Shown: in pieces, positions 1 through 64,000 of the stretch
How the letters are laid out: every line of letters begins with the position of its first letter
Numbering within the stretch: position 1 is the first letter of the stretch
NCBI GenBank assembly: GCA_024742695.1
Contig: JANSXY010000013.1
Coordinates: 1 to 64,000 of the forward strand
Reading direction: 5' to 3'
Length of the DNA: 64,000 nt
Source: Paracoccaceae bacterium
Lineage (GTDB): Bacteria > Pseudomonadota > Alphaproteobacteria > Rhodobacterales > Rhodobacteraceae
The notes under the pieces: generated by a model
What the model was told of the DNA's origin: nothing
Database searches by the model: none
The model's input: only the letters and a program-made list of their open reading frames with translations
Translations under genes and position numbers: made by a program

Positions 1-2033
1 CCGCGGCCGAGGCCGCCGCGTCGCGCGTCGCCACCAAGGGCGTGGCCGTCAGCCCGCGTGGCAAGGCCGATCGCGGCCGCGACGACCGCGCCGGCGATCG
101 CGACCGCGCCGGCAAGGGCCGCGGCGAGGATGGCCGCCGGTCCGGCAAGCTGACCCTGACCGAGGCGCTTTCGGGCGAGGGCGGGCGGCAGCGCTCGCTC
201 GCGGCGATGAAGCGCAAGCAGGAACGTGCCCGGCAGAAGGCCATGGGCATGGGCGGCCGGTCGGAAAAGCAGGTGCGCGACGTGCAGCTGCCCGAAACGA
301 TCGTGGTGCAGGAACTGGCCAACCGGATGGCCGAACGCGCCGCCGATGTCGTCAAGGCGCTGATGAAGATGGGCATGATGGTCACGATGAACCAGACCAT
401 CGACGCCGACACCGCCGAACTGGTGATCGAGGAATTCGGCCACCGCGCGGTGCGCGTGTCGGATGCCGACGTGGAACAGGTCATCGACACGGTCGACGAC
501 AAGCCCGAAGACATGCAGCCGCGCCCGCCGATCATCACGATCATGGGCCATGTCGACCACGGCAAGACCTCGCTTCTGGATGCGATCCGCAAGGCCAATG
601 TCGTGGCCGGCGAGGCCGGTGGGATCACCCAGCATATTGGCGCCTACCAGGTCACGACGGAATCGGGTGCGGTGCTGACCTTCCTCGACACGCCGGGCCA
701 CGCGGCCTTCACCTCGATGCGGGCGCGCGGCGCGCAGGTCACCGACATCGTGGTTCTGGTGGTTGCCGCCGACGACGCGGTGATGCCGCAGACGGTGGAG
801 GCGATCAATCACGCCAAGGCCGCCGGGGTGCCGATGATCGTGGCGATCAACAAGTGCGACAAGCCCGATGCGACGCCGGACAAGGTGCGCACCGATCTGC
901 TGCAGCACGAGGTCGTCGTGGAAAAGATGTCGGGCGAGGTGCTCGATGTCGAGGTTTCGGCGCTGACCGGCAAGGGGCTTGACGAGCTTCTGGAAAACAT
1001 CGCGCTACAGGCCGAACTGCTCGATCTCAAGGCCAACCCGAAGCGCGCCGCGATGGGCGCGGTGATCGAGGCCAAGCTGGATATCGGCCGCGGCCCGGTC
1101 GCCACCGTCCTGGTGCAGCACGGCACGCTGAAGCAGGGCGACGTGTTCGTCGTCGGCGAGCAGTGGGGCAAGGTGCGCGCGCTGATCAACGACAAGGGCG
1201 ATCGCGTGTCCGATGCCGGCCCCTCGGTTCCGGTCGAGGTGCTGGGCCTGAACGGGACGCCGGAGGCCGGCGACGTGCTGAACGTTGTCGAGACCGAGGC
1301 GCAGGCCCGCGAGATCGCCGACTATCGCGCCAAGGCCGCCCGCGACAAGCGCGCCGCGGCGGGTGCGGCGGCAACGCTGGAACAGCTGATGGCCAAGGCC
1401 AAGGCCGATGCAAGCGTGAGCGAACTGCCGGTTCTGGTGAAGGCCGACGTGCAGGGTTCTGCCGAGGCGATCACCCAGGCGCTCGAGAAGGTCGGCAACG
1501 ACGAGGTGCGTGTCCGGGTGCTGCATTCCGGCGTCGGCGCGATCACCGAATCCGACATCGGCCTTGCGGAAGCCTCGCAGGCGCCGGTCATCGGCTTCAA
1601 CGTCCGTGCCAATGCGCCGGCCCGCAACGCGGCGAACCAGAAGGGCGTGGAAATCCGCTACTACAGCGTGATCTACGACCTCGTGGACGACGTGAAGAAG
1701 GCGGCCGAGGGCCTGCTTTCGGCCGAGGTGCGCGAAACCTTCATCGGCTATGCCGAGATCAAGGAGGTCTTCAAGGTCTCCGGTGTCGGCAAGGTCGCGG
1801 GCTGCCTTGTCACCGAAGGCGTGGCGCGCCGGTCGGCGGGCGTGCGGCTTCTGCGCGACAACGTGGTGATCCACGAAGGGACGCTGAAGACGCTCAAGCG
1901 TTTCAAGGACGAGGTGAAGGAAGTCACCTCGGGCCAGGAATGCGGCATGGCCTTCGAGAACTACGAAGACATCCGTCCGGGCGACGTGATCGAGATCTTC
2001 GAACGCGAGGAAGTGCAGCGCAAGCTGGACTGA
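1..2033 (+). CDS. infB: Translation initiation factor IF-2 (3' part; 5' end outside window)
   Basis: GTPase that delivers initiator fMet-tRNA to the 30S subunit and promotes subunit joining. The reading frame is open from the first bases of the window, so the N-terminus lies upstream; the GTG at position 42 is an internal codon, not a start. The G domain is complete: the P-loop GHVDHGKT is encoded near 545-568, followed by DTPGHAAF (G3) and NKCD (G4). The C-terminal half has the EF-Tu-like beta-barrels and the fMet-tRNA-binding domain ending in [10 protein letters not shown]. The Arg/Asp/Gly-rich stretch before the G domain belongs to the variable N-terminal region. A perfect hairpin follows the stop codon. 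Identity is certain; only the true start is unknown. Confidence 0.97.
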
Positions 2034-2070
2034 GGCGATACGCCTCGGGATCGTCAGGGATACTGGCTAC

Positions 2071-2094
2071 GAAGGCCGCCGTCAGGCGGCCTTC
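2071..2094. terminator. Perfect 10-bp hairpin between convergent genes
   Basis: GAAGGCCGCC (2071-2080) pairs perfectly with GGCGGCCTTC (2085-2094) around a GTCA loop. It lies 38 bases after the infB stop codon and contains the stop codon of the small minus-strand gene in its loop (2082-2084). No T-run follows on the plus strand. A bidirectional terminator or 3'-end stabiliser is the simplest reading. Confidence 0.6.
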
Positions 2095-2219
2095 GGCCCG
2101 ACGGGGGCGCCGGCATATTCCGTCTGGCCGACGCGCACCACGATCTTGCCGCCCGGCAGGCCGCGCACGAAGATCCCCTGAACCATGACGCAGCTGCCCT
2201 GCATGATCGTCTTCAACAT
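2082..2219 (-). CDS. Small hypothetical protein, 45 residues
   Basis: The frame stays open further upstream, but ATG at 2219 is preceded by an excellent ribosome-binding site (GGGAGGAAAAAC on the minus strand), so the product is read as 45 residues beginning MLKTIMQGSC. The protein has one Cys, a hydrophobic start and a short beta-rich middle (KIVVRVGQTEYAG). I assign no function. A sigma-70-like promoter can be placed about 90 bases upstream, so the gene appears monocistronic. It is convergent with infB and its stop codon sits inside the shared hairpin. The strong RBS, promoter and terminator argue for a real gene despite its size. Confidence 0.65.
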   Translation of the reverse strand: MLKTIMQGSCVMVQGIFVRGLPGGKIVVRVGQTEYAGAPVGPKAA

Positions 2220-2306
2220 CGTTTTTCCTCCCGCGCGCCGGTCGCCTTGGCCCTGAGCCCCTGTTGCCGGATGCTTCGTGAGCCTGCCGTTGCGCTTCTG
2301 CACAAT

Positions 2307-2336
2307 TTTAGACGTCTCGCGGACACGATTCGGCAA
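2307..2336 (-). promoter_or_regulatory. Candidate sigma-70 promoter for the 45-residue gene
   Basis: On the minus strand a TTGCCG -35 (2336-2331) and a TCTAAA -10 (2312-2307) are separated by 18 bases. It lies in a locally AT-rich stretch (about 2300-2345), unusual for this GC-rich sequence. Placement is by eye. Confidence 0.4.
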
Positions 2337-2414
2337 CAATAAAGTCACGAATGAAACGGAATCGCGGAAATCCGCCGATGAACGGGCCCCGATTTCACGT
2401 CATTTGGACATGAT

Positions 2415-2834
2415 TCAGAGCCAATCGCGCAGGATCGGTATCAAGGGGATGTCGGCCGGCGGCATCGGATAGCGTGCCAGATCGGCGGCGCGGGACCAGG
2501 CCAGCTCCTGGCCTTCGCGCGGGGTGATGATTCCCTGCCAGCGGCGGCAGGCGAAAAGCGGCATCAGAAGGTGGAAAGTGTCGTAGCCATGGCTGGCGAA
2601 GGTCAGCGGCGCGAGGCACGATTCCCAGGTGTCGATCCCCAGTTCCTCGTGCAGTTCGCGGATCAGCGCCGACTCGGGCGTTTCGCCGGGTTCGACCTTA
2701 CCGCCCGGAAACTCCCACAGCCCGGCCATCGACTTGCCCGGCGGCCGGCGCGCCAGCAGCACCCGGCCCTCGCCGTCGATCAGTGCGACCGCGGCGACGA
2801 GAACCACGGGTTTGCCGCCCGTGGCATCGGTCAC
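2415..2834 (-). CDS. mutT: Nudix hydrolase, 8-oxo-dGTP diphosphatase type
   Basis: Hydrolyses oxidised nucleoside triphosphates such as 8-oxo-dGTP to prevent mutagenic incorporation. The 139-residue protein has a complete Nudix box at about residues 44-66 (GG-x5-E-x7-RELHEELGI), preceded by LARRPPGKSMAGLWEFPG, which is typical of MutT proper. The length matches the family. Its ATG overlaps the argJ stop by four bases (ATGA), so the two are translationally coupled. The argJ-mutT pairing is common in Rhodobacterales. A more general Nudix substrate cannot be excluded from sequence alone. Confidence 0.9.
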   Translation of the reverse strand: MTDATGGKPVVLVAAVALIDGEGRVLLARRPPGKSMAGLWEFPGGKVEPGETPESALIRELHEELGIDTWESCLAPLTFASHGYDTFHLLMPLFACRRWQGIITPREGQELAWSRAADLARYPMPPADIPLIPILRDWL

Positions 2835-4183
2835 GAGCGGTAATCCGCGTTGATGTCGATGTAGCCGTGCGTCAGGTCGCAGGTCCAGACCGAACGGCTG
2901 GCGCGGCCGATCCCGAGGTCGACCCCGATCAGCAACTCCTGCCGGGTCATGTAGGCCGATACCTCGTCTTCCGAATATCCGGCGGCGCGCTGGCCGTTCT
3001 CGGCCACGAGGATGTCTCCGAAGCGGATCGACAGGCGGTCACGGTCGGCGCGGCCGCCGGATTTGCCGACGGCCATGACGATCCGGCCCCAGTTCGCATC
3101 CTCGCCGGCGATCGCGGTCTTGACCAGCGGCGAATTCGCGATGGCCATCGCGACGCGATGCGCGTCGGCGGCATCCGCGGCGCCGGTCACCCGGACCTCC
3201 ACGAATTTCGTGGCGCCCTCGCCGTCGCGCACCACCTGGTGGGCGAGATCGCGCATCACCGCGCCCAGCGCCGCCTCGAAGGCCTTCGCCGTCTTGCCGC
3301 GCAGATCGGTGATCGGCGCGGCGGGGCCCTGGCCGGTGGCCGCGACGATCACGCTGTCGGAGGTCGAGGTGTCGCTGTCGACGGTGATCGCGTTGAAGGT
3401 GGTGGCGGTCAGCCGGTCCAGCATCTTCTGCAACGCCTTCGGCGCGATCGTGGCGTCGGTGAAGACATAGCCCAGCATCGTCGCCATGTCGGGCGCGATC
3501 ATGCCCGAGCCCTTGACGATCCCCGCGATCCGGATCGGCCCGCCTTCCGCCTCGATCTCGGCCGCCGCGCCCTTGGGGAAGGTATCGGTCGTCATGATCG
3601 CGCGGGCGGCGCCGGCGATGCCGGCCGGGTCCAGCCCGTCCGCCAGCGTGGCCATCGCGTCGGCGATCCGGTCATGCGGCAGCGGTTCTCCGATCACGCC
3701 GGTCGAAGAGGTCAGCACCCGCTCTGCCGGCAGGTCCAGCGCGCTGGCCGCGGCCGCGGCCACCGCGGCGACGGACTGCGCGCCTGCCGCGCCGGTGAAG
3801 GCATTGGCATTGCCGGAATTGACCACGATCGCCGCGCCGGCCGCGCTGTCCGGGTTGCCCTTCAGCTTGGCCTGGCAATCGAGCACCGCGGCCGAGCGCG
3901 TCGCGGACCGGGTGAACACGCCGGCCAGTGCGGTGCCGGGCGCAAGCCGGGCCAGCATCACGTCGGTGCGCCCGGAATAGCGGACCCCGGCCGCGGCGGT
4001 GGCGAAGGCGACGCCGGCGATTACCGGCAGGGCCGGAAAGGCCGCGGGCGCCAGCGGCGAAACGGCGGACCCGGCCTTCGCCGGCGTGGCCGGCGCGGCG
4101 CCGGCAAGCCTGGTCTTGACCTTCGCGAGCTTCTTCTTCAGCCGCTTCGCCTCTGCCTTCCAGTCCCGGCGCTTTCTGGACAT
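2831..4183 (-). CDS. argJ: Bifunctional glutamate N-acetyltransferase / N-acetylglutamate synthase
   Basis: Transfers acetyl from N-acetylornithine to glutamate in the cyclic arginine pathway and may also use acetyl-CoA. The protein is 450 residues. The self-cleavage site is visible at about A234-T235 in the motif DMATMLGYVF, producing alpha and beta chains. Other family signatures are GNANAFTG (about 124-131) and the C-terminal TCDLTHGYIDINADYRS. The first roughly 40 residues form an unusual Lys/Arg- and Ala-rich extension before the usual family start (VSPLAP). No alternative in-frame start codon occurs at that boundary, and a weak GGGGAT precedes ATG 4183, so the extension is probably translated. 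It is upstream of and coupled to mutT. Confidence 0.93.
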   Translation of the reverse strand: MSRKRRDWKAEAKRLKKKLAKVKTRLAGAAPATPAKAGSAVSPLAPAAFPALPVIAGVAFATAAAGVRYSGRTDVMLARLAPGTALAGVFTRSATRSAAVLDCQAKLKGNPDSAAGAAIVVNSGNANAFTGAAGAQSVAAVAAAAASALDLPAERVLTSSTGVIGEPLPHDRIADAMATLADGLDPAGIAGAARAIMTTDTFPKGAAAEIEAEGGPIRIAGIVKGSGMIAPDMATMLGYVFTDATIAPKALQKMLDRLTATTFNAITVDSDTSTSDSVIVAATGQGPAAPITDLRGKTAKAFEAALGAVMRDLAHQVVRDGEGATKFVEVRVTGAADAADAHRVAMAIANSPLVKTAIAGEDANWGRIVMAVGKSGGRADRDRLSIRFGDILVAENGQRAAGYSEDEVSAYMTRQELLIGVDLGIGRASRSVWTCDLTHGYIDINADYRS

Positions 4184-4205
4184 CGTGTCGATCCCCGTTA
4201 CAGGC

Positions 4206-5045
4206 TCATTCCTCGATTAGCGCCCGTTCCTTCAGAACGGCCGGGTCCACGCCGTCGGTGGACCGCGTCACGGTGACCGCGGCGGTGGCCTCGGTCAACC
4301 TGTCCTGCAGCGCGCGGTTCTGGATCTCGCTGGCCAGTTCCTCGCGCACCTCCTCCAGCGCCGGGGCCTCGACGATGCGGGTTTCGTTCAGCCGGATCAC
4401 GTGCCAGCCGAACTGCGTCTGCACCGGGTCCGAAACCTCGCCCGGCTCGAGCGCGATCACCACCTCCTCGAAGGGCTGCACCATCATGCCCATGCCGAAC
4501 CAGCCCAGTTCACCGCCGTTCGGGCCCGAGGGGCCGACGCTGCGATCCTTGGCCATGGCGGTGAAATCCGCGCCGCCATCGATCTCGGTCTTGATCGCGG
4601 TGGCCTCTTCCTCGGTCTCCACAAGGATATGCGCGGCGTTGAATTCCTTGCTGGGTTCGGCGCCGGAATAGCGCTGGGCGTAGGCTTCGGCGATCGCGTC
4701 CTCGGTCACCGCGGCGGCGGCGGCGGCATCCAGCACCACGCCGGCCAGGTAGGCGCGGCGCTCGTTCTCGATCACCAGTCGGTCGCGCCGGGTCAGGTTC
4801 TCTTCGCCGATCCGGGCCAGCGCGCTCTGCTGCACCAGCTGATCGAGGATGCCGGTGAACAGAACGTCGTCGGGCAGGGCCAGGTATTGCGGCGGCAGCG
4901 TGTCGCGCGCCGCGATCATGTGACCGATCGTGATCTCGACATCGTCGACCGTGGCCACGACCGTGTCGGCCGTCACGTCCTGCGCGGCGGCAGGCGTCGC
5001 GGCAAGGACACAAAGGGCCAGGGCGCGCATCGTCTGTTTCGGCAT
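4206..5045 (-). CDS. Periplasmic parvulin-type peptidyl-prolyl isomerase (PpiC/SurA-like)
   Basis: Predicted periplasmic foldase assisting outer-membrane or secreted proteins. The start is set at ATG 5045, which has a strong RBS (GGGGAGGAAG) and directly begins a signal peptide ending ATPAAAQ at about residue 22; the frame is open upstream to 5096 but without RBS. The mature protein has an N-terminal helical SurA-like part and one rotamase domain at about residues 139-219 (HILVETEEEA, GGELGWFGMG, VQTQFGWHVI). Length 279 residues fits alphaproteobacterial homologues. It is divergent from secA and 22 bases from argJ, so it may form the head of a PPIase-argJ-mutT operon. Confidence 0.87.
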   Translation of the reverse strand: MPKQTMRALALCVLAATPAAAQDVTADTVVATVDDVEITIGHMIAARDTLPPQYLALPDDVLFTGILDQLVQQSALARIGEENLTRRDRLVIENERRAYLAGVVLDAAAAAAVTEDAIAEAYAQRYSGAEPSKEFNAAHILVETEEEATAIKTEIDGGADFTAMAKDRSVGPSGPNGGELGWFGMGMMVQPFEEVVIALEPGEVSDPVQTQFGWHVIRLNETRIVEAPALEEVREELASEIQNRALQDRLTEATAAVTVTRSTDGVDPAVLKERALIEE

Positions 5046-5230
5046 AGGCTTCCTCCCCGTGGCCGCGGGCCCCGCGCGGCGTTGACACTCCTGCACCCGC
5101 CCCTTACATCGCCAACTGGTTCTGTGAAGGCCGTCCGGGCCGGTTCCGCGCTCCTCTTAGGCAAGCGAAACACCACGGGCAAGGCCGGGTTTCACACGAT
5201 GGCGTCAGGCAAGCCCGGATCGGAGAACAC

Positions 5231-7972
<2,742 letters not shown>

Positions 7973-7996
7973 GCGTTCGGCACGGACCCCAGCGGG

Positions 7997-8758
7997 TTAC
8001 AGGTACCCCAGCGCGCGCAGGCTGGATTCTCGGGCGCGGCCGACGATGATGTGATCGTGCAGCGTGATCCCGAGGATCTGCGCCGCGTCCTGGATCTGGC
8101 CGGTGACGATCACGTCCTGGTCCGAGGGCGTGGGATCGCCCGACGGGTGGTTGTGGACAAGGATCAGCGCCGAGGCGTTGAGTTCCAGCGCCCGCTTGAC
8201 GATCTCGCGCGGGTAGACCGGCACGTGATCGACGGTGCCGCGCGCGATTTCCTCGTCGGCGATGAGACAGTTCTTGCGGTCGAGGTAGAGGGCGCGGAAA
8301 TGTTCCGTTTCGCGATGCGCCATGACCGTGTGGCAATAGTCGATCACCGCGTCCCAGGACGACAGCAGGTGGCGGTTCATCACCTTGGCGCGCGCCAGGC
8401 GCTGGGCCGCCGCCTCGACGATCTTGAGTTCCGTCACCACGGCCTCGCCCGCGCCCGGAACCTCGGCCAGGCGGTGCGGATCGGCCGCGATCACCGCGGC
8501 GAAATTCCCGAACCGGTCCAGAAGCCGGTGCGCCAGCGGCTTGACATCCTGCCGCGGGATCGCGCGGAACAGGATCAGTTCCAGCAGCTCGTAATCCGGC
8601 ATCGCCGTGGCGCCGCCATCCAGGAACCTTGCGCGCAGCCGCTTGCGATGGTCGCGGATGTAGGATGGCAGCGGCCCCTCGGGCAGGACTGCGGCCACCG
8701 CCTCGTCGGCATCGAAAAGCGGCATCGGGGCTTCGGACAGGCGGCGGTCGCGCGACAT
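7997..8758 (-). CDS. radC: RadC/YicR family JAB-domain protein
   Basis: Member of the RadC family. The old DNA-repair assignment is doubtful, and the JAB fold suggests a metal-dependent protease or DNA-associated role. The 253-residue protein has an N-terminal helix-hairpin-helix-like UPF0758 region ([15 protein letters not shown], about 97-111) and a C-terminal JAB domain with the JAMM metal motif [15 protein letters not shown]202, H204 and D215 are the expected ligands. It is convergent with secA (24 bases between stops). Upstream lies the hairpin-rich island 8759-9172, which should contain its promoter. Confidence 0.92.
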
Positions 8759-8985
8759 GGCGTCAGCCTCGCCGCGCTTGGTTAACGGAGCGTTAATGAC
8801 TGCCGAAAAGGGCAGGCATGGGCGGGACTCCCGCCCGTCTTCGGCGCGCTGCCGCGCCTCATCCCGTTGGGCCCGGCCCGCCGCTTGCGCGGCGGGCGGT
8901 TCGGCGCGGTGGGCATGGCCTTTCGCTTGCGCTTCGGGTGTCCGTGCCTTGAGTGGTGAAACAGGGACGTTGCGTCACGGGCTGC

Positions 8986-9114
8986 GCGCGTTGCCGTGCC
9001 CGGCCCTCCGCTTGCGCTTCGGGCGTTCGCGCGTTGCCGCGCCCGGCCCTTCGCTTGCGCTCCGGGCGTTCGCGCATTGCCGTGCCCGGCCCTTCGCTTG
9101 CGCTCCGGGCGTTC
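8986..9114. repeat. Three tandem copies of a 43-bp GC-rich repeat
   Basis: Units run 8986-9028, 9029-9071 and 9072-9114, each exactly 43 bp and differing at only a few positions. The core reads CCCGGCCCTTCGCTTGCGCT followed by CCGGGCGTTC. GCCCGG and CCGGGC within a unit can pair around about 15 bases. The period is not a multiple of three, so a protein-coding repeat is excluded. There are no spacers, so this is not a CRISPR array. Confidence 0.88.
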
Positions 9115-9120
9115 GGTGCT

Positions 9121-9165
9121 TCGATCGGTCCACCGGACCGATCGATCCGGGCCTTTCGGCCCGGA
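9121..9165 (-). terminator. Double hairpin downstream of dnaJ
   Basis: Two adjacent perfect stems lie just past the dnaJ stop: 9146-9153 with 9158-9165 (loop TTTC), and 9121-9131 with 9135-9145 (loop ACC; arms TCGATCGGTCC and GGACCGATCGA). Read on the minus strand they follow the dnaJ stop by 7 and 27 bases. No poly-U tail is seen. This may be a terminator or a 3'-end stability element. Confidence 0.5.
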
Positions 9166-9172
9166 CCGCACC

Positions 9173-10318
9173 TCACCCCTTCATACCGTCCCAGAAGCCG
9201 CGGACCTTGGAGAAGAACGACGAGCCCTCGGGGTTGTTGTCTTCGCTCAGCCGCTCGAATTCCCGCAGCAGTTCCTTCTGCCGCGGGGTCAGGTTCACCG
9301 GGGTTTCCACCGCCAGTTCGATCAGCATGTCGCCCGCGCCGCCGCCCCGAAGCGCCGGCATTCCCTTTCCGCGCAGCCGCATCTGCTTGCCGGTCTGCGC
9401 GCCGACCGGGATCTTCACCCGGCTGCGGCCGCCGTCGATCGTGGGCACCTCGACCTCGCCGCCCAGCGCGGCCGCGGTGATCGAGACCGGAACGCGGCAG
9501 TACAGCGTTACGCCGTCGCGCTGGAACAGCGCGTGTTCCTTGACCTCGATGAAGATGTAAAGATCACCCGTCGGACCCCCGCGAAGCCCGGCCTCGCCCT
9601 CGCCGGCCAGCCGGATCCGGGTGCCGGTTTCGACGCCGGCGGGGATGTTCACCGACAGCGTGCGCTCCTTCTCCACCCGGCCGGCGCCCTGGCAGCTGCG
9701 GCACGGGTTCTTGACGATCTGGCCGGCGCCGGCGCAGGTCGGACAGGTGCGTTCGACGGTGAAGAAGCCCTGGCTGGCGCGGACCTTGCCCATCCCCGAG
9801 CAGGTCGGGCAGGTCGCCGGTTCCGCGCCGCCCTCGGCGCCGCTGCCGCCGCAGGCGGTGCAGCCGACCGAGGTGGGCACGTTGATCGTTTTCTGCGCGC
9901 CGCGGAACGCCTCTTCCAGCGTCACCCGAAGATTGTAGCGCAGGTCAGACCCGCGCTGGGCGCGGCTGCGCCCGCCGCCCCGGCCGCCCATGAAATCGCC
10001 GAACAGATCCTCGAACACGTCGGAAAAGGCCGAGGCGAAATCGCCACCGCCGTAGGACTGGCCGCGCGGGCCCCCGCCGCCGCCCATTCCGCCCTCGAAG
10101 GCGGCATGGCCGAAGCGGTCGTAGGCGGCCTTCTTGTCGGCGTCCTTGAGAACCTCGTAGGCCTCGTTGACGTCCTTGAACTGGGCCTCGGCGTCCGGAT
10201 TGTCCTTGTTGCGGTCGGGGTGCAGTTCCTTGGCCTTGCCGCGGTAGGCCTTCTTGATCTCTTCGGCCGAGGCCCCGCGCGCAATGCCCAGCACGTCATA
10301 GTAGTCGCGTTTGGCCAT
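9173..10318 (-). CDS. dnaJ: Chaperone protein DnaJ (Hsp40)
   Basis: Co-chaperone that delivers unfolded clients to DnaK and stimulates its ATPase. The 381-residue protein has the J domain with HPD (in [10 protein letters not shown]), a Gly-rich linker (about 75-125), four CxxCxGxG zinc-finger repeats ([32 protein letters not shown]) and the C-terminal substrate-binding domain. GAGGGGG precedes ATG 10318. It lies 72 bases downstream of dnaK on the same strand, separated by a stem-loop, and is presumably co-transcribed from the heat-shock-like promoter upstream of dnaK. Confidence 0.98.
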
Positions 10319-10341
10319 GATGAACCCCCTCGGGAACCACG

Positions 10342-10372
10342 GCGGCCGGCCCGGTCATGCCCGGCCGGCCGC
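10342..10372 (-). terminator. Stem-loop in the dnaK-dnaJ intergenic region
   Basis: GCGGCCGGCC (10342-10351) pairs perfectly with GGCCGGCCGC (10363-10372) around an 11-base loop. It lies between dnaK and dnaJ without a T-run, so partial termination or protection of the dnaK message from 3' decay is plausible; it could explain higher DnaK than DnaJ levels. Confidence 0.5.
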
Positions 10373-10390
10373 AGGGTTCTTGCCGCGCGA

Positions 10391-12304
<1,914 letters not shown>

Positions 12305-12415
12305 GCTCTTTTCCTCTTCCTTCGGCGATGTGCTGGGGGCGGACCCGTTTGCGGCCTCCGTCCCCGATCCCAGAGTTCCTGTCGGAAGCACCGCTGTCGT
12401 TCCGACGTCCCGGCG

Positions 12416-12445
12416 TATATAGGCAGGGGGCATTGGGGCTGCAAG
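12416..12445 (-). promoter_or_regulatory. Candidate RpoH (sigma-32) heat-shock promoter for dnaK
   Basis: On the minus strand CTTGCAG (12445-12439) is followed after 15 bases by CCTATATA (12423-12416). This resembles the alphaproteobacterial RpoH pattern (CTTG in the -35, CCtATAT-like -10). It lies about 112 bases upstream of the dnaK start, giving a leader of roughly 105 bases. Confidence 0.55.
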
Positions 12446-12464
12446 CGGGCGACCGCGGCGGAAC

Positions 12465-13115
12465 ATGACGGCAATGAGTGAAGGAAACGGCAATGCGGCC
12501 GGCCGGGCCGTGCCCCGCGTGGCGCTGGGCGGGGCGGTGCTGTATCCCGGCCTGCTGGACCCGGCCGCGCAGGCGGCGCTGGTCGAAGACCTGCGCGCGG
12601 TCGCCGCGGCCGCGCCGTTCGTCCGGCCGGTGACGCCACGGGGCCAGCCGATGAGCGTGCGGATGACAGCGGCCGGGCGGCTGGGCTGGGTGAGCGACCG
12701 CAAGGGCTACCGCTACGCGCCGCGCCACCCCGGAACCGGTGCGCCCTGGCCGCCGATTCCGGCGGCGGTGCTGGCGCTCTGGCGGCAGGTGACGGGGCTG
12801 CGGCGGGAACCGGATTGCTGCCTTGTCAACTACTACGGCGAGGGCGCGCGGATGGGCCTGCACCAGGATCGCGACGAGGCCGATTTCTCTTTCCCCGTGG
12901 TCTCGATCAGCCTGGGCGACAGCGCGCGGTTCCGGATCGGCGGGGTCGAGCGCGGCGGCCCGACCGAAAGCGCGATGCTGCATTCGGGCGACGTGCTGGT
13001 GATGGGCGGCGCGGCCCGGCTGGCGCATCACGGGATCGACCGGATCGCCTTCGGCTCCTCCACGCTTCTGCCGCAGGGCGGGCGGATCAACCTGACACTT
13101 CGGGTCGTTGCCTGA
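12465..13115 (+). CDS. alkB: AlkB-type 2-oxoglutarate/Fe(II) dioxygenase, DNA dealkylation repair
   Basis: Removes 1-methyladenine and 3-methylcytosine lesions by oxidative demethylation. The 216-residue protein shows the metal triad H133-x-D135 (in HQDRDE) with the distal His in ARLAHHGID (about 188-189). The 2-oxoglutarate-binding Arg and the AlkB-specific second Arg appear in [26 protein letters not shown] is the AlkB signature. A second ATG lies 9 bases downstream of the chosen start and is equally possible. The gene is divergent from dnaK and shares a 160-base intergenic region with it. Confidence 0.92.
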
Positions 13116-13124
13116 GGCGGGGGG

Positions 13125-14270
13125 TCAGGAGGCGCGCGAAAGGTCTTCGGCCCCGGGTTCCAGAACCGGCTTGCCGTTCCTCAGATGCCGCGCGATCAAC
13201 TGCCGCTGCACCCGCCCCGGCGGGATCGGCCGCGCGGGTGCCGATTGCAGATGCCCAATCGCGAGCATGGTCGTTGTCCCCAGGATCCCGCAGGCCCGCG
13301 GACCCAGCAGCAGGCTTTCCGTCGGCGCGCCCTCGGCAAGGATCACCTCGTGCCGGTCGAAGGCGAGGTGGACATAGTCCAGCGCCTCGCAGCAGTCGTC
13401 GATGGCGATGCCCGGCAGGCCGGTCAGCCTTATCGCGGGGACCAGAACCTCCGGCACATCGCAGACGCGAGACACGATGGGCGAGCGGATCAGCATGCGG
13501 TGCTGGCGCGACACCCACAGGTCGCGCCGGGGCAGGCCCGCGCCCAGCGCCCCGGCGGCGATCCGCACCGGGCGCAGTTTCGGCCGCGCCCGCAGCGTTG
13601 CGCCCGCCACGCACTGCCGCCCCGTCCAGCGGACGGGCTGAAAGCCGTGATCGGCGGTCAGCACCCGGTCGCCCACGCCGAGCGATCCGACCGGCACCTC
13701 GCCCCGGTCGGTGGCCACCAGCGTGCCAACGGCAAGGCACACCACCTCGATCACCTCGACGACCTCGACGCCGCCAAGATAGGTGCCGCGCGTGCCCCAG
13801 GTGCTGTAGCCGGTGATCGACACCGTGTCCGACCCTGTCGCGGTGAAGCTGAAGGTGAAGGTCACCGGTGGCTGGGCGTCCCGCAGGATGACAAGCCCGC
13901 TGGTGGCATTGGCCGATTGCGCGGCCGAGGTATTCTCGGGCAGCACCGCCTCGCCGTTGATCCGCAGGGTGAAGCCGTTGGCGGCGCTGGTTGTCGGGTT
14001 GTCCTGCACGGTGATGCTGAACCGCACCGTGTCGCCCACGTTCGCGCTGGTATCGAGCGTCTGGGCGATCGTGTTGACGGAGTAGCCGTTCAGATCGACG
14101 ACGTTGCCGTCCAGGCTGTTGCCGCTTGCGCCCGGTGGCAAGAGGTCGACCTCGCCCGAAACAAGCGTCCAGCCCGGAATCCAGAGCGCGGCGTCCCCGC
14201 TGCTGTTGATCTGTTGGTGGCCGCTTGGCGTTGGCCCGTCCTCGAAACCGCCGTTGGTGAACTCGACCAT
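13125..14270 (-). CDS. Hint-domain (hedgehog/intein-type) protein with N-terminal beta-rich domain
   Basis: The protein is 381 residues. Residues about 1-170 form a Gly/Asn/Ser/Thr-rich beta-sandwich-like region (GGFEDG start, ALWIPGWTL, repeated TV/DTV strands) resembling choice-of-anchor or DUF642-like extracellular domains. A Hint_2-type domain follows from C178 (CLAVGTLVATDRGEVPV, DRVLTADHGFQPVRW, RQHRM with H257, and FDRHEVILAEGAPTESLLLGP). Such proteins are frequent in Rhodobacterales; self-cleavage at the Cys is expected from the fold but unproven. No classical signal peptide is visible, so type I or other export is possible. It lies 64 bases downstream of an ABC-2 permease gene in the same orientation. 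Confidence 0.8.
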   Translation of the reverse strand: MVEFTNGGFEDGPTPSGHQQINSSGDAALWIPGWTLVSGEVDLLPPGASGNSLDGNVVDLNGYSVNTIAQTLDTSANVGDTVRFSITVQDNPTTSAANGFTLRINGEAVLPENTSAAQSANATSGLVILRDAQPPVTFTFSFTATGSDTVSITGYSTWGTRGTYLGGVEVVEVIEVVCLAVGTLVATDRGEVPVGSLGVGDRVLTADHGFQPVRWTGRQCVAGATLRARPKLRPVRIAAGALGAGLPRRDLWVSRQHRMLIRSPIVSRVCDVPEVLVPAIRLTGLPGIAIDDCCEALDYVHLAFDRHEVILAEGAPTESLLLGPRACGILGTTTMLAIGHLQSAPARPIPPGRVQRQLIARHLRNGKPVLEPGAEDLSRAS

Positions 14271-14334
14271 CTCTCGCCCTCAACTCTCGCCCCTGCGCGG
14301 CCCTTCCGGGTTGGCTCCGGTGCGCCCGACGTCG

Positions 14335-15162
14335 CTAGCGCCGCGCCGACCAGCTGAGCGAGGCGCTGCGCCGGGCCCGGAATTCCAGCATCATGCCGAC
14401 CACGATCAGCACGGCGGAGACGGCGAGCGGATAGGCGGTGTTGGTGTACCAGGGCAGGTAGTTGACGAACAGGAAGCCGCGCGCCTGGTCGATGGCGTGA
14501 AACAGCGGGTTCCAGTCGAACAGCGCCAGCATCGCGGCCGGCAGCGCGTTGGCCACGAACATCTTGCCCGAGGCGATCATGCTGGCGCGGTTGTAAAGCG
14601 TGGCCGCAAGCTGCACCAGCGCCGGCGCCCAGGGCTTCAGCCCCAGCATCACCATGCCGATGCCGATCCCCGACAGCCAGGCCAGCAGGACCATGCCGAA
14701 GGCCCCGGCCGGGTTCATGATCTCGATCCGCTCGAAGCCGACATGGTAGAAGAACAGCATCGCGCACATCGTCAGAACCTGAAGGTACAGGGCCGACAGC
14801 GCCGCCGAGACGATGCTGACCGTGGTCGTCATCGGGCCATGCTTCATCATCGCCGAGGTCGGCCCCTCGGACCCGACGATCGCCGACAGGGTCTTGGTGT
14901 GGGTCATGTAGAGAAACACGCCCGACATGATGTAGAGCATGAAATCGCCGCGCAGGGCCGCCCGGTCGATCCCGAGGATCGTGTAGAACGCCCAGAAGGC
15001 CAGCACGAAGATCATCGCCTGCACGACGTTGAGCAGCAGCGCGACGACGGCGTTGCCGTGGCTCTTGCGGATGTCGCGGACGGTGGCGTGATAGATCAGC
15101 GCCAGGGTCCGGACCGCAGAGGCGGTCATCGTCACGGGACGGGGCTGAACGAACATCGGCAT
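14335..15162 (-). CDS. ABC-2 type polysaccharide-export permease (KpsM/Wzm-like)
   Basis: Predicted inner-membrane subunit of an ABC exporter for a capsule or related polysaccharide. ATG 15162 is chosen because GGCGGAG precedes it; the frame is open 24 codons further without an RBS. The 275-residue protein has about six hydrophobic segments, with the ABC2_membrane pattern (ALLLNVVQAMIFVLAFWAFY, LYIMSGVFLYM, WNPLFHAID, the last typical of O-antigen/capsule permeases). No ATPase partner gene is adjacent, so the nucleotide-binding subunit must be elsewhere. It is divergent from cysQ and upstream of the Hint-protein gene. Confidence 0.82.
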   Translation of the reverse strand: MPMFVQPRPVTMTASAVRTLALIYHATVRDIRKSHGNAVVALLLNVVQAMIFVLAFWAFYTILGIDRAALRGDFMLYIMSGVFLYMTHTKTLSAIVGSEGPTSAMMKHGPMTTTVSIVSAALSALYLQVLTMCAMLFFYHVGFERIEIMNPAGAFGMVLLAWLSGIGIGMVMLGLKPWAPALVQLAATLYNRASMIASGKMFVANALPAAMLALFDWNPLFHAIDQARGFLFVNYLPWYTNTAYPLAVSAVLIVVGMMLEFRARRSASLSWSARR

Positions 15163-15281
15163 ACTCCGCCGCGGTACACACAGTGGCAACCGGGATAGAA
15201 GGCAAACCTTGCCGATCCGTTTCCGGGCAAGCATAAGGCGGGCAGGCGGGCCAGACCGCGGCGGCGCCGAAGGAGGTAACG

Positions 15282-16076
15282 GTGGATTTCGAACGGCTTG
15301 AACAGGTGATGCGGCGGTTGGCGCTGGAGGCCGGCGACGCGATCATGGAGATCTACGACTCCGGCGATCTCGGCACCCGCGCCAAGGATGACGCAAGCCC
15401 GGTCACGCTGGCCGACGAGGCCGCCGACAGGCTGATCGCGGCGGGCCTGCGTGCCGCCTTCCCCGATGTCGCGCTGGTGACAGAGGAACAGGCGGCCACC
15501 CATTCTGCCCGCGCCGCGACCTTCCTGATCGTCGATCCGCTGGACGGCACCAAGGAATTCGTGCAGCGCCGCGGCGACTTCACCGTCAACATCGCCTATG
15601 TCGAGAACGGCGTGCCGCTGCGCGGCGTGGTCTATGCCCCGGCCAAGGGCCGGCTGTTCTACACCACCGCCGATGGCCGCGCGGTGGAAGAGGCCGGCCC
15701 CTTCGATCGCGAGACGCCGGGCGACAGGCGGCCGATCACGGTGTCCACACCCGACAATCGCGCGCTGATGGTCGTCGCCTCGAAGTCGCATCGCGACGCG
15801 GCGACCGACGACTACATCGCGAAATACGCGGTCCGCGACATGACCAGCGCCGGCTCCTCGCTGAAGTTCTGCCTTGTCGCCACCGGCGAGGCCGATCTCT
15901 ACCCGCGCCTTGGCCGGACGATGGAATGGGACACGGCGGCGGGCGACGCGGTGCTGCGCGGCGCCGGCGGCGAGGTCGTGCGCTTCGACGATCACACCGC
16001 CCTGTCCTACGGCAAGCCGGGGTTCGAGAACCCGTTCTTCATCGCCTTCGCCCCCGGCGTGTTGCTGGTGAAGTGA
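15282..16076 (+). CDS. cysQ: 3'(2'),5'-bisphosphate nucleotidase CysQ
   Basis: Hydrolyses 3'-phosphoadenosine 5'-phosphate (PAP), the by-product of PAPS-dependent sulfate transfer. The 264-residue protein has the inositol-monophosphatase-fold metal sites: E68, the DPLDGTKEF motif (D85, D88) and the C-terminal WDTAAGDAVLRGAGG. Translation starts at GTG 15282 behind an excellent GGAGGT. The stop overlaps the kdsB start (TGATG), so it is coupled to kdsB and the downstream glycosyltransferase. A sulfotransferase gene about 7 kb downstream would generate the PAP that CysQ removes. Confidence 0.92.
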   Translation: MDFERLEQVMRRLALEAGDAIMEIYDSGDLGTRAKDDASPVTLADEAADRLIAAGLRAAFPDVALVTEEQAATHSARAATFLIVDPLDGTKEFVQRRGDFTVNIAYVENGVPLRGVVYAPAKGRLFYTTADGRAVEEAGPFDRETPGDRRPITVSTPDNRALMVVASKSHRDAATDDYIAKYAVRDMTSAGSSLKFCLVATGEADLYPRLGRTMEWDTAAGDAVLRGAGGEVVRFDDHTALSYGKPGFENPFFIAFAPGVLLVK

Positions 16077-16876
16077 TGTCCGTTCTCGTCGCGATCCCGG
16101 CGCGCTACGCCTCCAGCCGCTACCCGGGCAAGCCGCTGGTGCCGCTGACCGGCGCGACCGGCGCGACGAAAAGCCTGATCCGCCGCAGCTGGGAGGCGGC
16201 GATGCAGGTTTCCGGCGTCGACCGGGTGGTGGTGGCGACCGATGACGACAGGATCCGCGCCGAGGCCGAGGGTTTCGGCGCCGAGGTGGTGATGACCTCG
16301 TCCGACTGCCGCAACGGGACCGAACGCTGCGCGGAAGTCAGCCGCGCCCTGGGCGACGGCCATGACATCGTCGTCAACCTGCAAGGTGACGCGCCGCTGA
16401 CCCCGCCGTGGTTCGTGGAGGCGCTGGTCGCCGGCCTCGCGGCCGATCCCGACGCCGAGGTGGCGACGCCGGTGCTGCGCTGCGACGGCGCGGCGCTGAA
16501 CGGCTTTCTGGCGGATCGGCGCGCGGGCCGGGTTGGCGGCACCACCGCCGTCTTCGGCGCCGGGGGCCGCGCGCTCTACTTCTCCAAGGAAGTGATCCCC
16601 TACACCGGGCGCGGCTATGCCGAGGCCGACGAGACGCCGGTGTTTCACCATGTCGGCGTCTATGCCTACCGCCCCGCGGCGCTGGCGGCCTATACCGGCT
16701 GGCCGCCCGGCCCGCTGGAGACCCTGGAAGGGCTTGAACAGCTGCGGTTTCTCGAACACGGCCGCGCGGTGCTGTGCGTCGAGGTCGAGGCCCGTGGCCG
16801 CGACTTCTGGGAGTTGAACAATCCCGAGGATGTCGCGCGGATCGAGGCGATGATGGCCCGGATGGGCATCGAATGA
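16076..16876 (+). CDS. kdsB: 3-deoxy-manno-octulosonate cytidylyltransferase (CMP-Kdo synthetase)
   Basis: Activates Kdo as CMP-Kdo for lipid A inner core or capsule linker synthesis. The 266-residue protein starts MSVLVAIPARYASSRYPGKPL, the diagnostic nucleotide-binding signature, and contains VVVATDD, NLQGDAPLTPP (family NxQGDEP) and YTGWPPGPLETLEGLEQLRFLEHG. In this copy the usual NLQGDEP acid is Ala and the region GFLADRRAGRVGGTT is slightly divergent. It overlaps cysQ by one base and the next gene by four (ATGA). A capsule-specific KpsU-like paralogue rather than the core-LPS enzyme is possible; kdsD lies 12 kb away. Confidence 0.9.
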   Translation: MSVLVAIPARYASSRYPGKPLVPLTGATGATKSLIRRSWEAAMQVSGVDRVVVATDDDRIRAEAEGFGAEVVMTSSDCRNGTERCAEVSRALGDGHDIVVNLQGDAPLTPPWFVEALVAGLAADPDAEVATPVLRCDGAALNGFLADRRAGRVGGTTAVFGAGGRALYFSKEVIPYTGRGYAEADETPVFHHVGVYAYRPAALAAYTGWPPGPLETLEGLEQLRFLEHGRAVLCVEVEARGRDFWELNNPEDVARIEAMMARMGIE

Positions 16877-18129
16877 ACGAACCGGGGCGCACGAGCCTCG
16901 TCATCGTCTCGCGCGGCCGCACCGAGATGCTGGAGCGGTGTCTCGCCGCGGTCATGCAGCTTGATCACCCGGCGTTCGAGGTTGTCGTGGTGGCCGATCC
17001 CGAGGCGGCCGTGGCGGTCCGTGCGCAGGGCCTGCCGGTCAAGCTGGCGACCTGCACCGAGGCGAACATCGCGGTCGCGCGGAACATCGGCATCGGCCTC
17101 GCCGCCGGCGAGATCGTGGCGTTTCTGGACGACGACGCGGTGCCGGAACCGACGTGGCTGTCGCGGCTGGCCGCGGCCTATGACGATCCGGATGTCGCCG
17201 CGGCGGGCGGCTTCGTGCGCGGCCGCAACGGCATCTCCCTGCAATGGGCGGGTGGCACGGTGGACCGGCTGACGCGGCCGGGCAAGCTTGACGTGCCGCG
17301 CGGGGGCATCAGCCGGCATCGCGGGCGGCCGGGCCTGGCGATCGAGATCAAGGGCTGCAACTGTTCCTACCGGCGCGACGTGCTGGTGCGGCTGGGCGGG
17401 TTCGACCCGGCGCTGGACTACTATCTCGACGAAACCGAACTGAACCTGCGGCTGGCGCATCGCGGGCTGGTCACCGCGCTCGTACCGCTCGCGCAGGTGC
17501 ATCACGCCAAGGCCGCCAGCCCGCGCCGCGGCGCCGACCTGGCGCCGCTGAGCCTGTTCGAGGTCGGGGCCTCGACCGCGACGGTGCTGCGCAGGCACGG
17601 GGTGACCGAGATCGAGCGCGCCTCCGTCCTGGCCTGGCTGGAGGACGACCGGCGCCGGCAGTTGCTCGAGATGATGGTCGACGGGCGGCTCGAGCCGGGC
17701 GACGTGGGGCGGTTGCTGGCCACGCTGGCGGAAGGCTGGCGCGCGGGATCGGTCCGGCGGCTGCCGCCGCCCGCCCGGATCGCCGCCGAACCCGAGGCGC
17801 CGTTCCGGCGCTTCCTTGCCGGGGCGCGCGAGGGCCGGGTGATCGCCGGGATGTCGTGGCGGGCAAGCCGGGTGCGCAGCGCGGCGCAGGCCGAGGTCGA
17901 TGCCGGGCGGATCGCCACCGCGTTTCTGATGTCGCCGACGCCGGTGGCGCACCGGATGGAGTTCCGCCCGGAAGGTTACTGGCTGCAGCGCGGCGGGCTG
18001 TTCGGACGATCCGACCGAAGCGGCCCGCCGATCCAGCCGTGGCGATTCGGGCCACGCGTGCGGCAGGAGACGCGGCGGATCGCACCGTTTCGCCCGGTAG
18101 GGCCCGCCACGCCGGGCGTTCGGCCCTGA
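16873..18129 (+). CDS. Family 2 glycosyltransferase
   Basis: Predicted cytoplasmic GT-A transferase acting on surface polysaccharide. The start at ATG 16873 overlaps the kdsB stop and gives 418 residues. The N-terminal GT2 fold shows LVIVSRGRTEMLERCL, the nucleotide-binding EANIAVARNIGI, the DxD-type FLDDDAVPEPTW, KGCNCSYRR, and FDPALDYYLDETELNLRL. The last about 130 residues are Arg-rich and unassigned. It is third in the cysQ-kdsB-GT2 coupled unit. Donor and acceptor cannot be deduced. Confidence 0.82.
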   Translation: MNEPGRTSLVIVSRGRTEMLERCLAAVMQLDHPAFEVVVVADPEAAVAVRAQGLPVKLATCTEANIAVARNIGIGLAAGEIVAFLDDDAVPEPTWLSRLAAAYDDPDVAAAGGFVRGRNGISLQWAGGTVDRLTRPGKLDVPRGGISRHRGRPGLAIEIKGCNCSYRRDVLVRLGGFDPALDYYLDETELNLRLAHRGLVTALVPLAQVHHAKAASPRRGADLAPLSLFEVGASTATVLRRHGVTEIERASVLAWLEDDRRRQLLEMMVDGRLEPGDVGRLLATLAEGWRAGSVRRLPPPARIAAEPEAPFRRFLAGAREGRVIAGMSWRASRVRSAAQAEVDAGRIATAFLMSPTPVAHRMEFRPEGYWLQRGGLFGRSDRSGPPIQPWRFGPRVRQETRRIAPFRPVGPATPGVRP

Positions 18130-18200
18130 TCGTCCCGCGCCAGTGGCGCCGTTGTCGTGAAACTGTATCCGACAGCGCCGAAATGTCCGGCGTCGCGGCC

Positions 18201-18229
18201 TTGTGGCAAAGGACCATGGGGCTTTAAAT
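18201..18229 (+). promoter_or_regulatory. Candidate sigma-70 promoter upstream of galU
   Basis: TTGTGG (18201-18206) and TTAAAT (18224-18229) are separated by 17 bases, about 67 bases upstream of the galU start. The 18220-18285 stretch is distinctly AT-richer than its surroundings. Confidence 0.4.
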
Positions 18230-18296
18230 TGCGGTCAACATTCTTGAGTCAGAAATCGATTGCCGGGCAGGAATTCAAAGCAGTGAGGACAGGACC

Positions 18297-19187
18297 ATGC
18301 GCAAGGTGACCAAGGCGATATTCCCGGTTGCGGGTCTCGGGACGCGGTTCCTGCCAGCCACGAAGTCGATTCCCAAGGAAATCATGACCCTGGTGGATCG
18401 CCCGCTGATCCAGTACGCGATCGACGAGGCGCGCGCGGCGGGGATCACCGAGTTCATCTTCGTGACCTCGCGCGGCAAGAGCGCGCTGGAGGACTACTTC
18501 GATCACGCGCCCGAGCTCGAATCGGCGCTGCGGGCCAAGGGCAAGGACAAGCTGCTGGAGGTGCTGGAAACCACCAACATGGATTCCGGCGCGATCGCCT
18601 ACATCCGCCAGCACAAGCCGCTGGGACTTGGCCACGCGGTGTGGTGCGCGCAACGCCTGATCGGCAACGAACCCTTCGCGGTCATCCTGCCCGATGACGT
18701 GATCTCGGCCGAGAAGCCGTGCCTCGCGCAGATGGTCGAGGCGCACGAGGAAACCGGCGGCAACATCGTCGCCGCGATGGAGGTTCCGCCGGAAAAGGCC
18801 TCGGCCTACGGCGTTCTCGACATCGCCGAGGACATGGGCAGCCTCGTCTCCGTCAAGGGCATGGTGGAGAAACCGAAGGCGGACGAGGCGCCTTCGAACC
18901 TGGCGGTGATCGGGCGCTACATCCTCACGCCGAGGGTGATGCGCCAGCTTGACCGCGCCAATGCCGGCGCGGGCGGCGAGATCCAGCTGACCGATGCGAT
19001 CGCGGCGCAGATCGGCTCGGGCCAGGGTGTGTACGGGTTCCGCTTCCGGGGGCAGCGTTTCGATTGCGGCTCCAAGGCGGGTTTTCTGCAGGCGACGGTG
19101 GCCTTCGGCCTGTCGCGTGATGATCTTCGTGACGAGTTCGGCCAGTACCTTCAGGACATGATGGCACTGCGCAAGGCCGCGGAGTAG
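18297..19187 (+). CDS. galU: UTP-glucose-1-phosphate uridylyltransferase
   Basis: Makes UDP-glucose for surface polysaccharides. The 296-residue protein has the nucleotidyltransferase signature GLGTRFLPATKSIPKEI (residues 13-29), followed by IQYAIDEARAAGI, the VILPDDVI metal region and VEKPKADEAPSNLAVIGRYIL, which is GalU-specific. GTGAGGACAG precedes ATG 18297. It sits in the middle of the polysaccharide region with glycosyltransferase genes on either side, and its own candidate promoter suggests a separate transcript from cysQ-kdsB-GT2. Confidence 0.95.
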   Translation: MRKVTKAIFPVAGLGTRFLPATKSIPKEIMTLVDRPLIQYAIDEARAAGITEFIFVTSRGKSALEDYFDHAPELESALRAKGKDKLLEVLETTNMDSGAIAYIRQHKPLGLGHAVWCAQRLIGNEPFAVILPDDVISAEKPCLAQMVEAHEETGGNIVAAMEVPPEKASAYGVLDIAEDMGSLVSVKGMVEKPKADEAPSNLAVIGRYILTPRVMRQLDRANAGAGGEIQLTDAIAAQIGSGQGVYGFRFRGQRFDCGSKAGFLQATVAFGLSRDDLRDEFGQYLQDMMALRKAAE

Positions 19188-19249
19188 GGCGATGCGCCCC
19201 GCTTCGCCGCGCGCAGCCCACCGGCCGACCCCAGCGGGGCGGCCGGATC

Positions 19250-20491
19250 GTGGACACTGACGCACCCCGCCTCATCCTTGACCTGACGCGGCTTGTCGCG
19301 CGGGCCGGTGACGATGTCCTGACCGGCATCGACCGGGTGGAGCGGGCCTATCTGCGCGCCACGCTCGCACGCGATCCCGGGGCGCTGTTCCTTGTCGGCA
19401 CGCGGGCGGGGCAGTTGATCCTGCCGGGGAAGGCCGGGCTCCGGGTTCTCGACTGGATCGAGCGACCTGCAGCCGCGCCGGCGCCGCTTCGGCTTCTCCG
19501 CCGTCTCGCCGGGCGCCGGGCGGCGCGATCCGCGGCGCTGGCGATGCTGTGGCCGATGGTGCTGGGCCGGGCCCGGAACGGAGCCGGTCTTGCCTGCGCC
19601 CTGGGCGCGCGCATGGGGCCCTCGGGGGGCTGGTTCCTGTCCGTCGGGCACCAGAACCCGGCCGGGCTGGCGGCGATGGCCGAGGTGCCGGGGCTGCGCC
19701 GGGCCGTGCTGATCCACGATACCATCCCGCTCGACCCGCCGGTGCAGCCGCGCGCCGCCAGCCGGTTGCGGCCGGTTCTGGCCGAGGCGGCGCGTGCCGA
19801 ACTGGCGATCTGCAACTCGACGGCCACCGCGGCCGACCTCGCCCGCCACGCCGGCCCGCCGGCCCGCCCGCTGATCGCGCCGCTTGGCATCGACCTGGCC
19901 GCGCCGGGGCACGAGGCCCTTCCGGCAGGGCTGGACGGCGGTGACGGGCGGGCGATGTTCCTCGCCCTCGGCACGATCGAGCCGCGCAAGCGGCAGGACT
20001 TCCTTCTGGATCTGTGGCAGGCGCTGGCGGCGGACCCGCCGGAGCGCGGGATGCCGCGGCTGGTGCTGGCCGGCCGGATCGGCGGGGCGGGTGCGTCGGT
20101 GGCCGCCCGCGCCCGGTCGCTGGCCGCGCGCGGCCTGCCGGTGACCTTGGCGTCCGGCCTGCCCGATGCCGGCGTGGCCGCCCTGATGGGCCGGGCCGTC
20201 GCGCTTCTGGCGCCGGGCCGGGCCGAGGGATTCGGCCTGCCGGTGGCCGAGGCCGCGGCGCGCGGCCTGCCGGTGCTTGCCGCGCCGCTGCCGGTGTATC
20301 GCGAGATCGTCGGCGACTACCCCGCCTACCTTCCGGCGGAGGCGGCCGGATCATGGCTCGCCGCGATCCGCGCGCTCGCGGCCAGACCCCGGCCCGCCGC
20401 CGCGCCGCCGCGCCGCGGGATCGACGTTCCCGCGTGGGAGGATCATTTCGCGCGGGTCTTCGGCGCGATGGCAGAAGGGCCCGTTCCCTAG
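19250..20491 (+). CDS. GT4-type glycosyltransferase (GT-B fold)
   Basis: Predicted sugar transferase of surface polysaccharide synthesis. The 413-residue protein has a GT-B C-terminal half: LALGTIEPRKRQDFLLDLWQ, LVLAGRIGG, ALLAPGRAEGFGLPVAEAAARGLPVLA (the donor-binding E-x7-E region) and VYREIVGDYPAYL. The N-terminal half has the HDTIPLD motif seen in family 1/4 enzymes. The start is GTG 19250, 62 bases after galU; the RBS is weak. The gene is unusually Ala/Arg/Pro-rich. Sugar specificity is not inferable. Confidence 0.82.
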   Translation: MDTDAPRLILDLTRLVARAGDDVLTGIDRVERAYLRATLARDPGALFLVGTRAGQLILPGKAGLRVLDWIERPAAAPAPLRLLRRLAGRRAARSAALAMLWPMVLGRARNGAGLACALGARMGPSGGWFLSVGHQNPAGLAAMAEVPGLRRAVLIHDTIPLDPPVQPRAASRLRPVLAEAARAELAICNSTATAADLARHAGPPARPLIAPLGIDLAAPGHEALPAGLDGGDGRAMFLALGTIEPRKRQDFLLDLWQALAADPPERGMPRLVLAGRIGGAGASVAARARSLAARGLPVTLASGLPDAGVAALMGRAVALLAPGRAEGFGLPVAEAAARGLPVLAAPLPVYREIVGDYPAYLPAEAAGSWLAAIRALAARPRPAAAPPRRGIDVPAWEDHFARVFGAMAEGPVP

Positions 20492-20530
20492 CGGCCGCCG
20501 GCCGCCCGTGTGTGTTTGTGAAAGAGTGTG

Positions 20531-21544
20531 ATGGTGCGAGTGATTGAAAGCTACCGGCTGGGCATGACACGCCGCCGCCTTCTGTGGCGGGCGCGGCGGC
20601 AGGGGCGGCGGCTGCGGCCGTTCGCCGACCGGACCGCGGCGATCCGGCCCGGCGACATCCTGCTGGCGGTGGTGCAGCGCAACGAGATGCCGCGGCTGCC
20701 CTACTTCCTCGACTGGTATCGCCGTCTGGGGGTTGCGCATGTCCTGGCGGTCGACAACGGGTCGGACGACGGCTCGCGCGACTGGCTGGCCGACCAGCCC
20801 GACGTGTCGGTCTGGACCACGCCGGACAGCTACCGCGCCGCCCGGTTCGGGATGGATTGGCTGACCCATCTGCTTGGCCGCCATGGCCACGATCACTGGG
20901 TCGTCACCGCCGATCCCGACGAGTTCCTCGTCTACCCGTTCCACGACAGCCGGCCGCTCGCGGCGCTGACCGGCTGGCTGGACGCCGCGCAGGCACGATC
21001 CTATCCCGCGATGCTGCTCGACATGTATCCCCGCGGCGCGGTGGACGAGAGCCGCTATCGCCCCGGCGACGACCCGTTCGAAACCGCCTGCTGGTTCGAC
21101 GCGGCGAACTACACGATCCGGCCGAACCCGGTTCACGGCAATCTCTGGATTCAGGGCGGGCCGCGGGCGCGCGCGATGTTCGCCGACCGGCCGGGGCTTG
21201 CACCGTCGCTCAACAAGATCCCACTGGTGCGCTGGCGGCGCGGATATGTCTACACCAGCTCCACCCACATGCTGCTGCCGCGCGGGCTGAACCGGGTCTG
21301 GGACCGGCTGGGGGGCGAACGGCCGGCGGGCTGCCTGATGCATGCCAAGTTCCTGTCGCCGATGGCCGCGAAGGTGGCCGAGGAGATGGAGCGCGGCGAA
21401 CACTTCGCCGGCGGCCAGGAATACCGCGCCTATGCCGAGGCCCTGGCGGGCGGCGGCGGGTTCTGGACGCCGTGGTCCACCCGTTTCGCCGGCTGGCGGC
21501 AGCTGGAACGGCTCGGGCTGATGTCGCGCGGGGGCTGGGCATGA
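20531..21544 (+). CDS. Glycosyltransferase family 2 protein (DxDEF type)
   Basis: The 337-residue protein resembles the Glyco_tranf_2_4 group: an N-terminal VVQRNEMPRLPYFLDWYRRLGV, VDNGSDDGS, then the catalytic ADPDEFLVYP motif. GTG 20528 immediately precedes ATG 20531 and could also be used. The stop overlaps the start of the next gene (ATGA), so it is coupled to the GT14/DUF5928 gene. Many Rhodobacterales carry this gene in EPS or capsule loci. Acceptor unknown. Confidence 0.8.
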   Translation: MVRVIESYRLGMTRRRLLWRARRQGRRLRPFADRTAAIRPGDILLAVVQRNEMPRLPYFLDWYRRLGVAHVLAVDNGSDDGSRDWLADQPDVSVWTTPDSYRAARFGMDWLTHLLGRHGHDHWVVTADPDEFLVYPFHDSRPLAALTGWLDAAQARSYPAMLLDMYPRGAVDESRYRPGDDPFETACWFDAANYTIRPNPVHGNLWIQGGPRARAMFADRPGLAPSLNKIPLVRWRRGYVYTSSTHMLLPRGLNRVWDRLGGERPAGCLMHAKFLSPMAAKVAEEMERGEHFAGGQEYRAYAEALAGGGGFWTPWSTRFAGWRQLERLGLMSRGGWA

Positions 21545-23217
21545 CGATCGGGGTGATCCTGCTGGTTCATGCCGATCTCGGGCGCGCGGCCCGCGTGGCG
21601 CGAATCTGGGCCGCGCAGGGCTGCGCGGTGGCGGTCCATGTCGATGCACGCGTTCCCCGCGGCGCCTTCGACGGGGTCCGGGCCATGCTGGCGGGCGAGT
21701 CGCGGATCGGCTTCACCCGCCGGTTCGCCTGCGAATGGGGCACCTGGGGGATCGTCGCGGCGACGCAGGCGGCCGCGCAAACCCTGCTGGCCGATCCGGC
21801 GGTGCGGCATGTCTATCTCGCCTCGGGCAGTTGCCTGCCGTTGCGTCCGGCTGCGGAACTGGCCGCGCATCTGGCGGACCATCCCGATACCGACTTCATC
21901 GAAAGCGTGACCGCCGCCGATGTCGGCTGGACGGTGGCCGGGCTGAACGAGGAACGGTTCACGCTGCGGTTTCCTTTCGCCTGGCGGCGGCGGCGATGGC
22001 TGTTCGACCGGACGGTGGAGTTGCAGCGCCGGCTGCGCCTGTGCCGGCGGCCGCCAGAGGGGATCGCGCCGCATCTGGGCGCGCAGTGGTGGTGCCTGAC
22101 CCGCCGGACGCTGGACGCGATCCTGACCGATCCGCGCCGCGCCGAGTTCGACCGCTACTTCCGGCAGGTCTGGATTCCCGACGAAAGCTATTTCCAGACG
22201 TTGGCGCGCCGCCACGCGCGGCGGATCGAAAGCCGGTCGCTGACGCTGGCGCGGTTCGATTCCAGCGGTCGGCCGCACCTGTTCCACGACGATCACGCCG
22301 CGCTTCTGCGGCAGTCCAACTGCTTCGTGGCGCGCAAGATCTGGCCGGGGGCCGAACGGCTTTACGCCGAGTTTCCGGCCCCGGCCAGCCGGCCCGGCCC
22401 GCCCGATCCCGATCGGATCGACCGGCTGTTCGCCCGCGCCGAGGCCGAACGTCAGCGCGGCCGGCCGGGGCTGTACAACCAGGCCCGGTTCCCGAGGAAG
22501 GATGCCGAGAACGGCAAGACGGCGGCCCCCTATGCCGTCCTGCAGGGCGTGGCCGACCTGTTCCCCGAGATCGGGCCGTGGCTGGCCCGCGCCACCGGTT
22601 TCACGGTGCATGGACGGCTGTTCCATCCCGGCCGCGTCGAGTTCGCCAACGGCGACGCCGCAGCGCCCGGCGGGCTGTCCGACAGCGCCGCGCTGCGCGA
22701 CCATGATCGGCGGGCGTTCCTGACCAACCTGGTCTGGGCCGCGCGCGACCAGCGCCAGGTCTTCATGGCCCGCCCCGGTGAAACGGCGGACCTGACGTGG
22801 TTCATGGCCACCGATCCCAATGCCCGCATCCTGATCGTGCCGGGGGCCTGGATACTGGCGCTGTCGCGCGCGCCGCGCCCCTTCGCCGAGTTGCGCAGCC
22901 GGGCGGTGGCGTTGCAGAAGGCCGAGGACGCGCAGCTTGCCATCCTGACCTCGCCGCACGCGAGGGCGCGGGTGCGTGCCTGGCCGCTGGCCGAGGCGCT
23001 TGACGCGCCCGAGGGCCTGCTGGCCGGGCTTCTGGGCGAGGTCGCGGCGCTTCCGCCAGGGCCGATGGCGCCGCCGCCGCGGCTGGCCGATGTCTCCGGC
23101 CTGCCGGACCTGTTGCGCCGGCTGCGCGATTCCGGCCTGCGGCCGCCGGTGTCCGCAGACGCGCTGCGGGCATTTTCCGAAGCGGCGGCACGCGTCCCGG
23201 CGAGGGCCGCGCGATGA
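21541..23217 (+). CDS. Core-2/I-branching beta-1,6-N-acetylglucosaminyltransferase-like protein with DUF5928-type C-terminus
   Basis: Two-part protein of 558 residues. Residues about 1-260 match the GT14 branching-enzyme pattern: ILLVHADLGRAARVARIW, HVDARVPRGAF, HVYLASGSCLPLRPAAEL, AQWWCLTRRTLDAIL and the PDESYFQTL catalytic region. Residues about 275-540 form a separate DUF5928-like domain of unknown function (NQARFPRKDAE, LTNLVWAARDQRQVFMARPG). It starts at ATG 21541 overlapping the upstream gene and overlaps the sulfotransferase gene by four bases. The coupling suggests the sulfotransferase acts on the same glycan. The exact linkage made is unknown. Confidence 0.82.
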   Translation: MTIGVILLVHADLGRAARVARIWAAQGCAVAVHVDARVPRGAFDGVRAMLAGESRIGFTRRFACEWGTWGIVAATQAAAQTLLADPAVRHVYLASGSCLPLRPAAELAAHLADHPDTDFIESVTAADVGWTVAGLNEERFTLRFPFAWRRRRWLFDRTVELQRRLRLCRRPPEGIAPHLGAQWWCLTRRTLDAILTDPRRAEFDRYFRQVWIPDESYFQTLARRHARRIESRSLTLARFDSSGRPHLFHDDHAALLRQSNCFVARKIWPGAERLYAEFPAPASRPGPPDPDRIDRLFARAEAERQRGRPGLYNQARFPRKDAENGKTAAPYAVLQGVADLFPEIGPWLARATGFTVHGRLFHPGRVEFANGDAAAPGGLSDSAALRDHDRRAFLTNLVWAARDQRQVFMARPGETADLTWFMATDPNARILIVPGAWILALSRAPRPFAELRSRAVALQKAEDAQLAILTSPHARARVRAWPLAEALDAPEGLLAGLLGEVAALPPGPMAPPPRLADVSGLPDLLRRLRDSGLRPPVSADALRAFSEAAARVPARAAR

Positions 23218-24623
23218 GCCGGCCGTTCGACAGCTTCGTGCTGCTGGCCGAAATGCGCACCGGGTCCAACCTGCTGGAATCGCTTCTCAACGCGCTGCCC
23301 GGCATCGCCTGCCACGGCGAGGCCTTCAACCGCGCGCATCTGGGTGGGCAGGGCGGCACCGCGCTTCTGGGCGTTTCTATCCGCGAACGGGACCGCGACC
23401 CCTTCGCGCTGCTTCACCGGATTCGGGAACAGCCCGGGCTCAACGGTTTCCGGCTGTTTCACGATCACGATCTGCGGGTGCTCGACACCGTTCTGGCCGA
23501 CCGACGCTGCGCCAAGATCGTGCTGGGGCGGAACCCGGTCGACAGCTGGGTCAGCCTGCAGATCGCACGCCGGACCCGGAAATGGCTGATGACCGACCTG
23601 CGCGGCCGGCGGAACGCGCGGATCGAGTTCGACGCGGCCGATTTCGATGCCTTCCTCGCCGCGCGCGCGGCCTTCCGCGCGCGGATCCACCGTGCCCTGC
23701 AGGTCACCGGGCAGACGGCCTTCTTCCTGGACTATGAAGACCTTCGCGACGCCGAGATCCTGTCGGGCCTTGCCGCCTGGCTGGGGCATTATGGCGCGCT
23801 CGATGCCGGGGCAAGCCGGATGGTGGTGCAGAACCCCGAACCGTTGGCCGAGAAGATCGCCGACCTGCCCGGGATGGCGGCCGATCTTGCCCGGATCGAC
23901 TATTTCGGCCTGTCCCGGCTGCCGAATTTCGAGCCGCGCCGCGGGCCTGCCGTGAGTGCTGTGATGGCGGCGGCGGACGCGCCGGTGCTGTGGCTGCCGC
24001 TGGCGCCCGAACCGCGGGTCGAGGGCTGGCTGACGGCGCTGGGCGGCGGCGGCGAACCGGTGCGGGACTTCACCCGCGCCTCGCTGGAACGCTGGAAATC
24101 CGCGCGGTCGGGGTTTCGCGCCGTCACGGTGCTGCGGCATCCCCTGGAGCGGGCCGACCGGGCGTTCCGCGAGGCGATCCTGACCGGCCGCTACGCGCGC
24201 ATCCGGCGACGGCTGATCCGGGATCACGGGGTCGGCCTGCCCGATCCGGCGGACGCCGCCGGGATGACGCCGGGCGCCTATCGCGCCGCGCTGCTGGGCT
24301 TCCTCGGCTTTCTCAAGTGCAACCTCAACGGCCAGACGTCGATCCGTGTCGACCGGCGCTGGTGCAGCCAGGTCGCCGCGCTGGCCGCCCTGGCCCCGGC
24401 CGTGCTGCCCGACGTTATCGCGCGCGCCGACCGGCTGGAGGAAGACCTGGCCCATGTCGCCCGCGGCGCGGGCCTGTCACCGGTGCCGCTGCCCGCGCTG
24501 GAGGCCACACCCCCGGTGCCGCTGGCCGAGATCTGGGGCGCCGATCTCGAAGAGGCGGCGCGCGCCGCCTATCCGCGCGACATCGCCGCCTTCGGCTTCG
24601 GCCGCTGGCACCCGGAAGGGTAA
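23214..24623 (+). CDS. Tandem sulfotransferase-like protein (NodH-like plus degenerate Sulfotransfer_2-like half)
   Basis: Predicted PAPS-dependent sulfotransferase of 469 residues. The N-terminal half has a 5'-phosphosulfate loop (EMRTGSNLLES, residues 13-23) and a 3'-phosphate motif (R105 and S111 in LGRNPVDSWVS). The C-terminal half carries a second 3'-phosphate-like motif, TVLRHPLERADRAF (305-318), and the late pattern RRWCSQ...RADRLEEDL (381-412) typical of the Sulfotransfer_2 family, but its expected P-loop region (about 257-272) lacks a Lys-Thr/Ser-Gly-Thr motif and is probably non-catalytic. It overlaps the GT14 gene by four bases and ends ten bases before the convergent ptsN stop. 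Confidence 0.78.
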   Translation: MSRPFDSFVLLAEMRTGSNLLESLLNALPGIACHGEAFNRAHLGGQGGTALLGVSIRERDRDPFALLHRIREQPGLNGFRLFHDHDLRVLDTVLADRRCAKIVLGRNPVDSWVSLQIARRTRKWLMTDLRGRRNARIEFDAADFDAFLAARAAFRARIHRALQVTGQTAFFLDYEDLRDAEILSGLAAWLGHYGALDAGASRMVVQNPEPLAEKIADLPGMAADLARIDYFGLSRLPNFEPRRGPAVSAVMAAADAPVLWLPLAPEPRVEGWLTALGGGGEPVRDFTRASLERWKSARSGFRAVTVLRHPLERADRAFREAILTGRYARIRRRLIRDHGVGLPDPADAAGMTPGAYRAALLGFLGFLKCNLNGQTSIRVDRRWCSQVAALAALAPAVLPDVIARADRLEEDLAHVARGAGLSPVPLPALEATPPVPLAEIWGADLEEAARAAYPRDIAAFGFGRWHPEG

Positions 24624-24632
24624 GCGGCCCGG

Positions 24633-25097
24633 TCAGACCGTGATGATCGACCGCGTCTCGGTCAGCACCGCGTGCAGCGCGGCCGGATCGGCATTGGCGC
24701 GCAGCTTGGCGCAGACATCGGCATCGCGCATCGTGCGCGACACCAGCGCCAGCGCCTTGAGATGGTCGACCCCCGAATCCTTGGGCGCGAACAGGGCGAA
24801 GACAAGGTCCACGGGCTGCCTGTCCACCGCGTCGAAATCCAGCGGCCGTTCCAGCCGAAGGAAGATGCCGACGACCGCGTCGAGCCCATGCAGCCTTGCA
24901 TGCGGCAGCGCCACGCCATGGCCCACGCCGGTCGGCCCCAGGCTTTCGCGTTCCTGCAGTGCGTCCACGGTGTCGGAGGCATCCATCCCGTAGACGTCGC
25001 GCGCGATATCGCCGAGGTCCTGGAACAGGCGCTTCTTGCTCGTGGCATGGCCGATGACCTTGACGGCCTGCGGCTTCAAGAGACTGGACAGGTCCAT
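24633..25097 (-). CDS. ptsN: PTS IIA-like nitrogen regulatory protein PtsN (EIIA-Ntr)
   Basis: Phosphoacceptor of the nitrogen-related PTS, coordinating nitrogen, potassium and carbon metabolism. The 154-residue protein has the phosphorylated His at about H66 in GVGHGVALPHARL, within the usual IIA fold. It is the last gene of the conserved minus-strand series lptC-lptA-lptB-rpoN-hpf-ptsN, 40 bases after hpf. No PTS permease genes are nearby, consistent with a regulatory role. Confidence 0.95.
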   Translation of the reverse strand: MDLSSLLKPQAVKVIGHATSKKRLFQDLGDIARDVYGMDASDTVDALQERESLGPTGVGHGVALPHARLHGLDAVVGIFLRLERPLDFDAVDRQPVDLVFALFAPKDSGVDHLKALALVSRTMRDADVCAKLRANADPAALHAVLTETRSIITV

Positions 25098-25137
25098 GCG
25101 TCCTACCGTTCAGCGCCGGGCGGACCCGGGCGGTTGC

Positions 25138-25710
25138 TCAGCCGGTCGAGGGATCGATCCAGCCGACGTTTCCGTCGTCGCGGCGGTGCACCACGTTCAC
25201 ACCGCCATGCTTCTCGTTGCGGAACACAAGGATGCCGTCGCCCGACAGTTCCATCTGCATCACCGCCTCCCCGACCGACAGGGTGGGGATCTTCGTCTCC
25301 ATCTCGGCGATGATCAGGGGTTGCAGACCCTCGGGTTCGGACTCGTCCTGATCCTCGCTCGCGGCGAGCACATACATGGGCGCTTCCGCGAATTCAACGG
25401 GCTGGGTGCGCTCGACATGGTGGTCGCGCAGCCGCCGCTTGTAGCGGCGCAGCTGCTTGTCCATCTTCTCGCGGCAGCTTTCGAAAGCGGCGTAGATCTC
25501 GCCGGCATGGCCCTTGGCCGCGGCCGTCAGGCCCGTGGAAAGGTGGATCGTCGCTTCGCAGAAGTACTCGTGCCCGACGCGCGAGAAGATGACGGCCGCG
25601 TCGGTCGGGCGCTGGGCGTATTTCTCGACCGTCTCGCCGAGTTCCGATTTCACGTGGGTTTGCAGCGCTTCGCCGATGTCGATCTGCTTTCCGGTGATCT
25701 GATACCGCAT
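25138..25710 (-). CDS. hpf: Ribosome hibernation promoting factor, long form
   Basis: Binds the 30S subunit in stationary phase and promotes 100S dimer formation. The 190-residue length identifies the long form: an N-terminal S30AE domain (residues about 1-105, MRYQITGKQIDIGEALQTHV) and a C-terminal dimerisation domain (about 130-190, LIIAEMETKIPTLSVGEAVMQMELS, VVHRRDDGNVGWID). AAGGAGGT lies just before ATG 25710, a perfect Shine-Dalgarno sequence. The position between rpoN and ptsN is conserved across Proteobacteria. Confidence 0.95.
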   Translation of the reverse strand: MRYQITGKQIDIGEALQTHVKSELGETVEKYAQRPTDAAVIFSRVGHEYFCEATIHLSTGLTAAAKGHAGEIYAAFESCREKMDKQLRRYKRRLRDHHVERTQPVEFAEAPMYVLAASEDQDESEPEGLQPLIIAEMETKIPTLSVGEAVMQMELSGDGILVFRNEKHGGVNVVHRRDDGNVGWIDPSTG

Positions 25711-25838
25711 GACACCTCCTTGTTATGCAGCCGTGGCATGATTCGGCCGCGCCATGCGGCCCGCGAACACGCTTCCGGTTTCGGGGATTGCCGCTGCGCC
25801 ATTGCCTCTGGCCGGAACGGTTTCGGCCCGTGCGGGCC

Positions 25839-27119
25839 CTAGGTTCGGGCCCTCCGGCGACGCCGCTCGAAGGATGAGGCTATGCGCAGGCATTTGCGGT
25901 ATTTGGCGACAGTTCGGCGCGCGATGTCAACGCCTTCTCCGGCGAGGCATTGCCGCAGCTCCTCGTCCGAAAGCGGTGCGTCCTCCGACTCGGCCTGCAC
26001 CAGTTCGCGGATCCGGCGTTGCACGTCGAAGGCCGAGACCGGCCCATCGGCGCCGGGCAGGGCGCGGCTGAAGAACCGGTCGAGCGGCACGACCGCCGCA
26101 CCGGCCAGAAGCGCCTTGCCGGCGACCGCCCGGCCCAGCGTCGAGGGGTGCAGGCCCAGTTCCGCGGCCGCCTCGGCCCGGCTTTCGGGCTTCAGGCTGC
26201 GCTGCCCGCCGAGAAAGAACGCCGCCTGCCGCGCGGCGACATGCCGACCGATGCGCAACAGCGTCTCACCCCGCGCCCGGACCGCGCGGACGATTCCGTC
26301 GGCGCGCTGCCCGAGGGCATCGAAGCGATCGGACCCGGCGCGCGCCGCCCCGAGATCGTCGGCCAGCGCCACGTCGGGAAACACCGCCTCGTTGAGCCGG
26401 ACCGACAGGCGGCCCTCGGCGTCCGCCTCCACCACGATCTCGGGCAGGCGCACCGCGATCGGGCGGGCGGCGCCGGGATCGACCGGAACCGGGCTGAACC
26501 CGCGCAACAGCCGCGCGGCCTGCGCGACCCGCGCCTCGGGCAGGCCCAGGCGCCGGGCCAGGGCGCCGGTCCGGCCGGCCGCCAGCGCCTCGATCCCGTG
26601 AACCAGGCCGCGCGCCTCGGACGGCAGAAAGCCGCGGTCGGCGAGTTTCAGGGCCAGGCATTCCGCCAGATCGCGCGCGCCGATGCCGGGCGGATCGCAG
26701 GATTGCAGCACCGCCAGTCCGGCCTCCAGCCGCTCCCGGTCGATCCCGTAGTCGTCGGCGATTTCGGCCAGCGTCGCCCCGAGATAGCCGTCGTCGCGCA
26801 ACTCGCTGGCCAGCAGAAACGCGGCATCCCGGGTGGCGGTTTCGATCCGCATCATGGAGATCTGCCGCGCGAGGCTTTCAACCAGGGTCTCGCCCGCCGC
26901 GGTCCGACCGAGCGCCGCCTCGTAGGCCTCGCCCAGAAGTTCGGGCCGGCGCACCCGGAGGAACGGGTTTTCCGCGGCCTCGCTCTCCAGCGTCTCGGCC
27001 ATCTCGTCGGCCGGCATCCGGAGCCACGCCAGCGCGGTGCGCATCCCGGGCGTGAGCGCAAGGCGCCCGCGCAGGCGCAGGTCGGTCCGCGGCGCGAGGG
27101 TCACGCCCGCCCCCGGCAC
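25839..27119 (-). CDS. rpoN: RNA polymerase sigma-54 factor RpoN
   Basis: Directs transcription from -24/-12 promoters with enhancer-binding activators. The 426-residue protein has the N-terminal region I pattern (LRLRGRLALTPGMRTALAWLRM), an acidic region II, the core-binding domain, and a C-terminal RpoN box ARRTVAKYRK (about residues 400-409). Region I has Arg/Leu replacements for the usual Gln-rich sequence, as seen in other Rhodobacter-type RpoN proteins. It is ten bases downstream of lptB and probably co-transcribed with the LPS-transport genes. Confidence 0.94.
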   Translation of the reverse strand: MPGAGVTLAPRTDLRLRGRLALTPGMRTALAWLRMPADEMAETLESEAAENPFLRVRRPELLGEAYEAALGRTAAGETLVESLARQISMMRIETATRDAAFLLASELRDDGYLGATLAEIADDYGIDRERLEAGLAVLQSCDPPGIGARDLAECLALKLADRGFLPSEARGLVHGIEALAAGRTGALARRLGLPEARVAQAARLLRGFSPVPVDPGAARPIAVRLPEIVVEADAEGRLSVRLNEAVFPDVALADDLGAARAGSDRFDALGQRADGIVRAVRARGETLLRIGRHVAARQAAFFLGGQRSLKPESRAEAAAELGLHPSTLGRAVAGKALLAGAAVVPLDRFFSRALPGADGPVSAFDVQRRIRELVQAESEDAPLSDEELRQCLAGEGVDIARRTVAKYRKCLRIASSFERRRRRART

Positions 27120-27128
27120 GGCCCGGCG

Positions 27129-27890
27129 TCAGCCGATCCGGAAACTCTGGCCAAGATAGACGCGGCGCACGTTCTCATCGCGCACGACCTCCGACGGGGT
27201 GCCCGACATCATCACGGTTCCGTCGTGCAGGATATAGGCCCGGTCGACGATTTCCAGCGTTTCGCGGACGTTGTGATCGGTGATCAGAACACCGATGCCG
27301 CGTTCCTTGAGATCGTGCACCAGGGTGCGGATATCGCCGACGGCGATCGGGTCGACACCGGCGAAGGGTTCATCCAGCAGCAGGTAGCGCGGATCGGCGG
27401 CGAGGCAGCGCGCGATCTCTACCCGCCGCCGTTCGCCGCCCGACAGCGACAGGGCCGGCGCGCGGCGCAGATGCGCGATGCCGAAATCCGACAGAAGCTC
27501 TTCCAGCCGTTCGCGGCGCTTGTGGCCGTCGCGCTCGGCGATCTCCAGCACCGCGAGGATGTTGTCCTCGACGCTGAGGCCCCGAAAGATCGACACTTCC
27601 TGCGGCAGGTAGCCGATGCCCAGCCGCGCGCGGCGATACATCGGCAGCCCGGTCACGTCGCGGCCATCGAGGATCACCTGCCCGCCCTCGGGCACGATCA
27701 GCCCGGCGATGCAGTAGAACGAGGTGGTCTTACCCGATCCGTTCGGGCCGAGAAGCGCCACCACCTCGCCCCGGTCGAGGTCAATCGAGACATCGCGGAT
27801 CACCGGCCGCCGGCGATAGCTCTTGCGCAGGCCCCGAACCACCAGCCCGCCGGTGCCCGGCGTCACGGACAGGTCGGGGCCGCCATCCAT
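27129..27890 (-). CDS. lptB: LPS export ABC transporter ATPase LptB
   Basis: Cytoplasmic ATPase powering LPS extraction by LptFG. ATG 27890 overlaps the lptA stop (TGATG), giving 253 residues; an N-terminal extension in the same open frame is the lptA coding region read in another frame. Walker A GPNGSGKTT, the signature LSGGERRRVEIAR, Walker B YLLLDEPFAGVDP and the H-loop ITDHNVRETL are all intact. The Q-loop IGYLPQEVSIFRGLSVEDN is diagnostic of LptB. Confidence 0.96.
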   Translation of the reverse strand: MDGGPDLSVTPGTGGLVVRGLRKSYRRRPVIRDVSIDLDRGEVVALLGPNGSGKTTSFYCIAGLIVPEGGQVILDGRDVTGLPMYRRARLGIGYLPQEVSIFRGLSVEDNILAVLEIAERDGHKRRERLEELLSDFGIAHLRRAPALSLSGGERRRVEIARCLAADPRYLLLDEPFAGVDPIAVGDIRTLVHDLKERGIGVLITDHNVRETLEIVDRAYILHDGTVMMSGTPSEVVRDENVRRVYLGQSFRIG

Positions 27891-28396
27891 CAGTCCTGCC
27901 CGGCCTCGGCCTCGGCCGGGATCAGCATCGACACGCGGCCTTCCATCACGCCGGTGCCCTGGCTGAGATCGGCGGTCAGCATCTGCCCGGCGAGCGTGGT
28001 GGTGCCCTGCGTCAGCAGGACGTCGCCGGTCATCACCACGGTGGTGTCGGCGGGCGTGTAGACCGCGTCCTCGCCCTCCGCCGCCTCCGCGTCGGAGGTC
28101 AGGGTGACGCCGCCGGTCGCATGCACGCGTTCCAGCGTCCCCGACCCGTCCGCGGCATAGAACACCTCGACCCGCGGCGCGGCCATCACCATCTGGCCCT
28201 GGATCACCACGACATCGCCGGTGAAGACCGCGGTTCCCGAATCCTGGTCGGCCTCGAGCCGGTCGGCCGTGATCTGCACCGGGGCGTCGGGATCGGTGCG
28301 CAGGCCGCCCAGCGAAATCTCGGTCGTCTGCGCGGCGGCGGGTGCAGCGGCCAGCAAGACGGCAAGGCCCAGGGCGAGAAGATGGGTGTGCGGCAT
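27890..28396 (-). CDS. lptA: LPS transport periplasmic protein LptA
   Basis: Forms the periplasmic beta-jellyroll bridge carrying LPS to the outer membrane. The 168-residue protein has a signal peptide (MPHTHLLALGLAVLLAAAPAAAQ) and an OstA/LptA domain with the repeating pattern ITADRLEADQDSGTAVFTG, VIQGQMVMAAPRVEVFY, LLTQGTTTLAGQMLTADL. It overlaps lptB by one base and starts ten bases after lptC. Confidence 0.92.
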   Translation of the reverse strand: MPHTHLLALGLAVLLAAAPAAAQTTEISLGGLRTDPDAPVQITADRLEADQDSGTAVFTGDVVVIQGQMVMAAPRVEVFYAADGSGTLERVHATGGVTLTSDAEAAEGEDAVYTPADTTVVMTGDVLLTQGTTTLAGQMLTADLSQGTGVMEGRVSMLIPAEAEAGQD

Positions 28397-28405
28397 CGTC
28401 GATCC

Positions 28406-29014
28406 TCAATCCGAGGGCCGGTATACCAGCTTCACCGTCCCGTTGAAAACCAGAACATGGCCGGTCTCGGGCCCCGCGCGGGTCAGCCGCATGGTGGCCG
28501 CGGTGATCTCGCCATAGGGCGCCAGTCCCCGCACCGGCACGTCGGAACGCAGGTCGGTGCGCGACAGGGCGGCGGTCATCTCGGCGCTCTCCACGCGGTA
28601 TCCGTCGGAGGTTTCGATCGAGACGTTGCCGGTCAGCGTCAGCCGGTCGTCGGCGCGGTCCAGCACGGCGGCATCGCCGCGCACGGTGGTCAGCCGGCCA
28701 TCGCCGGGATCGAGCGTGGCGATCACGGCCACCGCCTCGGTCCGGCCGCTCCGGTCGGGATCGGGGCGCGCGCTTTCGGCGGTGAAGGCGACGGCGGTGC
28801 CGTCGTCGGTCATCGTGTTGTAGTCGGGGTTGCGCACCCGCATGTCGCGCGCCAGTTCGCGCACGTCGATGCCCGCGCCGGTCAGCGCCGCCGTCGGATC
28901 GATGGTGCGCGAAGTCAGGAACAGCGCGGCGACGATGCCCAGCGCCGCAAGCGGCAACAGCACCTTGAGCCAGGCGATGAGCCGCGAGTAAAGGTTGTCG
29001 CGCCCGCCCGCCAT
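28406..29014 (-). CDS. lptC: LPS export protein LptC
   Basis: Bitopic inner-membrane protein linking LptBFG to LptA. The 202-residue protein has one N-terminal membrane segment (LIAWLKVLLPLAALGIVAALFL, about residues 12-33) and a periplasmic domain with the LptC-type strands (MRVRNPDYNTMTDDGTAVAF). It lies between kdsD and lptA, the expected order. Sequence conservation in this family is low, so context carries much of the assignment. Confidence 0.88.
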   Translation of the reverse strand: MAGGRDNLYSRLIAWLKVLLPLAALGIVAALFLTSRTIDPTAALTGAGIDVRELARDMRVRNPDYNTMTDDGTAVAFTAESARPDPDRSGRTEAVAVIATLDPGDGRLTTVRGDAAVLDRADDRLTLTGNVSIETSDGYRVESAEMTAALSRTDLRSDVPVRGLAPYGEITAATMRLTRAGPETGHVLVFNGTVKLVYRPSD

Positions 29015-29018
29015 CGGT

Positions 29019-29987
29019 TCAGACCACCCCGGCGCGCAGGCAGTCGTGGATATGCAGGATCCCCTCGGCGCGGCCGTCGCCGTCCGGGTCCACCACGAAC
29101 AGGCAGGTGATCTTGCGCTCGTTCATCACCGCCACGGCGGCCTCGGCCAGCGCGTCGGGCGCGATGGTGCGCGGCGCGCGGGTCATCACCGCCGCGGCGG
29201 CATGGCCCAGAAGCCCGTCCATGTGCCGCCGCAGGTCGCCGTCGGTGATCACGCCGACAAGCCGGCCCGCGGCATCGGTGACACCGGCCACGCCGAAGCC
29301 GCGCCGGGTGATCGCGATCAGCACCTCGGGCATCGGCGTGTCCAGCGCGACAAGCGGCAGTTCGTCCGGCCCGTGCATCAGGTCGGCCACCCGCGACAGC
29401 CGCGCGCCCAGCCGGCCGCCGGGGTGGAAGGCGCGGAAATGTTCGGGGGTGAACCGGCGGTGTTCCATCAGCGCCACCGCCAGCGCGTCGCCCAGCGCCA
29501 GGGTCATCGTCGTCGAGGTCGTCGGCACGATCCCGGTGCCGCAGGCTTCTTCGGCCGCGGGCAGCAGGATCGCCACGTCCGCCTGCCGCAACAGCGTCGA
29601 TCCCGCGCGCGCCGCGACCCCGATCAGCGGGATGCCGAAGCGGCGGGTATGGGCGATGATGTCCGACAGTTCCGGGGTTTCGCCCGAGTTCGACAGCACC
29701 AGCGCGACATCGGCCTCGGTCACCATGCCAAGGTCGCCGTGCGAGGCCTCGGCCGGGTGGACGAACTGCGCCGGCGTGCCGGTGGAGGCCAGCGTCGCCG
29801 CGATCTTGCGCCCGACATGGCCGGACTTGCCCATCCCCGACACGATCACCCGGCCCCGCGCGGACAGGATCGCCTCGACCGCCCGCACGAAGCTGTCGCC
29901 CAGGCTGTCGCCCAGCGCCGCGAGGCCCGCCGCCTCGATGGCGACGACCCGCCGGGCGGTGTCGAGATATGCGTGCGCGTCGGTCAT
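29019..29987 (-). CDS. kdsD: Arabinose-5-phosphate isomerase (SIS plus CBS domains)
   Basis: Converts ribulose-5-phosphate to arabinose-5-phosphate, the first committed step to Kdo. The 322-residue protein has a SIS domain (VSGMGKSGHVGRKIAATLAS, AEASHGDLGMV, LSNSGETPEL) and two CBS repeats in the C-terminal half (LDTPMPEVLIAITRRGFGVAGV, ITDGDLRRHM). It is five bases from lptC and probably starts the LPS/rpoN operon. With kdsB at 16 kb it supplies CMP-Kdo; a capsule-type KpsF paralogue would look the same. Confidence 0.93.
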   Translation of the reverse strand: MTDAHAYLDTARRVVAIEAAGLAALGDSLGDSFVRAVEAILSARGRVIVSGMGKSGHVGRKIAATLASTGTPAQFVHPAEASHGDLGMVTEADVALVLSNSGETPELSDIIAHTRRFGIPLIGVAARAGSTLLRQADVAILLPAAEEACGTGIVPTTSTTMTLALGDALAVALMEHRRFTPEHFRAFHPGGRLGARLSRVADLMHGPDELPLVALDTPMPEVLIAITRRGFGVAGVTDAAGRLVGVITDGDLRRHMDGLLGHAAAAVMTRAPRTIAPDALAEAAVAVMNERKITCLFVVDPDGDGRAEGILHIHDCLRAGVV

Positions 29988-29999
29988 CCGTGCAGCACC

Positions 30000-30614
30000 T
30001 CAGTGCCTGTAGATATCGGCCTCGTCATCCCAGCCCAGCAGGTCGAGTTCCGCCCGCACCGGCAGGAAGCCGAAACAGGCCTCGGCCAGCGCCGTCCGGC
30101 CCTCGCGTGCCAGCCGGGTCTCCAGCTCGGCCTTGAGCCGGTGCAGGTAGAGCACATCGGTGGCCGCATAGTCCATCTGCGCGTCGGTCAGGTCGGTGGC
30201 GCCCCAGTCGGAGGTCTGCTGCTGCTTCGAGATGTCGATCCCGGCGAGATCCTGAAGAAGATACTTCAGCCCGTGCCGGTCGGTATAGGTGCGCACCATC
30301 TTCGAGGCGATCTTGGTGCACCAGACGGGCGCGCAGGTCACGCCGAAGGTGGCCTTCAGCACCGCGATGTCGAACCGGCCGAAATGGAACAGCTTGGTGG
30401 TGCCGGGATCGGCCAGCATCGCGCAGAGATTCGGCGCCTCGGCCTGGCCCTTGCCGATCTGGACGAGATGCGCGTCGCCGTCGCCGGCGGACAGCTGCAC
30501 AAGGCACAGCCTGTCGCGCGCGGGGTTCAACCCCATCGTCTCGGTGTCGATCGCCACGACAGGGCCAAGGTCCAGCCCGTCGGGCAGATCGTTTCTGTGA
30601 AGATGTATCGTCAT
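30000..30614 (-). CDS. Ribonuclease D-like 3'-5' exonuclease (short form)
   Basis: DEDD-family exonuclease for RNA 3' ends. ATG 30614 (MTIHLHRND) gives 204 residues. The first acidic motif is VAIDTETMGLN, the second FHFGRFDIAVL, and the third YAATDVLYLHRL. The HRDC domains of E. coli RNase D are absent, as in the short alphaproteobacterial form. It lies 27 bases downstream of the tRNA-Leu gene on the same strand, an apt neighbour for a tRNA-trimming enzyme, though co-transcription is only inferred. Confidence 0.88.
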   Translation of the reverse strand: MTIHLHRNDLPDGLDLGPVVAIDTETMGLNPARDRLCLVQLSAGDGDAHLVQIGKGQAEAPNLCAMLADPGTTKLFHFGRFDIAVLKATFGVTCAPVWCTKIASKMVRTYTDRHGLKYLLQDLAGIDISKQQQTSDWGATDLTDAQMDYAATDVLYLHRLKAELETRLAREGRTALAEACFGFLPVRAELDLLGWDDEADIYRH

Positions 30615-30641
30615 GCGACCCCCCGTGGTAGGCGAAGGGTC

Positions 30642-30726
30642 TGGTGCCCAGGAGAGGACTCGAACCTCCACGCCTTGCGGCACACGGACCTGAACCGTGC
30701 GCGTCTACCAATTCCGCCACCTGGGC
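30642..30726 (-). tRNA. tRNA-Leu (anticodon CAG)
   Basis: Read on the minus strand: acceptor stem GCCCAGG pairs with CCTGGGC, discriminator A, and an encoded CCA end. The anticodon stem CACGG/CCGTG encloses loop TTCAGGT, giving anticodon CAG (plus-strand 30690-30692) for CUG codons. There is a long class II variable arm (about GTGCCGCAAGGCGT) and a T arm GGAGG-TTCGAGT-CCTC. CUG is a dominant Leu codon in this GC-rich sequence. Confidence 0.97.
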
Positions 30727-30870
30727 AGGTGTCGTGGAGGGCGATGTATAGGCGCGCAGCGGGGCTGTCAACGGGGGTTTTCTCGGCCCCGCGGCAGGTG
30801 ATTGCGCCTTGTTCCGAAAGGGTCTTGGCGGTAATCAGGGGCCGGGTTTCGACAGCGAAAGGCCTCGCCC

Positions 30871-31860
30871 ATGTCCAGGTTGGTCACGATCTACGGCGGT
30901 TCGGGATTCGTCGGGCGCTACATCGCGCGGCGTATGGCGAAAGCGGGCTGGCGCGTGCGCGTCGCCGTGCGCCGCCCGAACGAGGCGCTGTTCGTGCGGC
31001 CCTATGGCGTCGTCGGCCAGGTGGAGCCGGTGCCCTGCAACATCCGTGACGACGCGTCGGTGCGCGCCGCGATGGAGGGTGCGGACGCGGTGGTGAACTG
31101 CGTCGGCATCCTCAACGAGATCGGCCGCAACCGGTTTGCCGCCGTCCAGGCCGAAGGTGCGGGCCGGGTGGCGCGGATCGCCGCCGAAGAGGGCGTGGCG
31201 CGGCTTGTCCATGTCTCGGCGATCGGGGCGGACCCGCAGGGCGCGTCGGACTACGCGCGCACCAAGGCGCTGGGCGAGGCGGCCGTGACCGAGGCGTTCC
31301 CGGGTGCGGTGATCCTGCGGCCCTCGGTGATCTTCGGAACCGAGGACCAGTTCTTCAACCGCTTCGCGGGCATGGCGCGGCTGGGGCCGATCCTGCCGGT
31401 GGTCGGCGCCGGCACCCGGTTCCAGCCGGTCTACGTGGATGACGTGGCCCAGGCGGCGGTGGCCGGGGTTCTGGGCCGTGCGGCGCCCGGTGTCTACGAG
31501 CTTGGCGGACCCGACGTGGAAACCTTCCGCGCCCTGATGGGCCGGATGCTGGCCGTGATCGGCCGGCGGCGGCTGGTTGCGAACATCCCGTTCTGGGTGG
31601 CCCGGATCATGGCGTTCGGCCTCGACATGGTGCAGGCGGTCAGCGGCGGGCTGATCGAGAACAAGATGCTGACCCGCGACCAGGTCAGGAACCTGGCCCT
31701 CGACAACGTTGTCGCGGATGACGCGAAGGGCTTTGCCGATCTCGGGATCGAGCCGACGCCGATGGCCTCCGTCCTGCCGGAATACCTGTGGCGGTTCCGG
31801 CCATCGGGGCAATACTTCACGATCAAGGCTTCGGCGAAGAACCTGCGCAAGCCGTCCTGA
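30871..31860 (+). CDS. Complex I NDUFA9-subunit-family / NAD(P)-binding epimerase-like protein
   Basis: Atypical short-chain dehydrogenase related to the NDUFA9 accessory subunit of respiratory complex I. The 329-residue protein has an N-terminal Rossmann motif [17 protein letters not shown] and family-typical [26 protein letters not shown] and [12 protein letters not shown]. The catalytic YxxxK is replaced by [11 protein letters not shown] (Y and K present with spacing of three). It is translationally coupled to uppP (TGATG). The precise role is unknown. Confidence 0.85.
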
Positions 31861-32654
31861 TGGGCGGGGGCAACACCTTCGCCGCGGCGCTTCTCGGCCT
31901 GCTCGAGGGGCTGACGGAGTTCATTCCGGTCTCGTCGACCGGGCATCTTTTGCTGGCCGGGCATTTCATCGGTTTCGAAAGCGCGGGAAACACCTTCGAG
32001 GTGGTCATCCAGCTTGGCGCGATCCTGGCGGTCTTCGGCGTCTATGCCGCGCGGATCGGCCGGATCGCCGTGGCGCTGCCAAGCGATCCCGCGGCGCGCA
32101 ACTTCGCCGTGGCGATCCTGCTGGCCTTCCTGCCGGCGGTGGTCATCGGGATCATGGCGCATGAGGTGATCAAGACGGTGCTGTTCGAGACGCCCTCGCT
32201 GATCGCCTGGATGCTGATCCTGGGCGGGGTGGTGCTGATCGTGGTCGATCGTCTGCCGCTTCGCCCCCGCCATACCGAGGCAGAACGCTTCCCGCTTGGC
32301 ATGGCCTTCGGAATCGGCCTGTGCCAGTGCCTTGCGATGATCCCCGGCGTCTCACGCTCCGGCGCCACGATCGTGGGCGCGCTGGCGCTGGGCGCCGACA
32401 AGCGATCGGCGGCCGAGTTTTCCTTCTTCCTCGCCATGCCGACCATGCTGGGCGCGGTCACCTACGATCTGTATGTCAACCGCGCGGTGCTCGACGGCGC
32501 CGCCTGGGGCGAGATCGCGATCGGCTTCGGCGCGGCCTTCGTCGCGGCGCTGGTCGTCGTGAAGAGCCTTCTGGCCTATGTCAGCCGCTATGGCTACGCG
32601 CTGTTCGGCTGGTGGCGAATCATCGTCGGCGTGATTGTTCTGGCCGCGCTGTGA
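31860..32654 (+). CDS. uppP: Undecaprenyl-diphosphatase (bacitracin resistance protein)
   Basis: Inner-membrane enzyme recycling undecaprenyl pyrophosphate for peptidoglycan and surface polysaccharide synthesis. ATG 31860 overlaps the preceding stop; the product is 264 residues with about eight membrane segments. Both catalytic motifs are present: [15 protein letters not shown] (about 15-29) and [10 protein letters not shown] (about 161-170). Length matches the family. The enzyme would support the polysaccharide locus at 13-24 kb as well as cell wall synthesis. Confidence 0.96.
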
Positions 32655-32780
32655 GGGACTTCGGCGATATTGGGTATCTATTACTGACCTATATTTGCGT
32701 CTGATTCCGCTCACCCACAGCATCACGGACCGATTATTCCGATTTTAGGTCACATAAACTGACTTTTCTTTCGCCGCGGC

Positions 32781-32797
32781 TGGGCGTAGACCATGCA
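32781..32797 (+). promoter_or_regulatory. Weak sigma-54-like -24/-12 site upstream of gltD
   Basis: A GG (32783-32784) and GC (32795-32796) pair sits with the required ten-base spacing, within TGGGCGTAGACCATGCA. Apart from the GG-N10-GC frame only a few consensus bases match. The predicted start would leave a leader of about 19 bases before ATG 32827. Region 32655-32780 is AT-rich and may instead hold a sigma-70 promoter. Confidence 0.2.
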
Positions 32798-32826
32798 GGC
32801 TCGCGGGGCGCAGGGGAGGTGAGGCA

Positions 32827-34260
32827 ATGGCCAAGCAACAGATGCTGAAGTTCGTGACGGTCGGCAAGGAGATGCCCGCCAAGCGCGAGGCCGAACAGCG
32901 CACCCATGACTTCGACGAGATCTACGGCGACTACGCGCGCGAAAAGGCGGCCGAGCAGGCCGGGCGATGCAGCCAGTGCGGCGTGCCCTATTGCCAGTCG
33001 CATTGTCCGTTGCACAACAACATCCCGGACTGGCTGCGCCTGACCGCCGAGGGCCGGTTGCAGGAGGCCTACGAGCTCAGCCAGGCCACCAACACCTTCC
33101 CGGAAATCTGCGGCCGGATCTGCCCGCAGGACCGGCTGTGCGAAGGCAACTGCGTGATCGAACAGTCCGGCCACGGCACGGTGACGATCGGCGCGGTGGA
33201 AAAATACCTGACCGACATGGCCTGGGACCAGGGCTGGGTGCGGCCGATCGTGGCGGCCGCCGAGCGCGGCGAAAGCGTGGCGATCATCGGCGCCGGGCCG
33301 GGCGGCCTTGCCGCCGCCGACCGGCTGCGCCGGGCCGGCGTGCAGGTCACGGTCTACGATCGCTACGACCGGGCCGGCGGGCTGATGACCTACGGCATCC
33401 CCGGCTTCAAGCTGGAAAAGGACGTGGTCGGCAAGCGCATCGAGCAACTCGAGAAGGGCGGCGTGCAGTTCGTGCTGAACTGCAATGTCGGCGAAGACAT
33501 CAGTTTCGATGCGATCCGCGGAAAGCACGACGCGGTGCTGATCGCCACCGGCGTCTACAAGTCGCGCGACCTCGGCGGGCCGGGCGCGGGGGCGGCGGGC
33601 ATCGTGCGCGCGATCGATTACCTGACCGCGTCGAACCGCAAGGGTTTCGGCGACGAGGTGGCGGACTACGACTCGGGCGAATTGAACGCCGAGGGCAAGC
33701 GCGTGGTGGTGATCGGCGGCGGCGACACCGCGATGGATTGCGTGCGCACCGCTGTCCGGCAGGGCGCGGTAAGCGTCAAGTGCCTTTACCGCCGCGACCG
33801 CGCGAACATGCCCGGCAGCCAGCGCGAGACCCAGAACGCCGAGGAAGAGGGCGTCGAGTTCGTCTGGCTGTCGGCGCCCAAGGGCTTCGCGGGTGATCCG
33901 GTCGAGGGCGTCATGGTGCAGAAGATGCGGCTGGGCGCGCCCGACGCCACCGGCCGGCAAAGCCCCGAGGTGATCGAGGGCGCGGACTATGTCGAACCCG
34001 CCGACCTGGTGATCAAGGCGCTGGGTTTCGAACCCGAGGATCTGCCGGCGCTGTGGGGCGTTCCGGAACTGGCGGTGACGCGGTGGGGCACGATCCGCGC
34101 CGATTTCCGCACCCACGAAACCAGCCTGCCGGGCGTCTATGCCGTGGGCGACATCGTGCGCGGGGCGTCGCTTGTCGTCTGGGCGATCCGCGACGGGCGC
34201 GAGGCGGCGGATTCGATCCTCGCCTATCTCGACCAGCCCGCGACCGTCGCGGCGGAATGA
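32827..34260 (+). CDS. gltD: Glutamate synthase [NADPH] small subunit
   Basis: Supplies electrons from NADPH to GltB for glutamate formation from glutamine and 2-oxoglutarate. The 477-residue protein has N-terminal Cys clusters for two [4Fe-4S] centres (CSQCGVPYCQSHCPL, ICGRICPQDRLCEGNC), an FAD site (IIGAGPGGLAAADRL) and an NADPH site (VIGGGDTAMDCVRT). GGAGGTGAGG precedes ATG 32827. It heads a five-gene coupled operon; three small genes separate it from gltB. Confidence 0.96.
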   Translation: MAKQQMLKFVTVGKEMPAKREAEQRTHDFDEIYGDYAREKAAEQAGRCSQCGVPYCQSHCPLHNNIPDWLRLTAEGRLQEAYELSQATNTFPEICGRICPQDRLCEGNCVIEQSGHGTVTIGAVEKYLTDMAWDQGWVRPIVAAAERGESVAIIGAGPGGLAAADRLRRAGVQVTVYDRYDRAGGLMTYGIPGFKLEKDVVGKRIEQLEKGGVQFVLNCNVGEDISFDAIRGKHDAVLIATGVYKSRDLGGPGAGAAGIVRAIDYLTASNRKGFGDEVADYDSGELNAEGKRVVVIGGGDTAMDCVRTAVRQGAVSVKCLYRRDRANMPGSQRETQNAEEEGVEFVWLSAPKGFAGDPVEGVMVQKMRLGAPDATGRQSPEVIEGADYVEPADLVIKALGFEPEDLPALWGVPELAVTRWGTIRADFRTHETSLPGVYAVGDIVRGASLVVWAIRDGREAADSILAYLDQPATVAAE

Positions 34261-34976
34261 GGTTGGCCGCGATGCGCCCCCTCGCTGTCGCCGCCATGCT
34301 GGCGGCATTGACCCCGGCCACGCCCGCGGCAGCCGGGGCCTTCACCCCGCCGGCGGGCTGCGAGGGGTTCATGACCGTGCAGTTGAAGAACTGCACGGTC
34401 GGCAACTACTACCGCTGTTCTGCCGATCCGGCCGGCGACAGCCGGTCGACCTATTTCGATGGCGAAGGCCCCTATTTCACCAGCCGGATCGATGCCGAGA
34501 CGCGCTGGATGGAAAGCTACGATCACATCGCCGACGAATGGGACTACCTCGAACCCGAGGCTGCCGATCACGCCTCGTTCACCCAGCTTCTGGCGACCGG
34601 GCGCGACGATTTCGATTTTTCCACGACTTCGGAACACGGGGAAACCCGCCGCTATGTCGGCTACGACAGGCTGACCGGCGAGAGCGTGCGGATCGACGGC
34701 ATCGCGCTGGAGCGCACGGAATTCGACGTGACCGCCTATGACGAGGCCGGCACCCCGCTCTGGCGCCGGTCCGGCCGGCAGTTCATACATCGCGACTGGC
34801 GGCTGTTCCTGGCCGATACCGAGACCTTCGAGACCGCCGCGGGCGAGGCCATCGCGACCGAGGATACCCCGGTGGACTTCGCGCTGCCGGGCGAACGCGG
34901 CTTCATGACGACCGATCCGATGTACGGCTGCTCGATGATGATGACCGGCCTGCCGGTCCTGAGGGTGGCGCAATGA
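34257..34976 (+). CDS. Hypothetical secreted protein in the glt operon
   Basis: 239 residues, starting at ATG 34257 that overlaps the gltD stop (ATGA). A signal peptide is visible (MRLAAMRPLAVAAMLAALTPATPAAAGA), so the product is probably periplasmic. The mature part has Cys residues at CEGF, KNCTVGNYYRC and YGCSMMM, suggesting disulfides, and is rich in acidic and aromatic residues. I recognise no enzyme motif. Tight coupling to gltD and the following GFA gene indicates co-regulation with nitrogen assimilation, but no function can be named. Confidence 0.8.
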   Translation: MRLAAMRPLAVAAMLAALTPATPAAAGAFTPPAGCEGFMTVQLKNCTVGNYYRCSADPAGDSRSTYFDGEGPYFTSRIDAETRWMESYDHIADEWDYLEPEAADHASFTQLLATGRDDFDFSTTSEHGETRRYVGYDRLTGESVRIDGIALERTEFDVTAYDEAGTPLWRRSGRQFIHRDWRLFLADTETFETAAGEAIATEDTPVDFALPGERGFMTTDPMYGCSMMMTGLPVLRVAQ

Positions 34977-35413
34977 AACGGCTGACCGGGCATTGCCTGT
35001 GCGGCGCCGTCACGCTTGATGTCGCGCCCGCGAAAGAGGTGCTGACGGCGTGCAACTGCGAAAACTGCCGACGCTGGACCGGAGGCGTGAACTTCACCTT
35101 CGAGGTCGAGGCCGAAACCGCGCGGATCGACGGGCCGGTACGGACCTATTCACCCGAAAACTGGGCCGAGCGGGCTTTCTGCGGCGCCTGCGGATCGGGC
35201 ATCTCCTATCGCTTCACCGGGGACGGTCCGTTGAACGGTCTTCTGAAGGTGTCGGCCGGTCTGTTTGACGACGCCGGTGGCCGCCGGCTGGGGACAGAGT
35301 TCTTCGCCGACCAGCGCCCGGCGGCCTTCAACCTCGGCCAGCCGCATCCGACGATGACCGCGGCCGAGGTTGCCGCGGTGCTCGGCCCGGACTTGCCGGA
35401 GGGCAAGCCATGA
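34973..35413 (+). CDS. GFA-family zinc protein, first copy
   Basis: Member of the Gfa / CENP-V family (glutathione-dependent formaldehyde-activating enzyme-like, PF04828), 146 residues. Zinc-ligand Cys residues follow the family pattern: GHCLCGAVTL, CNCENCRRWTG and CGACGSGISYRF. Most members are not proven formaldehyde-binding enzymes, so only fold and zinc binding are supported. Start and stop overlap both neighbours by four bases. The second copy directly downstream looks like an ancient tandem duplicate. Confidence 0.85.
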   Translation: MKRLTGHCLCGAVTLDVAPAKEVLTACNCENCRRWTGGVNFTFEVEAETARIDGPVRTYSPENWAERAFCGACGSGISYRFTGDGPLNGLLKVSAGLFDDAGGRRLGTEFFADQRPAAFNLGQPHPTMTAAEVAAVLGPDLPEGKP

Positions 35414-35894
35414 CGGAACGGACCGGGGGGTGCATGTGCGGCGCGGTGCGGTTCACCGCGACCGAGGTGCCCGACAGGATCGGCGCCTGCCATTGCGAGA
35501 TGTGCCGCCGCTGGACCGGCTCGGCGCTTCTTGGCGTGACCATCCCGCTGGAGAAGGTCGAATGGGACGGCGAAGACCACATCGGCCGCATCCAAAGCTC
35601 GCACTGGGCCGAACGCGGGTTCTGCACGAAATGCGGCAGCGGCCTGTATTTCCGGGTGACGATGGAAGGCGACTATTCCGGCGGCATCGAACTGCCCGTC
35701 GGCGTTTTCGATGATCCGAACGGCTTCGTGCTGAGCAACGAGATCTACATCGACCACAAGCCCGACAGCTTTGCCTATGCCGGCGAGGGCCGCAAGCTCA
35801 TGACCCGGCAGGACTGCATCGACAAGTTCGCCGTCCTCGCGGACGCGCCGCAAAACGCCGCCCCGACGGGCCCGTCCGAGAAGGAGGAAACGAG

Positions 35895-35898
<4 letters not shown>
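35410..35898 (+). CDS. GFA-family zinc protein, second copy
   Basis: 162 residues with the same Cys pattern as its neighbour: GGCMCGAVRF, CHCEMCRRWTG, FCTKCGSGLYFR. The two copies share the order of motifs but differ widely elsewhere, so they have probably diverged in ligand. ATGA overlaps link it to the first copy and to gltB. The conserved placement inside a glt operon is more informative than the family name. Confidence 0.85.
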
Positions 35899-40253
<4,355 letters not shown>

Positions 40254-40256
40254 CGG

Positions 40257-40282
40257 AAAGGGGGCCCGCGGGCCCCCTTTTT
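40257..40282 (+). terminator. Rho-independent terminator of the glt operon
   Basis: AAAGGGGGCCC (40257-40267) pairs perfectly with GGGCCCCCTTT (40270-40280) over a two-base loop region, followed by further T residues (TTTTT at 40278-40282). It begins four bases after the gltB stop. This is the most canonical intrinsic terminator in the window. Confidence 0.92.
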
Positions 40283-40349
40283 CACGCACCGCGGAATCGT
40301 CCCGGCGCGGGCCGCTTGACCCCGCGGGGCGCGCATGGTTCCTCGCCTC

Positions 40350-41108
40350 ATGGCACGGAAGACGACACCAGCGAAACGGCGCAAGACGGCCTCGAAGGCG
40401 GGGGCGAGACCCGCGGCCGGGCGGTGGTTCGGCTGGCCGGGGCTGGCGGCGATCCGGCGCTGGCTGTTGCGCGGGGCGCTGGGGCTGGTGGCCCTCGTCC
40501 TCGCCTGGGTGCTGGCCTATGCCGTCGTCAATCCGCCGGTCACGCCCTACATGCTGGCCGAGCGGATGCGGCACGGCCCGCTGGCGCGCGACTGGGTGCC
40601 GATCGAGGCGATGGCCCCGGTCCTGCCGCGCGCGGTCGTGGCGGCGGAGGATGCCAATTTCTGCCTGCACTGGGGCTTCGACATGGCCGCGATCCGCGCC
40701 GCGGTGGCCGAGGGCGGCACCCGCGGCGCATCGACCCTGACGCAGCAGACCGTCAAGAACGCGTTCCTGTGGCACGGGCGAAGCTGGCCCCGCAAGGCGG
40801 CCGAGGCGCTTCTCACCCCGGTGGTGGAGGTGGCCTGGCCGAAACGGCGGATCCTGGAAATCTATCTCAACATCGCGGAATTCGATACCGGCGTGTTCGG
40901 CGTCGAGGCCGCGGCGCGGCGCTATTTCGAGACATCGGCAGCCGATCTGACGCCCGCGCAGGCCGCGCGGCTCGCCGCGCTGCTGCCCGATCCGAAGGGC
41001 CGCGACGCGGCGCGGCCCAGCGATTTCGTGCGGAACCGCGCCGCGGCGATCCTCGATGGCGCGGCGACGATCGCCGCCGACGGCCGGGACGACTGCTTTG
41101 CGGATTGA
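40350..41108 (+). CDS. mtgA: Monofunctional biosynthetic peptidoglycan transglycosylase
   Basis: Polymerises lipid II glycan strands (GT51). The product is about 252 residues from ATG 40350 (MARKTT); an ATG five codons upstream at 40335 is equally possible, and neither has a clear RBS. A Lys/Arg-rich cytoplasmic tail precedes one membrane anchor (LLRGALGLVALVLAWVLAYAVV). GT51 motifs follow: EDANFCLHWGFD with catalytic Glu, RGASTLTQQTVKNAFL, and KRRILEIYLNIAEF. No transpeptidase domain is present. Confidence 0.92.
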   Translation: MARKTTPAKRRKTASKAGARPAAGRWFGWPGLAAIRRWLLRGALGLVALVLAWVLAYAVVNPPVTPYMLAERMRHGPLARDWVPIEAMAPVLPRAVVAAEDANFCLHWGFDMAAIRAAVAEGGTRGASTLTQQTVKNAFLWHGRSWPRKAAEALLTPVVEVAWPKRRILEIYLNIAEFDTGVFGVEAAARRYFETSAADLTPAQAARLAALLPDPKGRDAARPSDFVRNRAAAILDGAATIAADGRDDCFAD

Positions 41109-41165
41109 TGGACCGGCCCGCGACGGCTATCACCAAGGGGTCTTCGCGGCCCCGAGCATTTCCCG

Positions 41166-41831
41166 ATGAACCGCCTCTACCATGTTCCCCTGTCCCCGTT
41201 CTGCCGCAAGGTGCGCCTGACCCTGGCGGAATAGCGGATCGAGGTGGAACTGGTCGAGGAACGCTACTGGGAGCAAAGCCCCGAGTTCCTGCGCCGCAAC
41301 CCCGCCGGCAAGGTGCCGATCCTGCGGATGGAACAGCGCGTGATGTCCGAAAGCCAGGCGATCTGCGAATATCTCGACGAGGTCGCGCCGGAACCGCCGC
41401 TGATGCCGCGCGGCCCCGACGCGCGCTACGAGGTGCGCCGGCTTTGCGCGTGGTTCGACGACAAGTTCCATGCCGAGGTGACCTCGAAGCTCTTGTACGA
41501 GCGGGTCAACAAGAAGCTGGCCAAGGCCGGCTATCCGGATTCGAAGAACGTGAAATCCGGCGCGGGGCGGATCAAGTACCACCTCGACTACATGGCCTGG
41601 CTGCTGGAACACCGCCGCTGGCTGGCCGGCGACGTGATGACGCTGGCGGATTTCGCCGCGGCGGCGCATCTGTCGGCGCTGGACTACATCTCGGATGTCG
41701 ACTGGAACCGGTCCGCCGCGGTCAAGGACTGGTACGCCAAGATCAAGTCGCGCCCGGCGTTCCGGTCGATCCTGGCCGACCAGGTGCCCGGTTTCCCGCC
41801 GCCGCCGCATTACGCGGACCTGGATTTCTGA
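41166..41831 (+). pseudogene. Glutathione S-transferase gene with an in-frame amber stop
   Basis: Reading from ATG 41166 gives MNRLYHVPLSPFCRKVRLTLAE, a TAG at 41232-41234, then RIEVELVEERYWEQSPEFLR and a normal GST through ADLDF at 41831 (221 codons). The thioredoxin-like N-terminal motif SPFCRK precedes the stop, and the rest, including ESQAICEYLDE and the helical C-terminal domain, is intact. Homologues usually have a Lys at this spot, so one AAG-to-TAG change would explain it. Restart at GTG 41244 would lose the catalytic beta-alpha unit. Either a very recent pseudogene or a sequencing error. Confidence 0.85.
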
Positions 41832-41842
41832 TATCCGTCGCG

Positions 41843-41863
41843 GCGGGGGTTTCACACCCCCGC
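41843..41863. repeat. GC hairpin plus GGGATATTT, Rhodobacteraceae-type intergenic element
   Basis: GCGGGGGT (41843-41850) pairs with ACCCCCGC (41856-41863) around TTCAC, followed by ACCCCCGTGGGATATTTCC. From general recollection, similar hairpin-CACCCCC-GGGATATTT sequences are widespread between genes in Rhodobacteraceae. It lies between the GST pseudogene and queG and may serve as the GST terminator. Confidence 0.6.
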
Positions 41864-41901
41864 ACCCCCGTGGGATATTTCCGGATCAAAATGGAGCGGG
41901 T

Positions 41902-42939
41902 TTGTCTGCCGATCTGAAGGCACGGATGGAGGCGCGGGCGCGGGCCGAGGGCTTCGCGGGGATGGGCGTTTGCCGGCCGGAGGCGATCGGGGACGCGGGC
42001 GCGCGGCTGGCGGCGTTCCTGGCCAAAGGCCGGCACGGGCAGATGGGCTGGATGGCCGAGCGCGCGGGCTGGCGCGCCGATCCGCGCGCGATGTGGCCCG
42101 AGGTGCGGAGCATCGTGATGCTGGCCGAGGCCTATACGCCGGATTTCGATCCGCTGGCGCTGCTGGAGCGGCGCGACCGCGCCGCGATCAGCGCCTATGC
42201 CCGTGGCCGGGACTACCACGACCTGGTGAAGAAGCGGCTGAAACGGCTGGGGCGCTGGCTGATCGACGCGGCGGGCGGCGAGATCAAGGTGTTCGTCGAT
42301 ACCGCGCCGGTGATGGAGAAGCCGCTGGCCGAGGCCGCCGGGCTGGGCTGGCAGGGCAAGCACACCAATCTTCTGGGCCGCGACCTGGGCAACTGGATCT
42401 TTCTGGGCGCGATCTTCACCACGCTCGATTTGCCGGCGGACGCGCCGGAGGAGCAGCGTTGCGGCACGTGCACCGCTTGCCTCGACATCTGCCCGACGCG
42501 GGCCTTTCCGGCGCCCTATCAGCTGGATGCGACGCGCTGCATTTCCTACCTGACGATCGAGCATCGCGGGCCGGTGGACGCAGGGCTGCGGCCGCTGATG
42601 GGCAACCGGATCTACGGGTGCGACGACTGCCTTGCGGTCTGCCCCTGGAACAAGTTCGCGGTGGCCGCGCGCGAGGCGGGCTATGCCGATCGGGTGGGGG
42701 AGCCGCCGCTGGCGGAGCTGGCCGGGCTGGACGACGCCGGGTTCCGGGCGCGGTTTTCCGGGTCTCCGATCAAGCGGATCGGGCGCGACCGGTTCGTCCG
42801 CAACGTCTGCTACGCGATCGGGAATTCCGGCCTGCCGGCGCTTCTGCCCGCCGTCCGCGCGCTTGTCGGCGATCCCGATCCGGCGGTGGCCGACGCCGCG
42901 CGCTGGGCGGTGGACCGCCTGTCGGGCGCGACACCCTAG
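41902..42939 (+). CDS. queG: Epoxyqueuosine reductase
   Basis: Cobalamin-dependent enzyme performing the last step of queuosine synthesis on tRNA. No in-frame ATG lies where homologues begin; TTG 41902 has GGAG upstream (41893-41896) and gives [10 protein letters not shown] at the N-terminus, 345 residues. ATG 41926 would truncate by eight residues. Cobalamin-site [26 protein letters not shown] and the two [4Fe-4S] motifs [13 protein letters not shown] and [11 protein letters not shown] are intact. The C-terminal HEAT-like part ([24 protein letters not shown]) is short, typical for the family. Confidence 0.93.
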
Positions 42940-43009
42940 CCAAACCGCGCGCCATACCCCATCCTCGAGGCGGGGCAGCGAGGCCCCAGGCAAATCGAAG
43001 GAGGATCGC

Positions 43010-43207
43010 ATGAGCCGTCATCCCGTCGATCATCGGACACCCCCCGAGGGTGGCCGTACGGAGCATTTCGCGCAGGTCGAGCGCCAGTCGGGCGCGGCCG
43101 GCAGCCACCCGGCCAGCCGGGCGCTGCATCGCCGTCCGGCCGCGCGCGGCGCGGGCCAGTCCCGTGTTGCCGCCTATGCCAGGATCGAGCGCGGCCGCGA
43201 GGCCTGA
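43010..43207 (+). CDS. Small hypothetical basic protein, 65 residues
   Basis: ATG 43010 follows AAGGAGGATCGC, a near-perfect Shine-Dalgarno. The product is rich in Arg, His, Ala and Gly with no hydrophobic segment, ending AAYARIERGREA. I recognise no family. It lies 70 bases after queG in the same direction. The RBS strength is the main argument for translation; composition is ordinary for this genome, so it could be spurious. Confidence 0.45.
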   Translation: MSRHPVDHRTPPEGGRTEHFAQVERQSGAAGSHPASRALHRRPAARGAGQSRVAAYARIERGREA

Positions 43208-43403
43208 GGCCGGGCCGCGGCGCCGCGCTTGACCGCGCGCGGCGGCCGGTCTAGACGGGCGGCAGGGTGAAGGCCCCTGCCGCTCGCGGTCGGCATGACC
43301 ATGGTGAAGCCTTCGAGATCATTCCGTTCCCCGTGCCGACAGGGCCGGCGGATGGCAAGGCGAGCCCCATCCAGACATACCGGCCCGGAACAGGACGGAG
43401 ACG

Positions 43404-43829
43404 ATGGAACCGAGCCCCCCTATCGAGGATCTGAAGGCCGAGGCGCGCCGGCTGCGCAAGGCGCTGGCGGCGGAGGGCGTGGTGATCGGCCATTCCGCCG
43501 CGCTTGACCGCGTGGCGAGGGCGCATGGCCATCGCGACTGGAACACCGCGCATGCCGTGGCGGCCAAGGTGCCGACGCTGCCGGTCAGGGTGGGCGCGCG
43601 GGTAAGCGGGGCCTACCTCGGCCAGCCGTTCCGCGCCGAGGTGCTGGGGCTGACGGTGCTGGGCCGGAACCGGTTCCGGATCACGCTCGACTTCGACGAG
43701 GCGGTGGATGTGGTGGTCTTCGACAGCTTCTCCAACCTGCGCAAGCGGGTGGTGAAGGTGATCGACGCCCGGGGCGAAAGCCCCGATCGCACCTCGGACG
43801 GGCGGCCGCACCTGCGGATCGCGCGCTGA
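43404..43829 (+). CDS. Glyoxalase-superfamily-named small protein
   Basis: 141 residues. The N-terminal part, IEDLKAEARRLRKALAAEGVVIGHSAALDRVARAHGHRDWNTAHA, matches a group widely labelled glyoxalase superfamily protein, although no VOC metal site is visible here. The C-terminal half is a beta-rich domain (RVSGAYLGQPFRAEVLGLTVLG). Function unknown. It is convergent with ilvE and ends at a strong bidirectional hairpin. The 196 bases upstream contain no other gene. Confidence 0.7.
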   Translation: MEPSPPIEDLKAEARRLRKALAAEGVVIGHSAALDRVARAHGHRDWNTAHAVAAKVPTLPVRVGARVSGAYLGQPFRAEVLGLTVLGRNRFRITLDFDEAVDVVVFDSFSNLRKRVVKVIDARGESPDRTSDGRPHLRIAR

Positions 43830-43835
43830 GGTCGT

Positions 43836-43862
43836 GCGGGGCGCCCCCTGCGGGCGCCCCGC
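43836..43862. terminator. Bidirectional 11-bp hairpin between convergent genes
   Basis: GCGGGGCGCCC (43836-43846) pairs perfectly with GGGCGCCCCGC (43852-43862) around a five-base loop. It lies between the stop codons at 43829 (plus) and 43869 (minus), so it can serve both transcripts. Confidence 0.75.
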
Positions 43863-43868
43863 CGGGTC

Positions 43869-44735
43869 TCACGCCCGCACGAGGCGTTCGTACTCGGTGG
43901 CGACGCGGCGGGTCAGCTCGCCGACCTCGAAGCTGTAGTCGCCGATCTGGCCCACCGGCGTGACCTCGGCCGCGGTGCCGGTCAGCCAGCACTGTTCGAA
44001 GCTCTCCAGTTCCGCGGGCAGGATGTGGCGTTCGTGCACCTTGATCTGCATGTCGCGCAGCATGCCGATCACGGTCTGGCGGGTCAGGCCGTTGAGGAAG
44101 CAGTCCGCCAGCGGGGTATGCACCTCGCCATCCTTGACGAAGAAGATGTTGGCGCCCGTCGCTTCGGCCACGTAGCCCCGGTAATCGAACATCATCGCGT
44201 CGGAACAGCCCTTGGCCTCGGCGGCGTGCTTGGCCATCGTGCAGATCATGTAAAGCCCGGCGGCCTTGGCCTGGCTGGGCGCGGTTTCGGGCGAGGGGCG
44301 TTTCCATTTCGCGATGTCGAGCTTCGCGCCCTTCATCTTGGCGTCACCGTAGTAGCTGCCCCATTCCCAGGCGGCGACGGCCAGCCGCACCGGGTTGCGC
44401 CGCGCCGCCACGCCCATGTCTTCGCCCGCGCCGCGCCAGGCGAAGGCGCGGACATAGGCCTCGGTCAGGCCGTTGGCGGCCAGCACCTCGGCCTTGGCCG
44501 CCTCGATCTGGTCGACCGTCCACGGGATCGGCATGTCCAGCAGTTCGCCGGATTTCAGCAGCCGTTCGGAATGTTCCCGGCTCTTGAAGATCCGGCCACC
44601 GTAGCAGCGTTCGCCCTCGAAGACCGACGAGGCATAATGCAGCGCATGGGTCAGGACATGGACCTGCGCGTCGCGCCAGTCCAGCAGCGAACCATCCATC
44701 CAGATCTTGCCATCGCGATCGTCATAGGCAGCCAT
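43869..44735 (-). CDS. ilvE: Branched-chain amino acid aminotransferase
   Basis: PLP-dependent class IV transaminase for Leu, Ile and Val synthesis and breakdown. ATG 44735 is supported by GAGGAGGAAGA immediately upstream; the frame is open 25 codons further without RBS. The 288-residue protein has the substrate motif HALHYASSVFEGERCY, the PLP Lys in PSQAKAAGLY, and the cofactor signature DYRGYVAEATGANIFFV. It is divergent from the petP-like regulator gene; the shared 160-base region is AT-enriched. Confidence 0.94.
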   Translation of the reverse strand: MAAYDDRDGKIWMDGSLLDWRDAQVHVLTHALHYASSVFEGERCYGGRIFKSREHSERLLKSGELLDMPIPWTVDQIEAAKAEVLAANGLTEAYVRAFAWRGAGEDMGVAARRNPVRLAVAAWEWGSYYGDAKMKGAKLDIAKWKRPSPETAPSQAKAAGLYMICTMAKHAAEAKGCSDAMMFDYRGYVAEATGANIFFVKDGEVHTPLADCFLNGLTRQTVIGMLRDMQIKVHERHILPAELESFEQCWLTGTAAEVTPVGQIGDYSFEVGELTRRVATEYERLVRA

Positions 44736-44828
44736 TCTTCCTCCTCGCGGACCCGCCGCTTTGCACAAGTTGCGCGAATTAGGTCCAGAGCGGACATAAT
44801 GTTGCGTCAAATCTGCGGATCGCTAGCA

Positions 44829-44849
44829 GTTGAGTCTTGGAAAGTCAAC
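44829..44849. promoter_or_regulatory. Imperfect palindrome, candidate MarR-family operator
   Basis: The 21-base stretch from GTTGA (44829-44833) to TCAAC (44845-44849) matches its reverse complement at 14 positions. It lies 47 bases upstream of the MarR-family gene, within the ilvE/petP-like divergent promoter region. Autoregulation is inferred from position only. Confidence 0.25.
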
Positions 44850-44895
44850 AAGGCTGACATAAAGTCGCGAAATCCGTTGCGGCGGGAGGAGAACG

Positions 44896-45405
44896 ATGGC
44901 GGAAGGTTCCGGTGCCGGCGGGCCGGGCAGCGAGGCGTTGCTGTTCCTGACCGACGATCAGCTCAGGAAGGGGATCGAGGCGATGTTCTTCGCCTATCGC
45001 GCCTTCACCGCCGATCCCGACCGGATTCTCGACGATCACGCCTATGGCCGCGCGCATCACCGGGCGATCCATTTCATCAACCGCCAGCCGGGGCTGACGG
45101 TGAACACGCTTCTGTCCGTTCTGGGTGTCACCAAGCAATCGCTGAACCGGGTGTTGCGCACGCTGATCGAGGACGGGCTGGTGGAAAGCCGCGTCGGCCG
45201 GCAGGACAAGCGCGAGCGGCACCTGTTCCTGACCGCGAAGGGCGCCGATCTGGAACGCGCGCTGTCGGATGCGCAGCGGGCGCGGATGCGGGCGGCCTAC
45301 CGGGCGGCGGGGCCGGCCGCGGTTGCGGGGTTCCGGCAGGTGCTGGAGGCGATGATGGATCCCGATCTCAGGCGGCATTACCTTGCGCTGAAGGAGGGCG
45401 GCTGA
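44896..45405 (+). CDS. petP: MarR-family regulator, PetP-like
   Basis: DNA-binding regulator of 169 residues with a MarR winged helix (residues about 55-125: LTVNTLLSVLGVTKQSLNRVLRTLIEDGLVESRVGRQDKRERHLFLT). It is coupled by a one-base overlap to an OmpR-family response regulator. In Rhodobacter capsulatus a MarR-like petP is paired with petR near the cytochrome bc1 genes and both are needed for growth. The same pairing here supports the name, but bc1 genes are absent from this window. Confidence 0.78.
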   Translation: MAEGSGAGGPGSEALLFLTDDQLRKGIEAMFFAYRAFTADPDRILDDHAYGRAHHRAIHFINRQPGLTVNTLLSVLGVTKQSLNRVLRTLIEDGLVESRVGRQDKRERHLFLTAKGADLERALSDAQRARMRAAYRAAGPAAVAGFRQVLEAMMDPDLRRHYLALKEGG

Positions 45406-46118
45406 TGGCCGCGGACGTGAACGACCTGCACCTTCTGATCGTCGACGACGACGAGCGGATCCGCGGCCTGTTGCAGAAGTTCCTTGCCCGAAACGGGTTC
45501 TGGGTGAGCGCGGCGCGGGACGCGGCGCATGCCCGGCGGCTCTTGTCGGGGCTGGATTTCGACCTGATCGTGCTGGACGTGATGATGCCCGGCGAGGACG
45601 GGATCAGCTTCGCGCGGTCGCTGCGCGCCGAACGCGCCACGCCGATCCTGCTGCTGACCGCGAAGGGCGAAACCTCGGACCGGATCGCGGGGCTGGAGGC
45701 GGGGGCGGATGACTACCTGTCCAAGCCGTTCGAGCCCAAGGAGCTTCTGCTGCGGATCAACGCGATCCTGCGCCGCGCGCCGCCCGCACCCCCGGCCGAG
45801 GCGCCCCCGAAGGTCATCACCCTTGGCCCGGTACGCTACGACCTGGAGCGCGGCGAGATGTGGCGCGGCGACGATCTCGTCCGGCTGACCGCGACCGAGG
45901 CGCAGCTGATGCGGATCTTCTCGGCCCGGCCCGGCGCGCCGATCAGCCGCGGCGAACTCGTCGAGGAGCTGGGCCGCGACAAGGCCGGCGAGGCGCCGCA
46001 GGATCGCGCGGTGGACGTGCAGATCACCCGGCTCAGGCGCAAGATCGAGGATGACCCGCGCCAGCCGCGGTATTTGCAGACGGTGCGCGGCTCGGGCTAC
46101 ATGCTGGCGCCGGACTGA
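45405..46118 (+). CDS. petR: OmpR-family response regulator, PetR-like
   Basis: 237 residues. The receiver domain has the acidic pocket IVDDDERIR, phosphoacceptor D58 (LIVLDVMMPGEDG) and the Lys in LSKPFEPKELL. After a Pro/Ala-rich linker a winged-helix Trans_reg_C domain follows (RLTATEAQLMRIFSARPGAPISRGELVEEL, RAVDVQITRLRRKIEDDP). ATG 45405 overlaps the petP stop. No sensor kinase gene is adjacent, so the cognate kinase is encoded elsewhere or the MarR partner has replaced part of the input. Confidence 0.85.
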   Translation: MAADVNDLHLLIVDDDERIRGLLQKFLARNGFWVSAARDAAHARRLLSGLDFDLIVLDVMMPGEDGISFARSLRAERATPILLLTAKGETSDRIAGLEAGADDYLSKPFEPKELLLRINAILRRAPPAPPAEAPPKVITLGPVRYDLERGEMWRGDDLVRLTATEAQLMRIFSARPGAPISRGELVEELGRDKAGEAPQDRAVDVQITRLRRKIEDDPRQPRYLQTVRGSGYMLAPD

Positions 46119-46140
46119 GGCCGAGACGAAGGGGAAGACC

Positions 46141-47073
46141 TTGGCGACCATCCTGATCACCCATCCCACCGCGGCGGGCCACCTGACGCCGCCCGGCCAT
46201 CCCGAACAGGTCGCCCGGATCGAGGCGATCTGGCAGGCGCTGGAAGCGCCGGAGTTCGCCGCGCTGGACCGGCGCGAGGCGCCGGTGGCCGACGAGGCCG
46301 ACATCCTGCGCTGCCATCCCGAAAGCCTGCTGCGACGCTATCGCGCCGAAGCGCCGACCGAGGGCTTCCAGCCGCTCGATCCCGATACCTGGATGTCGCC
46401 CGGAACGCTCGACGCCGCGTTCCGTGCCGCCGGCGGGGCCTGCGCCGCGGTCGACGCGGTGCTGGCGGGCGAGGCGACGAACGCCTTCGTCGCGATGCGC
46501 CCGCCCGGCCACCATGCCGAGACCGGGACGCCGATGGGCTTTTGCCTGTTCGGGTCCGTCGCGATCGCGGCCAAGCGCGCGCTGGACCATCACGGGCTTT
46601 CGCGCGTCGCGGTGCTGGATTTCGACGTGCATCACGGCAACGGCACGCAGGATCTGCTTTGGAACGAGGCGCGCGCGTTCTTCGCCTCGTCGCACCAGTG
46701 GCCGCTTTATCCCGGCACCGGTCGGCCCGGCGAACGCGGCGCGCATGGCCAGATCATGAACGTGACGCTGGCGCCGGCGACGGGCGGCGCGGAAATGCGC
46801 GCGGCCTGGGAGGACATTCTTGCCGCCGCGCTGGATTTCCGGCCGGAACTCGTGCTGGTTTCCGCCGGGTTCGACGCGCATCGCGACGATCCGCTGGCCG
46901 GGCTGACCTGGGAGACGGAGGATTTCGCCTGGATCACCCATGCGATCTGCGACCTGGCCGAGGATGCCTGCGAGGGCCGGGTGGTCTCGGCGCTGGAGGG
47001 CGGGTATGATCTGCCGGCATTGGCCGCCTCCGTCGCGGCCCACGTCGGTGTATTGATGGAGCGGGGCGCGTGA
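46141..47073 (+). CDS. Histone-deacetylase-family hydrolase
   Basis: Zn-dependent amidohydrolase of the arginase/deacetylase fold; likely substrates are acetylated polyamines or acetoin-type compounds, not known here. TTG 46141 behind AAGGGGAAG is taken as start (ATILITHP...), 310 residues. Catalytic motifs are intact: RPPGHHAE (tandem His), DFDVHHGNGTQD (zinc ligands) and SAGFDAHRDDPL; the late GGYDLPAL is also present. It lies 14 bases before xseB in the same direction, suggesting co-transcription with xseB-ispA-dxs. Confidence 0.88.
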   Translation: MATILITHPTAAGHLTPPGHPEQVARIEAIWQALEAPEFAALDRREAPVADEADILRCHPESLLRRYRAEAPTEGFQPLDPDTWMSPGTLDAAFRAAGGACAAVDAVLAGEATNAFVAMRPPGHHAETGTPMGFCLFGSVAIAAKRALDHHGLSRVAVLDFDVHHGNGTQDLLWNEARAFFASSHQWPLYPGTGRPGERGAHGQIMNVTLAPATGGAEMRAAWEDILAAALDFRPELVLVSAGFDAHRDDPLAGLTWETEDFAWITHAICDLAEDACEGRVVSALEGGYDLPALAASVAAHVGVLMERGA

Positions 47074-47086
47074 GGGAACGGGACGC

Positions 47087-47320
47087 ATGAGCGAATTGGC
47101 GACGATGTCATTCGAAGAGGCGATGGCGGAGCTTGAACGCGTCGTCGGTCAGCTCGAACGCGGCGATGTTCCGCTGGAGGAATCGATCACGCTTTACGAA
47201 CGCGGCGCGCAGCTTCGGGCGCATTGCGAGGCCAAGCTCAAGGCCGCCGAGGAGCGGGTGGAAAAGATCACCCGCGGTGCCGACGGCACACCCGGCACGG
47301 AACCCGTCGAAGGCCTGTGA
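47087..47320 (+). CDS. xseB: Exodeoxyribonuclease VII small subunit
   Basis: Small subunit of the single-strand exonuclease VII. The 77-residue protein matches the family pattern: MSFEEAMAELERVVGQLERGDVPLEESITLYERG, then HCEAKLKAAEERVEKI. It overlaps ispA by one base (TGATG). The xseB-ispA-dxs order is widely conserved. xseA is not in the window. Confidence 0.95.
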   Translation: MSELATMSFEEAMAELERVVGQLERGDVPLEESITLYERGAQLRAHCEAKLKAAEERVEKITRGADGTPGTEPVEGL

Positions 47321-48186
47321 TGTTCGCCGCCCGTCTCGCCGAGGTGCAGGACGCGGTGCAGGCGGCGCTGGACGCCGCGATCGGCGCGCTGCCGCCGGGC
47401 CAGCCGGCCGAGGCGATGGCCTATGCCGCGCAGGGCGGCAAGCGGCTGAGGGCCTTCCTGGTGCTGGAAGGCGCGCGGCTGCACGGGCTGCCGGACGACC
47501 GGGCGATGCCGGCCGCGGCGGCGGTCGAGGCGCTGCATGCCTATTCGCTGGTCCATGACGATCTGCCCTGCATGGATGACGACGATCTGCGCCGCGGCCT
47601 GCCGACCGTGCATCGGCGTTGGGACGAGGCCACCGCGGTTCTGGCCGGCGACGCGTTGCAGACGCTGGCCTTCGAACTCTGTTGCGATCCGGCGCTTGGC
47701 CCGGCGGAACGCCGCGTGGACCTCGCCGCCGCCCTCGCCCGTGCCTCGGGCGCGGCGGGGATGGTGCGGGGCCAGGCGCTCGACATCGCGGCGGAAACCG
47801 CCGCGCGGCCGCTGACGCTGGACGAGATCGTGGAGTTGCAGGCCGGCAAGACCGGCGCGCTGATCGGTTTCGCGGCCGAGGCCGGCGCGATCCTTGCCGG
47901 GGCCGACCGCGGGCCGCTGGCGCGCTATGCCCGCGCGCTGGGCCTGGCCTTCCAGATCGCCGATGACATCCTCGACGTCGCTGGCGACGCGGGCAAGGCC
48001 GGCAAACGGCTGGGCAAGGATGCCGAGGCCGGCAAGGCGACCTTCGTCTCGCTGCTGGGTCTTGAAGGGGCGCGGGCACGAGCGGCGGCGCTTGCCGACG
48101 AGGCCTGCGACGCGCTGGGCCCCTACGGCGACGCGGCGGCCTGCTTGCGGCAGGCGGCGCGCTTCGTTATCTCGCGCGAAGCCTGA
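47320..48186 (+). CDS. ispA: Farnesyl diphosphate synthase (polyprenyl synthetase)
   Basis: Condenses IPP with DMAPP and GPP to farnesyl diphosphate for quinones, carotenoids, hopanoids and undecaprenol. The 288-residue protein has the first Asp-rich motif [10 protein letters not shown] (80-89), [13 protein letters not shown], a second motif [13 protein letters not shown], and the [15 protein letters not shown] signature of short-chain synthases. ATG 47320 overlaps xseB. Chain-length specificity (C15) is inferred from similarity to IspA. Confidence 0.93.
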
Positions 48187-48209
48187 ACCGCGGCCCGAGG
48201 GAGGCCCCG

Positions 48210-50126
48210 ATGAGCGACCGACCGATCACCCCGACGCTGGACCGGGTCCGCAGCCCCGCCGATCTCAAGGCGCTGAACGATCGCGAGCTGCGCCAGCTTG
48301 CCGACGAGCTGCGCGCCGAGACGATCAGCGCCGTTTCCGTCACCGGCGGTCATCTGGGCGCGGGGCTGGGCGTGGTGGAACTGACCGTCGCGCTGCATGC
48401 CGTCTTCGACGCGCCGGGCGACAAGATCATCTTCGACGTGGGCCACCAGTGCTATCCGCACAAGATCCTGACCGGGCGGCGCGACCGGATTCGCACGCTG
48501 CGGATGGAAGGCGGGCTGTCGGGCTTCACCAAGCGATCCGAAAGCCCCTACGACCCGTTCGGCGCGGCGCATTCCTCCACCTCGATCTCGGCCGCGCTGG
48601 GCTTTGCCGTGGCGCGCGACCTTGGCGAGCCGACGGGCGACGCGATCGCGGTGATCGGCGATGGCGCGATGAGCGCCGGAATGGCCTTCGAGGCGATGAA
48701 CCACGCCGGCCACATGGGCACCCGCATGATCGTGGTTCTGAACGACAACGAGATGTCGATCGCGCCGCCGGTGGGCGCGATGTCGGCCTATCTGTCGCGG
48801 CTTTACGCCGGCGCCCCGTTCCAGGATCTGAAGGCGGCGGCGAAGGGCGCCGTCAGCCTGTTGCCGCCGCCGTTCCAGGAGGGGGCGCGGCGGGCCAAGG
48901 AGATGCTCAAGGGCATGGCCGTCGGCGGCACCCTGTTCGAGGAGCTGGGCTTTTCCTATGTCGGCCCGATCGACGGGCACGATCTCGACCAGCTTCTGCC
49001 GCTGCTGCGCACCGTCAAGGCGCGTGCGACCGGGCCGATCCTGGTCCATGCGCTGACCAAGAAGGGCAAGGGCTACGCCCCCGCCGAACAGGCCGCCGAC
49101 CGCGGCCACGCGCGCGCGAAGTTCGACGTGGTGACGGGCGAGCAGAAGAAGGCGCCCTCGAACGCGCCGTCCTACACGCGGGTCTTCGCCGAAAGCCTCG
49201 TGGCCGAGGCCGAGCGCGACGAGAAGATCGTCGCGGTCACGGCGGCGATGCCCGACGGCACCGGGCTCGATCTGTTCGGCGCGCGGTTTCCGCGCCGGTG
49301 TTTCGACGTCGGCATCGCCGAACAGCACGCGGTCACTTTCTGCGCGGGGATGGCGGCGGGCGGGCTGAAGCCCTTCTGCGCGATCTACTCGACCTTCCTG
49401 CAGCGCGGCTACGACCAGGTGGTGCATGACGTGGCGATCCAGCGCCTGCCGGTGCGCTTCGCGATCGACCGGGCCGGGCTGGTGGGCGCCGACGGGGCGA
49501 CGCATGCGGGATCGTTCGACGTGGCCTACCTGGCGAACCTGCCCGGCTTCGTGGTGATGGCCGCGGCCGACGAGGCCGAGTTGCGCCACATGGTGGCGAC
49601 GGCGGCGGCGCATGACGATGGCCCCATCGCCTTCCGCTACCCGCGCGGCGAGGGCGTGGGGGTGGAGATGCCGGCCCGCGGCGTGCCGCTGGAGATCGGC
49701 AAGGGCCGGCTGATCGCGGAGGGATCGCGCGTCGCGATCCTGTCCTTCGGCACGCGCCTGACCGAGGTGATGGCGGCGCGCGAGGCGCTGGTCGCGCGCG
49801 GGATCAGCCCGACGGTGGCCGATGCCCGCTTCGCCAAGCCCCTGGATCGGGCGCTGATCCTGCGGCTGGCGGCGGACCACGAGGCGCTGATCACCATCGA
49901 GGAAGGCGCGGTGGGCGGCTTCGGCAGCCATGTCGCGCAGCTTCTGGCCGAAGAGGGCGTGTTCGACCGCGGGCTGAAGTTCCGGTCCATGGTACTGCCC
50001 GACATCTTCATCGACCAGGCCAGCCCGGCGGCGATGTATGCCGTGGCCGGCATGAACGCGCCCGAGATCGAGGTCAAGGTGCTGGAGGTTCTCGGCGTGG
50101 CGATGGTGGGCAGCCGCCGCGCCTGA
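48210..50126 (+). CDS. dxs: 1-deoxy-D-xylulose-5-phosphate synthase
   Basis: TPP enzyme catalysing the first step of the MEP isoprenoid pathway from pyruvate and glyceraldehyde-3-phosphate. The 638-residue protein shows [15 protein letters not shown], the TPP site [17 protein letters not shown] with NDNEMSI, and the DXS-specific [17 protein letters not shown] and [18 protein letters not shown]. It follows ispA by 23 bases and completes the operon. The 173 bases downstream contain no gene. Confidence 0.97.
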
Positions 50127-50299
50127 TGCGCGCCGGGCGGCCGCTTCCGCGGGATCGGCGCGAAGACCCCGGCCGACGCGGCATCGGTGGACGGGGTCGC
50201 ATGACCGTCTTGCCGCCACGCGCGATCCGAATTGCGCTTCCCCGGCCGGGGGGTTCCGTGCCAGCATCCCGCCGCCGGCAGCGGATCGACGGGGGGAAG

Positions 50300-51634
50300 A
50301 TGTTGGACGGTCTTTCGGGCATCCGCCATGTGTCCTACTGGCTTGACGAGGCCGGGGCCGCCCCGCCGCCGCCCACCGGAGAGACCGGGCCCTTGCCGGC
50401 CAGCACCGATGTCGTGGTGATCGGCGCCGGCTACACCGGCCTTGCCGCCGCGCTGCACACCTGCCGGGGCGGCCGCGATACCCTCGTCCTGGACGCCGGG
50501 GAGCCGGGCTTCGGATGCTCCACCCGGAATGGCGGGCAGATCAGCACCAGCGTCAAGCCGTCGCTGGCCAGCCTCGCGGCCCGGTTCGGCCCCGATCGGG
50601 CGGGCGGCATCCGCGCCGAGGGCCGCGCCGCGCTGGACTGGATCGGCAACTTCGTCGCCGACGAGGGGATCGACTGCGATTTCCAGCGCTGCGGCCGGTT
50701 CCACGCGGCCCATACCCCGCGCCACTACGAGCAGCTGGCCCGCGACGCCGAGACGATGCGGCGCGAGGAAGGGATCGAAAGCTTCGTGGTGCGCGAGGCC
50801 GAGCAGCGCGCCGAACTGGGAACCGACAGCTACTTCGGCGGCGTGGTCTTTCCGCGCCATTGCGCGCTGCAACCGGCGAAGTATCACCGCGGGTTGCTGG
50901 ACCGGGCGCGCGGCGCCGGGGCGCGGGTGATCGGGCAGTGCCCGGCCATCGCGGTCGACGCCGCCGGCGGCGGGTTCGACGTGCGGACCCCGCGGGGTAC
51001 GGTGCGGGCGCGGGATGTGATCGTCGCGACCAACGGCTATACCACCGGCCTCGTTCCGTGGCTGCGGCGGCGGGTGATCCCGATCGGCAGCTACATCATC
51101 GTGACCGAGGAACTGCCACCGGCGCTTGTCGACCGGCTGTTCCCGACCGGGCGGATCGCCAGCGATACCTGCAAGGTGGTCTATTACTACCGGACCACCC
51201 CCGACAGGAGGCGGATCGCCTTCGGCGGCCGCGTCTCGGCCGGCGAGACCGATCCGGCGATCAGCGCGCCGCGCCTCTACGAGGCGATGTGCCGGGTGTT
51301 TCCCGATCTGCGCGACCACGGCATCACCCACGCCTGGAGCGGGACGGTCGCCTACAGTTTCGACGAACTGGCGCATACCGGCGTTCACGAGGGAATCCAC
51401 TACGCGCTCGGCTATTGCGGCTCGGGCGTTTCGATGGCCAGCTACCTGGGCATGCGCGCCGGGCAGAAGGTTCTGGGCCTGGCCGAGGGCCGCACGGCCT
51501 TCGACGATCTGCCGTTTCCGACCCGGCTGTTCTATTCCGGCAAGCCCTGGTTCCTGCCCGCCGCGGTCGCCTGGTACCGCTGGAAGGACGCGCGCCAGCA
51601 CCGCCATGCCCGGCGCCGGGCGCAGCCGGTATAA
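50300..51634 (+). CDS. FAD-dependent amine oxidoreductase (DAO family, gamma-glutamylputrescine oxidase-like)
   Basis: Probably oxidises a secondary or primary amine such as a polyamine conjugate or amino acid derivative. ATG 50300 behind GGGGGG gives 444 residues. The FAD motif is VVIGAGYTGLAAALHTCRGG, followed by PGFGCSTRNGGQIS and the late GYCGSGVSMASYLGMRAGQ, as in PuuB/OrdL-type DAO proteins. It is directly upstream of a polyamine-type ABC transporter, so transporter substrate and enzyme substrate probably coincide. Confidence 0.82.
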   Translation: MLDGLSGIRHVSYWLDEAGAAPPPPTGETGPLPASTDVVVIGAGYTGLAAALHTCRGGRDTLVLDAGEPGFGCSTRNGGQISTSVKPSLASLAARFGPDRAGGIRAEGRAALDWIGNFVADEGIDCDFQRCGRFHAAHTPRHYEQLARDAETMRREEGIESFVVREAEQRAELGTDSYFGGVVFPRHCALQPAKYHRGLLDRARGAGARVIGQCPAIAVDAAGGGFDVRTPRGTVRARDVIVATNGYTTGLVPWLRRRVIPIGSYIIVTEELPPALVDRLFPTGRIASDTCKVVYYYRTTPDRRRIAFGGRVSAGETDPAISAPRLYEAMCRVFPDLRDHGITHAWSGTVAYSFDELAHTGVHEGIHYALGYCGSGVSMASYLGMRAGQKVLGLAEGRTAFDDLPFPTRLFYSGKPWFLPAAVAWYRWKDARQHRHARRRAQPV

Positions 51635-51654
51635 GGCCCGCGAAAGCAGGTTTT

Positions 51655-51670
51655 AGAAATCGAAATTTCT
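51655..51670. promoter_or_regulatory. AT-rich inverted repeat before the transporter genes
   Basis: AGAAAT (51655-51660) and ATTTCT (51665-51670) flank CGAA in a TTTTAGAAAT...TTTCTTAATG context, 20 bases after the oxidoreductase stop. It may be an operator for the LysR protein at 55821, a weak terminator or part of a promoter for the binding-protein gene. Confidence 0.35.
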
Positions 51671-51782
51671 TAATGCCCGGCGGCAGGGCCACTATCGGCG
51701 CCAGCCGTGTTTCTCCGGGCCCGAAGCCTTCAACAACAAAACCCGCGTGGCCGGCCTCATGACAAAAAAGGGAGGATCCGTT

Positions 51783-52823
51783 TTGAAGACCACCACCATT
51801 CTGACCCTGATGAGCACGGTTGCCGCCGCGCAGGCCTTCGCGGCCGACCAGACCGTGACGATCGCCTCCTGGGGCGGTTCCTACCAGGAAGCGCAAAGCA
51901 AGGCGCTGTTCGAGCCGGCCGCGGCGACGACGGGCATCGAGGTGAAGCAGGAAACCTACGGCGGCATGTCGGACGTGCGGCTGCAGGTGTCTTCCGGCCA
52001 GGTCACGCTGGATATCGTGGCCAGCGGTTCGGGATCCGCCGCCCGCGCGGCGGCCGAAGGGCTGCTGGAGCCGCTGGACTACGGCGTGATCGACGTGTCG
52101 ACCTTCTACCCGGGGCTTTACACCGACCATTGCGTGGGCGGCGACGTGTTCTCGACCGTCTATGCCTGGAACACCGATACCTATGGCGAGAACGGGCCGC
52201 AAAGCTGGGCCGACTTCTTCGATGTCGAGAAGTTCCCCGGCAGCCGCGCCTATCGCGGCACGGTCGCCGGCGCGCTCGAGGGGGCGCTGATGGCCGATGG
52301 CGTGCCGATGGAGGAGGTCTATTCGGTGCTCGATTCCGAGGAGGGGATCGAGCGCGCGATCGACAAGATCCGCGAACTCAAGCCGCATATCTCCGTGTTC
52401 TGGACGTCGGGCGCGCAGCACGCCCAGCTGATGAAGGATGGCGAGGTCGACATGACGACCGGCTGGAACGGGCGGTTCGACAACGCCGCGGCCGATGGCG
52501 CCAAGGTCGCCTACAGCTTCAACCAGGCCCTGCTGGACTACGACTGCTTCGCGATCCCGAAGGGCGCGCCGAACAAGGATACGGCGATGGCCTTCCTCGC
52601 CGAGATCTCGAAGCCCGAGTACCAGGACGATCTGCCCAAGTACATCACCTACGGCCCGACCAACAAGGCCGCCTACGACACCGGCGAGATCACCGCCGAG
52701 GTCGCGGCGGGGCTGCCGTCCTCGCCGGCCAATGCCGCGCTGCAACTGCCGGTCTCGCTGGAGTGGTACGCCAAGTGGGAAACCATCGCCGCCGAGATGT
52801 ACCAGGAGATGCTGACCGAGTAA
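51783..52823 (+). CDS. Periplasmic substrate-binding protein of a polyamine/opine-type ABC transporter
   Basis: Captures the transported solute in the periplasm. TTG 51783 is chosen because GGAGG sits seven bases upstream and it begins the signal peptide directly; an ATG at 51759 lacks an RBS. The signal peptide ends AQAFAA about residue 21. The mature protein starts DQTVTIASWGGSYQEAQ, the PotD/PotF-like family hallmark, with the hinge-region VYAWNTDTYGE, WADFFDVEKFPG. Length 346 residues fits. A perfect terminator-like hairpin follows before the ATPase gene. Confidence 0.87.
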   Translation: MKTTTILTLMSTVAAAQAFAADQTVTIASWGGSYQEAQSKALFEPAAATTGIEVKQETYGGMSDVRLQVSSGQVTLDIVASGSGSAARAAAEGLLEPLDYGVIDVSTFYPGLYTDHCVGGDVFSTVYAWNTDTYGENGPQSWADFFDVEKFPGSRAYRGTVAGALEGALMADGVPMEEVYSVLDSEEGIERAIDKIRELKPHISVFWTSGAQHAQLMKDGEVDMTTGWNGRFDNAAADGAKVAYSFNQALLDYDCFAIPKGAPNKDTAMAFLAEISKPEYQDDLPKYITYGPTNKAAYDTGEITAEVAAGLPSSPANAALQLPVSLEWYAKWETIAAEMYQEMLTE

Positions 52824-52846
52824 CCTGAACCACGGCGCACGGCACA

Positions 52847-52879
52847 CCGGGCGGGCGAAACGTCGCCCGCCCGGCTTTT
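52847..52879 (+). terminator. Perfect 12-bp hairpin with T4 between binding-protein and ATPase genes
   Basis: CCGGGCGGGCGA (52847-52858) pairs perfectly with TCGCCCGCCCGG (52863-52874) around AACG, followed by CTTTT. It begins 23 bases after the binding-protein stop. Intra-operon hairpins at this position commonly reduce readthrough so that the binding protein is made in excess; partial termination is inferred. Confidence 0.8.
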
Positions 52880-52904
52880 GAGACCCTTGGCGGAGAGTTC
52901 GGAC

Positions 52905-53993
52905 GTGACACCCCAACCCGGCGACGCGCTGCCCATCTCGGTTCGGAACGTCACCAAGACCTACGGGTCGGTCCACGCGCTTGACGACGTGTCGATCGAG
53001 GTCGAAAGCGGCGAGTTCCTCACCCTTCTGGGACCGTCCGGATCGGGAAAGACAACGCTTCTGATGGTGCTGGCCGGGTTCACGCGGCCCGATTGCGGGA
53101 GCCTGAAGTTCGGCGACCGCGAGGTGATCCGCACGCCGCCGCATCTGCGCGATGTCGGCATGACCTTTCAAAGCTACGCGCTGTTTCCGCACATGACGGT
53201 GGCGGGCAACGTCGGCTACCCGTTGCGGCTGCGCAAGGTGCCGAAGCCGGAACTGGACGAGCGCGTCGAGCGGGCGCTCGAGACGGTGCAACTGGGCGGG
53301 TTCGGCAGCCGCCGGATCGACCAGTTGTCGGGCGGGCAGAAGCAGCGTGTCGCCGTGGCTCGCGCCATCGTCTTCGAGCCGCGTATCCTGCTGATGGACG
53401 AGCCGTTGTCGGCGCTCGACAAGAAGCTGCGCGACCAGATGCAGATCGAACTGCGGCACCTGCACGAGAAACTGGGGATGACGACGGTCTATGTCACCCA
53501 CGACCAGCGCGAGGCGCTGACGATGTCGGACCGGATCGCGGTGGTCAACCACGGCCGGATCATGCAACTGGCCACGCCGCGCGACCTTTACGAACGGCCG
53601 GCGAACCGCTTCGTCGCGGATTTCATCGGGGATTCGACCTTCCTGAGGGTCGACCGGCGGGGCGACCGGATCAGCTACGGCGACACGGCGCTGCGGCTGG
53701 CCGCGCCGCCGCCCGCCGCGGACAACCTGCTGCTGATGATCCGCCCGGAACGGATCGTCCTGTCGCCGGAGGGGCCGCGCGAGGGCGCCAACAATTTCGC
53801 CGCGACGGCAACCGATGTCGTCTACCAGGGCGACAGCTTCCTGCTGAACGCGCGGCTGCCCGATGGCAACACCATCGCGCTGCGGGGCGCGATGCGGGGC
53901 GAGAACGTCGTGGCGCTGCCGCGCGTCGGCGATGCCCTGACGCTGAGCCTGGCGCCCGAGGATACCGTGCTGATCGACGGCAGTGAGGGCTGA
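52905..53993 (+). CDS. ABC transporter ATPase, PotA/MalK type
   Basis: Energises uptake. GTG 52905 with GGAG upstream gives 362 residues; TTG 52878 is an alternative but falls at the end of the hairpin T-run. Walker A LLGPSGSGKTT, Q-loop MTFQSYALFPHMTV, signature LSGGQKQRVAVARAI, Walker B ILLMDEPLSALDKKLR and H-loop VTHDQREAL are intact. The C-terminal TOBE_2 domain (residues about 275-360, MIRPERIVLSP) is typical of the spermidine/putrescine and iron(III) subfamilies. Permease genes follow directly. Confidence 0.92.
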   Translation: MTPQPGDALPISVRNVTKTYGSVHALDDVSIEVESGEFLTLLGPSGSGKTTLLMVLAGFTRPDCGSLKFGDREVIRTPPHLRDVGMTFQSYALFPHMTVAGNVGYPLRLRKVPKPELDERVERALETVQLGGFGSRRIDQLSGGQKQRVAVARAIVFEPRILLMDEPLSALDKKLRDQMQIELRHLHEKLGMTTVYVTHDQREALTMSDRIAVVNHGRIMQLATPRDLYERPANRFVADFIGDSTFLRVDRRGDRISYGDTALRLAAPPPAADNLLLMIRPERIVLSPEGPREGANNFAATATDVVYQGDSFLLNARLPDGNTIALRGAMRGENVVALPRVGDALTLSLAPEDTVLIDGSEG

Positions 53994-53994
53994 G

Positions 53995-54882
53995 ATGGGC
54001 GCCGCGCGGATCAACGAGGCGGGGCTTCGGCGCGACGAACGGCTGGAACGGCTGAAGCTGTTCGGCCTGTCCTCGCCGGCGATCTTGCTGATCCTCGTGA
54101 TCCTGGTGCTGCCGGTCGGCTGGCTGTTCTACGTGTCGTTCATCGGCGCGGACGGCAGCTTTTCGCTGGAAAACTACGAGCGGATGCTGAAACGCAAATC
54201 CTACGCCCGGATCTTCCGCACGACCTTCGAGGTCAGCTTCCTGACGACCGGCCTGTGCATCCTGATCGGCTATCCGCTGGCCTATTTCATCTCGCAGCTG
54301 CCGAACCGGCTGGCCAACCTGTGCCTGATAACGGTCCTGCTGCCGTTCTGGACCTCGCTTCTGGTGCGCACCTACGCCTGGCTGGTGCTGCTGCAGAAGC
54401 AGGGGCTGGTGAACGACTGGGCGATCTCGCTCGGGCTGTGGGAGGAACCGGTGAAGATGGTCCACAACATGACGGGCAACCTGATCGGGATGGTGCATAT
54501 CATGCTGCCGTTCCTGATCCTGCCGGTCTATGGCGCGATGCGGGCGATCAGCCGCGACTACATGAAGGCCGCGTCGAACCTTGGCGCCGGGCCGGTGCGC
54601 GCCTTCTGGACGGTGTTCTTCCCGCTCAGCCTGCCGGGGCTCTTCGCCGGGTCGCTGATGGTGTTCATCCTGTGCCTTGGCTTCTTCGTCACCCCGGCGG
54701 TTCTGGGCGGCGGCAAGGTGATCATGGTGTCGATGCAGATCGTCTCGAACATCGAGCTGTTCGTGAACTGGGGCGCGGCCAGCGCGCTGGGCGTGGTGCT
54801 GCTGGTCATGACCTTCGCGATCCTCTGGGTGGCCTCGCGGTTCCTGCGGCTTGAACAGATGACCGGCGGCGGGGGGCACTGA
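53995..54882 (+). CDS. ABC transporter permease, PotB-like
   Basis: 295 residues from ATG 53995, one base after the ATPase stop; GTG 53983 is a less likely alternative. About six membrane segments are visible, beginning PAILLILVILVLPVGWLFYVSF. The inner-membrane coupling motif reads YMKAASNLGAGPVRAFWTVFFPLSLPG (EAA loop). It pairs with the next permease as a heterodimer; their genes overlap by one base. Confidence 0.9.
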   Translation: MGAARINEAGLRRDERLERLKLFGLSSPAILLILVILVLPVGWLFYVSFIGADGSFSLENYERMLKRKSYARIFRTTFEVSFLTTGLCILIGYPLAYFISQLPNRLANLCLITVLLPFWTSLLVRTYAWLVLLQKQGLVNDWAISLGLWEEPVKMVHNMTGNLIGMVHIMLPFLILPVYGAMRAISRDYMKAASNLGAGPVRAFWTVFFPLSLPGLFAGSLMVFILCLGFFVTPAVLGGGKVIMVSMQIVSNIELFVNWGAASALGVVLLVMTFAILWVASRFLRLEQMTGGGGH

Positions 54883-55697
54883 TGCTGCGCTGGCTGACCT
54901 CTCCGGCGACCGAAACGCAGGTCACGCACGGGCAGCGCGCTTGGCTTTACGTCTTCGCCGTGATCGTCATGGTGCTTTTGGTGGTGCCGACGCTGATCGT
55001 CGTGCCGATGTCCTTTTCCGACAGCCAGTACCTCGAGTTTCCGCCCGAGGTCTGGTCGACGCGCTGGTACCAACACTACTTCGGCTCGGCTGAATGGATG
55101 CTGGCCACCCGAACCTCGTTCAAGGTCGCGTTCCTGACGATGATCGTCGCCACCCCTGTCGGGGTGCTGGCGGCCTACGGGCTGCACGCCTCGAAGATCC
55201 GCTTCGTGCGCGCGGCCTTCGTGCTGATGATCACGCCGATGATGGTGCCCCTGGTGCTGGTCGCGATCGGGGCGTTCTATGCCTATGTCCAGCTCAAGAT
55301 CCTCTACACGATCACCGGGCTGGTGCTGGCGCATACCGTGCTGGCCCTGCCGCTTGTGGTGATCGTCACCGGCGCGGCGCTGAAAAGCTACGACATGGCG
55401 CAGGAAGAGGCCGCCCGCAGCCTTGGCGCGCCGCGCTGGAAGGCGTTCCTGACCGTGACGTTGCCGCAGATCCGCTTTGCCGTGATCACCGGCGCGTTGC
55501 TGGCGTTCCTGACCTCGTTCGACGAGGTCGTGGTGGCTATGTTCATCTCGGGCGGCGACAACCCGACGCTGACGCGCAACATGTTCAACGCGCTGCGCGA
55601 CCAGATCGACCCGACGATCGCCTCGATCTCGACCATCATGGTGCTGGTGACCACCGTGATGATGCTGCTGGCGCAGCTTTTCGGGCAGAAGAAGTAG
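54882..55697 (+). CDS. ABC transporter permease, PotC-like
   Basis: 271 residues with six predicted membrane segments (LYVFAVIVMVLLVVPTLIVV first) and the EAA loop EEAARSLGAPRWKAFLTVTLPQI. ATG 54882 overlaps the preceding stop (TGATG). The protein completes the transporter: binding protein, ATPase and two permeases. No genes for a second transporter are nearby. Confidence 0.9.
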   Translation: MLRWLTSPATETQVTHGQRAWLYVFAVIVMVLLVVPTLIVVPMSFSDSQYLEFPPEVWSTRWYQHYFGSAEWMLATRTSFKVAFLTMIVATPVGVLAAYGLHASKIRFVRAAFVLMITPMMVPLVLVAIGAFYAYVQLKILYTITGLVLAHTVLALPLVVIVTGAALKSYDMAQEEAARSLGAPRWKAFLTVTLPQIRFAVITGALLAFLTSFDEVVVAMFISGGDNPTLTRNMFNALRDQIDPTIASISTIMVLVTTVMMLLAQLFGQKK

Positions 55698-55820
55698 TCC
55701 GACGCGCCGCCGGACGATCCGTTTCCGCGCCCGGCTCCGCGGGTTCCGCTTGCCTCATAAAGGAAAAGAAACTTAGATGCTGGAAAATTCCGCGCGTCTT
55801 ATACCTTTGGGGGGAGGGGG

Positions 55821-56735
55821 ATGCATCTGAAGCTTCGGCAACTGGCCGTGTTCCATGCCGTGATGGAGGAGGGCTCCGTTTCCAAGGCGGCGGAGCGCAT
55901 GGGGCTCACGCAGCCCGCCGTCAGCATCGCCCTGACGACGCTGGAAGAAACGCTGGGCTATTCGCTCTTCAACCGCTCCAAGGGCTATTTCGTTCCGCGC
56001 CCCGAGGCGGAGCAGCTGCACGAGGATGCGGAACTGGCGATCCTCGCCTTCGAGCGTTTCGCCTCGCACGCGCAGCTGATCGGCAAGGGCGATGCCGGGG
56101 TCGTGCGGATGGGATCGATCGGCGCGACCGCCTTCAATTTCCTGCCCGGCCTGATCTCCGGCTACACCGGCCACCGCGACCGGATCGAGATCCAGCTTCA
56201 GGTCCGGTCCTCCACCCAGATCGCCTACCTGGTGGGCAACGGGCAGATCGATATCGGCTTCGTCGAGGCGCCGGTCGCCGCGCATTCGGTGACGGCGCGG
56301 AATTTCTCGATCCCCTGCGTCTGCATCCTGCGCGGCGACGATCCGCTGGCGGAAAAGCCGGTGCTCACCCCGGCGGACCTGGCCGAGCGGCGCATGATCT
56401 CGGTCTACGAGGATCACCAGCTCGACCGGCAGCTCAAGGCCGCCTTCGTGGCCGCCGGGGTGCCGTGGTACTCGCAGATCCGCTGCTATTTCTTCGCCAT
56501 CATGCGCAGCCTCGTCGCCAACGGAACCGGCGTCGCGGTGGTCGATGCGATCAATGGCTGCGCCGAGTTGAACGACGGTGTCGTCTGGCGACCGTTCCGG
56601 CCCGACGTGGTGTTCGAAATGGCGGTGATCACCCGCGCCGACACCGCCCTTCAGGCGCCGACGGTCGCGTTCCTCGAGATGACGATCGACCGGTTGCAGG
56701 CGCATGAGCGCCTGTTCGACGGGGTTGGGCGATAG
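55821..56735 (+). CDS. LysR-family transcriptional regulator
   Basis: 304 residues with an N-terminal winged helix-turn-helix (MHLKLRQLAVFHAVMEEGSVSKAAERMGLTQPAVSIALTTLEETLG) and a C-terminal effector-binding domain beginning about residue 92. GGGGGGAGGGGG precedes ATG 55821. It follows the transporter in the same direction by 123 bases and precedes the convergent catabolic gene. The likely target is the oxidoreductase-transporter unit, but control of the 56.8-64 kb cluster is possible. Confidence 0.9.
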   Translation: MHLKLRQLAVFHAVMEEGSVSKAAERMGLTQPAVSIALTTLEETLGYSLFNRSKGYFVPRPEAEQLHEDAELAILAFERFASHAQLIGKGDAGVVRMGSIGATAFNFLPGLISGYTGHRDRIEIQLQVRSSTQIAYLVGNGQIDIGFVEAPVAAHSVTARNFSIPCVCILRGDDPLAEKPVLTPADLAERRMISVYEDHQLDRQLKAAFVAAGVPWYSQIRCYFFAIMRSLVANGTGVAVVDAINGCAELNDGVVWRPFRPDVVFEMAVITRADTALQAPTVAFLEMTIDRLQAHERLFDGVGR

Positions 56736-56759
56736 CCCCCGGCAGCGCCGTGGCCCGGA

Positions 56760-57326
56760 TCAGCGCCCCATGCCGTAGAATTCGTCGTTCGGGCGCATTG
56801 CGGTGAGGTTCGCCATGCGGTTGCTGAGGCCGAAGAACGCCGTGACGCCGGCGATGTCCCAGATCGCCTCGTCGTCGAAACCGTGCGCGCGCAGCGCCGC
56901 GAAATCCTCGTCCGCGATCGCGCCGGCGTCGTTCGACACCTTCAGCGCGAACTCCAGCATCGCCTTGTGGCGCGCGCTGATGTCAGCCTTGCGGTAGTTC
57001 GTGGCGACCTGGTCGGCGACCTGCGGGTTCCTGGCGCGAATCCGCAGCACCGCGCCGTGGGCGACGACGCAGTAAAGGCAGTTGTTGGCGCTCGACGTGG
57101 CGACGATGATCATCTCCTTCTCCGCCTGCGTCAGCCGCTCGGTGTACATCACCGCGTCATGGTAGGCGAAGAAGGCGCGGAACTCGTCCGGCCGGTGGGC
57201 GAGGGTCAGGAAGACGTTGGGGATGAAGCCGGCCTTTTCCTGCACCGCGAGGATCGCGGCGCGAATATCGTCGGGAAGCTCCGACAGTTCGGGGATCGGG
57301 TAGCGGCTGATCGGGGGGTTCGGCAT
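56760..57326 (-). CDS. Carboxymuconolactone decarboxylase / AhpD-like peroxidase-related protein
   Basis: 188 residues of the AhpD-like fold. The redox CxxC with nearby His is present: C83, C86 and H90 in NNCLYCVVAHG. The pattern NVFLTLAHRPDEFRAFFAYHDAVM and the length match the peroxidase-related (uncharacterised) subgroup rather than true gamma-carboxymuconolactone decarboxylase. It is last in the minus-strand series GcvT-like, VOC, ligase, CMD and may protect the pathway from peroxide or reactive intermediates. Confidence 0.85.
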   Translation of the reverse strand: MPNPPISRYPIPELSELPDDIRAAILAVQEKAGFIPNVFLTLAHRPDEFRAFFAYHDAVMYTERLTQAEKEMIIVATSSANNCLYCVVAHGAVLRIRARNPQVADQVATNYRKADISARHKAMLEFALKVSNDAGAIADEDFAALRAHGFDDEAIWDIAGVTAFFGLSNRMANLTAMRPNDEFYGMGR

Positions 57327-57356
57327 CGGTTTGTCCTGTTGGTTCGGATCGTTGGG

Positions 57357-58982
57357 TCAAAGGTCTTTCCAGAGCACCTTGCCGGCCCCCGACCGGGGCA
57401 GGCTTTCGCGGAACTCGAAGCGCCGCGGTACCTTGTAGGCCGCCATGTTGGCGCGGCACCAGTCCGTCAGCGCCGCGGCGGAAAGATCGCCGCCCGGCCT
57501 TGGAACGATCACCGCGCGCACCGTCTCGCCCGACCGGGGATCGGGGTCGCCGACGATGCAGGCCTCCTTGATGCCGGGATGTCCGTGCAGGATCGCCTCG
57601 ACCTCGGCGGGCCAGACCTTCAGCCCCGCGACGTTGATCATCCGCTTCAGCCGGTCGACGAAGAAGAAATAGCCCGCCTCGTCGACATAGCCGACATCGC
57701 CGGTCCGGAAGAACCGCTTGCCGTCGAGCGTGAGGAAGGCAGCCTCGGTCTCTTCAGGCCGGTTCCAGTAGCCCTGGAACACCTGCGGCGCATGGGTGAC
57801 GATCTCTCCGGGCGCGTTCGGGCCGAGCTCGCGCCCCGTGGCCGGGTCGACGATACGAGAATCCACGTCGCAGATCGGGATGCCGAGGCATTGCGGCTTC
57901 GGCGCGGCGGGCGGGTTGATGTGGATCGGCGCCATGGTTTCGGTCAGGCCGTAGGCCTCGATGTAGTCGAGCCCGATCAGGTCCGCCATCTTTCGCGCCA
58001 CGCCGTCGGGCATCTGCGCGCCGCCGCCGCCGATCGCGACAAGCGACGACAGGTCGATCTCTTCGATCCCCGGCAGGTCGAGAAAGTCGATCATGCTGGT
58101 GGTGATCGACCGCCAGTGCTGGATCCGGTGATCCGCGATGATCCGCGCGGCGGCGCGGGCGTTCCAGCGCGTCGTCAGATAGATCGTCGAGGCCGTGAGG
58201 ATCGGCAGGTTCATCGAATGCTGCATGCCGGTGACGTGGCAGAACGGCAGCGTGGCCAGCACCCGCGCGCCGGGCGACATCCCGACCCAGCCGGGATAGG
58301 CATGGATCGGCGCATTCACGCTGGCATGGGTGTGAAGGCAACCCTTGGGCAGGCCGGTTGTGCCCGAGCTGTAGGGGATGATGCACCAGTCTTCGGGCCC
58401 GCGATCGTGATCGGGGGCGGCCCCTCCCCGCGCCAGGGCCTCTGCCCAGGGGATGCCGACCGGGGCGGGGCCGGTCTCGGCGAAGTCGGCGGGGAAGTCG
58501 TGGTCCGGCGGCCGCCCGGCATGGTCGCGGTAGCGCACCGAGATCAGCCGCTCGTCGCCCAGTTCGGCGGCCACCGCCGCCACCTCGTCGCCCAGTTCCT
58601 CGCCGAACACCACCGCCCGCGCGCCGGAGTCGCGCAGGACGTGCGACAGCTCGCCCCGCCGGCACATCGGGTTGACCGGCACGATCACGGCATTGGCGGC
58701 CAGGATCGCGTAGTAGGCGATGACGAACTGCGGAGCGTTCTGCATGTAGAGCGCGACGCGGTCGTCCGGGCCGATGCCCGCGACGCGGTGCAGATACCCC
58801 GCCAGACGGCGCGCCTGCCCGAGCAGATCGTCGTAGCGCAGCGTCGCGCCATAGTACCAGATCGCCGCCCGGTCCGGCGCCTGCCCGGCGGAGCGCACAA
58901 GATTGTGGAACACCGAGTGCGGCGCCGGCGGCAGGCTGTGCGGCAGCCCCTTCGGCCATACGCCGTAGTGCCGGCTTTGCAT
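57357..58982 (-). CDS. AMP-forming acyl-CoA ligase
   Basis: Activates a carboxylic acid to its CoA thioester. The 541-residue protein has the P-loop YSSGTTGLPKG, the A5 motif YGLTETMAPIH, the A7/A8 hinge TGDVGYVDEAGYFFFVDRLKRMINVAGLKVWPAEVE and the catalytic Lys in RSGAGKVLWKDL. The substrate pocket does not identify the acid. It lies 30 bases before the CMD gene and 21 bases after the VOC gene, so co-transcription is likely. Confidence 0.88.
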   Translation of the reverse strand: MQSRHYGVWPKGLPHSLPPAPHSVFHNLVRSAGQAPDRAAIWYYGATLRYDDLLGQARRLAGYLHRVAGIGPDDRVALYMQNAPQFVIAYYAILAANAVIVPVNPMCRRGELSHVLRDSGARAVVFGEELGDEVAAVAAELGDERLISVRYRDHAGRPPDHDFPADFAETGPAPVGIPWAEALARGGAAPDHDRGPEDWCIIPYSSGTTGLPKGCLHTHASVNAPIHAYPGWVGMSPGARVLATLPFCHVTGMQHSMNLPILTASTIYLTTRWNARAAARIIADHRIQHWRSITTSMIDFLDLPGIEEIDLSSLVAIGGGGAQMPDGVARKMADLIGLDYIEAYGLTETMAPIHINPPAAPKPQCLGIPICDVDSRIVDPATGRELGPNAPGEIVTHAPQVFQGYWNRPEETEAAFLTLDGKRFFRTGDVGYVDEAGYFFFVDRLKRMINVAGLKVWPAEVEAILHGHPGIKEACIVGDPDPRSGETVRAVIVPRPGGDLSAAALTDWCRANMAAYKVPRRFEFRESLPRSGAGKVLWKDL

Positions 58983-59003
58983 GACGGGACTCTCCCGCGC
59001 CGC

Positions 59004-59510
59004 TCAGTCCGGCGGCAGCTGGTTGCCGGCCAGCAGGTTGAGCTTGGGGTTCTGCGCGTATTTCCGGCACAGGCGTTCGCAGCCCTCGTAGGTGGCATCG
59101 AATGGCCCGGCCTTCCAGCCGGTCAGTTGCAGCACCACCCCGTTGCCGACCTTGGGCCCGGCCAGCGCCTCCTGGTAGTCGGCATCGGCCATCTCGGTCT
59201 TGTCGAGCTTCACGCCCTTGGCCTCGAGCTCGGCGACATATTCCTCGATATCGTCGATCTCGAGCCCGATATGCTGGATGCCGTTGCCATGCTTCTCGAC
59301 GAACTTGGAAATGAAGCTGTCGGGATCGTCGCTGGCGATGAAGCTCATGATCGAGACGCCGAAGCGCACGCAGGCGCCGCGATAGCGGTCCTCGATCGAC
59401 TCGAATTCCATCATCATCTCGCCGCCGAGGGTGTTGATCGCGTTGTCCAGCGCGGCGGGCAGATCCTTGACGGCGAATGCGATGTGGTTGATGGCGGTGA
59501 TCCTGGCCAT
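59004..59510 (-). CDS. VOC-family protein, methylmalonyl-CoA epimerase-like
   Basis: 168 residues with vicinal-oxygen-chelate metal motifs: NHIAFAVKDLPAALD (first His), then GIQHIGLEIDDIEEYVAELEAKGV. The HIGLEIDD pattern and overall layout resemble methylmalonyl-CoA epimerase more than dioxygenases. The C-terminal 40 residues are unusual. It sits between the GcvT-like and ligase genes. With a MatB-type malonyl/methylmalonyl-CoA ligase in the cluster an epimerase-like role is conceivable, not shown. Confidence 0.78.
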   Translation of the reverse strand: MARITAINHIAFAVKDLPAALDNAINTLGGEMMMEFESIEDRYRGACVRFGVSIMSFIASDDPDSFISKFVEKHGNGIQHIGLEIDDIEEYVAELEAKGVKLDKTEMADADYQEALAGPKVGNGVVLQLTGWKAGPFDATYEGCERLCRKYAQNPKLNLLAGNQLPPD

Positions 59511-59554
59511 GTCTTCGGTCCTTCTGCGGGTCTCTCGGGTGGGCGGCGTGCGCC

Positions 59555-60730
59555 TCAGGCGGCGGTGTTGGCAAAAAGCGCGCGGGCATCGCCCTGCTGG
59601 CGCTTGGGCAGGAACGGCAGGTCGCAGACCGTGGCGCGGCGCGGCCCGTCCCAGGTCGTGACGTCCAGAACCGTGCCGGGTTGCGCCGCGTCGACGGCCA
59701 CGATCCCGATCGCGATGTTGCGCTCCAGCCGCGGCGACCGGGCCAGGCTGGTCAGCTTGCCGACGGCCACGCCGCCGTGCCGCAGCGGCCAGGGCTCTTC
59801 GTTCGCGTGCAGCGGCCCGCCCTCGACGGTCAGCCCCACCAGCTTGCGGCCGGGCGGTTCGCCCCGCAGCCGTTCCAGCGCGTCGCGGCCGATGAAGCGC
59901 GGCGTGTCGTCAAGCTCCACCAACCGGCCCAGCCCGACCTCGAAGGGCGTTTCGGCCAGGGTCATGTCGACCCCCCAGGACAGGATGCCCGATTCGATCC
60001 GCCGGGCCTGGTTGACCGCGCCGGGCGCCACCCCGCAGGAGCGGCCGGCCTCCATCAGCGCCTCGAACAGCGCCTCGCCCTGCGCGGCGTTCCGCAGGTA
60101 GATCTCGTAGCCGAACTCGCCGCTCCAGCCGGTGCGCGAGACGTAAAGCTCGTGGCCCTGGAACGGCGCGGGCGTAAGCCAGTAATACTTCAGGTCGAGG
60201 ATGCCCTCGCCGAACAGGTTGGCCATCAGTCGCGGCGATTTCGGCCCTTGCACCTGGATGACCGAAACCTCCGCGTCGCGGATCGTCACCTGCATCGGCA
60301 TATGGGCGGCAACCGCCCGCGCCCAAAGCTCCAGATCGCAGTCCGAGGTCGACAGCCAGAACCGGTTTTCTGCCAGCCGCAGGATGATCGGGTCGCAGAC
60401 GATGCCCCCGTCGGCCGCCGTGATAAGCGCGTACTTGCATTGCCCGACGGCGCATTTCGCCATGTTGCGCGGGGTCAGGTACTGTACGAAATCCGCCGCG
60501 TCGGGGCCGCCGATCTCGACCTGGCGCTCGCCCATCACCGGCCAGATCGCGACCTCGTTCGCCACCTTCCAGTATTCGTCCACCGGGTTCGAGAAGGTGC
60601 TGGAGATATAGGTCCGGTTGTAGACCGAATAGGTCCGGCAGCCGTATTTCCACGACACGTCGAAGAAGGCGCCCTTGCGGATTCGCGGCTGGAATGGCAG
60701 CGACGCGCCCTTGTGCGGACTCATGGTCAT
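59555..60730 (-). CDS. Aminomethyltransferase-family folate-binding protein, DmdA-like
   Basis: 391 residues of the GcvT fold. ATG 60730 (MTMSPHKG) is chosen; a second ATG two codons on is equivalent. The pattern EYWKVANEVAIWPVMGERQVEIGGPDAADFVQYLTPRNM and the late RRIESGILSWGVDMTLAETPFEVGLG follow the DMSP demethylase DmdA more closely than glycine-cleavage T protein. A tetrahydrofolate-dependent demethylation of an S-, N- or O-methyl substrate is inferred. Substrate unknown: no dmdC or dmdD genes are near. Divergent from matB. Confidence 0.8.
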   Translation of the reverse strand: MTMSPHKGASLPFQPRIRKGAFFDVSWKYGCRTYSVYNRTYISSTFSNPVDEYWKVANEVAIWPVMGERQVEIGGPDAADFVQYLTPRNMAKCAVGQCKYALITAADGGIVCDPIILRLAENRFWLSTSDCDLELWARAVAAHMPMQVTIRDAEVSVIQVQGPKSPRLMANLFGEGILDLKYYWLTPAPFQGHELYVSRTGWSGEFGYEIYLRNAAQGEALFEALMEAGRSCGVAPGAVNQARRIESGILSWGVDMTLAETPFEVGLGRLVELDDTPRFIGRDALERLRGEPPGRKLVGLTVEGGPLHANEEPWPLRHGGVAVGKLTSLARSPRLERNIAIGIVAVDAAQPGTVLDVTTWDGPRRATVCDLPFLPKRQQGDARALFANTAA

Positions 60731-61076
60731 GGCCGCCCCACCGTCGCTTGTCCCGCGCCCGGACTGTTGCCGGGCCGCACCCGGCGCGATGGGCCCCGTC
60801 TTCCCCCGATAACCACCGTTCCGCCCCCGTATCGATCTGCCCGGACACGCGTGCGATCCGGTATGCAGCCGGACGTTAGCGGGCCGGAAATCCGCAGAAA
60901 AATAAGAAAACCTGTGCCCTGGAGCCCGCGGATTTATACCGGCCAACGGCGGTACGGAGCGGATTCGCCCGCCCAAAGGCGAGGGGGCTTTACGATCGCC
61001 CGGCGGTCGCGCAGAACCGTCTGAACCACGCCGTTTCGCCCGCCGCCGACCGGGCGCCCGACCGAGGAGCCCGATC
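60731..61076. other. 346-base divergent intergenic region of the catabolic cluster
   Basis: No gene is seen. The region separates the minus-strand DmdA-like gene from matB and must hold both promoters. An AT-rich patch (AGAAAAATAAGAAAACC, 60896-60912) and GATTTATACC (60930-60939) stand out from the surrounding GC-rich sequence and may contain promoters or LysR sites. GAGGAGCC precedes ATG 61077. Confidence 0.5.
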
Positions 61077-62594
61077 ATGGCGAACCCGCTCTACGACCGT
61101 CTGTTTGGTTGCCATGCCGGCAAGACCACGACGTTCCTGCACCTGCCGGGCGGCGGCAGCGTCAGCCATGCCGCTTTTCTCGATCAGGCGGCGCGGATCG
61201 CGCATGTGCTGAGCGCGGCCGGCCTCGCCCCCGGCGACCGGCTGGCCGCGCAGGTCGAGAAATCGCCCCAGGCGCTGGCGCTCTATGCCGCCTGCGTACA
61301 GGCCGGTGTGGTGTTCCTGCCGCTCAACACCGCCTACACCACCGACGAGCTGTCGTATTTCATCGAGAACAGCGGCGCGGCGATGCTGGTTTGCGATGCG
61401 GCGAAAGAGGCCGCGCTGGCGCCGATCGCCGCGCGCCTTGGCGCCCGGCTGGAGACGCTGAACGCCGACGGCGGCGGCACGCTAACGGAACGCGCCGGGA
61501 GACAGCCAGCCGGCTTTCCCACGGTTGACCGCGGCGCGGACGACCTCGCCGCCTTCCTCTACACCTCCGGTACCACCGGGCGCTCGAAGGGCGCGATGCT
61601 GACCCAGGACAACCTTCTGTCGAACGCCGAAACCCTGGCCGAGGCCTGGCGCTTCACGGCCGACGACGTGCTGCTGCACGCGCTGCCGATCTTCCATACC
61701 CACGGCCTGTTCGTTGCCACCAACATCGCCCTGGCGACCGGCGGCGCGATGGTCTTCCTGCCGAAATTCGACGCCGACGCGGTGATCGCGCAACTGCCGC
61801 GCGCCACCGCGATGATGGGGGTGCCGACCTTCTACACCCGGCTGCTGGACGATCCGCGCCTGACCTGCGACCTTGTCGCGCACATGCGGCTGTTCGTGTC
61901 CGGCAGCGCGCCGCTTCTGGCCGAAACCCACCGGCAGTTCGAGGCGCGCACAGGGCACCGGATCCTCGAACGCTACGGCATGACCGAGACGAACATGAAC
62001 ACCTCCAACCCCTATGACGGCGAGCGCCGCGCCGGCACCGTCGGTTTCCCGCTGCCGGGGGTGGAGTTGAAGATCACCGATCCGCAGACCGGGGCGGAGC
62101 TGCCGCAGGGCGAGATCGGCCAGCTCGAGGTGCGGGGCCGCAACGTCTTCAAGGGCTATTGGCAGATGCCGGAAAAGACCGCGGCGGAACTGCGCGCCGA
62201 CGGGTTCTTCATCACCGGCGATCTCGGCCTGATCGATGCCGACGGTTACGTCCACATCGTCGGCCGCAACAAGGATCTGATCATCTCGGGCGGCTACAAC
62301 ATCTATCCCAAGGAGATCGAGTTGCTGCTCGATGCCCAGCCCGGCGTTCTGGAAAGCGCGGTGATCGGGGTGCCGCACGCGGATCTCGGCGAAACGGTCC
62401 TTGGCCTGATCGTGCCGCAACCGGGCGGCGCCCCCGATCTCGATGCCATAGCCGCCGCGATGACGGCCGCGCTGGCGCGGTTCAAGCTGCCGCGCAAGCT
62501 GATTGTGATCGACGCGCTGCCGCGCAACACGATGGGAAAGGTCCAGAAGAACGTCCTGCGTGAAACCTATCGCGACGTTTTCGCGGGCCGCTGA
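61077..62594 (+). CDS. matB: Malonyl-CoA synthetase (malonate-CoA ligase)
   Basis: Forms malonyl-CoA (and often methylmalonyl-CoA) from the acid, ATP and CoA. The 505-residue protein has LYTSGTTGRSKGAML, the MatB-type sequence GMTETNMNTSNPYDGERRAGTVGFPLPGVEL, TGDLGLIDADGYVHIVGRNKDLIISGGYNIYPKEIE and the catalytic Lys in NTMGKVQKN. TETNMNTSNPY is characteristic of MatB. No malonyl-CoA decarboxylase (matA) is adjacent. It is divergent from the DmdA-like gene and convergent with the PanE-like gene (nine bases between). Confidence 0.9.
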   Translation: MANPLYDRLFGCHAGKTTTFLHLPGGGSVSHAAFLDQAARIAHVLSAAGLAPGDRLAAQVEKSPQALALYAACVQAGVVFLPLNTAYTTDELSYFIENSGAAMLVCDAAKEAALAPIAARLGARLETLNADGGGTLTERAGRQPAGFPTVDRGADDLAAFLYTSGTTGRSKGAMLTQDNLLSNAETLAEAWRFTADDVLLHALPIFHTHGLFVATNIALATGGAMVFLPKFDADAVIAQLPRATAMMGVPTFYTRLLDDPRLTCDLVAHMRLFVSGSAPLLAETHRQFEARTGHRILERYGMTETNMNTSNPYDGERRAGTVGFPLPGVELKITDPQTGAELPQGEIGQLEVRGRNVFKGYWQMPEKTAAELRADGFFITGDLGLIDADGYVHIVGRNKDLIISGGYNIYPKEIELLLDAQPGVLESAVIGVPHADLGETVLGLIVPQPGGAPDLDAIAAAMTAALARFKLPRKLIVIDALPRNTMGKVQKNVLRETYRDVFAGR

Positions 62595-62603
62595 CCCGCC
62601 GGC

Positions 62604-63608
62604 CTACCGCCCGGTTGCGGCCGGTTGTCCGTCGTACAGCCCGGCGATGCGCCCGCGCAACTGCACAAGGGCGAGAACCGTGTCGATCGTCGGCGTCGGG
62701 ATGCCGGTGATCCGGCCGAGTTCCTGCACCGAGCCGACCAGCGCGTCGATTTCCATCGGCCGGCCCTGGTCGAGATCCTGAAGCATCGAGGTCCGGTGCG
62801 CGCCCACCGCCGCGCCGCCATCGATCCGCCGCTCCACGTCGATGGGAAACCGCACGCCGAGCGCTTCGGCGATTTGCTGGGCCTCGAGCATCATGGCGCG
62901 GGCGACGGCGCGGGTGCCCGGATCGATGCACAGCACGTCGAGCGTGGCCAGCGTCAGCGCCGAGATCGGGTTGAACGACAGGTTGCCCCAGAGCTTCACC
63001 CAGATCTCGTCGCGCAGCCGCGGGCGGACCGGAGCCTTCAGCCCGGCGGCGCTCAGCGCCTCGGAAAGCGCGACGGCGCGGGCCGATTTCGACCCGTCCG
63101 GTTCACCCAGCGAGAACCGGTTGCCCTCGATATGCCGGATGACGCCGGGCTCGATCACCTCGGCCGCCGGGTAGACCACGCAGCCCAGCACCCGCTCGGG
63201 GCCGAAACCGTTCCACTGCACGTCGCCGGGGTCGACGCTGGCCAGCCGCGTACCTTCCCAATTGCCGCCGATCTTGTGGAAATACCACCACGGTACGCCG
63301 TTGACGCCGCTGACGATGGTCGTGTTCGGGCCGATCAGCGGCTGCATCCGGTCCACCACGCCGGGCACGGAATGCGCCTTGAGCGTGACGATCACGTAAT
63401 CCTGGTGGCCCAGCGCCGCCGGATCGTCCGAGGCGGTGACCGCAACGCCTTGCGGCGGCCCGTCCTCTTCGATCAGGGTCAGGCCGCGCGCCTGCATCGC
63501 GGCCAGATGCGGGCCACGCGCCACAAGGCTGACATCGGCGCCGGCCATCGCCAGCCTGGCGCCCATGTAGCCGCCGATCGCCCCGGCCCCGAAAATGCAG
63601 ATCTTCAC
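62604..63608 (-). CDS. 2-dehydropantoate 2-reductase family protein
   Basis: NADPH-dependent ketoacid reductase fold, 334 residues. The N-terminal Rossmann motif is ICIFGAGAIGGYMG, followed by VSLVARGPHLAAM; the C-terminal domain has the catalytic-Lys region EIWVKLWGNLSFNPISALT. It may be the pantothenate enzyme PanE, but the accessory context favours a paralogue reducing another 2-keto acid. It is 24 bases from the downstream partial ligase gene in the same orientation. Confidence 0.85.
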   Translation of the reverse strand: MKICIFGAGAIGGYMGARLAMAGADVSLVARGPHLAAMQARGLTLIEEDGPPQGVAVTASDDPAALGHQDYVIVTLKAHSVPGVVDRMQPLIGPNTTIVSGVNGVPWWYFHKIGGNWEGTRLASVDPGDVQWNGFGPERVLGCVVYPAAEVIEPGVIRHIEGNRFSLGEPDGSKSARAVALSEALSAAGLKAPVRPRLRDEIWVKLWGNLSFNPISALTLATLDVLCIDPGTRAVARAMMLEAQQIAEALGVRFPIDVERRIDGGAAVGAHRTSMLQDLDQGRPMEIDALVGSVQELGRITGIPTPTIDTVLALVQLRGRIAGLYDGQPAATGR

Positions 63609-63632
63609 GCGACAGCGTCCTCCGGTTCGACG

Positions 63633-64000
63633 TCAGGCGGGGTCGACGAGCCCCAGTTTCTCGGCCATCCCGATGCGCTGCATCTTGCCGGTCGCGCCCT
63701 TGGGGATCTCGTCGAGGATCACCACCCGGCGCGGCACCTTGAAATCGGCCATCCGCGCAGCCGCGAAATCGCGGATCTCGCGTTCGGTCGCCGCGTGGCC
63801 GTCGCGCAGGACCACCGCCGCGGCGACCTCCTCGCCCAGCTTCGGATGCGGCAGCGCGAAGGCCACGACCTGTTGCACCGCCGGATGATCCATCAGCACG
63901 CCGTCGACCTCCAGCGGGCTGATCTTCTCGCCGCCGCGGTTGATGATCTCCTTCAGCCGCCCGGTCAGGCCGAGGAACCCGTCGGCGTCGAACCGGCCCT
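63633..64000 (-). CDS. AMP-forming acyl-CoA ligase, C-terminal part (5' end outside window)
   Basis: The frame is open from the window edge (64000) to the stop at 63633, so only about 122 C-terminal residues are present. It begins within FDADGFLGLTGRLKEIINRGGEKISPLEVDGVLMDHPAVQQ, the hinge region of the ANL superfamily, and ends with the catalytic Lys in KGATGKMQR. The pattern resembles oxalate- and related CoA ligases. It is upstream of the PanE-like gene and probably co-transcribed with it. Confidence 0.85.
   Translation of the reverse strand, partial: GRFDADGFLGLTGRLKEIINRGGEKISPLEVDGVLMDHPAVQQVVAFALPHPKLGEEVAAAVVLRDGHAATEREIRDFAAARMADFKVPRRVVILDEIPKGATGKMQRIGMAEKLGLVDPA

Follow-up and report, generated by a model that had tools for sequence, protein, structure and literature searches.

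Why does the draft genome of an alphaproteobacterium of the Rhodobacteraceae type show a stop codon near the start of its only copy of a cell division gene, in a reading frame that is otherwise perfect? The case arises in the window, the whole stretch of 64,000 nucleotides analyzed here, which comprises bases 1 to 64000 of the 94,987 bases of contig C52. The genome amounts to 4.16 Mb in 67 contigs and is rated 99.7% complete; its named relatives by sequence belong to Rhodobacteraceae-type genera, e.g., Rhodobacter, Gemmobacter, Pseudotabrizicola, and Ruegeria.

The interrupted frame and its surroundings

Translation of the forward strand from 41166 to 41831 yielded one frame of 221 residue positions with a single internal stop. 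It reads MNRLYHVPLSPFCRKVRLTLAE, TAG at codon 23, and then 198 more residues up to HYADLDF and the terminal TGA (41829 to 41831). A six-frame search of the genome flagged the same interruption as "1 TAG" inside the match. Since continuous, family-conserved coding sequence flanks the TAG on either side, the interrupted frame itself is no product of chance. The features of the locus are as follows.

40335 to 41108, forward strand: mtgA, monofunctional peptidoglycan transglycosylase, intact upstream neighbor (TIGR02070)
41166 to 41831, forward strand: fzlA, FtsZ-binding GST-fold division protein, interrupted at codon 23; 221 codons plus TGA (NF050814, 335 bits; PDB 5nr1, E 2.7e-64)
41166 to 41231, forward strand: first 22 codons (MNRLYHVPLSPFCRKVRLTLAE), conserved, remaining after normal termination at TAG (L4, H6, L9 to P11, C13 to L18, and E22 invariant)
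41232 to 41234, forward strand: in-frame amber codon TAG, codon 23; Lys in 109 of 109 relatives (translation and relatives' codons)
41244 to 41831, forward strand: largest open frame downstream of TAG, GTG start, 195 amino acids; possible restart product without residues 1 to 26 (290 bits, against an FzlA cut-off of 300)
41902 to 42939, forward strand: queG, tRNA epoxyqueuosine reductase, intact downstream neighbor, inferred TTG start (TIGR00276, 416 bits)

The gene order mtgA-fzlA-queG is conserved among relatives. With some contigs cut, mtgA precedes fzlA on its own strand in 98 of the 109 loci from relatives, and queG follows it, again on that strand, in 85 of them.

Family and expected function of the product

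Judged from its sequence, the interrupted frame is fzlA, a single-copy division gene encoding a protein of the GST fold. The translated product, with codon 23 entered as X, scored 335 bits over residues 2 to 221 against the NCBIfam equivalog NF050814 (FtsZBindFzlA), above the cut-off of 300, whereas GstA, MaiA, SspA, and similar curated models scored far under their own cut-offs. The original prediction of a glutathione S-transferase was therefore right about the fold, as reflected in the Pfam domains GST_N and GST_C that the protein has in common with canonical bacterial GSTs, but not about the family, which is FzlA by NF050814. Among solved structures, the three best sequence matches include Caulobacter FzlA (5nr1, E 2.7e-64) and 4mdc, a Sinorhizobium meliloti FzlA homolog (PMC5760450). 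A second fzlA copy is absent from the genome, the next GST being 28% identical and reaching 55 bits versus 505. A structure predicted from a shallow alignment gave a poor model (pLDDT 46) and was set aside.

In Caulobacter, FzlA is essential and influences both how FtsZ filaments curve and how fast the cell constricts; it does not bind glutathione, and the C-terminal tail residues Y223, D227, and F228 are needed (PMC5760450). These three align with Y216, D220, and F221 in the window's protein. The two proteins belong to the same equivalog family and align over their full length, and the residues corresponding to W38, E119, and P131 of the Caulobacter protein are likewise retained, whereas D109, E122, R124, L136, R137, R140, E141, and R144 are replaced by H, N, K, V, K, A, G, and K, respectively. 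The window's copy further differs from Caulobacter FzlA, and fails to show the uninterrupted frame of this family, in that codon 23 is TAG in the assembly. By analogy with Caulobacter, the product would bind and curve FtsZ filaments and be needed for constriction, and fzlA is probably essential in the window's lineage. The finding concerns a division gene, rather than a dispensable detoxification enzyme. As this gene has no second copy here and is essential in Caulobacter, a lineage that lives on with it inactivated would be much less likely than one that has lost a dispensable GST.

Conservation among relatives and decoding of UAG

Codon 23 encodes Lys in all 109 relatives (AAG in 91, AAA in 18), just as had been expected of homologs from the window's sequence, and an internal stop in fzlA occurred in none of the 109. 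The relatives' frame comprises 221 codons in 107 cases and 220 in one, and in one it meets no stop within the available DNA. The further expectation that the rest of the 221-codon frame is preserved was also borne out. At the 115 columns with at least 95% conservation, codon 23 aside, the window's protein departs from none and the median relative from 1. When the window's fzlA was paired with those of its 25 nearest relatives, the median dN/dS came to 0.157, near the top of the interval from 0.092 to 0.161 that the relatives themselves span. The TAG is neither common to relatives nor old, and fzlA shows no decay. An old pseudogene, i.e., an FzlA that was lost and is decaying, would account for one disabling codon; it is contradicted by the lack of any further disabling change, by the 115 unaltered columns, and by a dN/dS within the relatives' range, and we consider it highly improbable.

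A survey of the family detected FzlA in 381 of 395 genomes, and in 344 of the 348 whose quality is good; the copy in the window's genome was the sole interrupted one among the matches listed. Four family genomes (G017, G092, G314, and G330), 97 to 100% complete, gave no FzlA match at E 1e-50, reflecting either assembly gaps or true loss of a gene that is essential in Caulobacter.

Equal conservation on either side of the stop and the expected need for fzlA would be consistent with programmed or suppressor-tRNA readthrough, in which UAG at codon 23 is routinely decoded to yield full-length FzlA, perhaps setting its level. An in-frame UAG within an otherwise conserved gene is also what characterizes natural amber readthrough and pyrrolysine genes. 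In contrast to these, the window's UAG is not conserved: relatives sharing the TAG, which had been named beforehand as the sign of functional readthrough, numbered 0 of 109, with none among the matches listed in the survey. Release factor 1 is intact in the genome, and TAG works as an ordinary stop, because it terminates 25 of the 146 long ORFs in the 0.73 Mb scanned; amber codon reassignment was rejected on both counts. An incomplete search of the draft, combining Rfam and pattern searches, found no CTA-anticodon tRNA among about 41 tRNA genes, and stops inside coding sequence in the scanned 0.73 Mb included no second convincing internal amber. Conserved or programmed readthrough of codon 23 is thus unsupported, and its occurrence appears highly improbable.

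The same searches yielded several minor observations. Of 30 other stops that have coding sequence before and after them, almost all mark ordinary boundaries within operons, where a start codon follows closely. On contig C28, a sulfatase-like frame (606 to 2478, reverse strand) with TGA at 1141 runs into a LysR-like fragment near the contig end; with the families named by eye, it resembles either a gene that has been rearranged and has decayed or a junction created in assembly. An unusual tRNA-Tyr (gta) on contig C6, at about 11066 to 11149 on the forward strand, was missed by the Rfam tRNA search but recovered by pattern search and ARAGORN; no other Tyr tRNA was seen in the genome. The assembly yielded neither an Ile(gat) nor an Ala(tgc) tRNA, as expected if rRNA operons fall in assembly gaps.

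Origin of the amber codon

The original prediction had offered recent death of the gene, readthrough, or a wrong base. This was the right set of options, albeit with a weighting that changes now that readthrough fails and a wrong base leads. Recent death would mean that a nonsense mutation truly exists in the sequenced strain or in part of its population and arose very recently. The cell would survive because UAG decoding is leaky, because translation restarts at GTG 41244, because a suppressor escaped notice, or because this lineage can dispense with fzlA. A young mutation is expected to leave the frame otherwise perfect, as observed, and the GTG sits three codons beyond the TAG. Moreover, hyperactive FtsW makes FzlA dispensable in Caulobacter, where the FtsW substitution A246T permits fzlA loss (PMC8262945), and the four good-quality family genomes lacking an FzlA match agree with dispensability. 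This bypass residue is absent from the window's genome, however: the position equivalent to A246, which we located via TtRodA A227 in Table 1 of PMC8078798, is Ala and not Thr. No own-specific changes were found at conserved FtsW columns except for one C-terminal tail residue, and FtsI on contig C3 looks ordinary by inspection. Restart would cost the predicted product 26 conserved N-terminal residues; with its 290 bits it remains under the FzlA cut-off, and it would be unlikely to fold normally. In addition, no CTA tRNA was found among the approximately 41 tRNAs in the incomplete search. On balance, we regard a recent nonsense mutation as a possibility to be taken seriously, though one we lean against.

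Should the TAG be not only real but fixed, the species would live with an interrupted fzlA because UAG is read through efficiently, because translation restarts at GTG 41244, or because its division has become independent of FzlA with a bypass other than A246T; we consider this improbable. FzlA goes unmentioned in the main texts of two papers on Rhodobacter sphaeroides. A real TAG would offer a natural example of an alphaproteobacterium dividing either in the absence of normal FzlA or with FzlA translated across a stop codon, and the requirement for FzlA would become testable outside Caulobacter.

Given that the testable biological escape routes are all negative or unsupported, we infer that a wrong base at codon 23 is the leading explanation. 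With a probability of roughly 60%, the TAG at 41232 to 41234 reflects one base that was called or assembled wrongly in this draft of 67 contigs. The living organism, a Rhodobacteraceae-type alphaproteobacterium, most likely does not carry the amber codon, or does not carry it in fixed form, and its sole fzlA copy would be ordinary and intact. Several observations speak against an error: the site is no obvious error hotspot, the quality of the genome is good in other respects at 99.7% completeness, and four well-scored family genomes are without FzlA at E 1e-50, the essentiality in the family being assumed by analogy. In this genome, 2.6% of coding substitutions create a stop, and 64% of those create TAG. 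A draft with a single error that creates a stop is nothing unusual: under our assumption that bases are wrong at a rate of 1e-6 to 1e-5, each genome would be expected to contain 0.1 to 1 such errors. If the base is indeed wrong, the locus calls for caution, as a single base makes a needed gene appear lost: fzlA is hidden from annotation because the remaining open frame, at 290 bits, falls below the cut-off of 300.
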